Shown here: positions 1-64,000 of the stretch, in pieces | Layout: each line of letters begins with the position of its first letter | Position numbering within the stretch: position 1 is the stretch's first letter | The notes under the pieces: model-generated | Seen by the model: the letters and a program-made list of their open reading frames with translations, nothing else | Told to the model about the DNA's origin: nothing | Databases searched by the model: none | Translations under genes and position numbers: made by a program | Assembly: GCA_004195045.1 (NCBI GenBank) | Contig: SGBC01000002.1 | Coordinates: forward strand, 372,001-436,000 | From: Candidatus Acididesulfobacter guangdongensis | GTDB lineage: Bacteria > SZUA-79 > Acidulodesulfobacterales > Acidulodesulfobacteraceae | DNA length: 64,000 bases | Reading direction: 5' to 3'

Positions 1-74
1 ATACATTAAAAGACTATATGCAAATAGCAAAAATATAAATAACAAAATTATAAACTAAAAGGAGCCATTACTAA

Positions 75-1448
75 ATGCCAGATATAAATAATACAAATAA
101 TACAACAAATACAAATGATTTAAAAAATACCGCATGTATCTCTGCATTGTTGACGCAAAAAGAATCGGCGGAGAAGAATCAATTCACCAAAGCTATGGAA
201 TATGTGTGCAATAAAGAAAATATCGATAAGTCTTATCTTTTAAACAATGTGGCTTCAGGTAAAATAGTAATCCTGCATAATAAAAATCAAGATAATTTTG
301 TGGGAATAGGAAAAGGGCTGACTACTAAAGTAAACGCAAGCATAGGTACATCTACTAATCATATAAACATTGACGAAGAAGTTAGAAAAACAAAATTAGC
401 CGAAAAAAACGGAGCTGATACCCTTATGGAACTTAGTGTCGGCGGTGATTTAGATTTAATACGCAGAACGGTTCTGAACAGCACTTCGCTTCCAGTAGGC
501 ACTGTTCCTTTATATCAGGCGTTCAGAGAAGCAATAAATAAATATAAAAATCCTGCAAAAATGCCTGAGGACTTAATTTTTGAAGTAATTGAAAAACAGT
601 GTGCGGACGGTATTTCTTTTATGGCTATTCATTCTGGTCTAAATCTTATCTCTCTTGAAAGACTGAGAAAACAGTCATACAGATATGCAGGGCTTGTTTC
701 AAAAGGAGGTTCTTATCTTATTGCATGGATGATTGAGAATAATAAGGAAAATCCGCTGTATGAAAGATTTGAAGATGTTTTGAAGATTTTAAAAAAATAT
801 GATACCGTTCTGAGTCTTGGAAATGGACTAAGGGCAGGTTCTACTGCAGATTCTTTTGATAGAGCATATATGCAGGAATTGATTATAAATTGCGAATTAA
901 GCGAGATTGCAAGAGATTACGGAGTTCAAGCGATAGTTGAAGGACCCGGACATATTCCGTTAGATGAAATTGAAGCTAATGTTAAGATTCAGAAAAGAAT
1001 GTCCGATGAGGCTCCTTTTTATGTGTTAGGACCATTAGTAACCGATGTTGCAGCCGGATTTGACCATATTTCAAGCGCAATAGGAGCGGCAATGTCTTCA
1101 GCGTACGGGGCAGATTTTTTATGCTATGTAACGCCGTCGGAGCATCTGGGTATTCCTTCCGAGGCAGATGTTGTTATGGGGCTTCAGGCGGCGAAAATTG
1201 CAGCTCATGCTGGAGATATGATAAAACTTAAAAAAAATGCATCAGATATTAATATATCTAAAGCAAGGCGTGATGTTGATTGGGAAAAACAATTCTATTA
1301 TTCTATAGACCCGGAATATGCACGAAGCGTATATGAAGAAAAAAACGATGATAACACGGCAGGATGCAGTATGTGCGGAGACTTCTGCGCCCCTCTTAAA
1401 GTTAGGAAATATTTTAAACATGAAATCTCAAAAGGGAAAAAAGCTTAA
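75..1448 (+). CDS. thiC: Phosphomethylpyrimidine synthase ThiC
   Basis: ThiC converts aminoimidazole ribotide to the HMP-phosphate pyrimidine of thiamine, using a [4Fe-4S] cluster and S-adenosylmethionine in the cytosol. The 457-residue protein has the family's GIGKGLTTKVNASIGTS block (about residues 76-92), GGDLDLIRRT, LPVGTVPLYQA and VEGPGHIPLDEIEAN segments. The C-terminal cluster motif is C431-SM-C434-GDF-C438, i.e. CX2CX3C, one residue shorter than the CX2CX4C usually quoted for the E. coli and plant enzymes. The start follows an AAGGAG ribosome site at 59-64. The 3' end overlaps the next gene by 29 nt. Only 74 bases precede it, so an upstream TPP riboswitch could lie outside the window; none is visible inside. 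Confidence 0.95.
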   Translation: MPDINNTNNTTNTNDLKNTACISALLTQKESAEKNQFTKAMEYVCNKENIDKSYLLNNVASGKIVILHNKNQDNFVGIGKGLTTKVNASIGTSTNHINIDEEVRKTKLAEKNGADTLMELSVGGDLDLIRRTVLNSTSLPVGTVPLYQAFREAINKYKNPAKMPEDLIFEVIEKQCADGISFMAIHSGLNLISLERLRKQSYRYAGLVSKGGSYLIAWMIENNKENPLYERFEDVLKILKKYDTVLSLGNGLRAGSTADSFDRAYMQELIINCELSEIARDYGVQAIVEGPGHIPLDEIEANVKIQKRMSDEAPFYVLGPLVTDVAAGFDHISSAIGAAMSSAYGADFLCYVTPSEHLGIPSEADVVMGLQAAKIAAHAGDMIKLKKNASDINISKARRDVDWEKQFYYSIDPEYARSVYEEKNDDNTAGCSMCGDFCAPLKVRKYFKHEISKGKKA

Positions 1449-1746
1449 ATTTTTTATACCGGCAGTGTTTGTTATTTTAATTTCATTGATTGTTATTTTT
1501 AGCATTGAAGGTATAGTCAAAGTTTATAAATTAAAGGCGGCAAAAATTAAACTTGCCGATAACTTAATATCTTTAAAAAAAGACAATACTAAAATTAGAC
1601 GGCAAATATATGATTTAAAGCATAATAAGCAGTATATTTCCGAATTAGCCAGACAAGAACTCGGCATGATTAAAAAAGGAGAAATAGTTTTTAAATTTTT
1701 TGGCGCTGATAAAAACAAAAACGTAAACAAAAAAAATAAAAGCTAA
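1420..1746 (+). CDS. ftsB: FtsB/DivIC-like septum formation initiator
   Basis: This 108-residue protein has a short basic N-terminus (KSQKGKK), one membrane span (about residues 9-30), and a coiled-coil periplasmic part with the NKQYISELARQELGMIKKGE segment typical of FtsB/DivIC proteins, which link FtsL and FtsQ in the divisome. The frame is open from 1318, inside thiC, but that longer start would translate thiC sequence out of frame. ATG 1420 is preferred because an AGGAAA lies 11 nt upstream and the protein then begins just before the membrane span. The family assignment rests on architecture and the ARQELGM..GE motif. The lysine/asparagine tail is low complexity. Confidence 0.75.
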   Translation: MKSQKGKKLKFFIPAVFVILISLIVIFSIEGIVKVYKLKAAKIKLADNLISLKKDNTKIRRQIYDLKHNKQYISELARQELGMIKKGEIVFKFFGADKNKNVNKKNKS

Positions 1747-1800
1747 CGCAAGCCGGTGAAACACTTCCGCCTCAATCAAGAGGTAAGGGAATTCTTGCTT
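1747..1800 (-). mobile_element. Possible IS200/IS605 right-end relic
   Basis: Read on the minus strand this stretch runs AAGCAAGAATTCCCTTACCT then CTTGATTGAGGCGGAAGTG. That resembles the 3' end of many IS200/IS605 (TnpB-type) elements, where a hairpin (here CCTC/GAGG) sits near the right end. No tnpA or tnpB frame remains nearby, so it would be a decayed end only. It lies just after the ftsB stop. A GCAAG/CTTGC pair closes the segment. Assignment is from memory of such ends, hence the modest confidence. Confidence 0.35.
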
Positions 1801-1852
1801 AGTTCTGATAAAAGTTAAAAAATATTAATATGACTACCGTAAATGCAGGATA

Positions 1853-2014
1853 TTAACCCAACTTCACCATAATTATCAGCAACATATTGATATTGATATT
1901 ACTATATTTATAGGGCAATAAGAATGCCTATAGGGACTATAAAATAAAAAATAAAATGCAATAATATTAATGGGTTATAATTTTAGAATAATAAAAGTGG
2001 TGAAGTTGGATTAA
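1853..2014 (-). repeat. MITE-like element, copy A
   Basis: A 162-bp non-coding element bounded by TTAA on both sides. The terminal inverted repeats are TTAACCCAACTTCACC on the left and GGTGAAGTTGGATTAA on the right. It matches the second copy at 3653-3814 in reverse-complement orientation along its full length, at roughly 85-90% identity by eye. No coding capacity is seen. It ends 2 bp from the RNase G stop codon at 2017-2019. TTAA may be a target duplication or part of the repeat. Confidence 0.8.
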
Positions 2015-2016
2015 TC

Positions 2017-3543
2017 CTATTCTATCTCATATGATTCAGGATGAAAACTATCCTGCATTTTAAATATTATTTTTTTGTTTATTTTTTTTTCTAATTTTTC
2101 AATATTAGCTTCTTCTTCATATATTTTGTTCATAACTTGCGGATGGACAATTACCGTTATTTTTTTAGATCTTGTTTTTTTAGATGTTTTTAAAATTTTT
2201 CTGAATATTTCGAAACAAATTGTTTGAGATGATTTAATCAAACCGTTTCCTTCGCATAGCGGGCAATTTTCCATGAGCATACTTGAAAGGCTATTTCTCA
2301 GTCTCTTCCTTGTCATTTCTAAGAGTCCCAGTTCCGATATTTTATTGATAGTAGTTCTGACCCTGTCGTTCTTCAGAGCTTCCTCTAATGTGTGATAAAC
2401 TTTTTCCCTATTTTCAATTTTTTGCATATCTATAAAGTCAATAATGATAATGCCGCCTATATTTCTAAGTCTGAGCTGGTAGGCAATTTCTTTAGCCGCT
2501 TCAAGATTGGTTTTTAATATTGTATCCTCAAAATTTCTTTTCCCCACATATTTGCCTGTATTAACATCAATAGACGTTAAGGCTTCGGTGCTTTCAATGA
2601 CGATGTAGCCGCCGGATTTTAACCATATTTTTTTATCGAGAGCTTTATAAATTTCATCTTCTACATCGTAATATTCCAATATCATCTGGGGTTTATCGTA
2701 TAATTCCACCCTATTTTTAAATTCAGGAGATTGAATATCTAAAAAGTTTATAATTTTGTCGTATTCTTCTTTATTGTCAACTATAACATTATCTACGCTA
2801 TTATTGAGCAGATCTCTTATTGCTCTCAGCGAAATGCTTAAATCTTCATGGATCAGCGCCGGCGCTTTCGAATCTATTTTATCCTTATATATATTATTCC
2901 ATAAATTTACAAGAAATTTTATATCGCGTTCTATATCAAGTTCGCTCGTATTTTCGGCAGCTGTTCTTATAATCAGACCGGCTTCTTCAGGTTTATATTG
3001 CATAGCAATAGATTTTAGTCTTTTTCTTTCAGATTCATTTTTGATTTTCCTGGAAATGCCTACATGAGGCGAAGTAGGGAGATATACAAGGTATCTTCCC
3101 GGGAGAGAAATATGGCTCGTAACCCTTGGTCCTTTGGTTTTAACAGGCTCTTTCGCAACCTGCACAAGTATTTCCTGATTCTTTCTCAGAAGTTCATCAA
3201 TACTGGGCATATTTTTTTCTTTTTTTCTTTTTTTCTTTTTCTTTGGCGTAAAACTCACATCAATATCATCGTTATTATCTTCATCTCCGTCAAAAAAATC
3301 ATAATCTGTTATATCGATATCAAAAAAATCTCCGGCATATAAGAAAGCCGATTTATCATACCCGATATCTATAAAAGCTGCTTGAATTCCGGGCAATATT
3401 TGCATAACCTTGCCTTTGTAAATATTTCCATGTCTGGCAGAATTAGATTTCCTTTCTAAATAAAAATCTACAAGCTGTCCGTTTTCTAAAAGAGCAACCC
3501 TTGTTTCGTAATCATCTTTGTTTATTATAAGCTCGGTAGACAA
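2017..3543 (-). CDS. rng: Ribonuclease G (RNase E/G family)
   Basis: Endoribonuclease of the RNase E/G family, acting on rRNA precursors and mRNA 5' regions. The 508-residue protein begins with the usual MSTELIINKDDYETRVALLENGQLV and an S1-like domain (GNIYKGKVMQILPGIQAAFIDIG, residues about 40-65). The catalytic part keeps both metal-binding aspartate motifs, SIDVNTGKYVG and IIIIDFIDMQ, and the zinc-link CPLC. An acidic-then-basic insert (about residues 75-115, including KKKKKRKK) interrupts the S1-like domain and is longer than usual. Length fits RNase G rather than RNase E. It stands alone between two inverted MITE-like copies. Confidence 0.93.
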   Translation of the reverse strand: MSTELIINKDDYETRVALLENGQLVDFYLERKSNSARHGNIYKGKVMQILPGIQAAFIDIGYDKSAFLYAGDFFDIDITDYDFFDGDEDNNDDIDVSFTPKKKKKRKKEKNMPSIDELLRKNQEILVQVAKEPVKTKGPRVTSHISLPGRYLVYLPTSPHVGISRKIKNESERKRLKSIAMQYKPEEAGLIIRTAAENTSELDIERDIKFLVNLWNNIYKDKIDSKAPALIHEDLSISLRAIRDLLNNSVDNVIVDNKEEYDKIINFLDIQSPEFKNRVELYDKPQMILEYYDVEDEIYKALDKKIWLKSGGYIVIESTEALTSIDVNTGKYVGKRNFEDTILKTNLEAAKEIAYQLRLRNIGGIIIIDFIDMQKIENREKVYHTLEEALKNDRVRTTINKISELGLLEMTRKRLRNSLSSMLMENCPLCEGNGLIKSSQTICFEIFRKILKTSKKTRSKKITVIVHPQVMNKIYEEEANIEKLEKKINKKIIFKMQDSFHPESYEIE

Positions 3544-3652
3544 AAAAACCTCTTAATTTATATTATATTTATATTATAAATATTAAAATTCTATATACAT
3601 TCTAACATAAATGTTTATTTAAATAAATAAGTTAAATAAATTAATCAATCAC

Positions 3653-3814
3653 TTAACCCAACTTCACCGCTTTTATTATTCTAAAATCATAACCCTTCAA
3701 TATTATTACATTCTATTTTTTATTTTATAGTTCCTGTAAGCATTTCTATTGCCTTATAAATATAGTAATATCAGTATTAATATATTGCCGATAATTATGG
3801 TGAAACTTGGTTAA
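3653..3814 (+). repeat. MITE-like element, copy B
   Basis: Second 162-bp copy of the element at 1853-2014, in opposite orientation, again TTAA to TTAA with termini CCCAACTTCACC and GGTGAAACTTGG. The two copies bracket rng. The rest of the space up to 4093 is AT-rich and shows nothing I can name beyond the ribosome site of the next gene. Confidence 0.8.
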
Positions 3815-4093
3815 ATAAATCAAATTTTATTTTTTTATCATTTATTATATTTTTTATGATACAATAAAAGTGTGTGAATTAAAAAAAAGTTAAAAAATTA
3901 AAGACTTATCAACTAGTACAAACACACGATATATAGCATATCATATGTACTATGGTGCACAATATTATCATACTGTTTGCGGTGTATTAATTAAAAGTAC
4001 TTAAAAAAGTATTTAAAAAATATACCATTGATATAATTAGGTTACATAATAATACTTTAAGATACTTAAGATACTATTGAGGAGCTGAATAAT

Positions 4094-4279
4094 ATGGATG
4101 AGAACGTAGTTCTTTGTGCAGTTTGCGCATGGCGGGGGATGTGTTCAAAAAAATATAGCGTTTCAGGCATTGAAATATTTAACTGTCCTGATTTTGTCAG
4201 GGATGTAAGCCTTAGCGTTTCTGGATTAGATGAATTGTTGTCTTTAGTTTTTGAAAAGAACGGTTTTAGGGTAAATTAA
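4094..4279 (+). CDS. Small Cys-rich conserved protein
   Basis: A 61-residue protein with four cysteines: CAVC (residues 8 and 11), C17 and C31 in a FNCPDF motif. The C-x2-C-x5-C...CPDF spacing suggests a small metal-binding fold. Similar short proteins with an aromatic-rich CxxC.WRxxC...CPDF pattern occur in deltaproteobacteria, but I know no function. A GAGGAG site lies about 10 nt before the ATG. The stop is 2 nt from the start of the SPOR gene, so the two are probably co-translated, suggesting an envelope-related partner role (inference). Confidence 0.75.
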   Translation: MDENVVLCAVCAWRGMCSKKYSVSGIEIFNCPDFVRDVSLSVSGLDELLSLVFEKNGFRVN

Positions 4280-4281
4280 AA

Positions 4282-4962
4282 ATGAAGAAAGGAAAAATTT
4301 CAGTCTTATTTGTAATTTTAGTTTTAATGTTTATAGTATTTGCTATTGGTGTTTATGCCGGTAAAAAGCTGACTATCTCTTCTCCAAAAGAAGGAGTTAT
4401 AAATGAATCGTCAATTAAAAATTCATTAAATTCCAAAAATAAATCTAACTTATTATTATCTAACGGTAAAAAACAGCCGGTTTCGTCTAATTCATTAAAT
4501 TTTCAACCGCTGGCAAAAACAAACAGAAAAAGTAAAACAAATATTATAAAAAAGAAAAACCAGAGTACAGCATCTCTTAAAAAATCCAAATCTGCTAAAC
4601 CTGTTGTTAAGACAAAGATAATTTATGTTAAAAAACCTGTTTATGTTTATAAGTATATTAAAATTAAGCCAAAAACTTCCGTTGCGCCTGAATCTGTTTC
4701 GCCTTTTACGTCCAATGTTTATTATACTATTCAGGTTGCGGCTCTATCCAATTATAAAACTGCAAAGAATTTAGCTGACAAACTGAATGCAATGGGGTTT
4801 TTTGCTTATATACTTCCTATAAATATATCGGGTAAAAACGGAAAAGCAGTATATCAGCAAGTCAGGGTGGGTAAATTTTCTAATGAAAACGATGCGTTAA
4901 GCGTTGAAAAGTTGATATCAAGCAAATTCAAAATAAAACCTTACATAATAAAAATAGATTAA
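4282..4962 (+). CDS. SPOR-domain membrane protein
   Basis: A 226-residue protein with one N-terminal membrane span (about residues 7-26), a lysine/serine-rich linker, and a C-terminal SPOR domain (about residues 150-226). The domain starts YYTIQVAALSNYKTAKNLAD and contains QVRVGKF. SPOR domains bind denuded peptidoglycan at the septum, so this is probably an inner-membrane protein reaching the periplasm and recruited to division sites. It sits directly behind the small Cys-rich gene and 13 nt before the Uma2-type gene. Confidence 0.88.
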   Translation: MKKGKISVLFVILVLMFIVFAIGVYAGKKLTISSPKEGVINESSIKNSLNSKNKSNLLLSNGKKQPVSSNSLNFQPLAKTNRKSKTNIIKKKNQSTASLKKSKSAKPVVKTKIIYVKKPVYVYKYIKIKPKTSVAPESVSPFTSNVYYTIQVAALSNYKTAKNLADKLNAMGFFAYILPINISGKNGKAVYQQVRVGKFSNENDALSVEKLISSKFKIKPYIIKID

Positions 4963-4975
4963 ATCTATATTTAAA

Positions 4976-5557
4976 ATGAATAATGAAATAATAAACGGTT
5001 CTTCTCACGAAAAACACAACTTAAATGATGAAGAAACTAAAATATCTGAAAGATTATTTAAAAAATTCGATGAATATTTTATTAGTCGAAAAAATAAAAA
5101 TGAAAATACAGGATTATATTTTTCAGCCAATCAGAACTTTGACAATTTTACATTATTATTAAATAATTCTAATTCGGATATTAAAAATTTAATAAAACCG
5201 CTTGGTGCTTATTTTAGTTTTGATAAAGCAGCCGCATGCAGTATCGGCGATATTTATGAATCTTTTTTAAAACAGGAACAGGTAGTTATAGAATGCATCC
5301 CTGATATCATTATAGAATTATCGTATATGTCCGACAAAAATTTATTTTCAGCCAGGAAGAAAATATATGAAGAATTAGGTATTTTTGAGTATTGGGAAAT
5401 TAATACCGAGAAAAAAGATATTATAGTGTATAGGCTGAATGATGATAAATTGAAATTTAATTCTACGTACTATCCCGGGGATAAAGTAAAAACACCGATT
5501 CTTAAAGGATTTGGCTTATCTATACACGATGTTTTTAACTCGAGAATACCGCTGTGA
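4976..5557 (+). CDS. Uma2-family (DUF820) putative endonuclease
   Basis: A 193-residue protein. The C-terminal half has the Uma2/DUF820 pattern: PDIIIELSY (residues about 109-117), then RKKIYEELGIFEYWEIN, which forms a PD-(D/E)XK-like fold in this family. The acidic residues of PDIIIEL and the following lysine region fit a nuclease core, although the activity of Uma2 proteins is not established. The N-terminal 70 residues are hydrophilic and asparagine-rich, longer than in many family members. It may be transcribed with the SPOR gene. Confidence 0.75.
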   Translation: MNNEIINGSSHEKHNLNDEETKISERLFKKFDEYFISRKNKNENTGLYFSANQNFDNFTLLLNNSNSDIKNLIKPLGAYFSFDKAAACSIGDIYESFLKQEQVVIECIPDIIIELSYMSDKNLFSARKKIYEELGIFEYWEINTEKKDIIVYRLNDDKLKFNSTYYPGDKVKTPILKGFGLSIHDVFNSRIPL

Positions 5558-5671
5558 TAAATAATATTAATAAATATTTATTAATAAATAGATGCTGATA
5601 TTGCCGATGTAGCGCAATAAATAAGAATGATCAGTTTCATATATTTAATCTATCTGCATACTGCTGCTGTC

Positions 5672-5762
5672 AATTTATTAAAAATCGGCAGGTATATTCG
5701 TTCGTTAGCCATTCTTGCGAGCTAATTCCGCGGGTTATAGGTTAATTTATTAAAAATCGGCA
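5672..5762 (+). repeat. Direct repeat, 19 bp, two copies
   Basis: AATTTATTAAAAATCGGCA occurs at 5672-5690 and 5744-5762, 72 bp apart, in the convergent gap between the Uma2-like gene and tonB. The flanks also match partly (AAGAATATT / GGTATATT). Purpose unknown; possibly remnants of a decayed repeat. Confidence 0.6.
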
Positions 5763-5808
5763 AGAATATTAAAACATCTATTAGGCGGAAACGGTTCGCT
5801 TATCAGTA

Positions 5809-6681
5809 TCAGTATAAATAAAAATTGTTCAATCTGTAAATGAATGTTCCGATTATATTAAGTCTTTTAATAGTCCAGTAATGCGGAAAAGAATTATACC
5901 GCGCCGCATTCAAAATTGCGTTGACCGCTGCTTTGTCTAACATTTTCTGACCGGAAGACCTTAAGACTTTTACATTATAAATTGTTCCGTTTTGATTGAT
6001 ACTGAATTCTATTATTAAAACTCCCTGAATGCCTTGCCTTTCCGCTTTAGTTGGATATTCCCATACATTTTCTATTTTTTCTTTGACATGCAGTAAATAA
6101 GAAGCATATTTTATAGTGGTTGTATTTAAATTAACGGTCGCTGATTTTATGCCGCTTGAAGGATTATTATATGAACTGTTTTGATTATTATTAGTGCTTT
6201 GAGGAGTTGTTGAATTAAAGAAATCTTTATTCATAGGAAAAATTTTATTCATGCTCAGCCTATTATTTGGTTTTGCTGCAGGTTTGTTATTGGAAAAAAT
6301 AGGTGCGTTTGAAAAGTGTCTATGGCTTATATATCTGTGCTGTTTATAAGATTTATTAAGATGATGGGATAAATTGGCTGTTGATATATGTTTCGGCTGA
6401 TAGGCATAATGTTCCGCCGGCACAGGCATTCCCGAGGATGCGGGAGCGTTTAATCTTGTGTTTTTTAAGGCGTTGTGCGCTATGGTAGTTGCCAACTTAG
6501 GTTTTGGAGCATTTTTTAAATAATTTTTTATAAAATTATACGGCTGAACTATTATAGGCTTAGTATAAAGATGTTTTTTCTTTTTCTTTGCCTGAGATAA
6601 ATTAAGAATATATAAAATAGCCAGCGTATGTATTAAAATAGAAATAATTAAAGCATATGTTAAAACCTTGTTATTTTTCAT
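5809..6681 (-). CDS. TonB family protein
   Basis: A 290-residue protein with a single N-terminal membrane anchor (about residues 7-29), a basic stretch KKKKK, a long proline/asparagine-rich spacer, and a C-terminal TonB domain (about residues 200-290). The domain holds VWEYPTKAERQGIQGVLIIEFSI and VKVLRSSGQKMLDKAAVNAI. TonB couples the proton-motive force harnessed by ExbB-ExbD to outer-membrane receptors. No exbB/exbD adjoins it; the nearest pair is at 56.3-57.5 kb. No TonB-dependent receptor is in the window. Confidence 0.85.
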   Translation of the reverse strand: MKNNKVLTYALIISILIHTLAILYILNLSQAKKKKKHLYTKPIIVQPYNFIKNYLKNAPKPKLATTIAHNALKNTRLNAPASSGMPVPAEHYAYQPKHISTANLSHHLNKSYKQHRYISHRHFSNAPIFSNNKPAAKPNNRLSMNKIFPMNKDFFNSTTPQSTNNNQNSSYNNPSSGIKSATVNLNTTTIKYASYLLHVKEKIENVWEYPTKAERQGIQGVLIIEFSINQNGTIYNVKVLRSSGQKMLDKAAVNAILNAARYNSFPHYWTIKRLNIIGTFIYRLNNFYLY

Positions 6682-6976
6682 TGTTATTGCATATTATTAT
6701 ATTTATTTTTTTTAATTTTTATATATTTTTTTATATTTAAATTGATTGTTTTATAACTAAGTATTATAACATTTTTATTTGACATTATAAATTTCAAAAT
6801 TTAAATGATGCCGGACTTACACATTATTATATATCATCCGGTACTATTTTATACTATTGCATTGATATTATTAATTTTAGTTGATAAATAGACGACATAG
6901 AAAAGAAAAATTATTTTTATTCAAATAATGCAGGTGTTTTTAAAGTTATTGGCATTATTAACGAACTTTCGAGATT

Positions 6977-7004
6977 TTGATTGATTAAATTTTATAGCTA
7001 TAAT
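6977..7004 (+). promoter_or_regulatory. Candidate sigma-70 promoter for purC
   Basis: TTGATT at 6977-6982 and TATAAT at 6999-7004 are separated by 16 bp and lie about 50 bp before the purC start. In DNA this AT-rich such matches occur by chance, so this is only a candidate. The remainder of 6682-6976 shows nothing I can name. Confidence 0.35.
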
Positions 7005-7051
7005 ATAATAGCTGATATTTTAACCACTTTAAGGAGGCGTCAAAATTAAAA

Positions 7052-7804
7052 TTGACGGACAAATTTATGGCTGAAAGCATCAATCGCGGCAATTTAAAAA
7101 AAATTTATGAAGGAAAAGCTAAAATATTATATGAATTCAGCGGAGAAGAAGATAAAAAAGATTTGCTGCTGACATATTTTAAAGATGATGCAACGGCATT
7201 TAACGGGCAGAAAAAAGGAACTATTATAAAAAAAGGTGAATACAATAATGCTATATCCGCATCGCTTTTTAAATTTTTGAAAAATAAGGGAATAAATAAT
7301 CATTTTATCGAAAAGATATCGGAAAGAGAGATGCTTACATATCATCTAAAGATGCTGCCGATAGAATTTATTGTGAGGAATATCGCTGCGGGAAGTCTTG
7401 CAAAAAAGATGGGGGTTGAAGAAGGTGTAAAATTTTTATCTCCTGTTATTGAAATGTGTTTTAAAAGCGATGAACTCGGAGACCCCATGATAAATAAATC
7501 TTATTTAAAAGCTTTTGATTTATGCGATCCGGCAGACGCGTCGAAAGCTGAAAAGATAGCTTTAGAAATAAATGAAATTTTAAGTAAATTTTTTGATGAT
7601 AACAATATTATAGTAGTTGATTTTAAGTTAGAATTCGGATTATACAAAAATGAGGTCATGCTTGCAGATGAAATTACACCTGATACTATGAGACTTTGGG
7701 ATAAACAGACAATGGAAAAAGTTGACAAAGACCGTTTCAGGAGAGATTTGGGAAAGGTTGAAGAAGCATATCAGAGAATTGTCGGTATAACTTCTCAGTG
7801 TTAG
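7052..7804 (+). CDS. purC: SAICAR synthetase (PurC)
   Basis: Phosphoribosylaminoimidazole-succinocarboxamide synthase joins aspartate to CAIR with ATP in de novo purine synthesis. The protein has LKKIYEGKAKILYEF, FKDDATAFNGQKKG, IPIEFIVRNIAAGSLAKK-type and DEITPDTMRLWD segments, all family signatures; about 245-250 residues is the usual length. The first in-frame start is TTG 7052, 14 nt after AAGGAGG (7031-7037). ATG 7067 is an alternative but lies 29 nt from that site. No other pur gene adjoins it. Confidence 0.95.
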   Translation: MTDKFMAESINRGNLKKIYEGKAKILYEFSGEEDKKDLLLTYFKDDATAFNGQKKGTIIKKGEYNNAISASLFKFLKNKGINNHFIEKISEREMLTYHLKMLPIEFIVRNIAAGSLAKKMGVEEGVKFLSPVIEMCFKSDELGDPMINKSYLKAFDLCDPADASKAEKIALEINEILSKFFDDNNIIVVDFKLEFGLYKNEVMLADEITPDTMRLWDKQTMEKVDKDRFRRDLGKVEEAYQRIVGITSQC

Positions 7805-7954
7805 TTTGCAGAAATAACATAATAGTTCAAATCCGCGCGTAGCATAATCTTAAAATAGTTGCAAATTGATGTTGGCTTTGGTTTTGATAAGCGCTTGAGT
7901 TATTGCGGTAGATTTGTTTATTTCTCTGATTTTTAATGATAAAATTAAAGGCAT

Positions 7955-8147
7955 TGGAAAAAAGGTGTCGGATTAATTTTTTTTGCAAATATTTTCTTTG
8001 TTAATTGAACTATTTAATATGCAAAAAAATAAAATCTGACACCTTTTTCTTTGACACTTTTTTCTTAATATGCAAAAAAATAAAATCTGACACCTTTTTC
8101 CAATATTTTGCTTAATGCAGAAATATTTTCTATTGCAGGACTAAGGT
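7955..8147. repeat. REP-like repeat cluster with GGTGTC motifs
   Basis: The gap between purC and the peroxiredoxin gene holds a compound repeat. TTGGAAAAAAGGTGTC at about 7955 is mirrored by GACACCTTTTTCCAA near 8090-8105. A 36-bp unit ending in TCTGACACCTTTTTC is repeated exactly at 8014-8049 and 8065-8100. The right arm TTTCTATTGCAGGACTAAGG (8128-8147) matches an arm of the element at 18133-18260. No coding frame is present. The style recalls REP-type non-autonomous elements mobilised by RAYT transposases (inference). Confidence 0.7.
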
Positions 8148-8234
8148 ATTCATTCAGCATTTATTTATTAGTATTTAACTAAATGCTATTAGCAGTTATT
8201 AATTGCTATTTATTACTTGCCGGTTATTTAGTTA

Positions 8235-8840
8235 TTAATTGAGAGCTTCATAAACCTTGCCGACAAGACCTTCTCCAGGTTTCAATGTTTTATCCCCCTG
8301 ATTCCATTTTGCAGGGCAGACTTCATTCGGATGTTCAGCAACATAAATATTAGCTTTAACCTTTCTTAATAATTCATCGGAATTTCTGCCGACATTGAAA
8401 AAGTTAACTTCCGATGCGACTAACTTTCCTTCCGGGTTTATAATAAATGTTCCTCTGAAAGCCAGACCTGAATTTTCATCATAAACGCCGAAAATTTTAG
8501 AAACCTTGCCTGTCGGATCTGCGCCCATTAAGAATTTAACGTTTTCTAACAATTTTTCGTCTCTCTGCCATGCCATATGCACAAAGTGCGTATCCGTGCT
8601 TATGGATATAATTTGGGCGCCTAACTTTTCAAGTTCATCTTGTTTTGTAGCGAAATCTGCAAGTTCGGTAGGACAAACAAAAGTATAGTCCGCAGGATAA
8701 AATACTAAAATAGTCCATTTTTTATCTTTTTTTGCGTCTTCAAGGCTGAATGTTCCAAAGCCGCCTGTTTTAGGATTAAAAGTATTAATTGTTCCAAACG
8801 ACGGCACTTCATTTCCGATAAAAGCTTTTTCTGATTCCAT
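8235..8840 (-). CDS. 2-Cys peroxiredoxin (AhpC/Prx family)
   Basis: Thiol peroxidase that reduces peroxides in the cytosol. The 201-residue protein keeps the peroxidatic FVCPTE (Cys56), the conserved Arg-containing GLAFRGTFIINPEG segment, and the resolving VCPAKW (Cys175), so it belongs to the typical 2-Cys AhpC group. An AAGGAGA ribosome site precedes the ATG. No ahpF or thioredoxin reductase adjoins it, so the reductant is not visible. Confidence 0.95.
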   Translation of the reverse strand: MESEKAFIGNEVPSFGTINTFNPKTGGFGTFSLEDAKKDKKWTILVFYPADYTFVCPTELADFATKQDELEKLGAQIISISTDTHFVHMAWQRDEKLLENVKFLMGADPTGKVSKIFGVYDENSGLAFRGTFIINPEGKLVASEVNFFNVGRNSDELLRKVKANIYVAEHPNEVCPAKWNQGDKTLKPGEGLVGKVYEALN

Positions 8841-9336
8841 AAATAGTCTCCTTAAATAAATTAAAATTAACTGCTGCTATAAAATTAAAATTGTTATTAT
8901 TCTAAGAATAAAAATCGTCGTTATAAAAATTAGATTGCCATTATTAAATCAAAATTATAAATACAATATAAAACCTGATTTTATTATTATTTGTTATTAT
9001 TAATTACGTTTAATTACATCTTAATCCTATTCAATGATTTAAAGAAGATAAAAAAATAATTTATATTAATCAATAATCAATATTAATTAATATAAATTAT
9101 TTTCATAAGTTTGTCAAGAAAAATATTTCTTAATTAAAAATAATAATTGAAATTATGTTTCACATATATTAATATAGCACATAAATATATAAATATAAGC
9201 TAACATAAAAAAAGTTTTTTAACTTTAGTATTTTTGGTGAATTTTTAAACGGCTAAAACTATTAATTTAATAATTTATAATTTGACTCTTTATTTTATTC
9301 TAAATCCTAAGTGAATTTTTAAATGATTGAGGCGAT
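8841..9336. other. Intergenic region with 16-bp inverted repeat
   Basis: Divergent spacer between the peroxiredoxin gene and ugd, almost wholly A/T. It contains a perfect inverted repeat AATAATTTATATTAAT (9055-9070) / ATTAATATAAATTATT (9086-9101). This could be an operator or a chance product of base composition. No gene or RNA was recognised. Confidence 0.4.
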
Positions 9337-10644
9337 ATGCGCATTTCAATAATAGGCACAGGCTATGTAGGTCTTGTCACCGGCGTCTGCCTTTCGGATT
9401 CCGGCAATACCGTTTATTGCATAGATAACGACGAAGATAAAATAAATTCTTTAAATAAAGGTATTATCCCTATATATGAGCCAGGACTCAAAGAACTCTG
9501 CGATAAAAACGCTAAACTTAAAAGGCTGCAGTTTGGTTCCGATTTATCGAAAGCCGTTAAAAACTCGGAAGTCATATTTATAGCCGTCGGCACACCTCCG
9601 AGAGAAAACGGCGAAGCAGACCTTTCAAACGTCTTTAAGGTAGCGGAAAGCGTAGCTCTGTCCATGGATTCATACAAAGTAATTATAGTTAAAAGCACAG
9701 TTCCGGTAGGCACATGCGATTCAGTAGAAAAAAGAATAAAAGAATTAACGGGAATTCCTTTCGATGTCGTGTCTAATCCGGAGTTTTTAAAAGAAGGGGC
9801 GGCAATAGATGACTTTCAGAGACCGGACAGGATTATAGCCGGTTTAAATAATCATAAAGAAAACACCAAAGCAAAAGAGCTCATTTCCGAAATATACGAA
9901 CCCTTCGTGAGAACGGGCGCTCCAATATATTTTATGGACAGACTGTCTTCTGAATTAACAAAATACGCCTCAAACGCCATGCTTGCTTTAAGAATATCCT
10001 ATATGAACGAACTTGCCAATCTCTGCAATATAACGGGAGCGGACATAGACAGCATAAGAATCGGAATAGGCTCAGACAAAAGAATAGGCAAATCTTTTCT
10101 TTTCCCAGGAATAGGCTACGGCGGCAGCTGTTTTCCGAAAGACGTAAAGGCTCTTTATCACAGCGCTAAACAGCACAGATACGATTTTAAAATATTAAAA
10201 GCCGTGGACGAGGTTAACAATATCCAGAAAGAAATAATCGTCAATATGCTTTTAAAACATTTTAAATCTGATATTAAAAACAAAACATTTACACTGTGGG
10301 GTCTTGCTTTTAAACCGAAAACAGACGATATAAGAGAAGCGCCCGCCCTTACCATAATATCTAAACTTCTGTCGTACGGAGCATCCGTCAAAGCTTTTGA
10401 CCCTATTGCCATGGAAAATACAAAAAACGTATTTCCGCAGATAGACTATTTTGACGATATGTATAATGCCTTAAAAGATTCCGACGGACTTATATTAGCC
10501 ACCGAATGGAACGATTTCAGAATGCCTGATTTTGACAAAATAAAGTCGCTTCTAAAAACCCCCGCCGTGTTCGACGGAAGAAATATTTACGATAAAGATA
10601 AGATGAAAGAATACGGTTTTGATTATTATTCTGTCGGAAGATAG
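9337..10644 (+). CDS. ugd: UDP-glucose 6-dehydrogenase
   Basis: Oxidises UDP-glucose to UDP-glucuronate with two NAD, supplying envelope polysaccharides. The 435-residue protein begins with the Rossmann motif IIGTGYVGLVTG, has GTPP and VKSTVPVGT, FLKEGAAIDDF, and the catalytic GGSCFPKD with Cys265. The C-terminal NAD/UDP domain has LWGLAFKPKTDDIREAP. Codon choice is visibly richer in C-ending codons than in neighbouring genes, which may mean higher expression or acquisition. It lies upstream of manC on the same strand. Confidence 0.96.
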   Translation: MRISIIGTGYVGLVTGVCLSDSGNTVYCIDNDEDKINSLNKGIIPIYEPGLKELCDKNAKLKRLQFGSDLSKAVKNSEVIFIAVGTPPRENGEADLSNVFKVAESVALSMDSYKVIIVKSTVPVGTCDSVEKRIKELTGIPFDVVSNPEFLKEGAAIDDFQRPDRIIAGLNNHKENTKAKELISEIYEPFVRTGAPIYFMDRLSSELTKYASNAMLALRISYMNELANLCNITGADIDSIRIGIGSDKRIGKSFLFPGIGYGGSCFPKDVKALYHSAKQHRYDFKILKAVDEVNNIQKEIIVNMLLKHFKSDIKNKTFTLWGLAFKPKTDDIREAPALTIISKLLSYGASVKAFDPIAMENTKNVFPQIDYFDDMYNALKDSDGLILATEWNDFRMPDFDKIKSLLKTPAVFDGRNIYDKDKMKEYGFDYYSVGR

Positions 10645-10840
10645 CTTAGTAAATCATTTAAGGATTGCGGCAGAATGAGCCGAAAAGAATTATTTGCGCA
10701 GCTATAATTATTCGGTATAGCTATTATATAATTTTTATTATTACAGTTGTTATATTACAGTTGTTATAGATATAGTTGCTATAAAAGTTTACAAGATTAA
10801 TTATAATTATCGTTTGTTTTATAGGAGGCAGATAATTAAG

Positions 10841-12292
10841 ATGACTAACGTTATTTTATGCGGCGGAAGCGGAACCAGATTATGGCCTATTTCAAGGGAA
10901 TTATTTCCGAAGCAGTTTTATAAATTTAAAGACAAGCTATCTTTATTTCAGCAGACAATCCTTAGAAATAAAGAGTTATGCGATGATTTTACGATAGTTA
11001 CGAACCATGAACAGTATTTTTTAGCCCTTGACCAGCTGGAAGAAATAGGAATCAAAAATTTTAGATTTATTATTGAACCTGCCCCGAGAAATACCGCTGC
11101 GGCAATCGCTCTTGCGTGCTTTGATGCAAAAAGTCGTAAAAACCCGGAAGAATTTGTGTTTATAACGCCCTCCGACCATGTGATTGTTAACGATATTCAT
11201 TATAGAAATGTAGTAAAAGCGGCAAAAGATTTAGCTAAAGATGATAGTTTGATATTATTCGGCATAAAACCTCTTCATGCCGAAACAGGTTACGGATACA
11301 TAGAAGCTGATTTTGCCTATTTCAATAAAAAAAGTTTATGTGAAACAGAAATGCACTCTTACAGCGTAAAGTCTTTTAAAGAAAAACCAGATAAAGATAC
11401 AGCCGCTGTTTATTTATCAAAACCGAACTATTTTTGGAATAGCGGTATGTTCTTATTCAATCCTGAAGTCTTGCTCAGTGAACTTAAAGCATATTGTCCT
11501 TCTTTGTACGAATCAGCCGAAAATGCTTATAATAATGCAAAAAACAATGCGTTTTCCGTCAGAATTAAACTTGAAGATATGCTCAATATTGAGGAGACCT
11601 CTATTGATTACGCTTTATTAGAAAAAACCTTAGCCACTAAGGTAATACCGTCAGATATTAAATGGTCAGATATGGGAAGCTTTGATTCTTTATATAACGA
11701 ATCGGAAAAAGATTCCGACGAAAATGCTTTACTGAATTTCGCGGATTTGCCAGATTCTTTTATTAATGTAAATTCCAAAAAAAATCTGATTTTGTTTTCA
11801 GGACGAACAATAGCTGCCGTAGATATTGAAGACTTAATAATAGTGGATACCGACGATGCGCTGCTTATTTCTAAAAGAGGCTCATCGCAGAATGTAAAAA
11901 AAGTGGTTGAAAAATTAAAAGAAATGAATTCAGAACTGCATTTTCAGCATTTAACCGTTCATAGACCATGGGGTTCATACACCGTTCTGCTTGATTCTGC
12001 CGCGTATAAAATTAAAAAAATACTCGTTAAACCTAAAGCAAAATTATCCCTGCAGAAACATTACCACAGGTCGGAACACTGGATAGTAACCAGCGGCACG
12101 GCGCTTGTTACGGTTGATGATAAAAAAATATTGCTTAAATCTAATGAATCAACCTATATTCCGATAGGTTCGCTGCACAGGTTGGAAAATCCCGGGCTTA
12201 TTCCTTTAATCCTTATTGAGGCGCAGGTTGGAGAATATTTAAAGGAGGACGATATAGTCAGGATAGAAGATTCTTATAATAGAATAGATTAA
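10841..12292 (+). CDS. manC: Mannose-1-P guanylyltransferase / Man-6-P isomerase
   Basis: Bifunctional ManC/AlgA-type enzyme making GDP-mannose. The N-terminal nucleotidyltransferase starts with VILCGGSGTRLWPISRELFPKQF and has FITPSDHVI and FKEKPD. The C-terminal cupin (about residues 370-483) has HRPWGSYTVL and the metal-binding KHYHRSEHWIVTSG, typical of type II phosphomannose isomerases. The frame is open to 10814, but ATG 10841 is preferred because AGGAGG (10823-10828) lies 12 nt upstream and the protein then starts at MTNVILCGG. Together with ugd it suggests exopolysaccharide or LPS precursor supply. Confidence 0.93.
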   Translation: MTNVILCGGSGTRLWPISRELFPKQFYKFKDKLSLFQQTILRNKELCDDFTIVTNHEQYFLALDQLEEIGIKNFRFIIEPAPRNTAAAIALACFDAKSRKNPEEFVFITPSDHVIVNDIHYRNVVKAAKDLAKDDSLILFGIKPLHAETGYGYIEADFAYFNKKSLCETEMHSYSVKSFKEKPDKDTAAVYLSKPNYFWNSGMFLFNPEVLLSELKAYCPSLYESAENAYNNAKNNAFSVRIKLEDMLNIEETSIDYALLEKTLATKVIPSDIKWSDMGSFDSLYNESEKDSDENALLNFADLPDSFINVNSKKNLILFSGRTIAAVDIEDLIIVDTDDALLISKRGSSQNVKKVVEKLKEMNSELHFQHLTVHRPWGSYTVLLDSAAYKIKKILVKPKAKLSLQKHYHRSEHWIVTSGTALVTVDDKKILLKSNESTYIPIGSLHRLENPGLIPLILIEAQVGEYLKEDDIVRIEDSYNRID

Positions 12293-12450
12293 ATCAAATC
12301 ATTCATTGCATTATTAAATCATCATATTGTTATCTTATTGATTTATATATTAGATTGGTCAATTATTATAAAATATTATTAAATATTGTCTATTAAATAA
12401 TTATACTAATAGATTATAATATTTATCTATTATATTATTAAATATATTAT

Positions 12451-12506
12451 TCTATTTATATTATTCTATTTATATTATTCTATTTATATTATTCTATTTA
12501 TATTAT
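12451..12506 (+). repeat. Tandem repeat, 14 bp x 4
   Basis: TCTATTTATATTAT is repeated four times without change at 12451-12464, 12465-12478, 12479-12492 and 12493-12506, just beyond the 3' end of the minus-strand membrane-protein gene. The exactness suggests recent slippage. Confidence 0.9.
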
Positions 12507-12513
12507 TAGATCA

Positions 12514-13410
12514 TTAATGTATAGCAAACTTTTCAATTAAGACGCTCAGAAGGAGTTTTGCTTCATTATCATTGTTTTTTGCTTTTTGTAAGATTTCGTT
12601 AAGGTCGTTTTTAAGCGAAATATTGCTGATGCCGGCTATAAGTTCTTCGGCTTTCGGAATATCTACCGAAAAACTGTCTTCATTCATTTTTTCGTCATTA
12701 AGCTGCTGAAATATTTTTATAAGCGGATTTTTATCCATAACTTCATTGTTTTTTTCTATTAATTTTATTAAAGATGAAGACATATGCGACGCAATATCTT
12801 CAATATCCCGCTCTTTTAATCTTCCCAAGGCTTTTCTGACTTCTACCGTAGCATGTTCGGCGATGTTAATTTTACTGATGTCTCTTCCTTCTCCTTCCAT
12901 GCTTATGAAAAAATTTATATAAGTCAGATCCAGCGCGAAGACCCTGAAAAAATAATTGGTTTCTTCCTGATGTTTATAAAAATAGTAGGTTAAACCAAAA
13001 TAAGTAGGGGAAATAAGAAATTCATTCAATGTATTCTGAAGCGGCGTCAGATTTAAATTTTTAATAATTTTTATTTCATTTATATAGTTGGCTCTGATAA
13101 TTGTAAAAATAGATATAAGATTATTAAGCAAACCGTTAATTGCAATCAGGTCTGTTTTTACAGTTTCTGAAGCTTTGTGCTCGCTGGATTGGACTCTTAA
13201 ACCGATAAAAATTGCAATGACCGCAGCTAATACCGCAAGTGAAGACGTTAAAGACGCGCTTACTTCTCCGCGCGCTTCCCACAGACTGGTATGTGTATAA
13301 TGCGCAAATAAAAGAAACAGAGAAAGAATTACTGCAAACAAACTTATACCTACTACAACTATGCCTAACTGCCAAGCATCTATCTTTTTCAAGAAATTGA
13401 TTTTGTTCAT
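12514..13410 (-). CDS. Two-span membrane protein of unknown function
   Basis: A 298-residue protein with two N-terminal membrane spans (about residues 15-38 and 53-72) followed by a long, mostly helical, soluble domain rich in charged residues. I do not recognise the family. The soluble part has no enzyme motif that I can see. It is downstream of the emrB-type transporter gene on the same strand (94-nt gap), so it may be the last gene of that efflux operon. It ends beside the 14-bp tandem repeats. Confidence 0.7.
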   Translation of the reverse strand: MNKINFLKKIDAWQLGIVVVGISLFAVILSLFLLFAHYTHTSLWEARGEVSASLTSSLAVLAAVIAIFIGLRVQSSEHKASETVKTDLIAINGLLNNLISIFTIIRANYINEIKIIKNLNLTPLQNTLNEFLISPTYFGLTYYFYKHQEETNYFFRVFALDLTYINFFISMEGEGRDISKINIAEHATVEVRKALGRLKERDIEDIASHMSSSLIKLIEKNNEVMDKNPLIKIFQQLNDEKMNEDSFSVDIPKAEELIAGISNISLKNDLNEILQKAKNNDNEAKLLLSVLIEKFAIH

Positions 13411-13504
13411 TTTATATTTTTATAGTTATATATGTACTATATGTATTATATGCATTATACGTTAAATAATATAATTTTTTATTATTCTAAAAATATTATT
13501 TATA

Positions 13505-15052
13505 CTATTCTATAGATATAGAAGCCGAACCGTCTTTATCTTTAGAGTCTTTAGAGCCTTTCAGCAAAAATATAACAGGTATCGATACGGCAAAACATAC
13601 CGCCATAAAAATAAATGCAAGATTAAAAGCTATCATGGTAGATTGTTTTGTTACCAATCCGTTAATAAGGGCTAAGACTTTTTGAGTAGGCGGATAAAAT
13701 ATATGCGAGTGTGTTATTGCGGCAGCCCTCCTCAACGACATCATAGTCTGGGTGTTATCTCCGACATTTTGCGCTAAAACGGAATGAGCCATTTGGGTAT
13801 TATTATCAATCATGGTTGCTAAAATTGCTATACCTATGGAGCCTGCTACTTGTCTTATGAGATTAAACAGACCTGCTCCGTCTATTTTGTATTTGTTTTC
13901 TAATGTTATCAGAGAAGAAGCTATGAGAGGCACTATAATCAAACCGAAGCCGATGCCCTGCGTGAACTGCGGCCAAAAAATATTCCAGAATCCCATATTT
14001 AAACTCATCGAACCAATTTGAATGGATGATATAATAGATAAAATAAACCCTGCAAGCACCATAATTTTAGGACCTAATTTATTAAACAATCTGCCGGCGA
14101 GCGGCATGCTTATGACCATAGCAAGACCCCTTGACATTATTGCTATTCCGGCGTCATATGCAGAATATCCCATTACTTTTTGCAGGAACATCGGTAAAAG
14201 AAATAAGCTTCCGAATATGCCGAGGCTGAATACCATGGATAGAAAAGAATTCGCCGATAAATTTATATTCTTTAAAACTTTTATGTTTACGGCAGGTTTA
14301 TCTATGATAAGTTCCGTAATTACAAAAAGTATAGAAGCTGCTACCGAAACTATCGTCATATTGACTATATAGCCTGATGCAAACCAGTCTTTGTATTGTC
14401 CGTCAGTCAATACAATCTGAAGCGCTCCAAGTCCGACGGTCAAAAAAATTATTCCGAGCCAGTCAACTTTGTCTTTTACTCTTTTTATAAACGGGGGGTC
14501 TTCTATTATAAGATATATAAGTATGATATTTAATAAACCTATAGGAATATTTACGAAAAAAACCCATGCCCATGAATAATTGGTGACTATCCAGCCTCCG
14601 AGATAAGGTCCTATTGCAGGACCCAGCACAATAGCTAAACTGAATATAGCCATTGCTTTACCCTGTTCTTTTTTTGAAAAATTTTCAGCAAGATAAGTTT
14701 GAGATAAAGGAATCAGAGCGCCTCCTCCGACGCCCTGCAGCAGACGGAATATTATTATGGAACTTAAATCCCAAGATAATCCGCATAATGCAGAACTGAT
14801 AGTAAATAACATGACGGATGCAATATAATAATTTTTTCTGCCGAAACGTGAACTCAGAAAACTGACAAGCGGCATTAATATTACGCCTGAAAGCATATAT
14901 CCGGTTACTACCCACGTTACCTGTTCGATAGATGCGTCCATTGCCCCCTGAATGTAAGGAAGAGCCACGTTTACAACGCTCATATCCATACTGTAGAGCG
15001 TTGTGCTTGGAATGACGGCTAATACTATGAGCCACTTATTTTTTATATTCAT
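13505..15052 (-). CDS. DHA2-type MFS drug efflux transporter (EmrB-like)
   Basis: A 515-residue, 14-span major facilitator protein of the drug:H+ antiporter-2 group. Signs are YSMDMSVVNVALPYIQ in span 1, the SSRFGRKN loop, RLLQGVGGGALIP, and GPAIGPYLGGWIV in span 5 (motif C). It forms the inner-membrane pump of a tripartite system with the HlyD-type adaptor and TolC-type channel encoded just upstream. Substrate unknown. The order tolC-emrA-emrB on the minus strand with short gaps indicates one operon. Confidence 0.92.
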   Translation of the reverse strand: MNIKNKWLIVLAVIPSTTLYSMDMSVVNVALPYIQGAMDASIEQVTWVVTGYMLSGVILMPLVSFLSSRFGRKNYYIASVMLFTISSALCGLSWDLSSIIIFRLLQGVGGGALIPLSQTYLAENFSKKEQGKAMAIFSLAIVLGPAIGPYLGGWIVTNYSWAWVFFVNIPIGLLNIILIYLIIEDPPFIKRVKDKVDWLGIIFLTVGLGALQIVLTDGQYKDWFASGYIVNMTIVSVAASILFVITELIIDKPAVNIKVLKNINLSANSFLSMVFSLGIFGSLFLLPMFLQKVMGYSAYDAGIAIMSRGLAMVISMPLAGRLFNKLGPKIMVLAGFILSIISSIQIGSMSLNMGFWNIFWPQFTQGIGFGLIIVPLIASSLITLENKYKIDGAGLFNLIRQVAGSIGIAILATMIDNNTQMAHSVLAQNVGDNTQTMMSLRRAAAITHSHIFYPPTQKVLALINGLVTKQSTMIAFNLAFIFMAVCFAVSIPVIFLLKGSKDSKDKDGSASISIE

Positions 15053-15092
15053 TTTTTATATTTATCTTAACGTATTGTCCTTCTATGATGTA

Positions 15093-16247
15093 TTATTTTT
15101 TAACTATTAAAACATACGGCTCGACCGATAACCCCGGATATAAAGGAGTAGAAGTATAAAACACTTTAGTCAGGTCTATTTTTACGGGAACTCTCTGAAC
15201 GACCTTGATATAATTGCCGGTTGCATTTTCCGGGGGTAAAAGACTGAAAACAGAGCCTGTTCCGGATTGAAAGCTTGAAACAACCCCGTGAAAAGTTTGA
15301 TTCGGATAGGCATCTACTTTTATAATAACCGGCGCTCCTATTTTTATATTATTGATATCGGATTCTTTAAAATTTGCAACAACCCATATTTTATGAAGAT
15401 TTACAACATTTAAATAGGGAATACCCGGCATTACGTAACTTCCTACATTGACGTTTTTTTTAGCTATATAACCGCTGCATGGGGCATAAACTACAGTTCT
15501 TTTTAAGTTAATTTCTGCAATTTTATACGAAGCCATGGCGGTTTTAGACATAAACGTTTTTGATTTTTCAGCAGATTCAGATTCCGATATACTTGATGCA
15601 ATCTGATTTATATTAGCTTTATCAGCATTTACTTTTGCTTTTATCATTTTATACTTAGTCAGCATTTCATCGTATAAAAGTTTTGAAGTCGCATTTCCTT
15701 TAAGCAGATTATAATATCTTATATAATTTTCACGGTCTAACTTTTCTAAAGCTTCATCGGCAATAAGCTGGTACTTTGCTTTATCTAACAGATTATTCTG
15801 CACTAAAATAGATATAGATATCTGATTTATCTGATTTTTATTTGCTTTGAAAGCTGCTCCGGCTTTATTTACAGCCTGAATATAGTCAGACTGGTCAATT
15901 TTAAAAAGTGGCTGCCCTTTTGTTACGTATTGATTTTGTCTAACGTAAACCTGAACCACTTTTCCTTTCACCTGCGGGGCAATCGGGACAATTGCGCTGC
16001 TGCCGTCAATAAAAGCATCGCTTGTGGTAACATGGCTAAACATAAATTTTATATTAGGCAGTTCTATGATTGTTAATATTGCTAAAACAATCAGAGAAAC
16101 TATTAATATATACTTTTTCTTAACTTTACTTTTCTTATTTTTATTTTTGCTTTCATTAATCTTGTTTTCTTCAGTCTTGTTCTCCTCTGCGGAACCGTTA
16201 TTATTAAGTGCAGATTCTTTGGCAGCGTCATTATTTTTAATATCCAT
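15093..16247 (-). CDS. HlyD/EmrA-family membrane fusion protein
   Basis: Periplasmic adaptor linking the EmrB-like pump to the TolC-like channel. It has a basic, asparagine-rich cytoplasmic N-terminus, one membrane span (about residues 42-62), then the lipoyl half-motif VTTSDAFIDGSSAIVPIAPQ, a coiled-coil hairpin, and the barrel part with VVYAPCSGYIAKKNVNVGSYV. The frame is open to 16274, but ATG 16247 has GGGAG 9 nt upstream and gives the usual 384-residue length. The start lies within the last 11 nt of the upstream tolC-like gene, so translation is probably coupled. Confidence 0.9.
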   Translation of the reverse strand: MDIKNNDAAKESALNNNGSAEENKTEENKINESKNKNKKSKVKKKYILIVSLIVLAILTIIELPNIKFMFSHVTTSDAFIDGSSAIVPIAPQVKGKVVQVYVRQNQYVTKGQPLFKIDQSDYIQAVNKAGAAFKANKNQINQISISILVQNNLLDKAKYQLIADEALEKLDRENYIRYYNLLKGNATSKLLYDEMLTKYKMIKAKVNADKANINQIASSISESESAEKSKTFMSKTAMASYKIAEINLKRTVVYAPCSGYIAKKNVNVGSYVMPGIPYLNVVNLHKIWVVANFKESDINNIKIGAPVIIKVDAYPNQTFHGVVSSFQSGTGSVFSLLPPENATGNYIKVVQRVPVKIDLTKVFYTSTPLYPGLSVEPYVLIVKK

Positions 16248-17781
16248 AAGTATTTCTCCCGATAGATCTTTCAAGTTTTGCTAAAAATATATCATATCCG
16301 TATAATGAATTATAATAATTTAATTTTGCGCGTTTAAGATAGGTTTCCGCATCTAAAACCTCCGTTGATGTAACAACCTGCTGTTTATATTGCAGGTTAG
16401 TTATTTTAAGATTTTCTTTGGCCTGTTTTACGGCTAAGTTTGCCGCTTTAATATTATTATAAGCGGCGTTAAGTTCTAAAAGATTGCTTTTAATCTGAAG
16501 CCTGACGTTATTTATGTAAGATTTAAGATTATACTTCAAAGCTAATTTGTCATGCCGTTGTTTTTGATAATTATCTGATGTTTTAAACCAGTTAAACAGG
16601 GTCCATGTTGCGCTTAATCCAATGATTTTGTTTGCCTGATTAGAAAATTCATTGCTTGAGGCAAGCCAGTTCTGACCGGATTGGGAATAAGCCGCAAAAG
16701 CAGAGATTTGAGGATAATACCTGCTATCGGCAATTTTTTCTTTAAGATTTAATTGTTTAATTCTGAATTTAAATACTTTTAAACCCGGTCTGTTTCGTAA
16801 AGCGTAATCAGTTAAATTGTTTAATTTTTTATATGAAAATCGGTATGTCTCTGCCCCGTTAGACTTCACATATTTAACGTTTTTGAATTTTTTAATGCCG
16901 TTGAGATTTTCGTTCAAAATAGTATTAAAATTTGATATCGCAATATTTAAGGAAGCTTTTGAATTAACTCTGTATTGTAGCGCATTTGCAAGCGCGACTT
17001 GTGATTTTAGCAGGTCATTGTAAGGAATAATTCCCTGTTTATAAAATTCCCGAGCCTGCATTTCATGCGATTTTAATGACCTCACCTGTTCCTGCGCTAC
17101 CTTAAGCTGTTTCTGAAATCTCAAAACATTGAAATACGCAATCTTTACGGATTCTATAATATTTAATACCGCTTCTTTTTTGTAGACTCTGGCAATATTA
17201 ATGCCCAGAGCTGCCAGCTGTCTTTTGTCCAATAGCGCAAAGCCGGTAAAAACAGGCTGTGTTATTTCCGCATTCCAGTTAAAGTTTGCAACAGAATTCA
17301 TATAGATTCTCGGAGGAAAAAACATGTATCCGTTTTTTACTCCTGATGAATCGAAAACCGGTATCGGCATATGCGGGGTTGCGAGATAAGGCTGATATTC
17401 CATGCGCGAAGCATTATAATGGAATGTTAATTTTGGCAGCATATCCGCAGTCATACTGTTTAAATTTGCTTCGGCAGCTTTGATCCGTTCGACGGCGCTC
17501 TTTATCAGATCGCTGTTTTTAAGAGCGGCTTTGATAGCCATTCTTAGCGTAAAAAGCTTGTTCGTTTTTAAATTTTTTATATTGCGGAGTTTTATACGTT
17601 TTATATGTTTAATATATATATGTTCTATATTTTTTTCATGTTTTAGCCTATGTCTTTGTGTGCCTTGTACGCTTTGATTTTTTATACTGTCCGCACAAAC
17701 TGGAATTACACGGATTATATTAATAAATAAAATTGACGGAAGCAAAAATGTAAAAAATATTTTTAACGCAGGCATTTTCAT
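16237..17781 (-). CDS. TolC-family outer-membrane efflux protein
   Basis: Trimeric outer-membrane channel of the efflux operon. The 514-residue protein has an N-terminal signal segment (about residues 5-30), a basic linker (KHEKNIEHIYIKHIKRIK), then two TolC repeats: LFTLRMAIKAALKNSDLIKSA begins the first, and LNNLTDYALRNRPGLKVFKFR the second. The coiled-coil ends NYYNSLYGYDIFLAKLERSIG, as in other family members. It is the first gene of the operon; upstream is a 650-bp spacer with repeats. Confidence 0.9.
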   Translation of the reverse strand: MKMPALKIFFTFLLPSILFINIIRVIPVCADSIKNQSVQGTQRHRLKHEKNIEHIYIKHIKRIKLRNIKNLKTNKLFTLRMAIKAALKNSDLIKSAVERIKAAEANLNSMTADMLPKLTFHYNASRMEYQPYLATPHMPIPVFDSSGVKNGYMFFPPRIYMNSVANFNWNAEITQPVFTGFALLDKRQLAALGINIARVYKKEAVLNIIESVKIAYFNVLRFQKQLKVAQEQVRSLKSHEMQAREFYKQGIIPYNDLLKSQVALANALQYRVNSKASLNIAISNFNTILNENLNGIKKFKNVKYVKSNGAETYRFSYKKLNNLTDYALRNRPGLKVFKFRIKQLNLKEKIADSRYYPQISAFAAYSQSGQNWLASSNEFSNQANKIIGLSATWTLFNWFKTSDNYQKQRHDKLALKYNLKSYINNVRLQIKSNLLELNAAYNNIKAANLAVKQAKENLKITNLQYKQQVVTSTEVLDAETYLKRAKLNYYNSLYGYDIFLAKLERSIGRNTYGY

Positions 17782-17874
17782 TTTTTTATTGCCGACCTCA
17801 TTTTAAACACTACGCCATTTAAAAAAATTAAAATTAAAATTAAAATAGATTAAAAAATATAGATATAAATAAAA

Positions 17875-17965
17875 TAAATTAAATACAGACAAATTAAATA
17901 TAAAAAATAAATATGGAACAAATTATAAAGACATAAATTAAATACAGACAAATTAAATATAAAAA
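17875..17965 (+). repeat. Direct repeat, about 32 bp, two copies
   Basis: TAAATTAAATACAGACAAAT plus the following TAAATATAAAAA occurs at about 17875-17906 and again at 17934-17965, 59 bp apart, in the divergent spacer between the tolC-like gene and the LOV protein. No function is evident. The rest of 17782-18427 is A/T-rich apart from the element at 18133-18260. Confidence 0.75.
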
Positions 17966-18132
17966 TAAATATAAAAAAATATTTATTAAACATCCAATAA
18001 TTTATATTTTATATTATAATTTTTAAATGTCAATATTAAATTTTTTTTATATATAAAAAATTATATATTTATATATTTATATATTATTTTATTGCTGTTC
18101 TTTTATTTTTTTAAATCAATATGATTTTTGAT

Positions 18133-18260
18133 CCTTAATCCTGCAATAGAAAATATTTATGCATTTCTTTGCTCAGTTAAGCGAAATATAAGTAAAAAGT
18201 AAGAGTAAAAGGTGTCTGACACCTTTTCCGAGTAGATAACTTTCTATTGCAGGATTAAGG
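18133..18260. repeat. Complete REP/MITE-like element with 20-bp ends
   Basis: A 128-bp non-coding element with perfect 20-bp terminal inverted repeats, CCTTAATCCTGCAATAGAAA (18133-18152) and its complement (18241-18260). Inside is a near-perfect palindrome AAAAGGTGTC-T-GACACCTTTT (18207-18227). Half-copies occur at 24238-24275 and 63577-63630 and a compound relative at 7955-8147. This is the best intact member of the family in the window. Confidence 0.85.
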
Positions 18261-18427
18261 CTGATATTTCAGTTTGCGGTAAATATAATTTTATTATATA
18301 ATCGCTTATAACGTATGATATTGATAATAAAAATTTAATAGTAATAATTTAATTTAATGTAATTTAATTTAGGCTGACTTTATTTTCCTTTACGCTAAAT
18401 AAAATACAAATACAAAACAAAGAAAAA

Positions 18428-21400
18428 ATGGATAGCATGGATAGCAATGAAATTAGAACCGGCAATGGCGATAAAAATGAAATTGGAATAAAAGAGCAAA
18501 ATACCGCTGAAAGCAATATTGCCGAAAACAATATTGTCAATAATAATACCGCTGAAAATACCGTTAAAATTAAAATAGATACCGATGCGGCAGCTGATGC
18601 CGCATATAATAATTATAACTATTATACAACAGCCGATGAAAGCAATATTTCAAAAGTTTCATTAATAAAAGATTTTAATATTATTATAAAAGCCGTTAAT
18701 GCCGCAAAACAGGGCATAACTATTGCAGACATAAGTCTGCCTGACCAGCCTTTGATTTTTGTCAACCCCGCTTTTCTTTGTCTTACAGGCTATCCGTTAA
18801 ATGAAATAATAGGGAGAAACTGCAGATTTCTTCAGGGCAAAGATACCGACCATGATGCCGTAGATAAAATTCGGAAAGCTATTAAAGCAGGAAATGAAAT
18901 AACTGTAACGCTGCTCAATTATAAAAAAGACGGAACGCCGTTCTGGAATGAACTGCGCTTATCTCCGGTTAAGGATGAAAATGGAGAAGTAACGCATTAT
19001 ATAGGCTTGCAATTAGATGTGAGCAAAGAATTAGAAATGCGAAGGCAGCTTGAAGTAGCCGCCGTTAGCGACGCTTTAACAGAACTGCCTAACCGCAAAG
19101 CACTTGAGGAGCATTTGACTCAAGCCGTCGAGAGAGCGAATCGGAGCGGATTAGCGCTTGGCGTCGGTTTCATAGATATTGACGATTTTAAGCTTATTAA
19201 CGATACTTACGGACATCAAGCTGGGGATAACTTTCTTAAAACCATCGCCAAAAGAATAACTCTCAGCATACGCAAGGTAGATTATGCAGCCCGTATCGGC
19301 GGCGATGAATTTATAGTGATTTTTGAAAATATTAATAAAGATAATATTGATGAACTCAAACCTCTGCTCGACAGGCTTCACGACGCTATTTCCGAGCCCA
19401 TTGTTTTGTCTGACGGTATTATTGTAAAAGAAGAAGCCAGCATGGGTTTGGTTGTATGTTTCGACGGAAACTGCAATGATACCGCCGAAATAATGCGTAA
19501 AGCCGATTATGCGCTATATGCCGCAAAATCAGCCAAAGCTAACAGAAAGACATGGTGGGTGCTTGCCGATGAAGCAATTCCTGCGGTAGATATTGCTAAA
19601 GAATATATTGATACACCATATGGTGAAGAAGTTGCGCGTCTGTTAATTCCGGCTAAAAATAAATTGTTGGATATAAAAGATGAATTTATAGAACTATTTT
19701 ACGATTCTCTGGCAATTTCAGACGGACCTAAAGAAGTGCTTTCCGAACTGACTAATGAAGAATTTGACCGCCTTAAATTAGAGCAGGGCAATCATTTTGA
19801 GAAAATGATAGACCCTTATCTGAACATGGAAGAGCACAAAAAAATAGCGGATGCAGCCGGTATTATACATGTGGGCAGCGGTATAGAAATAGACTGGTTG
19901 ATAAAGTCATACGACCTTTATTTAAATATTCTGCAGCATAATCTAATGGGTTCTATAAGAATGAGGCCTGCCCTTTCTATAATTTCAAGAAGGCTCACTT
20001 TAGATGCGCGCTGGCAGATAGAAGTATATAAAGAGCTCGAAAAAGAAAGAAATGCGGCATTTAAAAAAATAGACGACTTAGTCTGGAAAGCGATAAATTA
20101 CGGCGAACTTATAGAAGGTGCCGTCAATATACTTAGCGGCTTAAAAGAGATTTGCGGAGTAGTTATAGGAAGGACAGACGTTCAAGGAATATTCAGGGCT
20201 GAAGCTATAAACGGCATACCTATTGAAACTTATTTTACCGAATTGGATAACGGTATCGGCAGACCTGTTATGCGCGACTCAGGGCGTCCCGAAGGTCAGG
20301 GAAAAATTGGAGAAGCTTACCGTACAGGCGAAATTCAAATTGTTGTAAATTATATAAAGGATAAAAGCGTATTATTATGGAAGGATTTATACAAATCTCT
20401 CAATGCAAAGTCCGCCGCTATGGTACCGTTAAAATTAGACGAAGAAGTATTTGCCGTACTTGTAATATTTGTTCCTTTTGTTGGAGGATTCGGCAGTCCG
20501 GCGCATAAAGAATTCTTAAATTATCTGCACCACATAATTTCCCTCGGGCTTGAAAAATTAAAAACATCTGTTGATTTACCGGAGATGCAGAGTGTATCTC
20601 AACGCGGTATTCACCGCAAGCTTTTACACGGCGGCGGATTAGCAATGTACTATCAGCCTGTTATTAACCTGAAAACAGGAGAGTTTGTCAAGGTAGAGGC
20701 TCTTGCGCGCTTAAAGAACGGAGATACCGTTTTATCTCCGGGTCAGTTTCTGCCGTCTTTCAAGGCAGAATGTCTTTATGAGCTTTATAAAAAAGGATTG
20801 GAGCTGATGTTTGAAGATTACAGGCTTATGCTTAAAGAAAACATAAATGTAGACGTAAGTATTAACCTTCCGTCTTATGGTCTTATAGACAAAAGATATG
20901 CAGAAATTACAAAAAAAATTATTGACGGCGCTAAAATTTTCGATACCGGCAGCTATACGGAAGACAGCTTTATACAAGACATTGATATAAAAAGCAACAA
21001 AAAAATCAACAATAAATCAACAGTCGCTTCAGGCAATATAAGAGATAAAAAACGCTCCGGCAAGTTATGGATTGAGCTTCTTGAAAGCGACGTTCTCGAG
21101 CTTAACGATATTGAAAAAAAATTTAAACCTTGGATAGATATGGGGGTTCATTTTGCCGAAGACGACCTCGGCTCCGGATACAGTTCGCTTCTGCGTCTGA
21201 GACAGCTGCCGTTTGAACTTGTAAAAATAGACCAGGGTTTAGTGAGAGGCGCTCATCATGACCCGTTAACCGTTATAGAGCTTATAGCTCATCTTACCGA
21301 TTTAGCTCAGGCATTAGATAGAGTGGTCGTTGTTGAAGGATTGGAATGCAGAGGATTAATAGAAGCGGCGACTATTCTAGGGGCGGATTTCGGACAGGGC

Positions 21401-21844
21401 TACGCTATTGCTAAGCCCATGCCCGTTGAAGATCTGGTTGCATGGGCGCATAATGCGGCTAAAGACGGCGCCGATTATTATATTTATTCAAATTTATCTG
21501 TTTTACCTTTATCTAGCTCAAGTTCAAATGCAGATTTAGGCGTAAATTCAGATATAAAAATTACTTTTCTGGGAGCGCTTGCAAATCTGCTCCGTTTTGA
21601 AAGGCGTTTAAAAGTCGTAGGTATTTCGTCTTTAGATAACCGCGCTATAATTTCATCAGAGCAATGCGGTCTTGAAGATTGTATCGATAAATCAAATCTG
21701 AAAGGCACCGACCTTGACGAAGCTCATAAGATACTGCACAATACGGCAGTTAAATATGATATTCACTCTGCCGAATATCGTTCGGCGCGTGAAAATTTTA
21801 TAAAATTATTGAGAAAATATCTGCCGATAGATTTAAACGTATAA
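18428..21844 (+). CDS. LOV-GGDEF-globin-sensor-like-GAF-EAL c-di-GMP protein
   Basis: An 1138-residue cytosolic signalling protein. After a low-complexity N-terminus comes a PAS domain (about residues 90-205) with the LOV blue-light signature GRNCRFLQG, whose Cys132 would form the flavin adduct. A GGDEF domain follows, with DIDDFKLINDTYGH and intact GGDEF at 291-295. Residues about 395-545 resemble the middle domain of globin-coupled cyclases (EEFDRLKLEQGNHFEKMIDP). A GAF-like domain is at about 554-714, and an EAL domain with EAL at 757-759 and EDDLGSGYSSL. Both catalytic motifs look intact, so it may make and degrade c-di-GMP. No membrane span; no operon partner. Confidence 0.9.
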   Translation: MDSMDSNEIRTGNGDKNEIGIKEQNTAESNIAENNIVNNNTAENTVKIKIDTDAAADAAYNNYNYYTTADESNISKVSLIKDFNIIIKAVNAAKQGITIADISLPDQPLIFVNPAFLCLTGYPLNEIIGRNCRFLQGKDTDHDAVDKIRKAIKAGNEITVTLLNYKKDGTPFWNELRLSPVKDENGEVTHYIGLQLDVSKELEMRRQLEVAAVSDALTELPNRKALEEHLTQAVERANRSGLALGVGFIDIDDFKLINDTYGHQAGDNFLKTIAKRITLSIRKVDYAARIGGDEFIVIFENINKDNIDELKPLLDRLHDAISEPIVLSDGIIVKEEASMGLVVCFDGNCNDTAEIMRKADYALYAAKSAKANRKTWWVLADEAIPAVDIAKEYIDTPYGEEVARLLIPAKNKLLDIKDEFIELFYDSLAISDGPKEVLSELTNEEFDRLKLEQGNHFEKMIDPYLNMEEHKKIADAAGIIHVGSGIEIDWLIKSYDLYLNILQHNLMGSIRMRPALSIISRRLTLDARWQIEVYKELEKERNAAFKKIDDLVWKAINYGELIEGAVNILSGLKEICGVVIGRTDVQGIFRAEAINGIPIETYFTELDNGIGRPVMRDSGRPEGQGKIGEAYRTGEIQIVVNYIKDKSVLLWKDLYKSLNAKSAAMVPLKLDEEVFAVLVIFVPFVGGFGSPAHKEFLNYLHHIISLGLEKLKTSVDLPEMQSVSQRGIHRKLLHGGGLAMYYQPVINLKTGEFVKVEALARLKNGDTVLSPGQFLPSFKAECLYELYKKGLELMFEDYRLMLKENINVDVSINLPSYGLIDKRYAEITKKIIDGAKIFDTGSYTEDSFIQDIDIKSNKKINNKSTVASGNIRDKKRSGKLWIELLESDVLELNDIEKKFKPWIDMGVHFAEDDLGSGYSSLLRLRQLPFELVKIDQGLVRGAHHDPLTVIELIAHLTDLAQALDRVVVVEGLECRGLIEAATILGADFGQGYAIAKPMPVEDLVAWAHNAAKDGADYYIYSNLSVLPLSSSSSNADLGVNSDIKITFLGALANLLRFERRLKVVGISSLDNRAIISSEQCGLEDCIDKSNLKGTDLDEAHKILHNTAVKYDIHSAEYRSARENFIKLLRKYLPIDLNV

Positions 21845-22203
21845 GCTGATTAATTATATATGTATTAATTTTGCCTGTTAATTATATACTCTGATTTATA
21901 TACTATAGAGATAACTTTTGACAGCTTTGCGGATTAATGTCCTGTTATTAATTCTATATACTGGGTTATGTAATAACTTTATATATTATTCTTGCAAAGT
22001 TTTTTAATTTGACAATTAAAGTTGATTTTTGTAAAATTAATTATATAAAAATATTTTTATAGAGCAATGTAAATAATGGATAATTTTAAGACGCGCTTAT
22101 AACTGAAAAAAACTTTGATGCTAAAAATATTTATATCCAAATATAATATTAATATAATAAAATAATGTAAATTTACAGTACATTATGATATATCTGGTAA
22201 ACC
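21845..22203. other. Intergenic region, nothing recognised
   Basis: About 360 bp of A/T-rich sequence between the LOV protein and the arsB-like gene. I see no RNA motif, no gene and no clear terminator. An ArsR-type operator was looked for but none was convincing. Confidence 0.4.
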
Positions 22204-23520
22204 ATGATTGTCCTTACACCGCAAGAATATAAAATTATATTTTCCGTTGCCGTCTTTCTTTTGACGCTTTTTTTGATTATAAAGAAACCTTACAATATAG
22301 GAATAGGCTACAGCGCAATGATAGGCGCCGTATTAGCTTTTGCATTCGGGATTATTAAATATGCCGATATTTTTAAAGTAGTTGATATTGTATGGGACGC
22401 GACCTTTACCTTTGTATCTGTAATTATAATTTCATTGATATTAGATGAAGTCGGTTTTTTTGAATGGGCAGCTTTGCATGTTGCCATATTTGCAGGCGGA
22501 AGCGGCAGGAAAATGTTTATATACGTCATACTTCTCGGAGCTCTCGTCGCTGCTTTTTTTGCAAATGACGGAGCTGCTCTGATTATTACGCCTATTGTTT
22601 ATGAAAAAATGAAAGCTCTGAAATTCCAGAGGAAAAATATGCTGCCGTTTATCATGGCAGGCGGGTTTATCGCCGATACTGCTTCGCTTCCGTTTAAGAT
22701 TTCAAATCTTGTAAATATTGTTTCTACCGATTATTTTAATATAGGTTTTTTTACTTATTTTATAAATATGTTTGCTCCGGACATTTTTTCTATTATAATT
22801 TCAACCGGAGCTCTTTATCTATTTTTTAGAAAAGATATACCGGTCAGTTATGATGTAAAATCTTTAAAGATGCCGAAGGAAGCCATTAAAGATGTAAAAC
22901 TTTTTAAATATTCCTTTTTTATTCTGCTTTTTCTTTTAGGCGGATATTTTGCAAGCGAATTTCTTAATCTTCCGGTTTCATTTTTTGCTATGGCTTTTGC
23001 GCTGCTCTTTGTATTTTTAGGACTGAAAAGTCCTGCCGTTAATTTAAAAAGGGTATTTAAAAATGCTCCATGGAGCATAGTAGTGTTTTCAATCGGCATG
23101 TACCTTGTAGTTTTTGGTCTGAAAAATGCTGGACTTACCTACATGCTTGGAAGGTTTATTAATTATTTTTCACATTACGGCGGTTTTGTTCTCACAATGT
23201 TTACGGGATATCTGGCGGCTTTTACTTCTTCTATAATGAATAATATGCCGACGGTTATGATAAATTCTCTTGCTATTCATTCGGCAAATTTAAAAAGCGC
23301 AATGCTCAGACCTGCGGTATACGCAAATGTAATTGGATGCGATTTAGGTCCTAAAATAACGCCCATAGGCTCTTTAGCGACGTTATTATGGCTTAATGTT
23401 TTAGAAAGAAAAGGCATTAAAATAAGCTGGGGCTATTATTTTAAAGTAGGAATAATTTTAACTGTTCCGGTCCTGTTTTTTACCTTGCTTGGATTGTATC
23501 TGAGATTATTTCTGCTGTGA
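22204..23520 (+). CDS. arsB: ArsB-type arsenite efflux pump
   Basis: A 438-residue, 10-12-span inner-membrane carrier of the ArsB/NhaD (ion transporter) superfamily. The ArsB-like segments are VVDIVWDATFTFVSVIIISLILDE, FFEWAALHVA, FFANDGAALIITPIVYEKMKAL and MAGGFIADTASLPFKISNLVNI. It would export arsenite or antimonite using the proton gradient. No arsR, arsC or arsA adjoins it, so it is an isolated resistance gene. A related anion carrier role cannot be excluded from sequence alone. Confidence 0.88.
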   Translation: MIVLTPQEYKIIFSVAVFLLTLFLIIKKPYNIGIGYSAMIGAVLAFAFGIIKYADIFKVVDIVWDATFTFVSVIIISLILDEVGFFEWAALHVAIFAGGSGRKMFIYVILLGALVAAFFANDGAALIITPIVYEKMKALKFQRKNMLPFIMAGGFIADTASLPFKISNLVNIVSTDYFNIGFFTYFINMFAPDIFSIIISTGALYLFFRKDIPVSYDVKSLKMPKEAIKDVKLFKYSFFILLFLLGGYFASEFLNLPVSFFAMAFALLFVFLGLKSPAVNLKRVFKNAPWSIVVFSIGMYLVVFGLKNAGLTYMLGRFINYFSHYGGFVLTMFTGYLAAFTSSIMNNMPTVMINSLAIHSANLKSAMLRPAVYANVIGCDLGPKITPIGSLATLLWLNVLERKGIKISWGYYFKVGIILTVPVLFFTLLGLYLRLFLL

Positions 23521-23740
23521 TGTAGCTTTCACGCTTGTTTGTTCGGTTTTTGTACGATTTTTGTTGACAATGTTTTTTATTAATTATATGATTTAATCAA
23601 ATATATTATATTAAATAAATTAAAGTTTAATGTTTTCAGCGAAATAAATATAGTATAAATAACCGTTCTTTGAAAATTAAAGCTTAATTTCATTACATTT
23701 AATATTAACATTGATTTAATTTTAAATGAATATAATGAAA

Positions 23741-24006
23741 GCGGAGAAACCAAGTTATTTGGGGCTAGTATTTTTTGTGAATGTTTAAATATTTAAATAG
23801 TTAATTAATTAACTATTTAATCGATTAATCAACCAATTAATGTAATAATGCGGCATAGTGCGTTTTATTCTTTTTATATGTATGTACATATTGTGCTTGT
23901 TTCAATTATTATATTACTTACGTTTAGTTTAGATATTTCTAAAGAATAAGGGATTACTCTTTTTATTCCTCGCCCGTCAGCTAACTTCGTAAGCTATTAA
24001 AGAGTG
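23741..24006 (+). promoter_or_regulatory. Candidate c-di-AMP (ydaO/yuaA) riboswitch
   Basis: The 3' core CGTCAGCTAACTTCGTAAGC (23975-23994) is nearly the same as the Bacillus ydaO segment CCGTCAGCTAACCTCGTAAGC as I recall it. It is enclosed by the stem ACTCTTT (23956-23962) / AAAGAGT (23999-24005), with AAGGGATT just before, like the GGGCTAACTCTC of ydaO. The 5' core GCGGAGAAACCAAG...TTTGGGG lies at 23741-23764. About 160 bp of A/T sequence between the two halves is longer than usual. It points toward the terminator at 24364-24400 and kdpF, and c-di-AMP riboswitches commonly control potassium uptake. Folding and a covariance search were not run. Confidence 0.7.
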
Positions 24007-24237
24007 CAATTCGATAATTATTTAATATGAGCGGCGTGTCATGTGGTTGTTTTATTAAAAAACGTTTGCTGCAATTAAATAATGCAATTTAGTTATATTG
24101 TTTAAGATTTATTGTTTATGCTGATGTTGTTTATGTTAATATAGCTATGTTATACAATACATTACGCCGGTAATCAATAGTATAATTGTATGATATTGTA
24201 TTATATTAGCGTAAAGAATATATAAATAGCAAACATT

Positions 24238-24275
24238 CTTAATCCTGCAATAGAAATATTTATGTATTTCTTTGT
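24238..24275 (+). repeat. Half copy of the REP-like element
   Basis: CTTAATCCTGCAATAGAAAT followed by ATTTATGTATTTCTTTG matches the left arm of the element at 18133-18260. No right arm or inner GGTGTC palindrome follows. It lies between the candidate riboswitch and its terminator. Confidence 0.7.
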
Positions 24276-24363
24276 TTGGATAGGCAGAATATAAACAATA
24301 AATAGTTTTATATCATTTTTTAATAAATACAAACAATAATAATAATTTTTTAGTCTTATCTTT

Positions 24364-24400
24364 AATAGCCGAAGGTTTTAACGCCTTCGGCTATTTTTTT
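24364..24400 (+). terminator. Intrinsic terminator before kdpF
   Basis: A perfect 12-bp stem AATAGCCGAAGG / CCTTCGGCTATT with an 8-nt loop is followed by seven T residues. It is the strongest terminator in the window and sits in a leader, 120 bp before the kdpF start, so it probably serves transcription control of the kdp genes, with the candidate riboswitch upstream. Confidence 0.9.
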
Positions 24401-24522
24401 GTTTAAAACAATTAAATATGAAAAAATTAAATAATATTTTAATATAATTAATAAATTAACCTTATAACTTAACTATACCGTTATGACTTACAACAATATA
24501 ATAATAATACCGGAGGGAATAA

Positions 24523-24609
24523 ATGATAGAAAATACTATTCTTTTAATAGTTTCAGTCGCAGTGCTGATATATCTGTTTTATGTGCTGATATATCCAGAT
24601 AAATTTTAG
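24523..24609 (+). CDS. kdpF: KdpF small subunit
   Basis: A 28-residue, single-span hydrophobic peptide ending YLFYVLIYPDKF, which matches the common KdpF ending (Y-x-L-I-x-P-x-x-F). KdpF stabilises the KdpABC potassium pump in the membrane. CGGAGGG lies 8 nt before the ATG. It is the first gene after the leader terminator. Confidence 0.88.
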   Translation: MIENTILLIVSVAVLIYLFYVLIYPDKF

Positions 24610-24821
24610 TAAATGCATTTGCTGTTTACATATATTATATTTGCGCAGCGTTATCTATTGCAGATAAACAGGTAATTTGCGGTTTATTTGCTGCTCACAT
24701 ATTATATCTGCACATCCGGCGGGGCGCGCCGATATTTATTGTGTAATTGTTTGTAAAATTTATTAAGCAATAGATAAAATAATTATTTTTATATTATGAC
24801 AATAAAAAAGGAGGATTTAAA

Positions 24822-24911
24822 ATGTTTGCATTTTTACTGGCATTAGCGGGTATTGCCCTCATGTACGCCGTTTTATGGTTTTTGATAGATTTTCTTGACA
24901 GGATTCAATAG
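24822..24911 (+). CDS. Second micro-membrane protein in kdp operon
   Basis: A 29-residue hydrophobic peptide with one membrane span ending WFLIDFLDRIQ, preceded by a strong AAGGAGG site (24807-24813 region) 8 nt before the ATG. It is not KdpF-like at its C-terminus. Similar micro-proteins with an aromatic span and a final (D/E)RL-type tail are often found next to kdpF in proteobacteria, without known role. The strong ribosome site and the position between kdpF and kdpA support a real gene. Confidence 0.7.
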   Translation: MFAFLLALAGIALMYAVLWFLIDFLDRIQ

Positions 24912-25006
24912 ATAATTTTAATTTTAAAAATTTTTATTGCATAACATCGTATAATTTCCATATAAAAAATGAGAAATAGGAATATAAACGGTTATTAGAC
25001 TTTACT

Positions 25007-25042
25007 GGTGAAGTTGGATTTAGATATCGGTTAAACTTGGTT
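25007..25042 (+). repeat. Partial MITE-like ends
   Basis: GGTGAAGTTGGATTTA (25007-25022) and GGTTAAACTTGGTT (25029-25042) both match the right terminal repeat of the elements at 1853-2014 and 3653-3814, in the same orientation. The body of the element is missing. It lies between the micro-membrane gene and kdpA, in the probable transcript. Confidence 0.6.
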
Positions 25043-25123
25043 GTTTGCCGTTAATTAATTAAAATAAAAATTACAGAAAATTTAAAATAATAATTTAAAT
25101 AAATTTAACGAGGTTTAAGTAAA

Positions 25124-26848
25124 ATGACTTCTACAGGGATATTGCAGATAAGTTTGGTGCTTTTAATAATGGTTTTGGCAGCCATTCCATTAAGCAGATA
25201 TCTTGCTCACGTTTTTAAATACGAGCATACTTTCTTAGATAAATTAGTTAATCCGTTTGAAAATTTAACGTTCAAGTTTTTAAAAGTTAATAAAGAAGAT
25301 GAGATGACATGGACGACGTACTTAAAGATAGGACTTGTCTTCAATTTTCTTATGGCTGCGATAGTATTTCTGATACTGCATTATCAGAACTATCTTCCGT
25401 TTAATCAGATGCATTATGCGGGGATTCCGTGGGCGCTTGATTTTAATACGGCAATAAGTTTTATAACAAATACCAACTGGCAGAATTACGGCGGTGAAGA
25501 AGTAATGTCTAACTTTTCACAGATGGCGCTTGTCTTTCTGCAATTTACATCAGCAGCGACCGGTCTTGTTTTCGCCGTCGCTTTTATAAGAGGTATTGTC
25601 AGGCATGAAGCAAAATATGTAGGAAATATTTATGTAGATTTCATTAAGGCTATATACAGAATTTTTATTCCGCTGTCAATAATATTTGCTATTGTCATGC
25701 TTTCGCAGGGCGCTCCTCAAACCTTTACGATGCAGAAAAAGGTGACAAATATGACTGGAACAAAACAGACGCTGTCGGTTGGACCTGTCGCATCAATGGT
25801 GTCAATCGAAAATTTAGGTACAAACGGAGGCGGCTTTTATGACGTTAATGCGGCTCAGCCGTATGAAAATCCAAATCCGTTTACCAACGCGCTTACAATA
25901 TTTATGATGGGCACCATTCCAATTGCTCTTTTTTTCATGTACGGAATAATGATAGACGATAAAAAACACGCATGGACGTTATTCTGGGTAGCAGCAACAC
26001 TGTTAATAGTCTGTGTTGCCGTGATTTATTCTCAGGAAGCGGCAGGTAATCCTTTTCTTGCGCATCTGGGCGCTAATGTTACCGCCACAAAATATAATCC
26101 GGGCGGCAATATGGAAGGCAAGCAGGAACATCTCGGCATTGCTCAGACTTCGCTTTTTGCCGGAGCAACGACCGCCTTTACCACAGGTAATGTCGACAGC
26201 GCGCATGATAGCTTTATGCCTCTTTCAGGCATGATACTCATGGCTGAAATGATGCTCAACCTGATATTCGGCGGGAAGGGCGTAGGATTATTAAATATGC
26301 TGACTATGGTTATAATAGCGGTGTTTATTGCCGGACTTATGGTTGGGCGAACGCCGGAGTTTCTCGGCAAAAAGATAGGAAAAAAAGAAGTTACGCTTGC
26401 GACTCTTGCGATGTTTGCGCACGCTTTTATAATACTCGTGCCTTTTGGTATAGCGATGTCGGTTCCGGCAGGGCTTGCAGGAATATTTAATCCGGGTCCC
26501 CATGGACTTTCCGAAGTGCTGTACGCATTTACGTCAACCGTGGCTAATAATGGGTCTGCATTCGCAGGTTTAAACGGAGATACAACATTCTATAACGTAA
26601 TATTTGGATTTACGCTAATGTTCGGAAGATACATTCCCATTATATGTCAGGTAGCTATTGCAGGAGCGTTAATAAAAAAGAAAAGAATTCCCGAGTCTGC
26701 CGGAACTTTTCCTGAACACGGTTTTTTGTTTTATTCCGTCGTAATGGGGACGATAATATTAATTGGAGCGTTGACATTTTTTCCGGCGCTCGCACTGGGA
26801 CCTATTGCCGAACATTTTGCAATGGTTAAAGGGCATCTGTTTTACTAA
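25124..26848 (+). CDS. kdpA: Potassium-transporting ATPase subunit KdpA
   Basis: Channel-like potassium-binding subunit of the KdpFABC pump. The 574-residue protein has about ten spans and retains the selectivity-filter segments TNTNWQNYGG (about 115-124), GTNGGGFYDVNAAQPYENPN (from 232), and NNGSAFAGL (about 475). Length is normal. An AACGAGG site precedes the ATG at moderate strength. It is followed by kdpC, not kdpB. Confidence 0.97.
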   Translation: MTSTGILQISLVLLIMVLAAIPLSRYLAHVFKYEHTFLDKLVNPFENLTFKFLKVNKEDEMTWTTYLKIGLVFNFLMAAIVFLILHYQNYLPFNQMHYAGIPWALDFNTAISFITNTNWQNYGGEEVMSNFSQMALVFLQFTSAATGLVFAVAFIRGIVRHEAKYVGNIYVDFIKAIYRIFIPLSIIFAIVMLSQGAPQTFTMQKKVTNMTGTKQTLSVGPVASMVSIENLGTNGGGFYDVNAAQPYENPNPFTNALTIFMMGTIPIALFFMYGIMIDDKKHAWTLFWVAATLLIVCVAVIYSQEAAGNPFLAHLGANVTATKYNPGGNMEGKQEHLGIAQTSLFAGATTAFTTGNVDSAHDSFMPLSGMILMAEMMLNLIFGGKGVGLLNMLTMVIIAVFIAGLMVGRTPEFLGKKIGKKEVTLATLAMFAHAFIILVPFGIAMSVPAGLAGIFNPGPHGLSEVLYAFTSTVANNGSAFAGLNGDTTFYNVIFGFTLMFGRYIPIICQVAIAGALIKKKRIPESAGTFPEHGFLFYSVVMGTIILIGALTFFPALALGPIAEHFAMVKGHLFY

Positions 26849-26950
26849 CGCTAACGGCGGCAGGTAGTTCTTTTAGTTTTAAATTAAATAAAAGCGTTTA
26901 ATATTAGGCAAATTTTAATTTAATAATAAAAAATGGAATAGAGGTGTTTT

Positions 26951-27574
26951 ATGGCAAAAGAATTGATAAAAATCATTAAAATGACTGTATTGCTGTATCT
27001 ATTATGCAGTATCGCATATACATTTTTAATATGGGGCGTAGGAAAAATATTTTTTCCTTTTCAGGCGGGAGGCAGTATTGTGTATAAAAACTCTAAGCCG
27101 ATAGGCTCAATGCTTATAGGAGAAAAATTTACTTCTCCGTATATATTTAACGGAAGACCGTCTTATGCGGGAAACGGCTATAACGGCACTGAATCAAGCG
27201 GTTCCAATTATGCGCCTACAAACGGTAAATATATCGCTGTAGAAAAGAAATTTATAAATAATTTTTTAAAAGAAAATCCTACCGTCAAGAAAGGCAATGT
27301 TCCTGTTGATATAGTAACAGGTTCAGGTTCAGGGCTTGGACCTTATATTTCTATAGCCGCCGCTCTTGATCAGGTGCCGAGAATTTCAAAATTAACCGGA
27401 ATCAAAGAAGAGACGCTGCGCAAGCTTGTGATGAAACATATTTCGGGAAGACAATTCGGGATTTTCGGAACGCCCGGACTAAATACGGATAAACTTAATC
27501 TTATGCTTGCTGAAATTTTAAAGGTTAAAAATAAAAAATTATTTAAAAAAATTTTTCCGGTTCTTGCAGACTAA
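26951..27574 (+). CDS. kdpC: Potassium-transporting ATPase subunit KdpC
   Basis: Single-span periplasm-facing subunit that raises the affinity of the pump. The 207-residue protein has one N-terminal span (about residues 10-33), then GSMLIGEKFTSPYIFNGRPSYAGNGYNGTESSGSN, VPVDIVTGSGSGLGPYIS and GIFGTPGLNTDKLN, all KdpC hallmarks. It is complete. Unusually it precedes kdpB, so the order is A-C-B rather than A-B-C. Confidence 0.95.
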   Translation: MAKELIKIIKMTVLLYLLCSIAYTFLIWGVGKIFFPFQAGGSIVYKNSKPIGSMLIGEKFTSPYIFNGRPSYAGNGYNGTESSGSNYAPTNGKYIAVEKKFINNFLKENPTVKKGNVPVDIVTGSGSGLGPYISIAAALDQVPRISKLTGIKEETLRKLVMKHISGRQFGIFGTPGLNTDKLNLMLAEILKVKNKKLFKKIFPVLAD

Positions 27575-27661
27575 ATTTTAAAAGTTGATAAATTGATAAC
27601 TTGATAATTAATGACTTGTAATTTTAAATTTAAATAAAATTAATAACGGAGTGAAATTAAA

Positions 27662-29710
27662 ATGTCAAACAAAGCGTATTACGTGTCGGCATTTAACAAA
27701 AATATACTAAAAACAGCGGTTGCGGAATCATTCAGGAAATTAAATCCTAAAGTAATGATTAAGAATCCTGTTATGTTCGTGGTAGAAATAGGCTCGGTAA
27801 TTACGACGGCAATTCTTTTTAAAAATTTATTTTTGCATGATTTTAAGTATATGCTTTTTATTGTTCAAATAACTTTATGGCTGTGGTTTACGGTAATTTT
27901 TGCAAATTTTGCAGAAAGTATTTCCGAAGGAAGAGGCAAAGCGCAGGCTGAAAGCCTCAGAAAAGGCAAGACGGAGGTTATAGCACGTTTATTAAAAGCC
28001 GATGGAAAAGAAGAAAAAATTAAGGCGTCCATGCTCAGAAAAGGCGATGTCGTCGTGTGCGAAACTAACGACATTATACCGGGAGACGGCGATGTTATTG
28101 AAGGTATAGCATCAGTGGACGAATCAGCTATTACAGGGGAATCTGCGCCTGTAATCAGGGAAAGCGGAGGGGACAGAAGCGCTGTTACGGGCGGAACAAA
28201 GGTTCTTTCAGATAAGATAGTTATAAAAATAACTTCAAATCCAGGTGAAGGATTCATCGATAAAATGATAAGTTTGGTAGAAGGAGCTTCACGGCAGAAA
28301 ACGCCTAACGAAGTAGCTCTGAATATTCTTCTTGTTATGTTTACAGCTCTGTTTCTCGTAGTGGTTGTAACTATTGAACCTATGGTTGCGTATTTTCACG
28401 GTTATATTTCACCGGTTATATATGTCGCTCTTTTAGTATGTTTAATTCCTACTACTATTGGAGCGCTGCTTTCAGCGATAGGTATTTCGGGAATGGACAG
28501 GTTAGTTAAACATAATGTTATTGCAATGTCGGGCAAAGCGGTAGAGGCTGCAGGCGACGTCAACACGCTTTTACTTGATAAAACAGGAACGATAACGTTT
28601 GGAAACAGAATGGCCGTTAATTTTATTCCTGCGGTGGACGTTAATATTAACGAACTGGCAGATTATGCCCAGCTTTCTTCAATCAGCGACGAAACGCCAG
28701 AAGGACGTTCAGTCGTGACGCTCGCAAAAAATTACGGTTTAAGAGGAAGACATTTAGACGAAAATAATATAAAATTTATACCTTTTTCAGCTATGACAAG
28801 AATGAGCGGCGTTGATATTTTAGATAAAAAAGAAAATATCAGAAAAGGAGCCGTTGAAGCAATTTCAAATTATGTTATTCAAAATGGCGGGACTGTTGAT
28901 AAAAGACTTATAGAAGCCGCTGCCGGTATCTCAAAACAGGGCGGAACTCCTTTGGCTGTTGCGGTTAATAATCGTATGCTCGGACTTATTCAGCTTAAAG
29001 ATGTTGTAAAAGGCGGGATTAAAGAAAGAATAAACAGTCTAAGAAAAATAGGCATTAAAACAATTATGATTACTGGAGATAATCCGTTAACGGCAAGGGC
29101 TATAGCTGACGAAGCCGGTGTCGACGAGTTTGTTTCAGAGGCGACGCCTGAAACAAAAATGGCAATCATTAAAAAAGAACAGTCTTTAGGCAAATTAGTC
29201 GCTATGACCGGAGACGGCACAAACGACGCTCCTGCTTTAGCCCAAGCCGATGTTGGAGTTGCCATGAATACAGGTACAATGGCGGCTAAAGAGGCAGGTA
29301 ATATGATTGATTTAGATTCAAACCCGACAAAATTGATTGAAATAGTTGAAACCGGAAAACAGCTTCTTATAACAAGAGGTTCCCTTACCACATTTTCCAT
29401 TGCAAACGACCTTGCAAAGTATTTTGCAATAATACCGGCTATGTTTGCGCCTATTATGCCGTGGCTTGCGCCTCTTAACATAATGGGTCTGTCTTCGCCG
29501 GAGTCTGCAATACTGTCGGCTGTTATATTTAATGCAATTATTATAATAATACTTATACCTCTTGCTTTGAGGGGCGTCAAATACAGACCCGCTAAGGCGT
29601 CGAATATTTTAACGAGAAATCTGTTAATTTACGGACTCGGCGGGGTAATAGCTCCGTTTATAGGAATAAAACTTATTGATATGCTGATAACCTATTTTCA
29701 CATTATATGA
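27662..29710 (+). CDS. kdpB: Potassium-transporting ATPase subunit KdpB
   Basis: P-type ATPase subunit driving potassium import. The 682-residue protein has the actuator motif TGES at 158-161 (Ser161 corresponds to the serine whose phosphorylation inhibits the E. coli pump), the phosphorylation motif DKTGT at 306-310, the TGDN segment, and [22 protein letters not shown] of the P domain. The span with [14 protein letters not shown] is typical. A CGGAG site precedes the start. All catalytic motifs are intact, so the pump should be functional. Confidence 0.97.
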
Positions 29711-29740
29711 TCTAAGTAATATAACGCTTTAAGTTTATTT

Positions 29741-29800
29741 TATGCCTATAAAATATACAAATAAAATAAATAAATTTTTATTAATTAATTTATAGGCATA
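29741..29800 (+). terminator. Weak hairpin after kdpB
   Basis: TATGCCTATAAA (29741-29752) pairs with TTTATAGGCATA (29789-29800) around an A/T-rich loop. No clean T-tract follows, so it may be a processing or attenuating stem rather than a full terminator. Confidence 0.3.
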
Positions 29801-29939
29801 TTTAGAATAGTTTTGATATAAAATTCAATATAAAATATAATAAACTTAATAAGTTATAGACATGGAATTTTAGTTTTATTATAGCTTATTAAAATTAGTT
29901 TGAAGAAAATTAACTTAATACAGGGGGGAGTTATTAAAA

Positions 29940-30173
29940 ATGGATGCAATTTCGATGTCAACCCTGAATATTTTTGGAGCAGCGGTAACATTTTTAATGA
30001 TGATATTTTATTTTCTTGAAGATAAAAATTCATTATATACATTATTATTCGGGTTTTCCTGCCTGCTTGCTTCGCTTTACGGTTTTTTGGCGGGAACTTG
30101 GCCGTTTGGCGTGATAGAATGTCTATGGGGAATGCTTTCGCTTATAAGATGGATTAAAGTTAGAAATAATTAG
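29940..30173 (+). CDS. Small membrane protein, CBU_0592-like
   Basis: A 77-residue protein with three predicted hydrophobic segments and a C-terminal LAGTWPFGVIECLWGMLSLIRW motif. That resembles the small CBU_0592-like membrane domain, which has no assigned function. A GGGGGGAG site lies 8 nt before the ATG. It follows kdpB by 230 bp on the same strand and may belong to the potassium region. Confidence 0.75.
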   Translation: MDAISMSTLNIFGAAVTFLMMIFYFLEDKNSLYTLLFGFSCLLASLYGFLAGTWPFGVIECLWGMLSLIRWIKVRNN

Positions 30174-30253
30174 TTTCTAAAATATATAAAATAGAAAAAT
30201 AGCAAAGTTTTCCGTGCTGGAGAATCCAATTTATAATTATTTTAATCAATTAC

Positions 30254-30384
30254 GTTAATTTTTTACTAAGCAGTTGAACTATATTATTACTTTTAGTTAA
30301 AATCATTAAGTTTAATTTTATCAATTAATAATATTTTTTAACGAAATTAAATAACTTAATAAATCAGTTAATGAAACTTGCAGT
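30254..30384 (+). repeat. Direct repeat of about 130 bp, copy 1
   Basis: This stretch matches 32518-32646 in the same orientation at roughly 85% identity by eye, with shared anchors such as TTTTAGTTAAA, TTTAATTTTATC, ATTAATAATATTTT and AACTTAATAAATC. The two copies flank the porin gene and the PII fragment. The remainder of 30174-30646 contains a degenerate MITE-like end (about 30388-30424) and 5-bp TTTAA/TTTTA tandem runs (30529-30590). Confidence 0.8.
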
Positions 30385-30646
30385 ATAGCATATTGCCGTT
30401 AATTATGCTTGAGCCCGGTTAAAATAAAAATTATGGCACTATTATTGCATTGATATAAAAAGCAATTATGCAGAAATTAATTTTTATATGTTTTATCTGA
30501 TGACGTTATAACGGCAATCTAATTTTAATTTAATTTAATTTAATTTAATTTCCATTTTATTTTATTTTATTTCATTTCATTTTAATTAAATATTCTTTAA
30601 CTATTTTAACAGCTGTTATTTTACAAAATTTTAAGGGGAGGAAGTT

Positions 30647-32173
30647 ATGAAAGCTGGTATCAGAAATAGCAGGGACGGGAAAAACCGTGTGAGGCAGAGT
30701 AATAATACTATGAATCCGGTATTAAACTCAATAAAGTTAATGTTTTTAGTTTTATTAGCGGTATTTTTTGTTTCAGCCGTTGTTGCAAAAAAGTCTTTTG
30801 CAGCTGAAGCATTGTCTTTGGGAGCCGGAAGCGCCTTTAAAAACGCGAATAGTCCGAAAGCTGAATACGGCAATACCGACAGCGCGGCAGTGAACTCTCT
30901 TACGCTAAAAATGAATAAAATTTCTAAAGAATTAAATAAACTGAAAGCAGAACAGCAAAGTTCAAATTCCTATTTTTCGAATATTCAGCTTCTCGGGACG
31001 CTGATAGCTTCTTACACATATAATCTTGCTAAACCGAACGGCTATAACGGCAATTACGGCGATAACTGGCAGCCCGACGGTTTTGCGGTTAATAATGCCG
31101 ACATTACATTGAGGCGTTCCCCCGGAACAGACTCTAATCCGTATGGCGTAGGCTTTCATATTTCATTGGATTTCGGTCAGAATATCCAGTTTTATAAAGC
31201 ATATTACGGAAATCCATCCTACTTTACGCAGCCTATGCAGGACAGAACCCCTTACGACGTAAGGCAGGCTTATATCAACATAAATTTGCCGGTCGGAAGC
31301 GGTCTTGATGTACATATAGGTAAAGAAAAAGAACAGCTGGGATTTGAAAATTTCAATCCTATCAGAAACTGGAACGATACATATTCATTGCTGGACGATG
31401 CCGAGCCTGCAACCTTAACAGGCATATTTCTAACGTATAATTTTGTTCCGCAGCTTACTTCAACATTGGGTATTGCTAATACGGATAATGCGGCAGTGCC
31501 GATTGATAACCTGCCGGTAATAGAATTAAACGAGTCTTATACGCCTGTGAGCGTTCTGACTTTTAACGGCGGATTTATCTATGGAGCAAACAGCTATTTT
31601 ATAGCGTCTAACTCTGCAAATAATAACACGCCTACATTAGAACAGGACAATCTGAATAAATCGTTTTACAGCTATATAGACGCTCAGTACAGCCCGGACA
31701 ACGACTGGTCTTTCGTGGCTGATTACGAAGTGGGTCTCGGAGGAGGAATTAACAGCGGTGTTCTAAATACCGAATGCAGCGGATTAAGCATAAGCAATTG
31801 TGGGATTCAATATCCTTCTTCTTTAATTCAGACTTCCGATTCTACGTACGATAAGTCTCATTTTAGCGGGGCGGCGGTCTATATCCATCATCAGAAAAAT
31901 TATTCAATAGGAATGTTCGGAGAAACATTAAGGGAAACGCTGGCATTAGACCCCAACGGTATGTGGGAAGCTACGAGCACCCCAGGAGTATCAAATACTT
32001 ATTTAGATACTACTCTTACGTTTGCTTATCAGCCTTCTGACGCATTATTTAAAAGCACGCAGTTCAGACTTGAATTTGAGCATCAATCGGATAATCATCA
32101 TGTTTATGCAGGCTTAACCGAAAACCACAGCGTGCAGAACACGGTAAATTTTATGGTTCTGTATAGTTTTTAG
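30647..32173 (+). CDS. OmpL-like beta-barrel porin (BBP2 family)
   Basis: A 508-residue outer-membrane protein. A signal segment (about residues 30-52, ending near SFAA) is followed by a short coiled coil (LKMNKISKELNKLKAEQ) and a C-terminal barrel. Recognisable BBP2-type segments are GFHISLDFGQNIQ, YDVRQAYININLPVGSGLDVHIGKEKEQLGFE and the final FMVLYSF, with a terminal aromatic. Barrel strands alternate polar and hydrophobic residues throughout. Such porins often precede glnK-amtB loci, and a PII fragment lies 84 bp downstream. Here it sits between kdpB and kdpD. Substrate unknown. Confidence 0.82.
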   Translation: MKAGIRNSRDGKNRVRQSNNTMNPVLNSIKLMFLVLLAVFFVSAVVAKKSFAAEALSLGAGSAFKNANSPKAEYGNTDSAAVNSLTLKMNKISKELNKLKAEQQSSNSYFSNIQLLGTLIASYTYNLAKPNGYNGNYGDNWQPDGFAVNNADITLRRSPGTDSNPYGVGFHISLDFGQNIQFYKAYYGNPSYFTQPMQDRTPYDVRQAYININLPVGSGLDVHIGKEKEQLGFENFNPIRNWNDTYSLLDDAEPATLTGIFLTYNFVPQLTSTLGIANTDNAAVPIDNLPVIELNESYTPVSVLTFNGGFIYGANSYFIASNSANNNTPTLEQDNLNKSFYSYIDAQYSPDNDWSFVADYEVGLGGGINSGVLNTECSGLSISNCGIQYPSSLIQTSDSTYDKSHFSGAAVYIHHQKNYSIGMFGETLRETLALDPNGMWEATSTPGVSNTYLDTTLTFAYQPSDALFKSTQFRLEFEHQSDNHHVYAGLTENHSVQNTVNFMVLYSF

Positions 32174-32206
32174 GCGATTATAATTTAAATTTTTGCAGTA
32201 ATATGA

Positions 32207-32356
<150 letters not shown>

Positions 32357-32517
32357 ATTAAGACAGCTTTTTTAAAATTGGACTTCCGCATTACAATAAT
32401 TATAAAAATCTGCTAAAATTTATTATTATCTAATAAGAAAAATAATAAAAAAGAATTAAAAAAAGAAAGTAAGAAAATAAAAAATCGGTCTTGACAAATG
32501 GGTGCAGTATAAATTAA

Positions 32518-32646
32518 GTTAATTTTTATTTAAGCAGTTAAACTATATTGCCAATTTTAGTTAAACTCATTAAATTTAATTTTATCGATTAATAATATTT
32601 TAACAAAATTTAATAACTTAATAAATCTGTTAATGGAACTTGCAGT
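32518..32646 (+). repeat. Direct repeat of about 130 bp, copy 2
   Basis: Second copy of 30254-30384, lying 70 bp before kdpD. The flanking region 32357-32517 shows no gene. In this position the repeat would form the kdpD leader. Confidence 0.8.
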
Positions 32647-32672
32647 GAACATTATATAGGAGGCGTTTAAGT

Positions 32673-32729
32673 TTGAATTTGATATTTTTTTTAAATTTAG
32701 ACTTGCGAAATTTAAAATTTGAAAATTGA
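32673..32729 (+). CDS. Possible leader peptide before kdpD
   Basis: TTG 32673 follows TAGGAGG (32656-32662) by 10 nt and opens an 18-codon frame ending TGA at 32727-32729, overlapping the kdpD start by 11 nt in another frame. It may couple translation to kdpD, whose own start has no clear ribosome site. A chance reading frame or a start misassignment is equally possible. Confidence 0.25.
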   Translation: MNLIFFLNLDLRNLKFEN

Positions 32730-33906
32730 ATATAGCAGACCTTCCGCAGATTCTATATTAAATAAAATTAAATATTCTTCAAGCGATACTAACGTTTTCA
32801 GAATATATTTAGGAGCGGTTCCCGGAACAGGAAAGACTTATGCGATGCTTGAAGACGGAAATTATCTGCTTGAAAACGGTATAGATGTTTCAATAGGCAT
32901 AATCGAAACTCATGGAAGAAAGGAAACAGAAAAAGCAATCGGCAAACTTCCGATAATAGCCAGAAAAAAAATAGAATATAAAAATTCAGTATTCGACGAA
33001 TTAGACGCGGAGGCAATTATTGCAAGGAAACCAAATATTGTTTTAATAGACGAGCTTGCGCATAATAATATTCCGGGCTCAAAAAATATTAAAAGATATC
33101 AGGATGCTATTGATATATTTCAATCAGGAGTAAGCGTTTTTACGACATTAAATATTTTCCATATAAACTCTATAGCCGAAAAAGTTGAAGCGGAACTGGG
33201 AATCAAGGTTGCCGAAAGGGTTCCTGATTATATTTTAAATTATGTTACAGAAATTATTAACATAGATATACCTGCTAATGAATTAATAAAAAGATTAAAA
33301 GAAGGGAAAATATATTCCAAAGAAAAAATCAACATTGCTCTTGAAAATTTTTTTAAACTTGAAAATCTGATTATCTTAAGAGAACTGTCTTTAAGAAAAG
33401 TTGCCGATGAGCTTAGCGAACAGTCAGCGGATATAGATGATTTAAAAACAAAAAATAAATTAGAATTAAAATCAAATGAAAAAATTCTGGTTCTGATAAG
33501 CTCAAACCCTGACTCTGCAAGACTGCTAAGAATAGGCTCGAAATTAGCGGGCAGGCTTAGCTCTAATTTTTATGCGCTTCATATAAATTTAAGGAACAGG
33601 CATAAAATAGGAACGGTCAATAAAAATTATGACAAATCGCTTGCAAAGAATATATCGATAGCGGAAAATATGGGCGCGTCAATATTCAGTTTTCAGGCGG
33701 ACGACATTGTGCAGGGCGTGATTGATTTTGTTAAAAACAATAATATTTCTCACGTAGTCATAGGAGCTACCAATGTAAAAAAAAATAGAATCACTAAATT
33801 TTTTTATAAAAGCGTTGTCAATAAACTGATAGACGCTCTTCCTGATGTTTCTTTTCACGTAGTTCCGACAACTTCTAAAAAATTCACTTCTAACAAATTA
33901 AAATAA
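32719..33906 (+). CDS. kdpD: Short KdpD: sensor ATPase + USP domain, no kinase
   Basis: A 395-residue protein equal to the N-terminal half of KdpD. It has Walker A GAVPGTGKT (32-40), the ETHGRKET segment, Walker B NIVLIDELAH (106-115), PGSKNIKRYQD, and a USP domain (about 255-385) ending SFHVVPTT. The four spans and histidine kinase of full KdpD are missing, and no kdpE is nearby. Short KdpDs are known in some cyanobacteria and others. The USP has S261-S-N263, then exactly 20 residues, then F284-Y-A-L-H, close to the SXS-X20-FTAXY c-di-AMP motif described for S. aureus KdpD. The only available in-frame start is TTG 32719. Confidence 0.88.
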   Translation: MKIEYSRPSADSILNKIKYSSSDTNVFRIYLGAVPGTGKTYAMLEDGNYLLENGIDVSIGIIETHGRKETEKAIGKLPIIARKKIEYKNSVFDELDAEAIIARKPNIVLIDELAHNNIPGSKNIKRYQDAIDIFQSGVSVFTTLNIFHINSIAEKVEAELGIKVAERVPDYILNYVTEIINIDIPANELIKRLKEGKIYSKEKINIALENFFKLENLIILRELSLRKVADELSEQSADIDDLKTKNKLELKSNEKILVLISSNPDSARLLRIGSKLAGRLSSNFYALHINLRNRHKIGTVNKNYDKSLAKNISIAENMGASIFSFQADDIVQGVIDFVKNNNISHVVIGATNVKKNRITKFFYKSVVNKLIDALPDVSFHVVPTTSKKFTSNKLK

Positions 33907-34665
33907 AATCTTAAATTTACCGGATTTTACTAATTGAATGCTGTTATAATTTTTAGGATCCTTAAAGTCTAATTGCCAGATTGAATAAATATCTTCGCCA
34001 TGATTCTTATTGAAGAATAACGTGACAACTTTTTTCTCTGTGTGCTTTTGCCATTGTCTATACGGATAATAAAGCTGACGAATAATAACATTCGTAGCGT
34101 TATTGTTTTTTGCTTCAATAAGCACAATTTGATTTTTACCCTCATAGCCTGCGTCAACTTCTGTCTGTACGCTATCAACCTTAATTAATTGTTTATCTAC
34201 ATAAAATTCAAATTCAGGAGTATATTTTCTTCCTCTTATTGTTAAAACAAGGGAAGGATCGTCCATAAAAGTCCTAATCAGACTAACAGCATATGCAAAA
34301 TCAAGATGCTGCATTTCCGAATCGCCAATTTTAGTTGTATCTAATTGAAAATCAAGTTTTGAAGGGTAAACCGTAATTTCTTTTTTAATTTCAGGAATAT
34401 CAATGTAACCCTCACCTTTTATTATATTGTAATATCCGTTTTTTACAGGCAGCAGGAAAAGATTGTTTTCAATAAAAACATCGGGTCTGTTTTCCCTACT
34501 GTCTTGTTTGCATAAAATACGCACTTCTTTTTCGCTTGTTTCTTTAAAATTCTGGCATGCTATTTTTATTTGCTTTGCAGAAAGCGAAAATGGCGATTGA
34601 TTAAAGTCGTGTTCTAAAATTTTATAGTCGTCAAAGATTTTTTTCCATGATCTACTATTAGCCAT
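33898..34665 (-). CDS. Putative type II restriction endonuclease
   Basis: A 255-residue protein following a DNA methyltransferase by 48 bp on the same strand. It has a PD-(D/E)XK-like core: TEVDAGYEGKNQIVLIEAKN, with Asp171, Glu184 and Lys186 as likely metal and catalytic residues, followed by RQLYYPYRQWQKH, a pattern common in type II enzymes of this kind. Its stop overlaps the last 9 nt of kdpD. Target site unknown. A role as cognate nuclease of the upstream methylase is inferred from gene pairing. Confidence 0.75.
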   Translation of the reverse strand: MANSRSWKKIFDDYKILEHDFNQSPFSLSAKQIKIACQNFKETSEKEVRILCKQDSRENRPDVFIENNLFLLPVKNGYYNIIKGEGYIDIPEIKKEITVYPSKLDFQLDTTKIGDSEMQHLDFAYAVSLIRTFMDDPSLVLTIRGRKYTPEFEFYVDKQLIKVDSVQTEVDAGYEGKNQIVLIEAKNNNATNVIIRQLYYPYRQWQKHTEKKVVTLFFNKNHGEDIYSIWQLDFKDPKNYNSIQLVKSGKFKILF

Positions 34666-34713
34666 ATAAATAAATTTTATTTTTAAATATTTAACAGTTT
34701 TAGCATTTAATAT

Positions 34714-36186
34714 TTAAGCCAGTTTATAAATCATTATATATTTATGATTAATATTAAAATTTCTATTTTCTTTGGTTGGATTATTTAAATCTTTAATTTG
34801 AATAACTACAATTTCTTTAATTTTTAATTTTTCATTTTTATTAAAATATTTTTCAATATGAATAGGGATTGAATATATTGTATTGTTATCTAATCTATTA
34901 TCTCCGCATATTATTGCGATTATTCCTTCCTTTTCTAAATAATTATCAAAATTATTATTAAAATCATTAAAATTCTTATCATAAAAATAAATTAAAAGAT
35001 CGCTTCTTTTTTTGCGATTATAATTATTATTATAAATAGAATAATTATTCTTACTATACCTTTTAATTAAATTATTTAATGTATTATTTAACCAATTTTC
35101 TTTATCAGAAATCCATACGGTTGTAGATTCTTGTTGTATGTTGTCATTTTTAATAAATTCTATTTTATTTATTTCATTATATAATAAAAGATTTGTCTTT
35201 TCGCTGCTAATATTTTTTAGTGTATTGTTTTTAGGTTTTTCGAAAACAGCCAAATACTCGTGGGCTAATAAAAGAAAATTATATTTAATACTGTTTGTAT
35301 ACCAAAAACCTGTTGTTTTGCAATTATGCTGTCTTTTAATTATCAATTCTTTTAAAATAAAACCTGCTTTTAAATATTTTTCTATTGTCCAAAAACCAAG
35401 AGGGATCACATTTTTATTTTTTCTCATATCGCCTATCAATATAGAGCAATATTTACCGTCCCTTAAGATTCTATAGCTTTCTGCGGCAACCTTTTCTATT
35501 TCATTTATAAAATCGTTAACCTCGTAATTAGAAAGATCATCATTATTATTATGAGTATATTGAACAATGTTGGCATACGGAGGATGTGAACAAATTAAAT
35601 CAATGGAATTATCATTTATAAAATGTAAATCTCTTGCGTCGCCAATTTTAAGGTCAACCGAAATTTCAGAAAATTCCAAAGATTTAGTAGTACCAATTGC
35701 CGTTTTAAACAAAAAATTAAAATTAATATTTTCTTGAGCTAATTTAATTGCATTTTCATTTATATCAATGCCTATAAAATTTCTATTTAATAATTTTGCT
35801 TCTACCGCTGTTGTTCCCGAACCGCAAAAATAATCTAAAACCAAATCTTGTTCTTTAGAATATCTCAATATTATATTTCTTGGAATATAAGGAGACCAAT
35901 TACCTCTATAATTACCATTGTGGGTAGCCCAGGTTCCTCTTGATTTAAAACTCCAGACGGTATTTTGCTCTAAATTAAAATCTTTTGGTGATAATTTTTT
36001 AATGATCTTTGTTGAACCAGTGTTTGGTGCAATATTTATAGGATTGGAAACATTTATACCTAAATTTCTAACGATGGATTTTTCGATGAATTTTAAATTA
36101 ACGTTATATTTTATGCCAATTTCTTGATTCGACAGGCCTTTAATTTTATCTTCCAGTATATTTTTTTCTAAATTTCCATCCAACAT
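34714..36186 (-). CDS. Type II DNA methyltransferase (SPPY-class)
   Basis: A 490-residue S-adenosylmethionine-dependent methylase, probably N4-cytosine or N6-adenine. It has the SAM motif DYFCGSGTTAVEAKLLNRNF (from residue 118), FIGIDIN, and the catalytic SHPPY at 200-204. The N-terminus looks like a helix-turn-helix (LSNQEIGIKYNVNLKFIEKSI). The C-terminal 150 residues are asparagine-rich and very A/T-rich, suggesting foreign origin. It is the first gene of a restriction-modification pair, read toward kdpD. Confidence 0.88.
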   Translation of the reverse strand: MLDGNLEKNILEDKIKGLSNQEIGIKYNVNLKFIEKSIVRNLGINVSNPINIAPNTGSTKIIKKLSPKDFNLEQNTVWSFKSRGTWATHNGNYRGNWSPYIPRNIILRYSKEQDLVLDYFCGSGTTAVEAKLLNRNFIGIDINENAIKLAQENINFNFLFKTAIGTTKSLEFSEISVDLKIGDARDLHFINDNSIDLICSHPPYANIVQYTHNNNDDLSNYEVNDFINEIEKVAAESYRILRDGKYCSILIGDMRKNKNVIPLGFWTIEKYLKAGFILKELIIKRQHNCKTTGFWYTNSIKYNFLLLAHEYLAVFEKPKNNTLKNISSEKTNLLLYNEINKIEFIKNDNIQQESTTVWISDKENWLNNTLNNLIKRYSKNNYSIYNNNYNRKKRSDLLIYFYDKNFNDFNNNFDNYLEKEGIIAIICGDNRLDNNTIYSIPIHIEKYFNKNEKLKIKEIVVIQIKDLNNPTKENRNFNINHKYIMIYKLA

Positions 36187-36528
36187 TGATTAACCCTCAT
36201 GTAATGTATTGTTTGAATAGAATAACATAAAAAATAATTGAAATTCAATAAGATTTTTTAATATATAGTTTTATATTAATTTTACTATCATTTACCATAA
36301 TTATTAGACAAATGTGTCATTTTAATATATATTTTTATATCAATTCTTCACAAATAATAAAAATTTGATATAAAAAGGGACATTGTGTATGTAAAATACC
36401 GTAGACAATATAATAACGGATAATAATCATTTAAAATAAGCTAGTAATATAATATAATAAAACTTAAAATACTGCAGGAGTTTATTTATAAAAATTATTT
36501 GGTTTATAATAATTTCTAAATAGAAAAA
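36187..36528. other. Divergent spacer with 12-bp inverted repeat
   Basis: Between the methylase and the RecD2-like gene. It holds TTTTTATATCAA (36333-36344) / TTGATATAAAAA (36366-36377), with outer segments AATGTGTC and GACATTGT that extend the symmetry imperfectly. It could be an operator for the restriction-modification genes or the boundary of the insertion. No gene was seen. Confidence 0.45.
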
Positions 36529-39264
36529 ATGAACGATAAATCATTGCAATCGAAATCAAATGCAGAAGTAAAGCCGCAGGAATCTGAAGTAAATTCTGCA
36601 AAAGACGGCGGCCCTCAAACATACGACAATTCTCAGTCTCAAATTATACATGGTACAATTAAGAGTATTATTTTTTATAATCAGACGAACGGTTTTATTA
36701 TTTTAAGACTTTTTTCTAAAGACAGAATGTTAATAGCTTCCGGCAATTTTTTTGATATGCCTGTTGTAGATTCAAAAATTAAACTTAAAGGCAGGTATAT
36801 TTATCATAAAAAATACGGCTATCAGTTTAATTTTGATGAATATGAATTATTTCTTGCCACTACAAAAACAGCCATAATAAACTATCTCTCTTCCAGTATA
36901 TTTAAAGGTATAGGCAAATTTTTAGCCGAAGAGATATATAACAAATTTAAAGAAGAAACTTTAAATATAATTGATAACGAACCTGAAAGAATCAGAGAAG
37001 TCAGGGGTATAGGCGATGTTAAAATAAATTTTGTAATTGAGGGAATAAAATCGAGCGCAGGACTTAGGCGAGCCATAATGTTTTTTAAACCTTACCAGTT
37101 CAGCGATTATCAGATTAAAGCTATTTATAATAAATTCAAAGAAAAATCAATTCAATTAGCGAAAGAAAATCCGTATATTTTTACGGAAATAAAGGGTATA
37201 GGTTTCAAAAAAGCGGATATCATGGCTAACAAATTAGGCATTTCTAAACATGACACCAATAGGATTAAAGAAGCCGTAAAATATCTGATAAACGAATTAT
37301 GCATTAATAACGGCAATACTTTTGTTTATTTTTCCGATATTAAAAATAATATTTCAGAAATGATAGATGATTTCGGAAATAACGATGAAACCGGCATAAA
37401 CGGAGATATTAATATAAATGCCGATGTCGATTCAAATGCTGATGCAGACGCGGAACAGGTTAATTTTAATTTTAAAGACCTTAAAAAATTTATTATTGAG
37501 CTCAGTACAGCAAAGCAAATAATAATAGACCCGCCGTTTTTATTCTCCGATTTTAATAACGAAAATTTCGATGTTTGTCAGACAGATTTTAATATGCGCA
37601 AAATATATCTCCCTGTTTACTATTATTCTGAATTAAGAATCGCAAAGGAACTGAAGAGACTTCTGCCGTATGATAAATATAATAATGAAAACAATAATAG
37701 CAGCGGCGGTGAAGGCTGCAATACCGCTCATAAAGATTCAGGCGCTTCAGCACATAATGCTGTTCATACAGATGCAGACACAGGCGAAGCAGCCCATAAT
37801 TTTTCCGAATTTCTTACTGAAGAGCAGAAAAATGCGGTTATGAACGCCCTAAAATATAAAATATCTATTATATCCGGCGGACCAGGGACAGGCAAATCTA
37901 CGATTATTAAAGAAATTTGTAAAATTCATAATAAAAAAAATATTGCATTGACATCTCTTTCCGGAAAAGCTGCTCAAAGACTGGAAGCTATAATTTTTGC
38001 AGCGGATGAAAAAAATAACGATAAACACAATGATTTTGATGCGGCGGAAGGCTCAACTTATAGTATTTCTACAATTCACAGATTGTTAAAAGCGACTATC
38101 AACAGAGAAACAAATGAGTCTTATTTCACTTATAATGAAAATAACAAACTTCCTTTTGATTTAGTAGTTATTGACGAAATGAGTATGGTAGACGCAGTTA
38201 TATTTTCGCAGCTGCTGAAAGCTTTGAAGGACGAGGCGAAATTAGTGCTGGTCGGAGATGTTAATCAGCTGCCGTCTGTTAACCCCGGGGATTTGCTCAG
38301 AGATTTAATAAATTTTAATGAAAGAATCATACCTTCCGTTTTTCTCACAAAAGTTTTCAGACAAAATGAGGGCGGTCTTATAAATCTTAATGCGCATAAT
38401 CTTCTTAATAATAAAAAATTTATTACATATAAAGCAAATAATTTAAATGAATTCAAACACGATGATATCAAAGATATCAAAGTTAAAATTAATGAAGACG
38501 TTAAAGTTCCTGACGGCAAAAAAGCAAAAAAACATAACGAATTTATGATTAAATATAAAAAAATATATGATGAAAAAGAAACCGGAAAAATGTATGTGCT
38601 CGAAGATTTTATTGATTTTATAAAAAAAGTCAAAAATAAAAGAATTGAAAAGCAGATGACAAATAAAGACGTTTACATTAATAATCACAATAATAATCAT
38701 AATCATCGTGTAGATTTTAATGATATTCAGGTGTTAACACCAATGCGCAAGGGCGATTTGGGTTATTTTAAATTAAATACAATACTCCAGGAAATCTTTA
38801 ATCCTATAGAGAATATTAACGGCAGCGAAGATACTTTTATATGCAATGGCGTTCAATTCAGGGTGAACGACAGGGTAATACAGATTAAAAATAATTACGA
38901 CCTTGATGTTTTTAACGGGGATACAGGTGTTATAATAAGTATCGATCATATAGGCAAAACAATGACCGTTAATTTTTCTAAGCCGGTCACATATGATTTT
39001 TTGGATGTTTATAGCAATTTATCGCTTGCCTATGCTCTGTCTATACATAAATCGCAGGGCAGTGAATTTGATAATGTAATTATAATATTTCATCAAACGC
39101 ATTATATGATGCTTAAAAAAAATCTTTTATATACCGCAATAACCAGAGGAAAAAAGAATGTAGTGATATTTGGCACGTTTAAAGCCTTTTCGATAGCAAT
39201 GCACTCAAAGATTGAAGAAAGAAATTCCGGTCTTAAAGATAGATTAAAAGAAATATTTCAGTAA
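36529..39264 (+). CDS. recD2: RecD2-like ATP-dependent helicase
   Basis: Superfamily 1B 5'-3' helicase acting without RecBC. Of 911 residues, the N-terminal part has an OB-like segment and helix-hairpin-helix-type motifs (FKGIGKFLAEEI, EVRGIGDVKINFVIEG, EIKGIGFKKADIMANKLG). Then come Walker A SIISGGPGTGKSTIIKEI, motif II DLVVIDEMSMVD, GDVNQLPSVNPGDLL, and the SH3/motif VI region LAYALSIHKSQGSEFDNVI and YTAITRGKKNV. Two low-complexity inserts, asparagine/aspartate-rich (about 285-312) and Gly/His/Ala-rich (about 388-425), and a lysine-rich one near 630-720, enlarge it beyond the usual 720-800 residues. The ribosome site is weak. Confidence 0.88.
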   Translation: MNDKSLQSKSNAEVKPQESEVNSAKDGGPQTYDNSQSQIIHGTIKSIIFYNQTNGFIILRLFSKDRMLIASGNFFDMPVVDSKIKLKGRYIYHKKYGYQFNFDEYELFLATTKTAIINYLSSSIFKGIGKFLAEEIYNKFKEETLNIIDNEPERIREVRGIGDVKINFVIEGIKSSAGLRRAIMFFKPYQFSDYQIKAIYNKFKEKSIQLAKENPYIFTEIKGIGFKKADIMANKLGISKHDTNRIKEAVKYLINELCINNGNTFVYFSDIKNNISEMIDDFGNNDETGINGDININADVDSNADADAEQVNFNFKDLKKFIIELSTAKQIIIDPPFLFSDFNNENFDVCQTDFNMRKIYLPVYYYSELRIAKELKRLLPYDKYNNENNNSSGGEGCNTAHKDSGASAHNAVHTDADTGEAAHNFSEFLTEEQKNAVMNALKYKISIISGGPGTGKSTIIKEICKIHNKKNIALTSLSGKAAQRLEAIIFAADEKNNDKHNDFDAAEGSTYSISTIHRLLKATINRETNESYFTYNENNKLPFDLVVIDEMSMVDAVIFSQLLKALKDEAKLVLVGDVNQLPSVNPGDLLRDLINFNERIIPSVFLTKVFRQNEGGLINLNAHNLLNNKKFITYKANNLNEFKHDDIKDIKVKINEDVKVPDGKKAKKHNEFMIKYKKIYDEKETGKMYVLEDFIDFIKKVKNKRIEKQMTNKDVYINNHNNNHNHRVDFNDIQVLTPMRKGDLGYFKLNTILQEIFNPIENINGSEDTFICNGVQFRVNDRVIQIKNNYDLDVFNGDTGVIISIDHIGKTMTVNFSKPVTYDFLDVYSNLSLAYALSIHKSQGSEFDNVIIIFHQTHYMMLKKNLLYTAITRGKKNVVIFGTFKAFSIAMHSKIEERNSGLKDRLKEIFQ

Positions 39265-39377
39265 ATCCGGCATTTCATATTGGATAGTCATATATATATA
39301 TGATATGTATTTTTAAAAAAAAATATCGCTGAGTTTCGTCTCAGATGCGCACTTAAAATAGAAGAAAGGAGTTATTT

Positions 39378-40853
39378 ATGTATTTCAGGAAAACAAAGAT
39401 TGTATGTACATTGGGTCCTGCAAGTTCGGATAAAAAAACAATTAAAAGACTTATAGAATCGGGAATGAATGTTGCAAGACTGAATTTTTCGCACGGCGAT
39501 GACGATACGTTTAAAAAACTTATAGGAATTATAAGACAATTATCCGATGATGTTGCAATTCTTGTAGATTTGCCGGGACCTAAAATTAGAACAAAAAAAC
39601 AATTGCAAGATAAAATCATTTTAAAAAAAAATGAAGACATTATATTGTCTAATATAAAAGAATTTTCCGATGAAAAAAATATTGCTATAGATTACAAATA
39701 TTTAACAAAAGATATTCAAAAAGGCAATCTTGTTTTTATCGATGATGGAAAAATAAAACTTAAGGTTACAGATGTATTATCCGAAAACGAACTGCTATGT
39801 AAAATAATTAAAGAAGGTGTTTTAAAAACTGAAAAGGGAGTGAATTTTCCAAATGTAAAGTTAAGCGTTCCTTCTGTTACCGGTAATGATTTTAAATCGC
39901 TGAAGTTTGGAGCGGAAAACGATGTCGATATGTTTGCGGTTTCATTTGTCAGAAAACCGGATGATATAGCCGAGGTTAAAGATTTCTTAGAAAAAAATTA
40001 TAGCGGGAAAAAATTTTTTATAATTTCAAAAATTGAAAAAGCAGAAGCGGTTGAAAATATTTATAAGATAGCAGAAATATCGGACGGAATTATGGTAGCG
40101 AGGGGCGACCTCGGTGTAGAAACTCCGATAGAAACTATCGCCCTAAAACAAAAGATGATAATAGCGGCAGCAAACAATTTGAAAAAACCTGTAATAACGG
40201 CAACGCAGATGCTTGAATCTATGGTTGCTAACGAGTCCCCGACAAGGGCAGAGGTTACAGATATTACAAATGCAATATTGGACGGCACCGATGCCGTAAT
40301 GCTTTCTGAAGAAACGGCGATTGGACAATATCCTGACTTAGCCGCCGCTTATATGGAAAAAATAATAGAAACTACGGAAGAAAGTTATTTTTTTAAAAAT
40401 TTACGTCATAACGCATACAAAACTGTATCTGAAACAGGCATAAACACGGCAGACAATATTATATCCATTGCATCGGCAAAAATGGCTGTTTCATCCTCAT
40501 TTATAATTGAAGATTCTTTTATTGCGGCAATTACAAGAACCGGCTATACTGCAAGTCTAATTTCATCATTGAGGCCCCTTGTTCCAATAGTCGCCGTGGT
40601 TCCTGATTTGGCTGTAAAAAGACGGCTGGCGCTTAATTCCGGAGTTTTTTCAATTGTAATGGAAGAGATAGCGGAAAAAAATGTTAAGATTGAAAATATC
40701 ATTAAATTTATCAAAGATAATTATAAAAAAATAAGAAATAAAAAATTTAAGTCTGATAATAACTCCGGATACGCAATTATTACCGGCGGGCTGCCCTTAG
40801 GAGAGCCGGGTTCCACTGATTTTGTAAGGATAATTGATTTACGGAAAGATTAA
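39378..40853 (+). CDS. pyk: Pyruvate kinase
   Basis: Converts phosphoenolpyruvate and ADP to pyruvate and ATP. The 491-residue protein starts RKTKIVCTLGPASSDKKTIK and has MNVARLNFSHG, VDLPGPKIRT, the metal-site segment GIMVARGDLGVE, and KPVITATQMLESM...PTRAEVTDITNAILDGTDAVMLSEETAIG. An AAAGGAG site lies 8 nt before the ATG. A small CTGAG/CTCAG hairpin (39329-39344) precedes it. It stands alone. Confidence 0.96.
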   Translation: MYFRKTKIVCTLGPASSDKKTIKRLIESGMNVARLNFSHGDDDTFKKLIGIIRQLSDDVAILVDLPGPKIRTKKQLQDKIILKKNEDIILSNIKEFSDEKNIAIDYKYLTKDIQKGNLVFIDDGKIKLKVTDVLSENELLCKIIKEGVLKTEKGVNFPNVKLSVPSVTGNDFKSLKFGAENDVDMFAVSFVRKPDDIAEVKDFLEKNYSGKKFFIISKIEKAEAVENIYKIAEISDGIMVARGDLGVETPIETIALKQKMIIAAANNLKKPVITATQMLESMVANESPTRAEVTDITNAILDGTDAVMLSEETAIGQYPDLAAAYMEKIIETTEESYFFKNLRHNAYKTVSETGINTADNIISIASAKMAVSSSFIIEDSFIAAITRTGYTASLISSLRPLVPIVAVVPDLAVKRRLALNSGVFSIVMEEIAEKNVKIENIIKFIKDNYKKIRNKKFKSDNNSGYAIITGGLPLGEPGSTDFVRIIDLRKD

Positions 40854-40855
40854 AC

Positions 40856-40919
40856 AAATCACAAAAAATAAATTTAAAATTTTTAAACTGCATTAATTTT
40901 AACTTATCTTTTGTGATTT
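40856..40919. terminator. Inverted repeat after pyruvate kinase
   Basis: AAATCACAAAA (40856-40866) mirrors TTTTGTGATTT (40909-40919) around a long A/T loop, immediately after the pyk stop. It may serve as a weak terminator for pyk; no T-tract closes it cleanly. Confidence 0.3.
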
Positions 40920-41070
40920 ATGTGTGATTTAGTTGTAATTTAAGCGTAATTTATGACTAAGTCAAGTTATACCAAGGCTTTTCTACGTTATTGTGCAATT
41001 GTAAATGCCATTGCCGTAAAGCCAAAAATATCAGAGCGATGAGCGGCATATCAAAAAAGATGCGCCATAG

Positions 41071-41355
41071 TTAAAATTTGTCATCGTCATCGTCGCTTTC
41101 ATCTTCATCTTCTTCTTCATCATCTTCTTCATCTTCTTCTTCGTCCTCTTCGTCTTCGCTTTCATCCTCTTCGGAATCTTCGGAAATTTCTTCTAAAAGC
41201 GAACATAAAAAATCATCATCGTCTTCTACGCAGTTAAGTTCTATCGTGTGATTATTTAATAATTCAATAATCTCTTCATACGAAAATTCGTCGTTTGATT
41301 CAATAAAATCGTTAATAACGTCTAATAAATTGCCAAGCGGCATGCTGTATTCCAT
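41071..41355 (-). CDS. Highly acidic small protein
   Basis: A 94-residue protein. The N-terminal 60 residues look globular (MEYSMPLGNLLDVINDFIES, EEIIELLNNHTIELN), and the last third is almost only Asp, Glu and Ser. CTGGAGGTGA 8 nt before the ATG is one of the best ribosome sites in the window, so it is likely expressed. No family recognised. The acidic tail might bind cations or basic partners (speculative). Confidence 0.7.
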   Translation of the reverse strand: MEYSMPLGNLLDVINDFIESNDEFSYEEIIELLNNHTIELNCVEDDDDFLCSLLEEISEDSEEDESEDEEDEEEDEEDDEEEDEDESDDDDDKF

Positions 41356-41539
41356 TAGTATTCACCTCCAGTTAAGTTTAATTTGCGGGACTGACTATTA
41401 TTTTAAAATCAATTTAAGAATTTTTATATTATATTGTAAGGTATGTGTTATAACGGCAATGAATATTATTAATTAAATGTAAAGAACGAAATATATAAAG
41501 ATATCTATGATGCAGTTTTTAAACTAAAATAGCGTTCAA

Positions 41540-41635
41540 TGGCGGAGAGAGAGGGATTCGAACCCTCGGTACATTCTTTGTAAACATACATTCGCTTAGC
41601 AGGCGAACGCCTTCGACCAGCTCGGCCATCTCTCC
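41540..41635 (-). tRNA. tRNA-Ser (GCU)
   Basis: A 96-nt class II tRNA including an encoded CCA. The acceptor stem pairs GGAGAGA (5') with TCTCTCC (3'), with discriminator G. The D arm has GCCGAGCTGGTCGAAGGC, the anticodon loop CTGCTAA gives GCU (reads AGC/AGU), a long variable arm follows, and the T arm has GGTTCGAATCC. Serine identity follows from anticodon, G discriminator and long variable arm. Confidence 0.96.
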
Positions 41636-41819
41636 GTATATAATAAAAAACAATTTATCTATAGTATCAAATATAAATTAAATTTGCAAATTAAGTTTTT
41701 TGATTTTGTTTGTTAAATTTTTAAATTAAACTTATTTATATTAATTCAATAAAGTTATATACAATTGCAATCTTTTCCAAAAAAAAATTATTATAAATAG
41801 GCATTATGCTAAATAAGTA

Positions 41820-43055
41820 TTATAAATAGATAATATTTTCATTATTATATTGTGTTTTTATAAATAATAATAAATAATCTCTTAAATGTCTTGTAATAAG
41901 AAAATTGTTTTTAACGTGTTCATGCCCGTTTAAGCCTAATTTATCGGCATACTCAGGGTTTTGAAGAAGCTGTTTTGCGTAAAGAGCAGTTCCTTCTATG
42001 GTCCTCGAAAGCAATCCTGAATATTTATGTGTTATTTGAAGAGGTATTCCGCCTACCGCCGAAGCAATTGTGGGCTTTTTCTTCCATAAGCTTTCTGAAA
42101 CGGTAAGCCCGAAACCCTCTTTTATTGATTTTTGCAGAATTACGGTTGACATTCTCTGAATTGCGTTAATTTCAATGTTGCTTGTAGGCGGCAGGTTTAA
42201 AATAAAAATATCCTTGTCGCCGTCAGCTTTTTCAAGAACCTCTTTGTACACTTCCATTCCTTCAGGATCGTCGTCGGCTGCGCCGCCTGCCAAGATAAGC
42301 TGGCAATCGGTGTACTTTTTGACCAATCTGTACACGTCAATCACACCAAGCGGGTCTTTTAATCTGTCAAACCTTGATACCTGAGTTATTATTTTTCTAT
42401 CCAGATCTATATTAAATCTGTTTGCCACTTCGGTGATCTGTTTTTCGTCAAGCTCCTTGTTCTTGTCGGATAAAGGGTCAATTGAAGGAGAAATGAGCAT
42501 CTGAGGAATTTTTAATTTTTTTGAAAATAAAGGAGAAGAAAATACAGAGGCATCATAGAGTTCTATATATTTTTTTAAAAAGTTGAAAGTATTTACATTA
42601 GCTGAACTGATATCTATATGACATCGCCATATAAATTTTTTTTCTTTAAAACCTGCCCGTTTTTTTGCCGCTATAAGTCCGATAGGCTGAGGATCGTGTA
42701 TGAATATTATATCCCCGTTTAAATTCATATCGGCTAAATTGTCATTTGTAACTTTGTCAAAATATTCAAATTCTTCTTTTGTTATAACAGCGTCTGAAAC
42801 TCCATGGAGAGAATTATGAATTTTTTTTGTAATTTCGAAAAATTTTTCCCCTCCTTTAATAAAATCCCATTCAGCCTTCACATTTACTTCTCTTAAGAGA
42901 GGTATCATTCTGCTTAATATTTCTGCAACGCCTCCGCCGACTGCAGTTGAATTAATATTTTGTATTACTTTTCCTTCTAAATGAGATGCAATTTCTTGAA
43001 GTTCGTCTATCGTTTCTTTGCCTACAATCTCGGCGTAGTCGTTTATTGAATTCAT
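41820..43055 (-). CDS. treT: Trehalose synthase TreT-like GT4 glycosyltransferase
   Basis: A 411-residue GT-B glycosyltransferase (family GT4). The N-terminal GKVIQNINSTAVGGGVAEILSRMIPLLREVNVKAEWDFIKGGEKFF is characteristic of TreT, which joins nucleotide-diphosphate glucose and glucose into trehalose. The C-terminal lobe has VSRFDRLKDPLGVIDVY, QLILAGGAADDDPEG and EGFGLTVSESLWKKKPTIASAVGGIPLQI. Trehalose would serve as a compatible solute, fitting with the potassium uptake genes elsewhere in the window (inference). It is followed on the transcript side by nothing coding; upstream is the DUF5752 gene 51 bp away. Confidence 0.85.
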   Translation of the reverse strand: MNSINDYAEIVGKETIDELQEIASHLEGKVIQNINSTAVGGGVAEILSRMIPLLREVNVKAEWDFIKGGEKFFEITKKIHNSLHGVSDAVITKEEFEYFDKVTNDNLADMNLNGDIIFIHDPQPIGLIAAKKRAGFKEKKFIWRCHIDISSANVNTFNFLKKYIELYDASVFSSPLFSKKLKIPQMLISPSIDPLSDKNKELDEKQITEVANRFNIDLDRKIITQVSRFDRLKDPLGVIDVYRLVKKYTDCQLILAGGAADDDPEGMEVYKEVLEKADGDKDIFILNLPPTSNIEINAIQRMSTVILQKSIKEGFGLTVSESLWKKKPTIASAVGGIPLQITHKYSGLLSRTIEGTALYAKQLLQNPEYADKLGLNGHEHVKNNFLITRHLRDYLLLFIKTQYNNENIIYL

Positions 43056-43106
43056 AATAAATCACTAAATTATAGGATGATAAAATTAAAAATCTTGCTG
43101 TTGGTA

Positions 43107-43763
43107 TTATTGATATTGTTTTACTAATTTTATTATTGCATTTTTAAGTTCGTTCATTGTATGGGTGTAAGGGTCAAGGTTATTAATTTTATCGGCAAGT
43201 TCCGTTAATTTAAATTCACTGGCAATCCACATTGAAAAATCATTTTTTCTTTCTTTCAATCTGAAAGAAGATTCAAAGAAATGATAATATAGACAATAGA
43301 TAGATAAGCCCTGCAGAATATTTACGAAATCATCGAGAGAATAAGCGTATTTTTTTGTATCCATTACGTATGTTACCGATTTGATAAAATTAAATCTGGA
43401 AGACATTTCAACCTGTCGTGTTCTCTTATTTTTAGCAATGAAGTTTTCGATAATTTCAATAAGTTTTTGTTTAAACTCTCCCATTGAATTAAAACCAAAC
43501 ATATCAATGCCTGCCAGCTGTTCACCCAGTAAATTTTCACCAAGCACATTGGCAACCCAGTAGGCAAAATCATTAGGTGCTGCCGGCGCGGTATTGTGAA
43601 ATTGAAGCAAGAAATGGTGTGTGTGATAATATAATATCGCATCGTCGGACATTCTAATGCCTTTAAGGAAGTCGTTCAGATTTAGAGCGAATAAACCTGT
43701 CAATTGGGGAAGACTGAGTTTAATGAAAAATCTGAACGGGTATTTTGCCTGAACATTGCTCAT
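43107..43763 (-). CDS. DUF5752-family protein
   Basis: A 218-residue soluble helical protein starting PFRFFIKLSLPQLTGLFALNLNDFLKGIRMSDDAILYYHTHHFLLQFH, which I recognise as the DUF5752 pattern, commonly next to trehalose synthase genes. Conserved histidine-rich YYHTHHFL and the YWVANVLGE segment stand out. Role unknown; the pairing with treT suggests a part in trehalose metabolism or its control. It and treT form a minus-strand operon. Confidence 0.75.
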   Translation of the reverse strand: MSNVQAKYPFRFFIKLSLPQLTGLFALNLNDFLKGIRMSDDAILYYHTHHFLLQFHNTAPAAPNDFAYWVANVLGENLLGEQLAGIDMFGFNSMGEFKQKLIEIIENFIAKNKRTRQVEMSSRFNFIKSVTYVMDTKKYAYSLDDFVNILQGLSIYCLYYHFFESSFRLKERKNDFSMWIASEFKLTELADKINNLDPYTHTMNELKNAIIKLVKQYQ

Positions 43764-43829
43764 AGCTTTACGTTTTAAAAAAATGATATATGTTAACGGT
43801 AATATCAGTTATATTAAAATTTAAAAAAA

Positions 43830-44225
43830 TTATCTGGCCGGCTCCGCAATATATTTTTTTAGAAATTTTCTTGCCCATACGAGTTTTGGATTATATGACA
43901 GCGCTTTTTTGAGCGAAACAATGCCAAGGGATGGAAAACCTAACCGGTGAAGGGCAATCCCCATTTCTCCCCATGCTTTAGCAAAATGCGGTTTTAAAAG
44001 TATAGCCTTTTGAAAGTGCTGTATTGCCGTATAATTATATCCGCCTTTCAATGCGCCCATACCCTTTTTAAATTGGAAAACAGGGCTTTTTACATTCATT
44101 TTAAGAGCGTAGGCATTTGACTGCATAAATATATTAAAAACGCCGATTGAAAATATTATTAAACAAGAAATAATAATAATATTTTTTAATCTTTCAGATA
44201 TTAAATTCATGATTAAATTCTCCAT
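43830..44225 (-). CDS. Small TPR protein, membrane-anchored or secreted
   Basis: A 131-residue protein with a hydrophobic N-terminal segment (about residues 15-33, signal or anchor) and two tetratricopeptide-type units: GGYNYTAIQHFQKAILLKPHFAKAWGEMGIALHRLG and FPSLGIVSLKKALSYNPKLVWARKFLKK. TPRs mediate protein contact, so it is probably a periplasmic scaffold. It is divergent from the DUF59 gene. No partner is identified. Confidence 0.7.
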   Translation of the reverse strand: MENLIMNLISERLKNIIIISCLIIFSIGVFNIFMQSNAYALKMNVKSPVFQFKKGMGALKGGYNYTAIQHFQKAILLKPHFAKAWGEMGIALHRLGFPSLGIVSLKKALSYNPKLVWARKFLKKYIAEPAR

Positions 44226-44397
44226 TTTAATATTTAATGTTTATTTTATTCAATTTTATTTAGATATTTTAATGTTTATTTTAATATTATTTATGGTTAA
44301 TGTAGTTACATAGAAGAAACAGACTGTAGTACCGCTTTATTATTTATACTATCTAAAATTATCGCAGATGTCAAGCAGGCAAAAAATAAAAAAAATT

Positions 44398-44411
44398 GTG
44401 ATAATAATCAA
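44398..44411. promoter_or_regulatory. CRP/FNR-type palindrome
   Basis: GTGAT-AATA-ATCAA, a 5-4-5 palindrome close to the FNR/DNR consensus TTGAT-N4-ATCAA. It lies about 185 bp before the DUF59 gene and about 170 bp from the divergent TPR gene. A second such box is at 47660-47673. No -35/-10 pair is convincing. The rest of 44226-44596 is A/T-rich with partial TTTAATGTTTATTTTA duplications and nothing else recognised. Confidence 0.45.
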
Positions 44412-44596
44412 TTTATTTTTATTTTTATTGTTATAATATATGTATAAATATGAGAGTGTATGGTATAGAAAACACTGATGTTTAGCAGTTTCAGTTATAA
44501 ACATGGCTGTAAACAATTATCAAATATTCTTTAAATATCTTTGCAAATATCATTAAAAAAAAATTAAAAAAATTAAAAAATAACAGCGGTGTGATT

Positions 44597-44902
44597 ATGC
44601 TTACAAAAGAAAGTGTTTTAAAAAACTTGAAAAGCATTGTAGATCCTGAGCTAGAAATAAATATTGTTGACCTCGGGTTGATATATGATATAAAAATTGA
44701 CGAACAAAATAAGAAAATAGTTCTTGATATGACTTTAACGTCAAGAGGATGTCCGTTGGGTAATGTTTTGAAATTTGAAACAGAGGAATCTTTAAAAAAA
44801 ATTGAAGGCGTAAAAGATGCAGAAGTCAATATTGTATGGGAACCGGAATGGAATTATTCTTTGCTAAAACCTGATGTCCTTAAAAAGCTTCAAAATAGAT
44901 AA
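44597..44902 (+). CDS. DUF59/MIP18-type iron-sulfur assembly protein
   Basis: A 101-residue cytosolic protein of the SufT/PaaD/MIP18 group. It has IVDPELEINIVDLGLIYDIKI and TSRGCPLGNVL, where the conserved cysteine sits in the loop typical of the family, and VNIVWEPEW. Such proteins help assemble or insert iron-sulfur clusters. GTG 44591 is an alternative start, but ATG 44597 gives the usual beginning. Ribosome site weak. The next gene's frame is open from inside its 3' end. Confidence 0.88.
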   Translation: MLTKESVLKNLKSIVDPELEINIVDLGLIYDIKIDEQNKKIVLDMTLTSRGCPLGNVLKFETEESLKKIEGVKDAEVNIVWEPEWNYSLLKPDVLKKLQNR

Positions 44903-44942
44903 TAGTGATAAATTATACTATATATATTTGGGGGAACAAATT

Positions 44943-46214
44943 GTGAATGGAGATAGTTCTGTCAACATTGCTTTAAAGCATATTAAAACGGCATCTATAT
45001 TTTTAATACTGTTTTTTTGCTATATGATGATTGATTCAAACAGTTTTTTGACCTATTTTTTTATGAATACAAAAATTATTGCCCTGACCCATATTTTCAC
45101 GCTGGGCTTCCTTCTTATGGTAATAATGGGTGCTTCGTATATGCTGATTCCTGTGGCGCTCGGCGTAAAGATAGCTTTTGATAAAATAGTTTATTACGTT
45201 TATTACGGCTATACATCATCTCTTATAATTTTTATTGCGGGAATGCATTATTTTGATGCCGAGTTTATAGCGTCCGGAGGCGTGCTTTTATTTATAGCCG
45301 TCTTTATTTACGATTTAAATATTATGATAAGTTTGAAGAAAATAAAAAAATGGGATTACACCGGTTTCGGCATTCTGTTTGCTTATATATATCTTTTTAT
45401 CGGACTTTCCGCAGGCGCGTACATGGCTGTTTCTTTTTATTATAATAACATAATAGGCAAATATATTTTTAATTTGTTAACGAACCATATTTATATTATG
45501 TCCGGCGGTTTTATCGTTATGCTGTTTATTGCAATATCTTACCGCCTGCTGCCTATGTTTTATATGACAAAAAAGCCCGGACATTTTATCTGGATAACAG
45601 ATTTTGTATTATTAAATTCAGGAATAATTCTGATAATAATATCGTCAATAGTAAACGGTTTTTATTATTCAATCGGACAGAATCTTTTTTATATAGGTGA
45701 TTTTTTATTATCGGCGGGAATAATCTTATTTTCTTTTGAATTTTACAGACTAATGAACGGCAGGATTAAGAAAAAATTAGATATTACAATTTTTTATCTG
45801 TATGCCGGTATTGTTTTTTTACTTTCTGCGGTTTTTATCGGAAATATGATATTATTTTTACCGGCAAGAGCAATAGCCGAAAATCAGGGCATTTATTATG
45901 CGTTTGGATTTATCGGGCTATTTGGTTATGCAGGTATGGTAATAATAGGTTTTTTGCATAAAATATTTCCATTCCTCATAAGTCTGAAAAAATTTGAAAA
46001 GATTAAACATGGAGCTTATAAAGGTTTAATAGGCAATATGCAGAAAAAATATCTTCAATATTTTGATGCGGTATTATTTATAGCGGCTGTTCCGGTTATG
46101 TCTTTTGCTTTACTTATTGCAGATATAAGTTTAATAAGGATTTTATCCGGAACGCTGGCAGCAGCTTCGTTAATATTTTTCATGAATTTAGTAATCATGG
46201 AAAAAAATGCCTGA
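44943..46214 (+). CDS. Multispan heme-copper-oxidase-like/NnrS-like protein
   Basis: A roughly 423-residue protein with about 12 membrane spans and regularly placed histidines in spans (LTHIFTLGF, LTNHIYIMSGGF, HKIFPFL), the layout of heme-copper oxidase subunit I-like or NnrS-like proteins found in nitric-oxide-related clusters. GTG 44943 is preferred because GGGGGA (44930-44935) lies 7 nt upstream; an ATG at 44874 would overlap the DUF59 gene by 29 nt and lacks a good site. Enzymatic activity is not claimed. It shares its neighbourhood with hemerythrin and DUF2249 genes. Confidence 0.7.
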   Translation: MNGDSSVNIALKHIKTASIFLILFFCYMMIDSNSFLTYFFMNTKIIALTHIFTLGFLLMVIMGASYMLIPVALGVKIAFDKIVYYVYYGYTSSLIIFIAGMHYFDAEFIASGGVLLFIAVFIYDLNIMISLKKIKKWDYTGFGILFAYIYLFIGLSAGAYMAVSFYYNNIIGKYIFNLLTNHIYIMSGGFIVMLFIAISYRLLPMFYMTKKPGHFIWITDFVLLNSGIILIIISSIVNGFYYSIGQNLFYIGDFLLSAGIILFSFEFYRLMNGRIKKKLDITIFYLYAGIVFLLSAVFIGNMILFLPARAIAENQGIYYAFGFIGLFGYAGMVIIGFLHKIFPFLISLKKFEKIKHGAYKGLIGNMQKKYLQYFDAVLFIAAVPVMSFALLIADISLIRILSGTLAAASLIFFMNLVIMEKNA

Positions 46215-46396
46215 AAAATGTCTTGAAAAGTTTGGTTAAAACTTACAATAATAATATTTAGTCTTATAATCTTTATAATCTCTTTTGACCGTTATAAATG
46301 GTTTTCGTAAATCGCAAGTTATTTCAAAAGTTATTTTAGTTTTAAAGAATTATATTGTTAAAAAGCCGATCAATTTGCTCTTAACTTTAAAAATTT

Positions 46397-46936
46397 CTAA
46401 TTTCTCCAAACTTTTATGGAATATAAATCGCTTCCGGTATCTTCTGTTAAAAATTTAAATCCTGCATCTTTTAGTCTCGGATATAAATGTATCGGTTTTC
46501 TGTCGTGAATTATCGATAATGCCGCGTCTTTATCCATATTTTCAATAATTTCGAAAATCTTCAAAAGAGGCTGCGGAGGCTCCAATTCTCTAACATCAAG
46601 CTCTGCTTCTCTGCAGTGGGCGAGTTTTTTTAAATCATCGTCATTGAAATTATTTTCATTTTTCCAATCTTCATCGGCAGCAGGTTCGTTTTTGTGATTA
46701 TCTGTTTTATAGAAAGTAATTTCAAATCCGCCGTCAACATGGTTTGCTGTATGTTCAAATCCTTTGTTTCTAAGTACGGAATACAGCGGAAAAGGTTCAA
46801 AACTGTTAATAACCTCTAACGCTTCACCGTCTTTGAGAGAGTTTACCGCTTCCATTATTTTTTGAAACGGATCATCACCTTTTGCTATGTCTTCTCTCAC
46901 GTCTAATTTTACTTTTTTTAATTTTTCCGTTTGCAT
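46397..46936 (-). CDS. Tandem DUF2249 protein
   Basis: A 179-residue protein made of two DUF2249 units: KLDVREDIAKGDDPFQKIMEAV...FEPFPLYSVLRNKGFE (about 9-80) and ELDVRELEPPQPLLKIFEIIE...RKPIHLYPRLKDAGFK (about 110-178). DUF2249 is a TusA-like fold often encoded beside hemerythrin and NO-related genes. Cys108 in AHCREAELDVRE just precedes the second unit. It follows the hemerythrin gene by 25 bp, forming an operon. Confidence 0.85.
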   Translation of the reverse strand: MQTEKLKKVKLDVREDIAKGDDPFQKIMEAVNSLKDGEALEVINSFEPFPLYSVLRNKGFEHTANHVDGGFEITFYKTDNHKNEPAADEDWKNENNFNDDDLKKLAHCREAELDVRELEPPQPLLKIFEIIENMDKDAALSIIHDRKPIHLYPRLKDAGFKFLTEDTGSDLYSIKVWRN

Positions 46937-46961
46937 TTTATTGTCCTCATTTTTTATCGGA

Positions 46962-47456
46962 TTATTTAACTGTCCTCATTTTGTCCATAATTTCATTTTT
47001 CTCTTCATTGCTTAATTGCATTTCTGCCATATTAAACAATATATTATCTTCTTTTTCTATATGTTCCGATAGCAACTGTATCAGGCTGTCCCCTTCCGAT
47101 ACGATATTTCCATACTTGCCGTCTATTGAATATTCGGCTATAGCATCTTTAAATTCTTTAGAAAGCTGTCTTGATTGTTCATGTTCCAAAAGCATTACGT
47201 GAATTGGTCCTGTTTCCGTACCTATATAATTTCCAAGGACCGGAAATAAAGCGTTCTCTTCCTTTTTAAAATGTATTTCAAGGTCTTTATCAATAAAAGA
47301 AGTAATTTCGTGAAGCTGATTTATTAGATTTTTTCTCAGAGAATCGGATGTCTGACCTCCTATTTTTTTTAAATAACCGTCAAGATTTCCTAAAACAGCT
47401 CTTACTGCTTCATGATCACTTTTTAATGCGTCTATCGGATCCAGCATTGTATCCAT
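46962..47456 (-). CDS. Hemerythrin HHE-domain protein
   Basis: A four-helix diiron protein of about 164 residues that may bind O2 or NO or serve iron storage. The histidine/glutamate ligands are seen in LKSDHEAVRAV, DKDLEIHFKKEENALFP, IHVMLLEHEQSRQL and LLSEHIEKEDNILF. The frame is open to 47498, but ATG 47456 is preferred because AGGGAGA lies 7 nt upstream. It is the first gene of a two-gene operon with the DUF2249 protein, and its promoter side faces the palindrome at 47660. Confidence 0.9.
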   Translation of the reverse strand: MDTMLDPIDALKSDHEAVRAVLGNLDGYLKKIGGQTSDSLRKNLINQLHEITSFIDKDLEIHFKKEENALFPVLGNYIGTETGPIHVMLLEHEQSRQLSKEFKDAIAEYSIDGKYGNIVSEGDSLIQLLSEHIEKEDNILFNMAEMQLSNEEKNEIMDKMRTVK

Positions 47457-47659
47457 AATATTCTCCCTGTCATTATCTATTGTGAATTTATTTCTCAATT
47501 GCTCAATTTTGTAAATTTGATTAATTTTGATACAATATTTTTAAGTTATATCATTATATGTTATATTATATATATTATATAAGTTAGGATGTATATATTA
47601 TTTATATTAATTTTATATCGATCCATTTTTAAATTTTATCATATATAATATAAATATCA

Positions 47660-47673
47660 GTGATAAAAATCAC
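47660..47673. promoter_or_regulatory. CRP/FNR-type palindrome
   Basis: GTGAT-AAAA-ATCAC has perfect 5-bp arms and a 4-bp centre. It lies in the divergent gap between the hemerythrin operon and the H-protein-like gene, 75 bp before the latter's ATG. The similarity to the box at 44398-44411 suggests one regulator of the CRP/FNR family for both transcripts. Confidence 0.5.
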
Positions 47674-47747
47674 ATAAATATTTAAAATGAAGAATTATTA
47701 TTTACAGTGTTATCATAAATATAATAGAATATAAATTTGGAGATATT

Positions 47748-48197
47748 ATGGCTGAAGTTCAAGGATGCGAATTACCTGAGGACATTTATTACGATACAGA
47801 AAAAGATACATGGGCTAAACCTGTGGATAACAACATAGTGATTTTAGGCATGACTGATGTTGCTCAGACTCAGGCTGGGAAAATTCTTCATGTTACGTTT
47901 AAAAAAATAGGAACAATGGTTAATAGACGCGGCAATACGGCTACGATAGAAAGCGGAAAATGGGTTGGACCTATCCCGTCGCCTGTTTCAGGTGAAATTA
48001 TAGAAGTCAATGAAAAACTTTTGAACGACCCCCTTTTATTAAATATACTTCCTTATACCGACGGATGGGTGACAAAAGTTAAAGCTTCTAATTTAGATGA
48101 ACTCAAATTTCTCGTAACAGGGAAAGAAGCCATTGAGCTCTACAGAGAAAAAATTATAAAAGAGCAGATTCAATGCATGAGGTGTTCCAGTCAGTGA
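47748..48197 (+). CDS. Lipoyl-carrier (glycine cleavage H-like) protein
   Basis: A 149-residue protein of the GcvH fold. VILGMTDVAQTQAGKILHVTFKKIG leads to TIESGKWVGPIPSPVSGEIIEVN, with Lys71 as the likely lipoylation site. Other glycine cleavage genes are absent, so it may serve another lipoate-dependent system, such as the lipoate-binding proteins of sulfur-oxidising sHdr complexes. It ends with a CMRC motif (Cys143, Cys146), not usual in GcvH. TTGGAGA precedes the ATG. Confidence 0.85.
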   Translation: MAEVQGCELPEDIYYDTEKDTWAKPVDNNIVILGMTDVAQTQAGKILHVTFKKIGTMVNRRGNTATIESGKWVGPIPSPVSGEIIEVNEKLLNDPLLLNILPYTDGWVTKVKASNLDELKFLVTGKEAIELYREKIIKEQIQCMRCSSQ

Positions 48198-48407
48198 GAT
48201 GAGACTTTTACTGCGGTGTTATTTTTGCAATTATGCAAACAAATGCGCCGGCAAATAAATAAAATATAATAACTGTTTTATTATTATCAAATGTTGACCC
48301 ACAGAATATTCCGCATTTCGGCAGAATTGATACGATGGATATGCAGATAAAAAAATTAGCCATTGCATAAATTAATTAAATTTTACAGTTTATATTATAT
48401 AAAAAAA

Positions 48408-48749
48408 ATGAATAGCAATAGTGAAGATAGCGGCGCACATAGGGACGGCAATGATAATATCGGTGATGCTGCCGACATTACTAAGGAAAACAAAAAAGCA
48501 ATTAAGCATGAAGTAATATTGCTTGTCTCGAAATGGTGCGAAGAATGTGTTCCTGCTGACAGAGTCTGGAAAACATTGTTTGATGAAAGGAAGGATTTCA
48601 CTTATAGACTGATTGATGTTTCAGAACCTGAAGGCAGACGGATATCTATCAGCTTGTATATAAGGAGTGTTCCTTCAACTATTATCGACGGCAAACTTTC
48701 ATATGTGGGTATTCCTACCAAGGAAGATGCCAATGAATTACTTTCATAA
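48408..48749 (+). CDS. Thioredoxin-like protein, CEEC motif
   Basis: About 113 residues. After a low-complexity N-terminus, EVILLVSKWCEECVPADRVWKTL shows a thioredoxin-fold beta-strand followed by the WCxxC site, here CEEC, which is unusual. RSVPSTIIDGKLSYVG supplies the cis-proline (VP). It is probably a small cytosolic thiol-disulfide protein. The frame is open from TTG 48363; ATG 48408 is preferred as the first ATG, though neither has a strong ribosome site. Its 3' end overlaps the next gene by 17 nt. Confidence 0.75.
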   Translation: MNSNSEDSGAHRDGNDNIGDAADITKENKKAIKHEVILLVSKWCEECVPADRVWKTLFDERKDFTYRLIDVSEPEGRRISISLYIRSVPSTIIDGKLSYVGIPTKEDANELLS

Positions 48750-51351
48750 GATAATCAAATTTGCAAGAGATATTATAATTAAACTGTTTAAATTCAAACG
48801 GTTGGATAAGTTTATTTTATCTATAGCAATATCTGTTTCTATTCTGATTGCTGCGGCATCTGCCTTGTTATTATCAAATTTCAGCAATAAAATAATTAAT
48901 ACCGGAACAAGGATTACAAGTTCTTATATTGCAGATGAAACATTTAATACTATGTTTCAGGTAATGAAAAGAGGATGGAATGAAAAGCAGGTTGCCGAAT
49001 TTATAAGAGCGTTAAAAAAATCCTCTGATTCTGAAAAAATGGTAAATGTAAGTATCTTCAGAGGTAAAATTGTTTCTAAGCAGTTCGGTAAAATTTCTCA
49101 GCCTGCCGAGAATTCTGTCGTAGCGCAGTCATTTTTAACAGGTTTGCCTGAATATAAAAAAATCAAAGGTTTGTCCGTTTATGCCTATCCGCTAAAAGAT
49201 AAAGAGCTATGTCTTAAATGTCATACTATGGCTAAGACAGGAGATGTTAACGGCGTCATTGAAGTTTCATTCAATCCTGTTTATTTAACTAAAAAAATCC
49301 AATATTATTATTACGCGCTTTTAATACTTATATTTTTGCTGCCTATTATAGGCGGAGCATTTGTGGCTTTTATTTTAAGAAAATCCGTTAAAAAAGGCAT
49401 AAACAGTATTAATAAAGAAGTTGAAAATATTAATACAGTCAGAGATTTAAAAATGTTAGAGTCTAATCTCTCCGACCTTAAATTTGAAGAGTTTAACAGC
49501 GTTTATCAGGGTATTGTAAAACTTTCGTCAAAACTCAGAGATGTTGCTATAGATAAAGACATATTGGAATTTGAAATCAAACTTCTGGAACGTTTTATAA
49601 TAACTTCTGAAGTGGTAAAAGATTGGAAAGAGCATGTTTTTAATCTGCTGATTGAAATGAACAATATTATTAAAGTTTATAATGTATTTTCAATATTCGT
49701 GCAGGATGAAGAGCTCATAGAATTAGAAGTTTTCTGGAAAGGGGAACCTACAGAAAAAACAAAAATAATATTCAACGAAATGGTAAATAAAAATATATAC
49801 CATGACAGTTTTAGTCCTTTATTGAAAGATATGGAAAATATAATAATAACCCATAATATAGCCGATAAAAAGATTAAACTGCCTGAATTAACCGCTGACG
49901 ATATTTCAGTTAAAACCAAAAAAATAATACTGAATACGCCTCATATTGGCGGCATTGTAGGGATAGGAGTCCAGTCAGAAGAATCTCTTGACAGTACCAG
50001 AGAGTTAGTAATAAATAGTGTTCTGACGACGCTTTTAAATGTCATAGGTTCAATAAAAGCAATTTACAAATATACCAAAGACCTTGAATATTATGCTACG
50101 AGAGACGGACTTACGGAACTTTATAATCAGAGAGTCTTCAATGAATTCCTTCATTACGAAGCGGAAAGAGCCAACAGAAATAATTCTATCTTCAGTTTAT
50201 TGTTTATAGACTTGGATAATTTTAAATTTATCAACGATATGTATGGGCATAATTTTGGAGATACAATGCTTCAGAATGTTGCAGATATTTTAAATAAATT
50301 AAAAAGAAGCGGGGATATCCTAGCAAGGTATGGAGGAGACGAGTTTGCGATAATTCTGCCGGGGGCGGGTATAGAGCAGGCTTATATGATAGCCGAAAGA
50401 ATCAGAGAGAAAATCGGAACTTTGCTTCTAAAATATCCCGATAGCAAAAAAAATATTGGAATAACGTCTTCAATAGGCGTTGCATCATATCCCCAGTCCG
50501 CAGCTACAGAAAAAGATATTTTTATGCTTACGGACAATATGATGTATAAAGCGAAGGCTAAAGGCAAAAATCAGGTTTATGTCGCACAGGAAGAAGACAT
50601 GATTACTGTATATCAGGAAGCTCGTGAAAAGAGCAATATGGTAATAGACGCACTAAATAGAACAGAAGTCATGGTCCCTTATTTTCAACCGATTGTCGGA
50701 TTAAAAGACAATAAAATTCTTGCCAATGAACTTCTTATGAGAATAAATTATAAAGGGGCAACGCTTTCGGCGGGTGAATTTATAGAAGTGGCTGAGGCAA
50801 TAGGTGTAGCGCATAAATTAGACCTTTTGTTAATGGAAAAAGCGTTTAAAATGATGAAAGAAAGTGATTTTGACGGGTTTTTATTTGTCAATCTGTCTCC
50901 AAAATCATTGATTCTTTCCGAGTTTATTAAAAATGTTAAAGATATCATTTTAAAATATAATATAAATCCCGATAGAATAGTTTTTGAACTTACGGAAAGA
51001 GAAACTATTAAGAATATAACGCTGCTTGAAAAGTTTGTTACCAATTTGAAATATGAAGGTTTCAGGTTTGCAGTAGACGATTTCGGTTCCGGTTTCAGTT
51101 CATTTCTATATATTAAACATTTTCCGGTTGATTTTATCAAAATTGACGGTGAATTTATAAGAAGCATTATGACAGATAAAATAGACAGGGCTTTTGTAAT
51201 AAGTTCTGTTTCCATAGCAAAAGAAGTCGGTATAAAAACTATTGCAGAATTTATAGAAAATTATGAAATATTGCAGGAAGTTACAAAATTAGGCGTAGAT
51301 TACGGACAGGGATTTTTTCTTGCCAAGCCGGCCCCGGAATTAAAATCGTAA
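48733..51351 (+). CDS. Heme-sensor (DUF3365) GGDEF-EAL protein
   Basis: An 872-residue inner-membrane c-di-GMP protein. A span at about 20-45, a periplasmic DUF3365-type domain with a CXXCH heme-c motif, CLKCH (160-164), a second span at about 192-215, then a GAF-like region (about 290-450), a GGDEF domain with GGDEF at 534-538 and an EAL domain with ELLMR (666-670) and DDFGSGFSSFLYIKHFPVDFIKID. The third residue of EAL is L here with M at the fourth, so activity is likely but not certain. ATG 48733 is chosen because AGGA lies 8 nt upstream; ATG 48727 is the alternative. It overlaps the thioredoxin-like gene, so heme maturation or redox coupling is plausible. Confidence 0.88.
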   Translation: MNYFHKIIKFARDIIIKLFKFKRLDKFILSIAISVSILIAAASALLLSNFSNKIINTGTRITSSYIADETFNTMFQVMKRGWNEKQVAEFIRALKKSSDSEKMVNVSIFRGKIVSKQFGKISQPAENSVVAQSFLTGLPEYKKIKGLSVYAYPLKDKELCLKCHTMAKTGDVNGVIEVSFNPVYLTKKIQYYYYALLILIFLLPIIGGAFVAFILRKSVKKGINSINKEVENINTVRDLKMLESNLSDLKFEEFNSVYQGIVKLSSKLRDVAIDKDILEFEIKLLERFIITSEVVKDWKEHVFNLLIEMNNIIKVYNVFSIFVQDEELIELEVFWKGEPTEKTKIIFNEMVNKNIYHDSFSPLLKDMENIIITHNIADKKIKLPELTADDISVKTKKIILNTPHIGGIVGIGVQSEESLDSTRELVINSVLTTLLNVIGSIKAIYKYTKDLEYYATRDGLTELYNQRVFNEFLHYEAERANRNNSIFSLLFIDLDNFKFINDMYGHNFGDTMLQNVADILNKLKRSGDILARYGGDEFAIILPGAGIEQAYMIAERIREKIGTLLLKYPDSKKNIGITSSIGVASYPQSAATEKDIFMLTDNMMYKAKAKGKNQVYVAQEEDMITVYQEAREKSNMVIDALNRTEVMVPYFQPIVGLKDNKILANELLMRINYKGATLSAGEFIEVAEAIGVAHKLDLLLMEKAFKMMKESDFDGFLFVNLSPKSLILSEFIKNVKDIILKYNINPDRIVFELTERETIKNITLLEKFVTNLKYEGFRFAVDDFGSGFSSFLYIKHFPVDFIKIDGEFIRSIMTDKIDRAFVISSVSIAKEVGIKTIAEFIENYEILQEVTKLGVDYGQGFFLAKPAPELKS

Positions 51352-51670
51352 CACGCAAAAAATAAAACCATAAATAAGAGCTTAAAAATACATCTGCCCT
51401 TATAATTATAACCGATAATTATTATCTTATCTAAATATCTAACCTATATTTATCTCTATAACTCCGCATTAGGTATTCAATTATTAACTTATATAAATAT
51501 CTAAGTATGCAGATATTATATTAATTTAATGTAAATTATTAATTGACTTACATTTTATAATATGATAAAAACTAAATATTATTTTTAAATATTGATTTTA
51601 GTTAAAAATAATAATTAGTCATATTAACAATCACATTAACTTAACAAACATTAAAGGAGGAAAGCGCATT
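51352..51670. other. Intergenic region, nothing recognised
   Basis: A/T-rich spacer between the heme-sensor protein and the secreted protein. It ends in AAAGGAGGAAAG, an excellent ribosome site for the next gene. No RNA motif, repeat or gene was seen. Confidence 0.4.
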
Positions 51671-52669
51671 ATGGGTTTAAAATTATTTAGAAAGTTAATT
51701 TTTATTTTTATGCTGAGCGTATTTATTATTTCGTTTAGCAGTATAAAATCTCATGCCGCTACTTACGGGGTTTTTACAAATATTGCGCTAAATGTCGGAG
51801 GCAGCTATTCGTCTGTCGTGGGTAAGGTTAAAAATGCCTTAAATAATATCGGCTGGAATGTGGTTTCCGTAAAAAGAATTTCGCTTCCTAAGGGAGATTC
51901 TCATATATCTACTGTCGTTGTAGCTAATAATAAATCTTATGACGCATATATGACTGATAACGGTAAAAACCCCGCTGCAGCATTTGGTTTGCCGCTCAGA
52001 GTAAGCGTCTATACAACCCCCACGCATGGAACGGTTGTAAGTATGGTCAATCTTCCGGCTCTTGCAAGAACGTTTTCAGGAAATTCATATATTGCTTATG
52101 CCGCCAAGATGAACAATAAGATTAAAAGTGCAATTAGGGCAGCGGTGGGAGGTACGGCATCGAACACACAATATGGTCCGATGAGAGCGGGCAGATTTCC
52201 GGGCGGCATAGGAGGCGGTTCTTTTCCAGGCAGCGTTGTTGTTGTTCAGAATTATTCGGGAAGCACAAATGCAAATCTTGAAGGTGTTGCCGCTTTAGTT
52301 AAGAAGGGAATTCAAATAAACAAAAGCAGGTGGCATTACGCTTATGAAATAAATGATCCATCGTCAGGCTTTATAGAGTTGGGAGTAACAAGAAATTCTA
52401 CCGAAAGACACAGTATCACAATAGACAGCGGAGCAAGAGCTACAAAAACGTATAAAAATCCTGGTATAGACCACAGTTCTGCTTTTCCTGTTGAAATCTT
52501 AGTATATCGTGACGGAAACTATACTAATATCGGCATATTAGGCGAAATGTGGAGGATGAAATATTATTTTGCCGATGCAGGAATGTGGGCATTTATGCAG
52601 CATATGGGGATGCCTGGCTCTATTCAGGGTTCGCTGAAAAAATTAATCCTTTACGGAACTGCGTATTAA
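51671..52669 (+). CDS. Secreted protein of unknown function
   Basis: A 332-residue protein with a clear signal peptide (about residues 1-29, ending SHAA). The mature part seems to have two halves joined by a Gly/Pro/Phe-rich linker (about residues 165-195). The first, VGGSYSSVVGKVKNALNNIGWNVVSVKRISLP, faintly recalls DUF302 domains; the second has LEGVAALVKKGIQINKSRWHYAYEI and a VEILVYRDG strand. I do not recognise the family. A very strong ribosome site suggests good expression. It converges on nrdJ. Confidence 0.7.
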   Translation: MGLKLFRKLIFIFMLSVFIISFSSIKSHAATYGVFTNIALNVGGSYSSVVGKVKNALNNIGWNVVSVKRISLPKGDSHISTVVVANNKSYDAYMTDNGKNPAAAFGLPLRVSVYTTPTHGTVVSMVNLPALARTFSGNSYIAYAAKMNNKIKSAIRAAVGGTASNTQYGPMRAGRFPGGIGGGSFPGSVVVVQNYSGSTNANLEGVAALVKKGIQINKSRWHYAYEINDPSSGFIELGVTRNSTERHSITIDSGARATKTYKNPGIDHSSAFPVEILVYRDGNYTNIGILGEMWRMKYYFADAGMWAFMQHMGMPGSIQGSLKKLILYGTAY

Positions 52670-52721
52670 TTAATTTGAAAACAATCATGATTTTATAATT
52701 TCCATCCCCCTGGAAGAAAAA

Positions 52722-52782
52722 CCCCTGTTTAATACTCTTAACAGCATATCATGTTATTTGATAGCAAGAGATTAAACAGGGG
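52722..52782. terminator. Bidirectional intrinsic terminator
   Basis: CCCCTGTTTAAT (52722-52733) pairs with ATTAAACAGGGG (52771-52782), and the inner CTCTT/AAGAG extends the stem. On the plus strand GATTTTATTT follows; on the minus strand TTTTTCTTCC follows. It lies between two convergent genes and can end both transcripts, although nrdJ would carry a 240-nt tail. Confidence 0.85.
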
Positions 52783-52799
52783 ATTTTATTTATTAACTT

Positions 52800-53015
52800 T
52801 TCTTAAGTCTGCCTCACTGATAGCAGAAAAGGCATGCTTTACTATTCTTTTGCTTAAAGACAGACACAGTTGACAGGAAATAGTGAAGTATATCCGTAGT
52901 TGTGTTTACTATCCATAATCAACCAATTACTCATAAGTCTTACGACTCAAGTTCTACATGACGAGGGCTGGTTGATTGGCTTCAGTTCTAAACCGTACCG
53001 CTGCTCGCCGCACAG
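52800..53015. ncRNA. Candidate structured RNA or relic, function unknown
   Basis: The stretch is visibly richer in G/C than other spacers and holds several nested stems: AATCAACCA/TGGTTGATT (52917-52925 / 52969-52977), inside it AGTC-TTAC-GACT (GUAA loop on the minus strand), TGCCT/AGGCA, and a segment AATAGTGAAG that can pair with CTTTACTATT upstream or TTTACTAT downstream. Such mutually exclusive pairings suggest a structured RNA. It may be an independent RNA, the nrdJ 3' tail, or a transposon remnant. I could not match it to a known family. Confidence 0.35.
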
Positions 53016-53020
53016 TTGTA

Positions 53021-55681
53021 TCACCCGCAGTCGGAATAGCCGCAGTCTAAGCATACGGTGCAGCCTTCAGCATGTTTAAGATTTGAACCGCCGCAGGACG
53101 GACATGCGCCTCTGAATTGAGCATTTAACCCCGATGTTGCGTTAATATTACCTTTTTCGTTATTATAATTGCGATTATTGCCGTTATTTTTATTTATAGT
53201 ATTAATGTTTAAAGCATTGTCTCGGCAATTTTGTTTTTTCAGGTACGTCATTTCTTTTAAACTTTTTTCAAGAGCCTTGCCTATAGCATCTGCGCAGGAA
53301 TAAATAATACTTTCTCCAAATCCGTATGGCTGATTGCATCTTATTCCTTTTAGCTGGCTTATAATTTCTTCGGCATCAATTCCTGAGCGCAATGCCATGC
53401 TGACCATCCTGCCAATAGATTCCGTCTGACTTTGAGCGCAACCGCCAGATTTGCCTATAGAATTAAAAATTTCAAAAGGCGCTCCGTTTTCGTCTTTATT
53501 TACGGTAACGTACAAAGGTCCGCAGCCTGTTACAGTCTTTATCGTCACTCCGTGAATAATATCAGGTCGTTTTCTCGGCTCTATTGGCATACATCTTGAT
53601 GAATTATCCAATCCGGCGGAATTATTGACCGCGTTGTCGTTGTTGATTGCAATGCTATTTTCGTTTTGTGTTTTTCGTTCTTGCGATTTCGGCGTTGTTA
53701 AAACCTGTTCGCGAGAGCCGTCTCTATAAACGGTAATTCCCTTAAGATTGAGTCTATAAGCCTGCATATAAACTTCTTCAATATCTTCTTTGGTAGCATC
53801 ATGAGGAAAATTAACCGTTTTGCTTACAGCATTATCTGTATATTTCTGAAAAGCCGATTGAGTTAATACATGCCATTTAGGCAAAATATCATGGCTTGTG
53901 ATAAAAACCGAGTTTAAATATTCAAAAATTTGATATTCTTCTAATTTTTCTCCGTTTTTCTCATATAAGTTTTTTATTTCAGGGTTTATTTTCAAAGGCA
54001 ATGGATTGTAATGTTTCCAGTTTTGGTATGTATTTTTGTCAAATTTACCCTCTTTTGCTATAAAATTTATTAATTCATCGGAGAAAATGCCCAGTTCTTC
54101 AAATTTATCTTTTAAATTTTTATCAATTTCTATTAATGACTGGTTGTCTAAAACATGCCTTTCATAACTTAGCGCAAATAAAGGTTCTATACCGCTTGAA
54201 GCCCCGCCTATAATGCTTATGGTGCCTGTCGGCGCGATTGTGGTAGTAGTTGCGTTTCGCATTGCCTTATAGCCGTTTGTTTTCCATACTGAATTTTCGA
54301 AATTAGGAAAACTTCCGCGAATTTCTCCAAGCTCTTGAGATTTTTCTTTTGATTCGCTGTTTATAAATTTCATTATTTTTTCAGCTGTTTGCAATGCAAT
54401 ATTGCTGTTATACGGAATATCCAATTTTATAAGGGTGTCCGCATATCCCATTAAGCCTAACCCTATTTTTCTGTTTGACAGTGTAGTTTCTTTTATTTTG
54501 TCAAGAGGATAATTATTTTTGTCTATAACATTGTCTAAAAAATGGGTAGCTGTATGAATGGTTTTTCTTAAGGCTTCCCAATCTATTAAACTATCTATAA
54601 AATTTGCATAATAATCGGCTGATAAATTAGTTTCGCCGAACCTCGTTCCGGTAGCGTCCATTATTTCTAATCCGCTCATCTTTACGTTTATCGGATGTTT
54701 TTTTATGAATTTGCCAATATTTATAGAACCAAGATTACATGATTCGTAAGGAATAAGTGGTTGTTCACCGCAAGGATTTGTAGATTCGATTGGACCGGCG
54801 GACGGGACCGGGTTAAATTTATTAATTCTGTCTATAAAAATTATGCCCGGCTCACCGCTTTTCCATGCCAGTTCTATTATTGTATTCAACACTTCTTTTG
54901 CGTTGAGGTATTTTACTACTTCTTTGCTTCTCGGATTTATTAGCGGATATTCTTCGTTATTTAGTGCTTTATTTATAAAATCTTCGGTAATTGCAACAGA
55001 TATATTGAAATTATTAAGTTTTGAAGTATCTTTTTTAGATGTTATAAAATCAATGATATCAGGATGGTCTATGTTAAGAATTCCCATATTGGCGCCTCTT
55101 CTGGTACCTCCCTGCTTAACTGCTTCCGTAGCTGCATTAAAAACCTGCATAAACGAAACAGGACCGCTAGATACGCCTTTTGTTGAATGAACGACGTCAT
55201 TTTTCGGTCGCAATCTTGAAAACGAAAACCCTGTGCCGCCACCGCTCTGATGAATAAGCGCCGTATTTTTTAATGTCTCAAATATTGAACTCATAGAATC
55301 TTCTATGGGAAGCACAAAACACGCGGATAACTGCTGAAGGGGTCTGCCGGCGTTCATTAAAGTGGGAGAATTCGGAAGAAATCTCAAATTGGACATTTCA
55401 TCGTAAAAATCATATTTTAACCTTGCGATATTTTCTTTAGAAGATTTATAGTTGTAATCTGCTTCGGAGATGTTTTCCGCAACCCGCTCGAACATTCCTG
55501 AAATATTTTCAATTATAGAACCGTCCGCATTTTTTGCTAAGTAGCGTTTTTTTAGAACCGTCACGGCATTTTCGCTAAAATTTTTTAATAGAGTGTCTTT
55601 TTCAATATCCGCCTCAAAATCCATTTTTGAATCTGCAGGTTTTTCAACATTTAAATTCTTCTTACTAATGTCCATTTTCAC
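53021..55681 (-). CDS. nrdJ: B12-dependent (class II) ribonucleotide reductase
   Basis: Reduces ribonucleotides to deoxyribonucleotides using adenosylcobalamin, with or without oxygen. The 886-residue protein has an N-terminal FLPNSPTLMNAGRPLQQLSACFVLP, then SGGGTGFSFSRLRPK, NPCGEQPLIPYESCNLGSIN (active-site cysteine) and ATTTTIAPTGTISIIGG, and a C-terminal zinc-ribbon-like CPSCGGSNLKHAEGCTVCLDC that recycles the active site. Length is normal. Two NrdR-like boxes lie 56-99 bp upstream. No other RNR genes are in the window. Confidence 0.96.
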   Translation of the reverse strand: MKMDISKKNLNVEKPADSKMDFEADIEKDTLLKNFSENAVTVLKKRYLAKNADGSIIENISGMFERVAENISEADYNYKSSKENIARLKYDFYDEMSNLRFLPNSPTLMNAGRPLQQLSACFVLPIEDSMSSIFETLKNTALIHQSGGGTGFSFSRLRPKNDVVHSTKGVSSGPVSFMQVFNAATEAVKQGGTRRGANMGILNIDHPDIIDFITSKKDTSKLNNFNISVAITEDFINKALNNEEYPLINPRSKEVVKYLNAKEVLNTIIELAWKSGEPGIIFIDRINKFNPVPSAGPIESTNPCGEQPLIPYESCNLGSINIGKFIKKHPINVKMSGLEIMDATGTRFGETNLSADYYANFIDSLIDWEALRKTIHTATHFLDNVIDKNNYPLDKIKETTLSNRKIGLGLMGYADTLIKLDIPYNSNIALQTAEKIMKFINSESKEKSQELGEIRGSFPNFENSVWKTNGYKAMRNATTTTIAPTGTISIIGGASSGIEPLFALSYERHVLDNQSLIEIDKNLKDKFEELGIFSDELINFIAKEGKFDKNTYQNWKHYNPLPLKINPEIKNLYEKNGEKLEEYQIFEYLNSVFITSHDILPKWHVLTQSAFQKYTDNAVSKTVNFPHDATKEDIEEVYMQAYRLNLKGITVYRDGSREQVLTTPKSQERKTQNENSIAINNDNAVNNSAGLDNSSRCMPIEPRKRPDIIHGVTIKTVTGCGPLYVTVNKDENGAPFEIFNSIGKSGGCAQSQTESIGRMVSMALRSGIDAEEIISQLKGIRCNQPYGFGESIIYSCADAIGKALEKSLKEMTYLKKQNCRDNALNINTINKNNGNNRNYNNEKGNINATSGLNAQFRGACPSCGGSNLKHAEGCTVCLDCGYSDCG

Positions 55682-55736
55682 ACCTATGTTTTATGGTTGT
55701 AAAATAAATTAAAAATTAAATATAAATTAAACATTC

Positions 55737-55780
55737 AACAATATATAGAATGATATTCAAACATTCAACAATATATAGTT
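55737..55780 (-). promoter_or_regulatory. Pair of candidate NrdR boxes
   Basis: AACAATATATAGAA (55737-55750) and AACAATATATAGTT (55767-55780) resemble the NrdR consensus ACACWATATMTWGT and are exactly 30 bp apart, close to the three-helical-turn spacing of paired NrdR sites. They sit inside a 19-bp direct repeat (AACATTCAACAATATATAG) just upstream of nrdJ. nrdR itself is not in the window. Confidence 0.6.
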
Positions 55781-55976
55781 ATTATTTTAAATTGTCAATA
55801 TATTTTTTACCTACAATAATTATTGTAAATTCGGTAATAATAATTTATAATTAAATTGTGCGGCTTTAAAAGATAAAGAGGCGGTTTCATTTTCTATATT
55901 TCGTGAAAAAATATAATAATATATAGTATAGGAAAATTAAAATAAAATAATAAAGTTTAAGAGGGGTGATTTAATT

Positions 55977-56105
55977 ATGCATACGTGGAGATGTGTGGTT
56001 TGCGGATATATTTATTATGGCGAAACACCGCCTGACGAATGTCCTGAATGCGGTGTTGACTGTACTCAGTTTGAAATGCTTCCTGACGAAGATGTTCGTG
56101 TTTAA
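55977..56105 (+). CDS. Small rubredoxin-like protein
   Basis: A 42-residue protein with two CxxC knuckles: WRCVVCGYIYYGETPP and DECPECGVDCTQFEMLP, the rubredoxin-type iron site seen at the C-terminus of rubrerythrins. Only the short rubredoxin part is present, without the diiron domain. GAGGGGTG lies 8 nt before the ATG. It may carry electrons to a peroxidase or reductase. It is divergent from nrdJ. Confidence 0.88.
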   Translation: MHTWRCVVCGYIYYGETPPDECPECGVDCTQFEMLPDEDVRV

Positions 56106-56300
56106 TTTATTTATAGTTTTTATTTAATGGCTTAATAATTTATTTAATAACAAGTTTAGTAATTAAATATTTACAGTAATTAAATAAAATAATGAATTTA
56201 ATTAAATGAAATGTTCTGGAACGTTTCTATTCTCAAATAAATAGCGGCAATATTATAAATTCAACGGCAATTCAACAAAATAAAAATTTAATCTACTTTT

Positions 56301-57002
56301 ATGATTCATAGCTTCGGCATTTTAACCCATATTTTAGACGCAAATATAATAGTAAAACTTGTTCTTTTAATTCTTGCTTTTTTCTCTCTGACTTCATGGG
56401 CAATTATTTTTTACAAGCTCCGTTATTTAAATAGAGCTAAAAGAGAGAATAAAGAATTTATAGACATTTTTTGGGAATCTAAAAGATTGGACTATGTTAT
56501 GTCCGCCGCTAAAAATTTGGATTATAGCCCCGTCGCTTCCATGTTTGAATCGGCATATAAAGAATTAGTGAGTCTGAAAAAAATGGCTACGGAAGACAAA
56601 GAAAAATCCCTGAGCGAGTACGATACCAAATTAAACGGTTCGCACTTGGTTGAAAGGGCTTTAAAAAAATCGCAGCTTTCTTCAATATCAAAATTAGAAT
56701 TGACTTTACCTTTTCTTGCTACAACAGGTTCTACTTCGCCGTTTATCGGCTTATTCGGCACTGTCTGGGGTATCATGACATCGTTTGAAAGTATTCAAAA
56801 AGCCGGAACGGCTGGACTTGCTGTAGTAGCTCCGGGAATAGCCGATTCGCTTGTTGCTACGGCGGCGGGTCTTTTTGCCGCTATACCGGCCGTCATAGCC
56901 TATAATTATTATACTAATAAGGTTAGAGTGCTAGTCAACGAGATGGATGATTTTGCGTATGAATTTATGACAATAGTAGAAAAACAAATTTTAAAAGATT
57001 AA
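56301..57002 (+). CDS. tolQ: TolQ/ExbB proton-channel protein
   Basis: Inner-membrane motor protein with three spans in 233 residues. The central LTLPFLATTGSTSPFIGLFGTVWGIMTSFESIQKAGTAGLAVVAPGIADSLVATAAGLFAAIPAVIAYN is diagnostic of TolQ/ExbB/MotA-type channels. Followed at 6 nt by a TolR/ExbD gene. With tolB and cpoB downstream, the Tol assignment is favoured over ExbB. Confidence 0.92.
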   Translation: MIHSFGILTHILDANIIVKLVLLILAFFSLTSWAIIFYKLRYLNRAKRENKEFIDIFWESKRLDYVMSAAKNLDYSPVASMFESAYKELVSLKKMATEDKEKSLSEYDTKLNGSHLVERALKKSQLSSISKLELTLPFLATTGSTSPFIGLFGTVWGIMTSFESIQKAGTAGLAVVAPGIADSLVATAAGLFAAIPAVIAYNYYTNKVRVLVNEMDDFAYEFMTIVEKQILKD

Positions 57003-57008
57003 TTAATC

Positions 57009-57452
57009 GTGTTTGTTCAAAATAACAATAGAGAAGAAAAAAATAATTTGTCTTCAAACTATAAATTTATGGCTGAAATAAACATCACTCCATTTGTTGA
57101 CGTGATGCTTGTGCTGCTGGTAATATTTATGGTGACGGCGCCCATGCTTGAGCACGGCATAAAAGTTCATCTTCCTACCGCATCGGCGCGTGCAATAAAG
57201 TCTCCTGAAAAAACTATAGTAGTGTCTATAAACAGTTCGCGTGAAGTCTATATTAATGCGCTAAAGGTTAGTCTGCCGACATTATCTTCTAAATTGCGGG
57301 CTATTTATAAAAACAGAACCGATAAAGAAATATTTTTAAAAGCCGATTCTTCCATACCTTACGGCGTTGTCATAAGAGTAATGGCTGCCGTAAAAATGGC
57401 AGGTATAAGCAAGATTGGCATGGTAACTAAAAATCCTGTGCTAAAACGTTGA
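57009..57452 (+). CDS. tolR: TolR/ExbD biopolymer transport protein
   Basis: A 147-residue protein with one N-terminal span: AEINITPFVDVMLVLLVIFMVTAPML carries the conserved Asp that shuttles protons. The periplasmic part ends with a DKEIFLKADSSIPYGVVIRVMAAVKMAGISKIGMVT motif. GTG 57009 is the start. It partners TolQ in the envelope-constriction motor. Confidence 0.92.
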   Translation: MFVQNNNREEKNNLSSNYKFMAEINITPFVDVMLVLLVIFMVTAPMLEHGIKVHLPTASARAIKSPEKTIVVSINSSREVYINALKVSLPTLSSKLRAIYKNRTDKEIFLKADSSIPYGVVIRVMAAVKMAGISKIGMVTKNPVLKR

Positions 57453-57543
57453 AAAAATACGTTAAAATATTAAAATAAATGTCAAATTTTTTTTACAGTT
57501 TTAATAATACGGTTATTGGTAATTATTATTATAGCAATGTATA

Positions 57544-58383
57544 ATGCATAATGAAGATAAAGCTAAAGGAATAGGAAAATATTATATTGTATCATTCCTG
57601 TTTCATGTACTCCTAATAGGATTGCTGATTTTTATTTCAATAAAATTTAAATCTAAGATTCAATCGTTGGGCTCAAAAGTTGTTGTAAGCGTTGTAAGTG
57701 CTGTTCCTGGACCGTTAGCTTCCACAAGAGCTTTAACTCATTCTATAAAGAAAAATACCGTACGCGCAGTTAAAAAGCCTGCAGTCATTCATAATAGGCA
57801 GCATAAGGCTATAACAGAGAAAAAAATTGTATCTGTTCCTGTAATCAGTAAAGCAGTTATACCTGTTGCTAAATCAAAATCGTCAATGATTTACCCGAAG
57901 AAAGTTGTGCGCCGGCATATAAAACCGCAGCCGTATAAAATTGTTCCTCATAAACCGGTTTATACACCGCCGCAGCAGGTATCATCCAGCGTATATTCGC
58001 ATTTAAACACAACCATAAAATTAAACAGCGCTTACAGCAAACTGCAAAGTTCTATGATAGCAGGCAATGTTCATAGATTCGGCAGCTATATAAGCAAGAT
58101 AACAAGCATAATTATTTCAAATTTTAATATTAATTTATCCAAGTATCTGCATTTTAAATCTATAATTGCTTTTAAAATAACTAAAGGCGGTCTGGTTTAT
58201 GATGTAAGATTAATAAAGTCATCGGGAAGCGGTTTTTTTGACGCTCAGTCCATAGCAGCCGTAAAATCATCTGCCCCTCTGCCGCCTCCGCCGCACGGTT
58301 TTATGTCTTACATGAACTCTGAAAATGAAAACAACGGTGTTTTAGCTATTTTTTATCCAAAAGAAATATTAAAGGGTGAATAG
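57544..58383 (+). CDS. TolA/TonB-like energy transducer
   Basis: A 279-residue protein with an N-terminal membrane anchor (about residues 15-36), a Lys/Pro/Val-rich spacer and a C-terminal globular domain: FKITKGGLVYDVRLIKSSGSGFFDAQSIAAV, the TonB/TolA C-terminal fold. Position between tolR and tolB indicates the TolA role, spanning the periplasm. It is shorter than E. coli TolA. Confidence 0.8.
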   Translation: MHNEDKAKGIGKYYIVSFLFHVLLIGLLIFISIKFKSKIQSLGSKVVVSVVSAVPGPLASTRALTHSIKKNTVRAVKKPAVIHNRQHKAITEKKIVSVPVISKAVIPVAKSKSSMIYPKKVVRRHIKPQPYKIVPHKPVYTPPQQVSSSVYSHLNTTIKLNSAYSKLQSSMIAGNVHRFGSYISKITSIIISNFNINLSKYLHFKSIIAFKITKGGLVYDVRLIKSSGSGFFDAQSIAAVKSSAPLPPPPHGFMSYMNSENENNGVLAIFYPKEILKGE

Positions 58384-58560
58384 TTTACTTAAACTAAATA
58401 ATATAAACAGCTTGTACAGCATAGCGTAACATAGTATAACTTACTGATGTAAATATAAATTAAGTATCAGCAAATATTATATAAATATAACATTGCGTAA
58501 TATTACATAACATTATATAAAATTAAATAAATTAATAAAAAATGAGAGGATATACAAAAG

Positions 58561-59991
58561 ATGTTTCAGTCGACAAAAATAAATAATGGCTTAGATGCAG
58601 CAAAGATAAAATGTACAATCGGTTTTAATTATCCTAAATTTAAATCCTCTAATCTATTATTTTTTTATCTATTTATTTTTTTAATTGCGATGTTCTGCGG
58701 CGTTTTATTTAAACCGTACAATGCCAGTGCAAAGGTTTATATTAACATATATCAGGCAAGTATAAAAAAAATTAGAATTGCGGTGCCTGATTTCAAGAAT
58801 TTAACAAAATACAAACAGCATTCTTCCTTAGCATCCAAATTAGCTCACGTAGTACGCCACGACCTTTCCGTTATCGGTTATTTTCATATAGTAAATCCGC
58901 TGTCTTATCTTGAAAATCCGCAAGATGCCCATCTCAACGCCTCTAAAATAAAATATTCCGACTGGACGGTATTAAATACTGAATATTTAATCAACGGTTC
59001 CTATAAAGTTAAGGGCGGCAATATTACTCTTAAAGCTAACCTTATAAGCATATATTCGCAAAAACTTTTGTTTAGCGAGGTTCTAGAAGGCGGTCTTAGC
59101 AAAGACAGGTATCTTGCCAATAAATTTGCCGATGCTGTTTTAAAATTTTTAACGGGCAAAAAAGGACCGTTTACTACAAAAGTTTTTTTTGTGGGTGAAA
59201 AAAACAACGTGAAGAATATATTTGAGATGGATTTTGGAGGACACAGAGTTAAAAGGATAACAGATAATAACTCTATCAATATATTTCCGTATCCTTCTCC
59301 AGACGGAAAAAAAGTAGCCTACATTTCGTTTAAAGACGGAGATCCCGCCGTATTTATAAAAAATTTGATTACAGATAGGGCAATAAAATTAGATTTGCCT
59401 GGACCGGCTGATTTTGTAAGCTGGTCGCCTAACGGACAAAAGCTGGCTTTAGCGTTGACCCCAGGTCACTACAATACCCAGATATACACGATTAATGCTG
59501 ACGGTACCGATTTGAAAAGACTTACAAATACATTTGGAATAAACACGTCGCCGTCATTTTCTCCAAACGGCAACAGAATTGTTTTTGTTTCAAACCGCGG
59601 CGGCGGACCTCAGATATATGTAATGAATTCAAACGGTTCCGATGTTCACATGATTTCTTTCAATGGCAGCTATTATAATACCAGCCCTGCATGGTCGCCA
59701 AACGGAAAAAAAATAGTTTTTACATCGTTTATCAACGGAGCTCTTCAGGTATGTATTATTGATCCTGACGGGAGTAATGAAAGGCAATTGACGGATACCC
59801 CTTACGGATGTCATCATCCTTCGTGGACAAGGGATTCGAGGATTATATCTTTCGATACCGAATTTGGAGGCAGAGAAGAAATATATTTAATGGACACCAC
59901 GGCAAGCGGAATTATGCTTCTGATGCCGCATATTTTTCCGGAGATGCAAAATTATTATAATCCGGCTTGGACGCTTAAATCAACTTATTAA
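58561..59991 (+). CDS. tolB: Tol-system beta-propeller TolB
   Basis: A 476-residue periplasmic protein with an internal hydrophobic signal segment (about residues 30-58, after a longer than usual N-tail), a TolB N-domain (RIAVPDFKNL), and a six-bladed propeller with repeats such as FPYPSPDGKKVAYISF, FVSWSPNGQKLALAL, TSPSFSPNGNRIVFVSNRGGG and TSPAWSPNGKKIVFTS. It interacts with Pal and TolA in E. coli; no pal gene is seen nearby. Confidence 0.93.
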   Translation: MFQSTKINNGLDAAKIKCTIGFNYPKFKSSNLLFFYLFIFLIAMFCGVLFKPYNASAKVYINIYQASIKKIRIAVPDFKNLTKYKQHSSLASKLAHVVRHDLSVIGYFHIVNPLSYLENPQDAHLNASKIKYSDWTVLNTEYLINGSYKVKGGNITLKANLISIYSQKLLFSEVLEGGLSKDRYLANKFADAVLKFLTGKKGPFTTKVFFVGEKNNVKNIFEMDFGGHRVKRITDNNSINIFPYPSPDGKKVAYISFKDGDPAVFIKNLITDRAIKLDLPGPADFVSWSPNGQKLALALTPGHYNTQIYTINADGTDLKRLTNTFGINTSPSFSPNGNRIVFVSNRGGGPQIYVMNSNGSDVHMISFNGSYYNTSPAWSPNGKKIVFTSFINGALQVCIIDPDGSNERQLTDTPYGCHHPSWTRDSRIISFDTEFGGREEIYLMDTTASGIMLLMPHIFPEMQNYYNPAWTLKSTY

Positions 59992-60252
59992 AATTTTAAA
60001 GTTTAGAGCTATTAATAAATTAAAATATATTTGCAGTAAAAACATACATACAGAGAGATTAGCAAAAAGATTATTAGAGAGATTAACTGGAGGGATTTTA
60101 TAGATAAAAGTAGATATGTGAAGTATATGCCAAATTTTTCTCATTTATAGTTGATAAATTTTCATAATACATATAAAATAAAGATAAAAATTTTATTTCT
60201 ATAAAATTTATTTACAAAGACAAATTAAAAATAAAATCAGAGGATTGATATT

Positions 60253-61161
60253 ATGCCGATAATAATAAAAGAAAAAGATGCCGTTAATAAAAAACATATT
60301 CTTCATTATTTTAAAATTGCTTCTTTATTATCTTTATGTATTTTTACGTTTTCTTTTTTATTATCGGGATGCGCTCAAATGGAGCCGGATACGATACATC
60401 ATCTTAAAATTCAAGTGCGTAATTTAAACAGAAAGGTTGCCAATTTATCGCAAAATTCAACAGATTCAGAGCAGGCTCTTCATCAAACCCAGGTAAATGT
60501 CGCTAATCAGGGCGCAAAAATTGCAAGTGTAAAATCTAATCTCAGTTCATTATACGGGAAATATGAAATTATTTCGCATGATATGAAATTGCTTCAAACG
60601 GAATTTAGAAATTATAGAATATTGGTAAATAAAGAATTAATAAAGTTGCTAAAGAAAGAAAAGTTTAAATCTTCCGCTATATCAAAACAAAAAATAACAT
60701 CTAAAGTTACCCCTAAAATTGTAATTAGTAAAGTCAAACCGGTGATAGTACCCAAAATTTCTATAAAACAGCTTGCGCTCAGAAAAGAACTGAAAGAATA
60801 CGGTAGGGCTAAATCGTATTATAATAAAGGTTTGTATAAAAAGGCATTAGTTTTATTTAAAAAATATCTTAATAAATATCCTCAATCTCCAAAGGCGGGC
60901 GATGCAAATTATTACAAATCCGTTTCTAATTTTAAATTAAAAAATTATCCGGTTTCTATTCTTGAATTTCACAAATTTACAAGACTTTATCCAAAAAACA
61001 AACATGTAGCTATGGCAATATATCTGCAGGGAGTAGGCTTTTCCAAATTATCCGATCCTTCAGATGCCATTATTTTGTTCAAGCAGGTTATAGCCGATTA
61101 CAGTTCCAGCAAGGCGGCAGCGTTAGCTAAATCGGCGTTAGAAAAATTAGCGAAACAATGA
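60253..61161 (+). CDS. cpoB: CpoB/YbgF-like lipoprotein with TPR repeats
   Basis: A 302-residue lipoprotein. A signal segment ends in the lipobox LLSGC (Cys40). A coiled coil (VRNLNRKVANLSQ...) follows, then three TPR-type units from about residue 175: AKSYYNKGLYKKALVLFKKYLNKYP, ANYYKSVSNFKLKNYPVSILEFHKFTRLYP and AIYLQGVGFSKLSDPSDAIILFKQVI. It belongs to the tol cluster, coordinating outer-membrane constriction with peptidoglycan synthesis. Pal, usually between tolB and cpoB, is missing. Confidence 0.85.
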   Translation: MPIIIKEKDAVNKKHILHYFKIASLLSLCIFTFSFLLSGCAQMEPDTIHHLKIQVRNLNRKVANLSQNSTDSEQALHQTQVNVANQGAKIASVKSNLSSLYGKYEIISHDMKLLQTEFRNYRILVNKELIKLLKKEKFKSSAISKQKITSKVTPKIVISKVKPVIVPKISIKQLALRKELKEYGRAKSYYNKGLYKKALVLFKKYLNKYPQSPKAGDANYYKSVSNFKLKNYPVSILEFHKFTRLYPKNKHVAMAIYLQGVGFSKLSDPSDAIILFKQVIADYSSSKAAALAKSALEKLAKQ

Positions 61162-61290
61162 TATTGAAGCTCTGGCTGCCGTGCCGTACCGTAAGGTTTC
61201 TTAGTTAAAATAATATAAAATATATAAAATAATATAAAATAATTACAGTACGGATATAAACTTATACGTACAGGTAGAAAAAAGAAAATA

Positions 61291-62340
61291 ATGCCGCAAC
61301 ATGAACATATGAATAGTCAACCTATTTTTAATCTTGCTATAGAATCAAGCTGCGATGATTTTTCTTGTTCAATTCTTAAAAAAGATAATTTAAAAATCAG
61401 CATAATTTCAAATGTGGTGTATTCTCAAGATTTCATACACGGAATTTACGGGGGAGTAGTTCCGGAATTAGCCTCCAGAAATCATATAAAAAGTGCTATT
61501 CCGGCTGTCAATGCTGCATTGTTGAAAGCAGATATGAAATTAAAAGATATAAATATGCTATCTGTTACTTCAGGTCCGGGTCTTGCCGGTTCTTTGCTTG
61601 TCGGTATTATGACAGCCAAAACATTAAGCTATGCGCTTAAAGTTCCCATAACCGCTGTAAATCATATTGAGGGTCATATTTTCAGCCCTTTTTTACAAAG
61701 GGAAGAATTTTTTCCTTTTATCGCTCTTGTTATATCAGGAGGACATTCGCATATTTATATCGTGAAATCTCACGAAGATATAAAATTAGTCGGTAAAACG
61801 AGAGATGACGCATGCGGAGAAGCATTTGACAAAATATCCAATTTTTTAAATTACGGATACCCCGGCGGTAAAATTATTGACACATTAGCTGAAAAAGGAA
61901 GTATTGATGCTTTTAATTTTTCTATGCCCATGGAACATTCCGGCAGTTTTGATTTAAGTTTTAGCGGATTAAAAACACAGGTGATATCAGAAATCAATAA
62001 ATTGGGCGGACCAAAGCAATTGCAGGAAGTGACGGTTTTTAATATCTTTGCATGCCTCAGGGAGACTATAGCAAAAATTTTATATAAAAAGGTTTTGGCA
62101 GTGTGCGATTATACAGGAATAAAAGATGTTTCTATTTCCGGCGGCGTATCGGCAAATTCCAGAATAAGAAGTATCTTTCTTGAAAGTTCTAAATTAAACG
62201 CTTTCTTCCCGGAGCCTGCATACAGTACGGATAACGCTGCTATGATAGGATATATGGGGTTTTTTAAAAAAAATATTGACCCAAGCAGGAATAAAAAAAT
62301 ATTTTATAGTTTAAACGCGGAACCTGCATGGGAATTATAG
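61291..62340 (+). CDS. tsaD: tRNA t6A synthesis protein TsaD
   Basis: Transfers threonylcarbamoyl to A37 of ANN-decoding tRNAs. The 349-residue protein has AIESSCDDFSCSILK, HGIYGGVVPELASRNH, VTSGPGLAGSLLVG, the metal-binding VNHIEGHIFSPF (HxxxH), LVISGGHSHIY, CGEAFDKISNFL and SISGGVSANSRIR. All essential motifs are present. ATG 61291 gives an extra MPQHEHMNSQP tail; ATG 61309 is a possible start. Confidence 0.95.
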   Translation: MPQHEHMNSQPIFNLAIESSCDDFSCSILKKDNLKISIISNVVYSQDFIHGIYGGVVPELASRNHIKSAIPAVNAALLKADMKLKDINMLSVTSGPGLAGSLLVGIMTAKTLSYALKVPITAVNHIEGHIFSPFLQREEFFPFIALVISGGHSHIYIVKSHEDIKLVGKTRDDACGEAFDKISNFLNYGYPGGKIIDTLAEKGSIDAFNFSMPMEHSGSFDLSFSGLKTQVISEINKLGGPKQLQEVTVFNIFACLRETIAKILYKKVLAVCDYTGIKDVSISGGVSANSRIRSIFLESSKLNAFFPEPAYSTDNAAMIGYMGFFKKNIDPSRNKKIFYSLNAEPAWEL

Positions 62341-62481
62341 AAATTTTATTGCTTAATCTGCATTATATATTTTAATATGCTGGCATGTCAGTATGTTAGT
62401 ATATCGGTTTCTATTTTATAACAATATTTACTAATTGTAAGTTAATATTTGTCTTTCTATATATTATAATCTATACATAAT

Positions 62482-63375
62482 ATGCCTATCAAAACTAAAG
62501 TAAAATTTGGTCAAAATTTTTTGATAAATAAAGCAATTGCTGAAAAGATAGTAGAGTCCTGCAATTTTACGGAAGACGACAATGTTGTTGAGATAGGACC
62601 GGGAGAAGGCGTTTTAACCGATTTGATAGTAGACAAAGTTAAAACCTTGACTATTATTGAAATAGACCCTTTTTACCTGTCTTATGTCGAGGGAAAACTA
62701 TATTCGAATAACCAAAATTCTAATAGACAAACCGAGGATAAACAAAAAAACAAATGCGATTTAAAATTTTTTAATATAGATGCATTAAAATTTGATTTTA
62801 TTGAATATTCTAAAAGTATAAATTCAAAATTAAGGTTAATTTCAAATCTTCCTTATGAAATATCAAGCCCTATAATGGAAAAATTTAACAAAGAAAAAGA
62901 TGCTTTCAAAGATTTTACATTAATGTTTCAAAAAGAATTTGCAGGAAGACTTCTTGCTAAAAACGATGAATCAGCCAGAAGCGCTTTTAGCGTAATAGTG
63001 GAAGCAAATTTTGAAACTGAATTATTATTTGATGTTTTTAAAGAAAATTTCCGTCCAATGCCAAAAATTGATTCATCCGTGATGAAAATGACTCCGCTTG
63101 ATTTAAATAAATTTGAAGATTTAAAATATTCGGAAGATATAAAATGGGCTGCGTCTTCCCCATATTTCAGCTATTTAGTCCATCAGCTTTTTAAATTAAG
63201 AAGAAAAAAATTGAGAAATTCAATATATGCTTCTTTTCAGGGCATACCGCCGGATGTGAAGGCAAAAATGTATGAAGATTCAAATATAGACTTAGATAAA
63301 AGACCGCAATCGTTAACGTTGGAAGAATTTATTAAAATAGCTATAAAATACAGAGACTACCTCGGATTGGAATAA
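62482..63375 (+). CDS. rsmA: 16S rRNA dimethyladenosine transferase RsmA
   Basis: Dimethylates A1518 and A1519 of 16S rRNA (E. coli numbering). The 297-residue protein starts KTKVKFGQNFLINKAIAEKIVE and has SAM motif VVEIGPGEGVLTDLI, IIEIDP, and catalytic NLPYEISSPIMEKF. The C-terminal domain has RPMPKIDSSVM. A short glutamine/asparagine-rich insert occurs near residue 75-90. It lies 141 bp after tsaD on the same strand. Confidence 0.94.
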   Translation: MPIKTKVKFGQNFLINKAIAEKIVESCNFTEDDNVVEIGPGEGVLTDLIVDKVKTLTIIEIDPFYLSYVEGKLYSNNQNSNRQTEDKQKNKCDLKFFNIDALKFDFIEYSKSINSKLRLISNLPYEISSPIMEKFNKEKDAFKDFTLMFQKEFAGRLLAKNDESARSAFSVIVEANFETELLFDVFKENFRPMPKIDSSVMKMTPLDLNKFEDLKYSEDIKWAASSPYFSYLVHQLFKLRRKKLRNSIYASFQGIPPDVKAKMYEDSNIDLDKRPQSLTLEEFIKIAIKYRDYLGLE

Positions 63376-63576
63376 TATACGGTACATAATATACTTACCG
63401 AATGCATATTTTTCATAATAATTTCCGATAACGCTGCTGTAATAATTTACATACAGAAAAGCAGCGGCTGTATTGTTCATACTAATTTTGGACAAAGAGG
63501 AGTTGATATGATAATATTATTATATTAACACAATGATATGTAACTAAGATAAATATAGTTATGAACATGGGTGTAA

Positions 63577-63630
63577 CCTTAATTCTGCAATAGAAAATAT
63601 TTATGTATTTCTTTGCTCTGCTAAGTAAAA
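63577..63630 (+). repeat. Half copy of the REP-like element
   Basis: CCTTAATTCTGCAATAGAAA followed by ATATTTATGTATTTCTTTGCTC matches the left half of the element at 18133-18260 with one change. No right arm follows; the amidohydrolase gene starts 8 bp later. Confidence 0.75.
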
Positions 63631-63637
63631 CCGGTGA

Positions 63638-64000
63638 ATGATGACAAAAATAAATTCAAAATTTATTTTAATTAATTCTGAAACGTTGCCGTTGTTTAAA
63701 AATGCAGAACTGTTTATAGACGAAAGTACCGGAAAAATTAACTCGGTGCAGGAATCGCCATACAGGGAAAAAAATGCGGTTAATTTTGAAAAAGATAAAA
63801 ATTATTCGACGCTGATTATTCCCGGATTATTAAACGCCCACATTCATACGGAACTTACTATGGAAGCGGACGGCAGCACTCCGCATATATTTTCGGAATG
63901 GGTTATTTCGCTGATTAAAATGCGTATGAATCTTTCGGCCCAAGAAACGGCAGCCATACGCAAAAGAGCGTATGAAATTTCGATAAAGTCAGGGATAACT
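63638..64000 (+). CDS. Amidohydrolase, partial (possible aminofutalosine-deaminase-like)
   Basis: The first 121 residues of a metal-dependent hydrolase, cut by the window end. The segment LIIPGLLNAHIHTELTMEAD has the HxH zinc pair (HIH) of the amidohydrolase superfamily, and the following IFSEWVISLIKMR fits the SsnA/chlorohydrolase/aminofutalosine-deaminase subgroup. Substrate cannot be fixed from this part. No strong ribosome site is seen; ATG 63641 is an alternative. Confidence 0.75.
   Translation, partial: MMTKINSKFILINSETLPLFKNAELFIDESTGKINSVQESPYREKNAVNFEKDKNYSTLIIPGLLNAHIHTELTMEADGSTPHIFSEWVISLIKMRMNLSAQETAAIRKRAYEISIKSGIT

Follow-up and report, generated by a model that had tools for sequence, protein, structure and literature searches.

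Two inverted MITE copies beside a ribonuclease gene of Candidatus Acididesulfobacter guangdongensis are probably separate insertions, with an IS1634-type element as likely mobiliser

Results

A ribonuclease gene between two inserts

The window analysed here is a stretch of 64,000 nucleotides (bases 372001-436000 of contig 2) from the 2.2 Mb, five-contig genome of Candidatus Acididesulfobacter guangdongensis. Near its start a ribonuclease gene lies between two inserts, A (1853-2014, plus strand) and B (3653-3814, minus strand), each of 162 nt, 88% complementary to one another and spaced 1638 nt apart. The features discussed below are as follows.

1853..1856, no strand: TTAA target duplication of insert A, left copy (a single TTAA at the empty sites of relatives G001 and G003)
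1857..2010, plus strand: MITE copy A, 154 bp, TIRs at 1857-1868 and 1999-2010 (HMM E 1.8e-41)
2011..2014, no strand: TTAA target duplication of insert A, right copy (empty-site comparison)
2017..3543, minus strand: Rne/Rng-family ribonuclease, 508 aa, start TTG (NCBIfam TIGR00757, 530.5 bits, cut-off 326)
3653..3656, no strand: TTAA target duplication of insert B, gene side (empty sites TTGA in G001 and TTAG in G003)
3657..3810, minus strand: MITE copy B, 154 bp, inverted relative to copy A (HMM E 7.9e-36)
3811..3814, no strand: TTAA target duplication of insert B, far side (empty-site comparison)
24914..25023, minus strand: relic right end of an IS1634-family element (83% identical to another relic of the same genome at contig 1, 600942)

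An earlier note on this DNA had described two 162-bp elements in opposite orientation around the gene, and its coordinates proved right; insert A is 2 bp from the ribonuclease stop codon and insert B 109 bp from the start codon. It had also named the gene as RNase G; the Rne/Rng family assignment stands by TIGR00757, but the narrower ribonuclease G model scores 516, below its cut-off of 594. The 16-bp ends that it reported, TTAA(C/T)CCAACTTCACC, are exact at 1853, 1999 and 3653, while the fourth, at 3799-3814, has three mismatches. Their TTAA, however, is target rather than element, and the element proper is therefore 154 bp long (1857-2010 and 3657-3810), with the imperfect 12-bp TIR CCCAACTTCACC on both copies. 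No ORF of at least 80 aa lies inside the 154-bp MITE. The right end of copy B is towards the ribonuclease gene start. With one mismatch the end pattern also occurs at 25007-25022; taken alone it is only marginally commoner in the window than chance (five matches against 1.94 expected), whereas the 162-nt match and the 39 matches in the genome are far beyond chance expectation.

The ribonuclease gene keeps the same flanks and relative orientation in all six same-genus relatives (G001-G006), and the ribonucleases of G001 and G003 are 99% identical to that of the present genome. Read by eye, copy B has on one side a promoter-like block belonging to the ribonuclease gene and on the other a block close to the divergent gene; relatives that lack B conserve both blocks. 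A terminator-like hairpin on the plus strand in the 3' end of the ribonuclease gene (2037-2055), kept in relatives, points towards thiC/ftsB-like genes.

Copies of the family

BLAST with insert A returned 39 matches in its own genome, and a profile built from 27 matches found 38 copies, 27 of them full-length, in the loci fetched from that genome. A search for the ends elsewhere in the genome, which the earlier note had proposed, thus yields dozens of copies. The sequence is therefore not unique to this locus; uniqueness was what the note had named as refuting its reading. The median nearest-neighbour identity of 0.90 and the 0.947 of the most similar pair indicate that the copies are not fresh.

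Among the 61 genomes searched, a multicopy family is clear only in this genome, in G002 (Candidatus Acididesulfobacter diazotrophicus AP1, grouped in the same genus) and in G006; G003 has a single copy, which is diverged, and the remaining matches are short. Exact or near ends across the seven same-genus genomes number 29 in our genome, 28 in G002, 54 in G006 and one in G004, with none in G001, G003 or G005. Of the 28 end matches in G002, 27 were covered by fetched stretches, which hold 20 copies, and 20 stretches of G006 hold 23, the latter family looking young (median pairwise identity 0.94). None of the 81 copies sampled lies inside a called ORF. Tandem copies are co-directional with transcription in 34 of 53 cases (p 0.053), and convergent gaps outnumber divergent ones 19 to 7 (p 0.029), but we give these p values no weight since they rest on a rough ORF caller, lack a gap-length background and leave out two copies of our genome at locus edges. 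An AT-only block, TTATAATTTTAGAATAATAAAAG, is conserved at 0.94 in copies of our genome against 0.81-0.89 elsewhere. An outward promoter there was set aside and, as the promoter scan finds nothing at the block, AT mutational bias may account for its conservation.

When flanks were compared (38 copies of our genome, 20 of G002 and 23 of G006), three insertions looked common to G002 and G006 by the flank on either side, and no copy of our genome was clearly at the exact site of a sampled copy of either. One lies in a gap that also holds a MITE in G002 and G006, but a conserved block separates the two positions and the orientations are opposed, which makes it a separate event. A block before a transporter-like gene (locus L005, 1640-1740; contig 1 of our genome near 680200) has MITEs on opposite sides in different species; it resembles a phosphate (Pho) box promoter, and short similar blocks recur in G001, G003, G004 and G005. 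The flank comparison, the empty sites described next and the near-absence of the family from G001 and G003 together suggest that it spread in the present lineage after the split from these two, loss in G001 and G003 being a possible alternative.

Target duplications and empty sites

Site A is empty in G001 and G003, where one TTAA stands in the same gene order, and site B is likewise empty, with a single TTGA in G001 and TTAG in G003. A comparison of rng loci without the elements, which the earlier note had suggested for TTAA duplication, thus finds single TTAA-like sites in both relatives. Even at an E value of 10, the MITE profile has no match in any of 11 ribonuclease loci from relatives, two of them truncated by contig ends.

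Both ends could be read in 63 full-length copies (23 of 27 in our genome, 18 of 18 in G002 and 22 of 23 in G006). The flanking 4-mers are identical in 41 of them (11, 15 and 15, respectively) and the flanking 5-mers in none; the 22 copies with unequal 4-mers reflect decay or mis-set ends. Direct 4-bp duplications are thus found in three species and are sometimes other than TTAA (CTAA, TTAG, TTGA, TTAT and ATAA), which is why the four bases are assigned to the target and not to the element. The description of the inserts as MITE-like and TTAA-bounded is borne out by their shortness, TIRs, target duplications, empty sites and dispersed copies, and by a related autonomous element in G015, with fragments in G002.

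A likely partner element with a transposase

An intact element of 2,036 bp in G015 (bacterium YP1.bin11, of another genus in the same family) has CCCAACTTCACC at both ends and TTAA outside each, and encodes a transposase of 588 aa that scores 254.9 bits with the NCBIfam IS1634 model NF033559 (cut-off 100). In G002 the element is fragmentary, one right end adjoining a DDE_Tnp_1/IS1634-family transposase fragment, and the draft assembly of G006 has only fragments of a matching transposase. In a genome of candidate division KSB1 the same ends, flanked by TTAT and TTAA, enclose an element whose transposase is 42% identical. Sharing its ends and target duplication with the MITE, the 2,036-bp IS1634-family element is the likely mobiliser.

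Our own genome retains only broken right ends of this element; its left end was not found there, nor was an IS1634-family transposase in two protein searches and a family search. The transposase gene with matching ends that the earlier note had asked about is accordingly present in relatives but absent from this genome, for which reason the MITE copies here are probably stranded. The loose ends that it placed at 25007-25042 do include an end match, which however is one relic end of a larger, different element (24914-25023). G002 has a similar end in some eight places; that several of them fall at the ends of contigs is what a collapsed multicopy repeat would give. In the window, small kdpF-like ORFs precede the relic and a kdpA-like gene follows it directly (names assigned by eye).

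Other candidate partners were rejected. The IS1634-type transposases of G004, G006, G018 and G027 have other ends (CCTGACTTTGACACC), and none of the DDE_Tnp_1 loci has a matching end pair, one of them (L125) being a fragment of the partner itself with one end. A scan of viral contigs with the transposase gave no relative, and a match in a Desulfohalobium plasmid had no convincing ends. Five Spirochaete contigs (L201, L208, L236, L238 and L241) carry TTAACCCAACTTCACCA, several near contig ends and some followed by a CACTAC motif; they are possible relatives of the partner element. At L037 (2470-3009) there is an apparent direct-repeat array ('SQSPHSGHLFLF' repeated in the translation), possibly a CRISPR array.

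Relation of the MITE to the partner element

Close to each end of the partner element stands a copy of GTAGTCCCC(C)ATA, the two in direct orientation. Counted from the left end, the first begins at base 108 in G002 and at base 110 in G015; the outer edge of the second is some 68 bases short of the right end in either genome. Fusing the G002 ends at the GTAGTCCCC repeat gives 175 bp, which aligns along its length with the 151-bp MITE consensus, where a GTAGTCCCC repeat is found at base 71. With the TIR left out, the score of the MITE left arm against the element right arm is reached by none of 500 shuffles, and that of the MITE right arm against the element left arm by one of 500, for G002 and G015 alike; outside the TIR and the shared repeat, the latter similarity is weak. 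Against the right arm of the G002 element, too, the MITE right arm outscores every one of 500 shuffles, through an AT-rich stretch, so that it is chiefly the place of the repeat that decides which arm is which. The MITE resembles what a deletion between the two GTAGTCCCC repeats of the partner element would leave.

Discussion

We consider it highly probable (about 0.93), judging from sequence comparison, that A and B are independent insertions of a non-autonomous 154-bp MITE with the TIR CCCAACTTCACC and a 4-bp TTAA-type target duplication. Their opposite orientation and 1.6 kb spacing might instead suggest that the two MITEs moved the ribonuclease gene as a pair, as the earlier note had proposed, and a composite transposon of the IS1634 family with convergent ISs is in print: Tn6097 (PMC3281130) consists of two ISPfe2 copies and likewise has IS1634-family ends in opposite orientation around cargo. 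In Tn6097, however, autonomous ISs act as one unit, while here the two MITEs are bounded by separate TTAA duplications and no single duplication bounds the whole. The gene, moreover, lies between the same flanks and in the same orientation from G001 to G006, with single empty sites beside it in G001 and G003, so that separate duplications and empty sites contradict a composite move. A and B are also only 87% identical (0.873), whereas A has at least six closer relatives in the family, and its identity to a copy on contig 1 is 0.926. That the pair moved the gene is thus extremely unlikely.

It is slightly less improbable, though still very unlikely, that the inserts set ribonuclease expression through a promoter, a terminator, stems in the mRNA or inversion of the gene. 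Insert B is close to the start codon and is one of only two among 36 classed copies of our genome in a divergent gap, and, whichever strand is read, insert A gives an RNA with a better fold than its shuffles (z -2.9 and -3.9). The stems that the earlier note had foreseen are to that extent supported, but the fold gain comes largely from the terminal repeats pairing and the promoter scans do not suggest regulation: promoter-like sites between 1700 and 4100 are at chance (16 against 15.1), promoter-like and terminator-like sites being no commoner than in shuffles, none of the former is at the gene-facing end of B, and the sole terminator-like site (2037-2055) is outside both elements. The promoter-like block between B and the gene is kept in relatives without B, and the inversion of rng that the earlier note had envisaged is seen in none of the six. 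Nor is so close a pair surprising, as 38 copies placed at random in 2.2 Mb would give at least one pair within 1.8 kb with P 0.68 and an inverted one with P 0.44. The palindromic ends and the absence of sampled copies from called ORFs would also suit a structured repeat of the REP, ERIC or riboswitch-like kind, maintained by the host and not a transposon; the precise 4-bp target duplications, the empty sites, the same ends on an element with a transposase and, again, the origin of the fold gain leave this reading with almost no probability.

Under the preferred reading of independent insertions, an ancestral copy of the partner element would have lost its transposase gene by deletion between the direct GTAGTCCCC(C)ATA repeats, and an IS1634-family transposase would then have moved the resulting MITE in trans by cut and paste. 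The family may have expanded once this lineage had separated from G001 and G003, and would now, with the transposase gone, be stranded. That the ribonuclease gene was struck on both sides was presumably chance: one copy landed at its 3' edge and the other between two divergent promoters, both putative, and insertion may have been tolerated at these places. Points that weigh against this reading are the 22 copies with unequal flanking 4-mers, the weak similarity between the MITE right arm and the element left arm, and the young-looking family of G006, which is accompanied by mere fragments of the matching transposase.

MITEs of IS1634 elements are already published; what is new is the present family, with its 4-bp rather than 5-6-bp duplication, and no description of it was found in the IS1634 or Acididesulfobacter literature among the matches listed, nor a paper linking the IS1634 family with TTAA. 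The Methanosarcina MITEs with the IS1634-family partners ISMba11 and ISMac10 (PMC3852290) are likewise short, multicopy and non-autonomous with inverted ends. They differ in measuring 247 and 249 bp, with inverted repeats of 20 and 18 and duplications of 6 and 0, as against 154 bp, a 12-bp TIR, a 4-bp duplication and a bacterial host here. According to PMC2266710, IS1634-family elements are 1500-2000 bp long, with ends C-----YT and target duplications of 5-6 bp. The partner element fits by its ends (CCCAACTT) and by a transposase that passes the NCBIfam model; its 2,036 bp are just above the published length, and the duplication of 4 bp (41 of 63 MITE copies) departs from the published 5-6 bp. 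We call it IS1634-type by its transposase, with a departing duplication, and keep the label because the same source reports atypical lengths in IS1549 and IS1634 themselves (PMC2266710) and because two other elements have 4-bp duplications. These two, annotated as IS1634 on plasmids of Segatella copri and Bradyrhizobium sp. Ash2021, have ends CCCACATTGCAG and CCCAACTTGCGCAG and duplications TTAA and CTAA, though their transposases are only about 27% identical to that of the partner.

A choice of TTAA or CTAA targets by a bacterial DDE transposase would be piggyBac-like. More tentatively, and with the odds against it, these elements might belong to an IS1634-type lineage extending across phyla, with CCCA-type ends and an exact 4-bp TTAA/CTAA target, that has repeatedly shed MITEs through deletion between its subterminal GTAGTCCCC repeats. 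If so, such MITEs would have seeded regulatory gaps in the genus, that of the ribonuclease gene for example, and the gap of the transporter-like gene with its phosphate-box-like promoter would have been struck separately in different species. The analysis connects a MITE family from an uncultivated acid-mine lineage with its likely transposase, and the exact 4-bp TTAA-type duplication refines the published account of IS1634-type elements. The striking inverted pair is explained by ordinary means and is not to be taken for a device acting on the ribonuclease.
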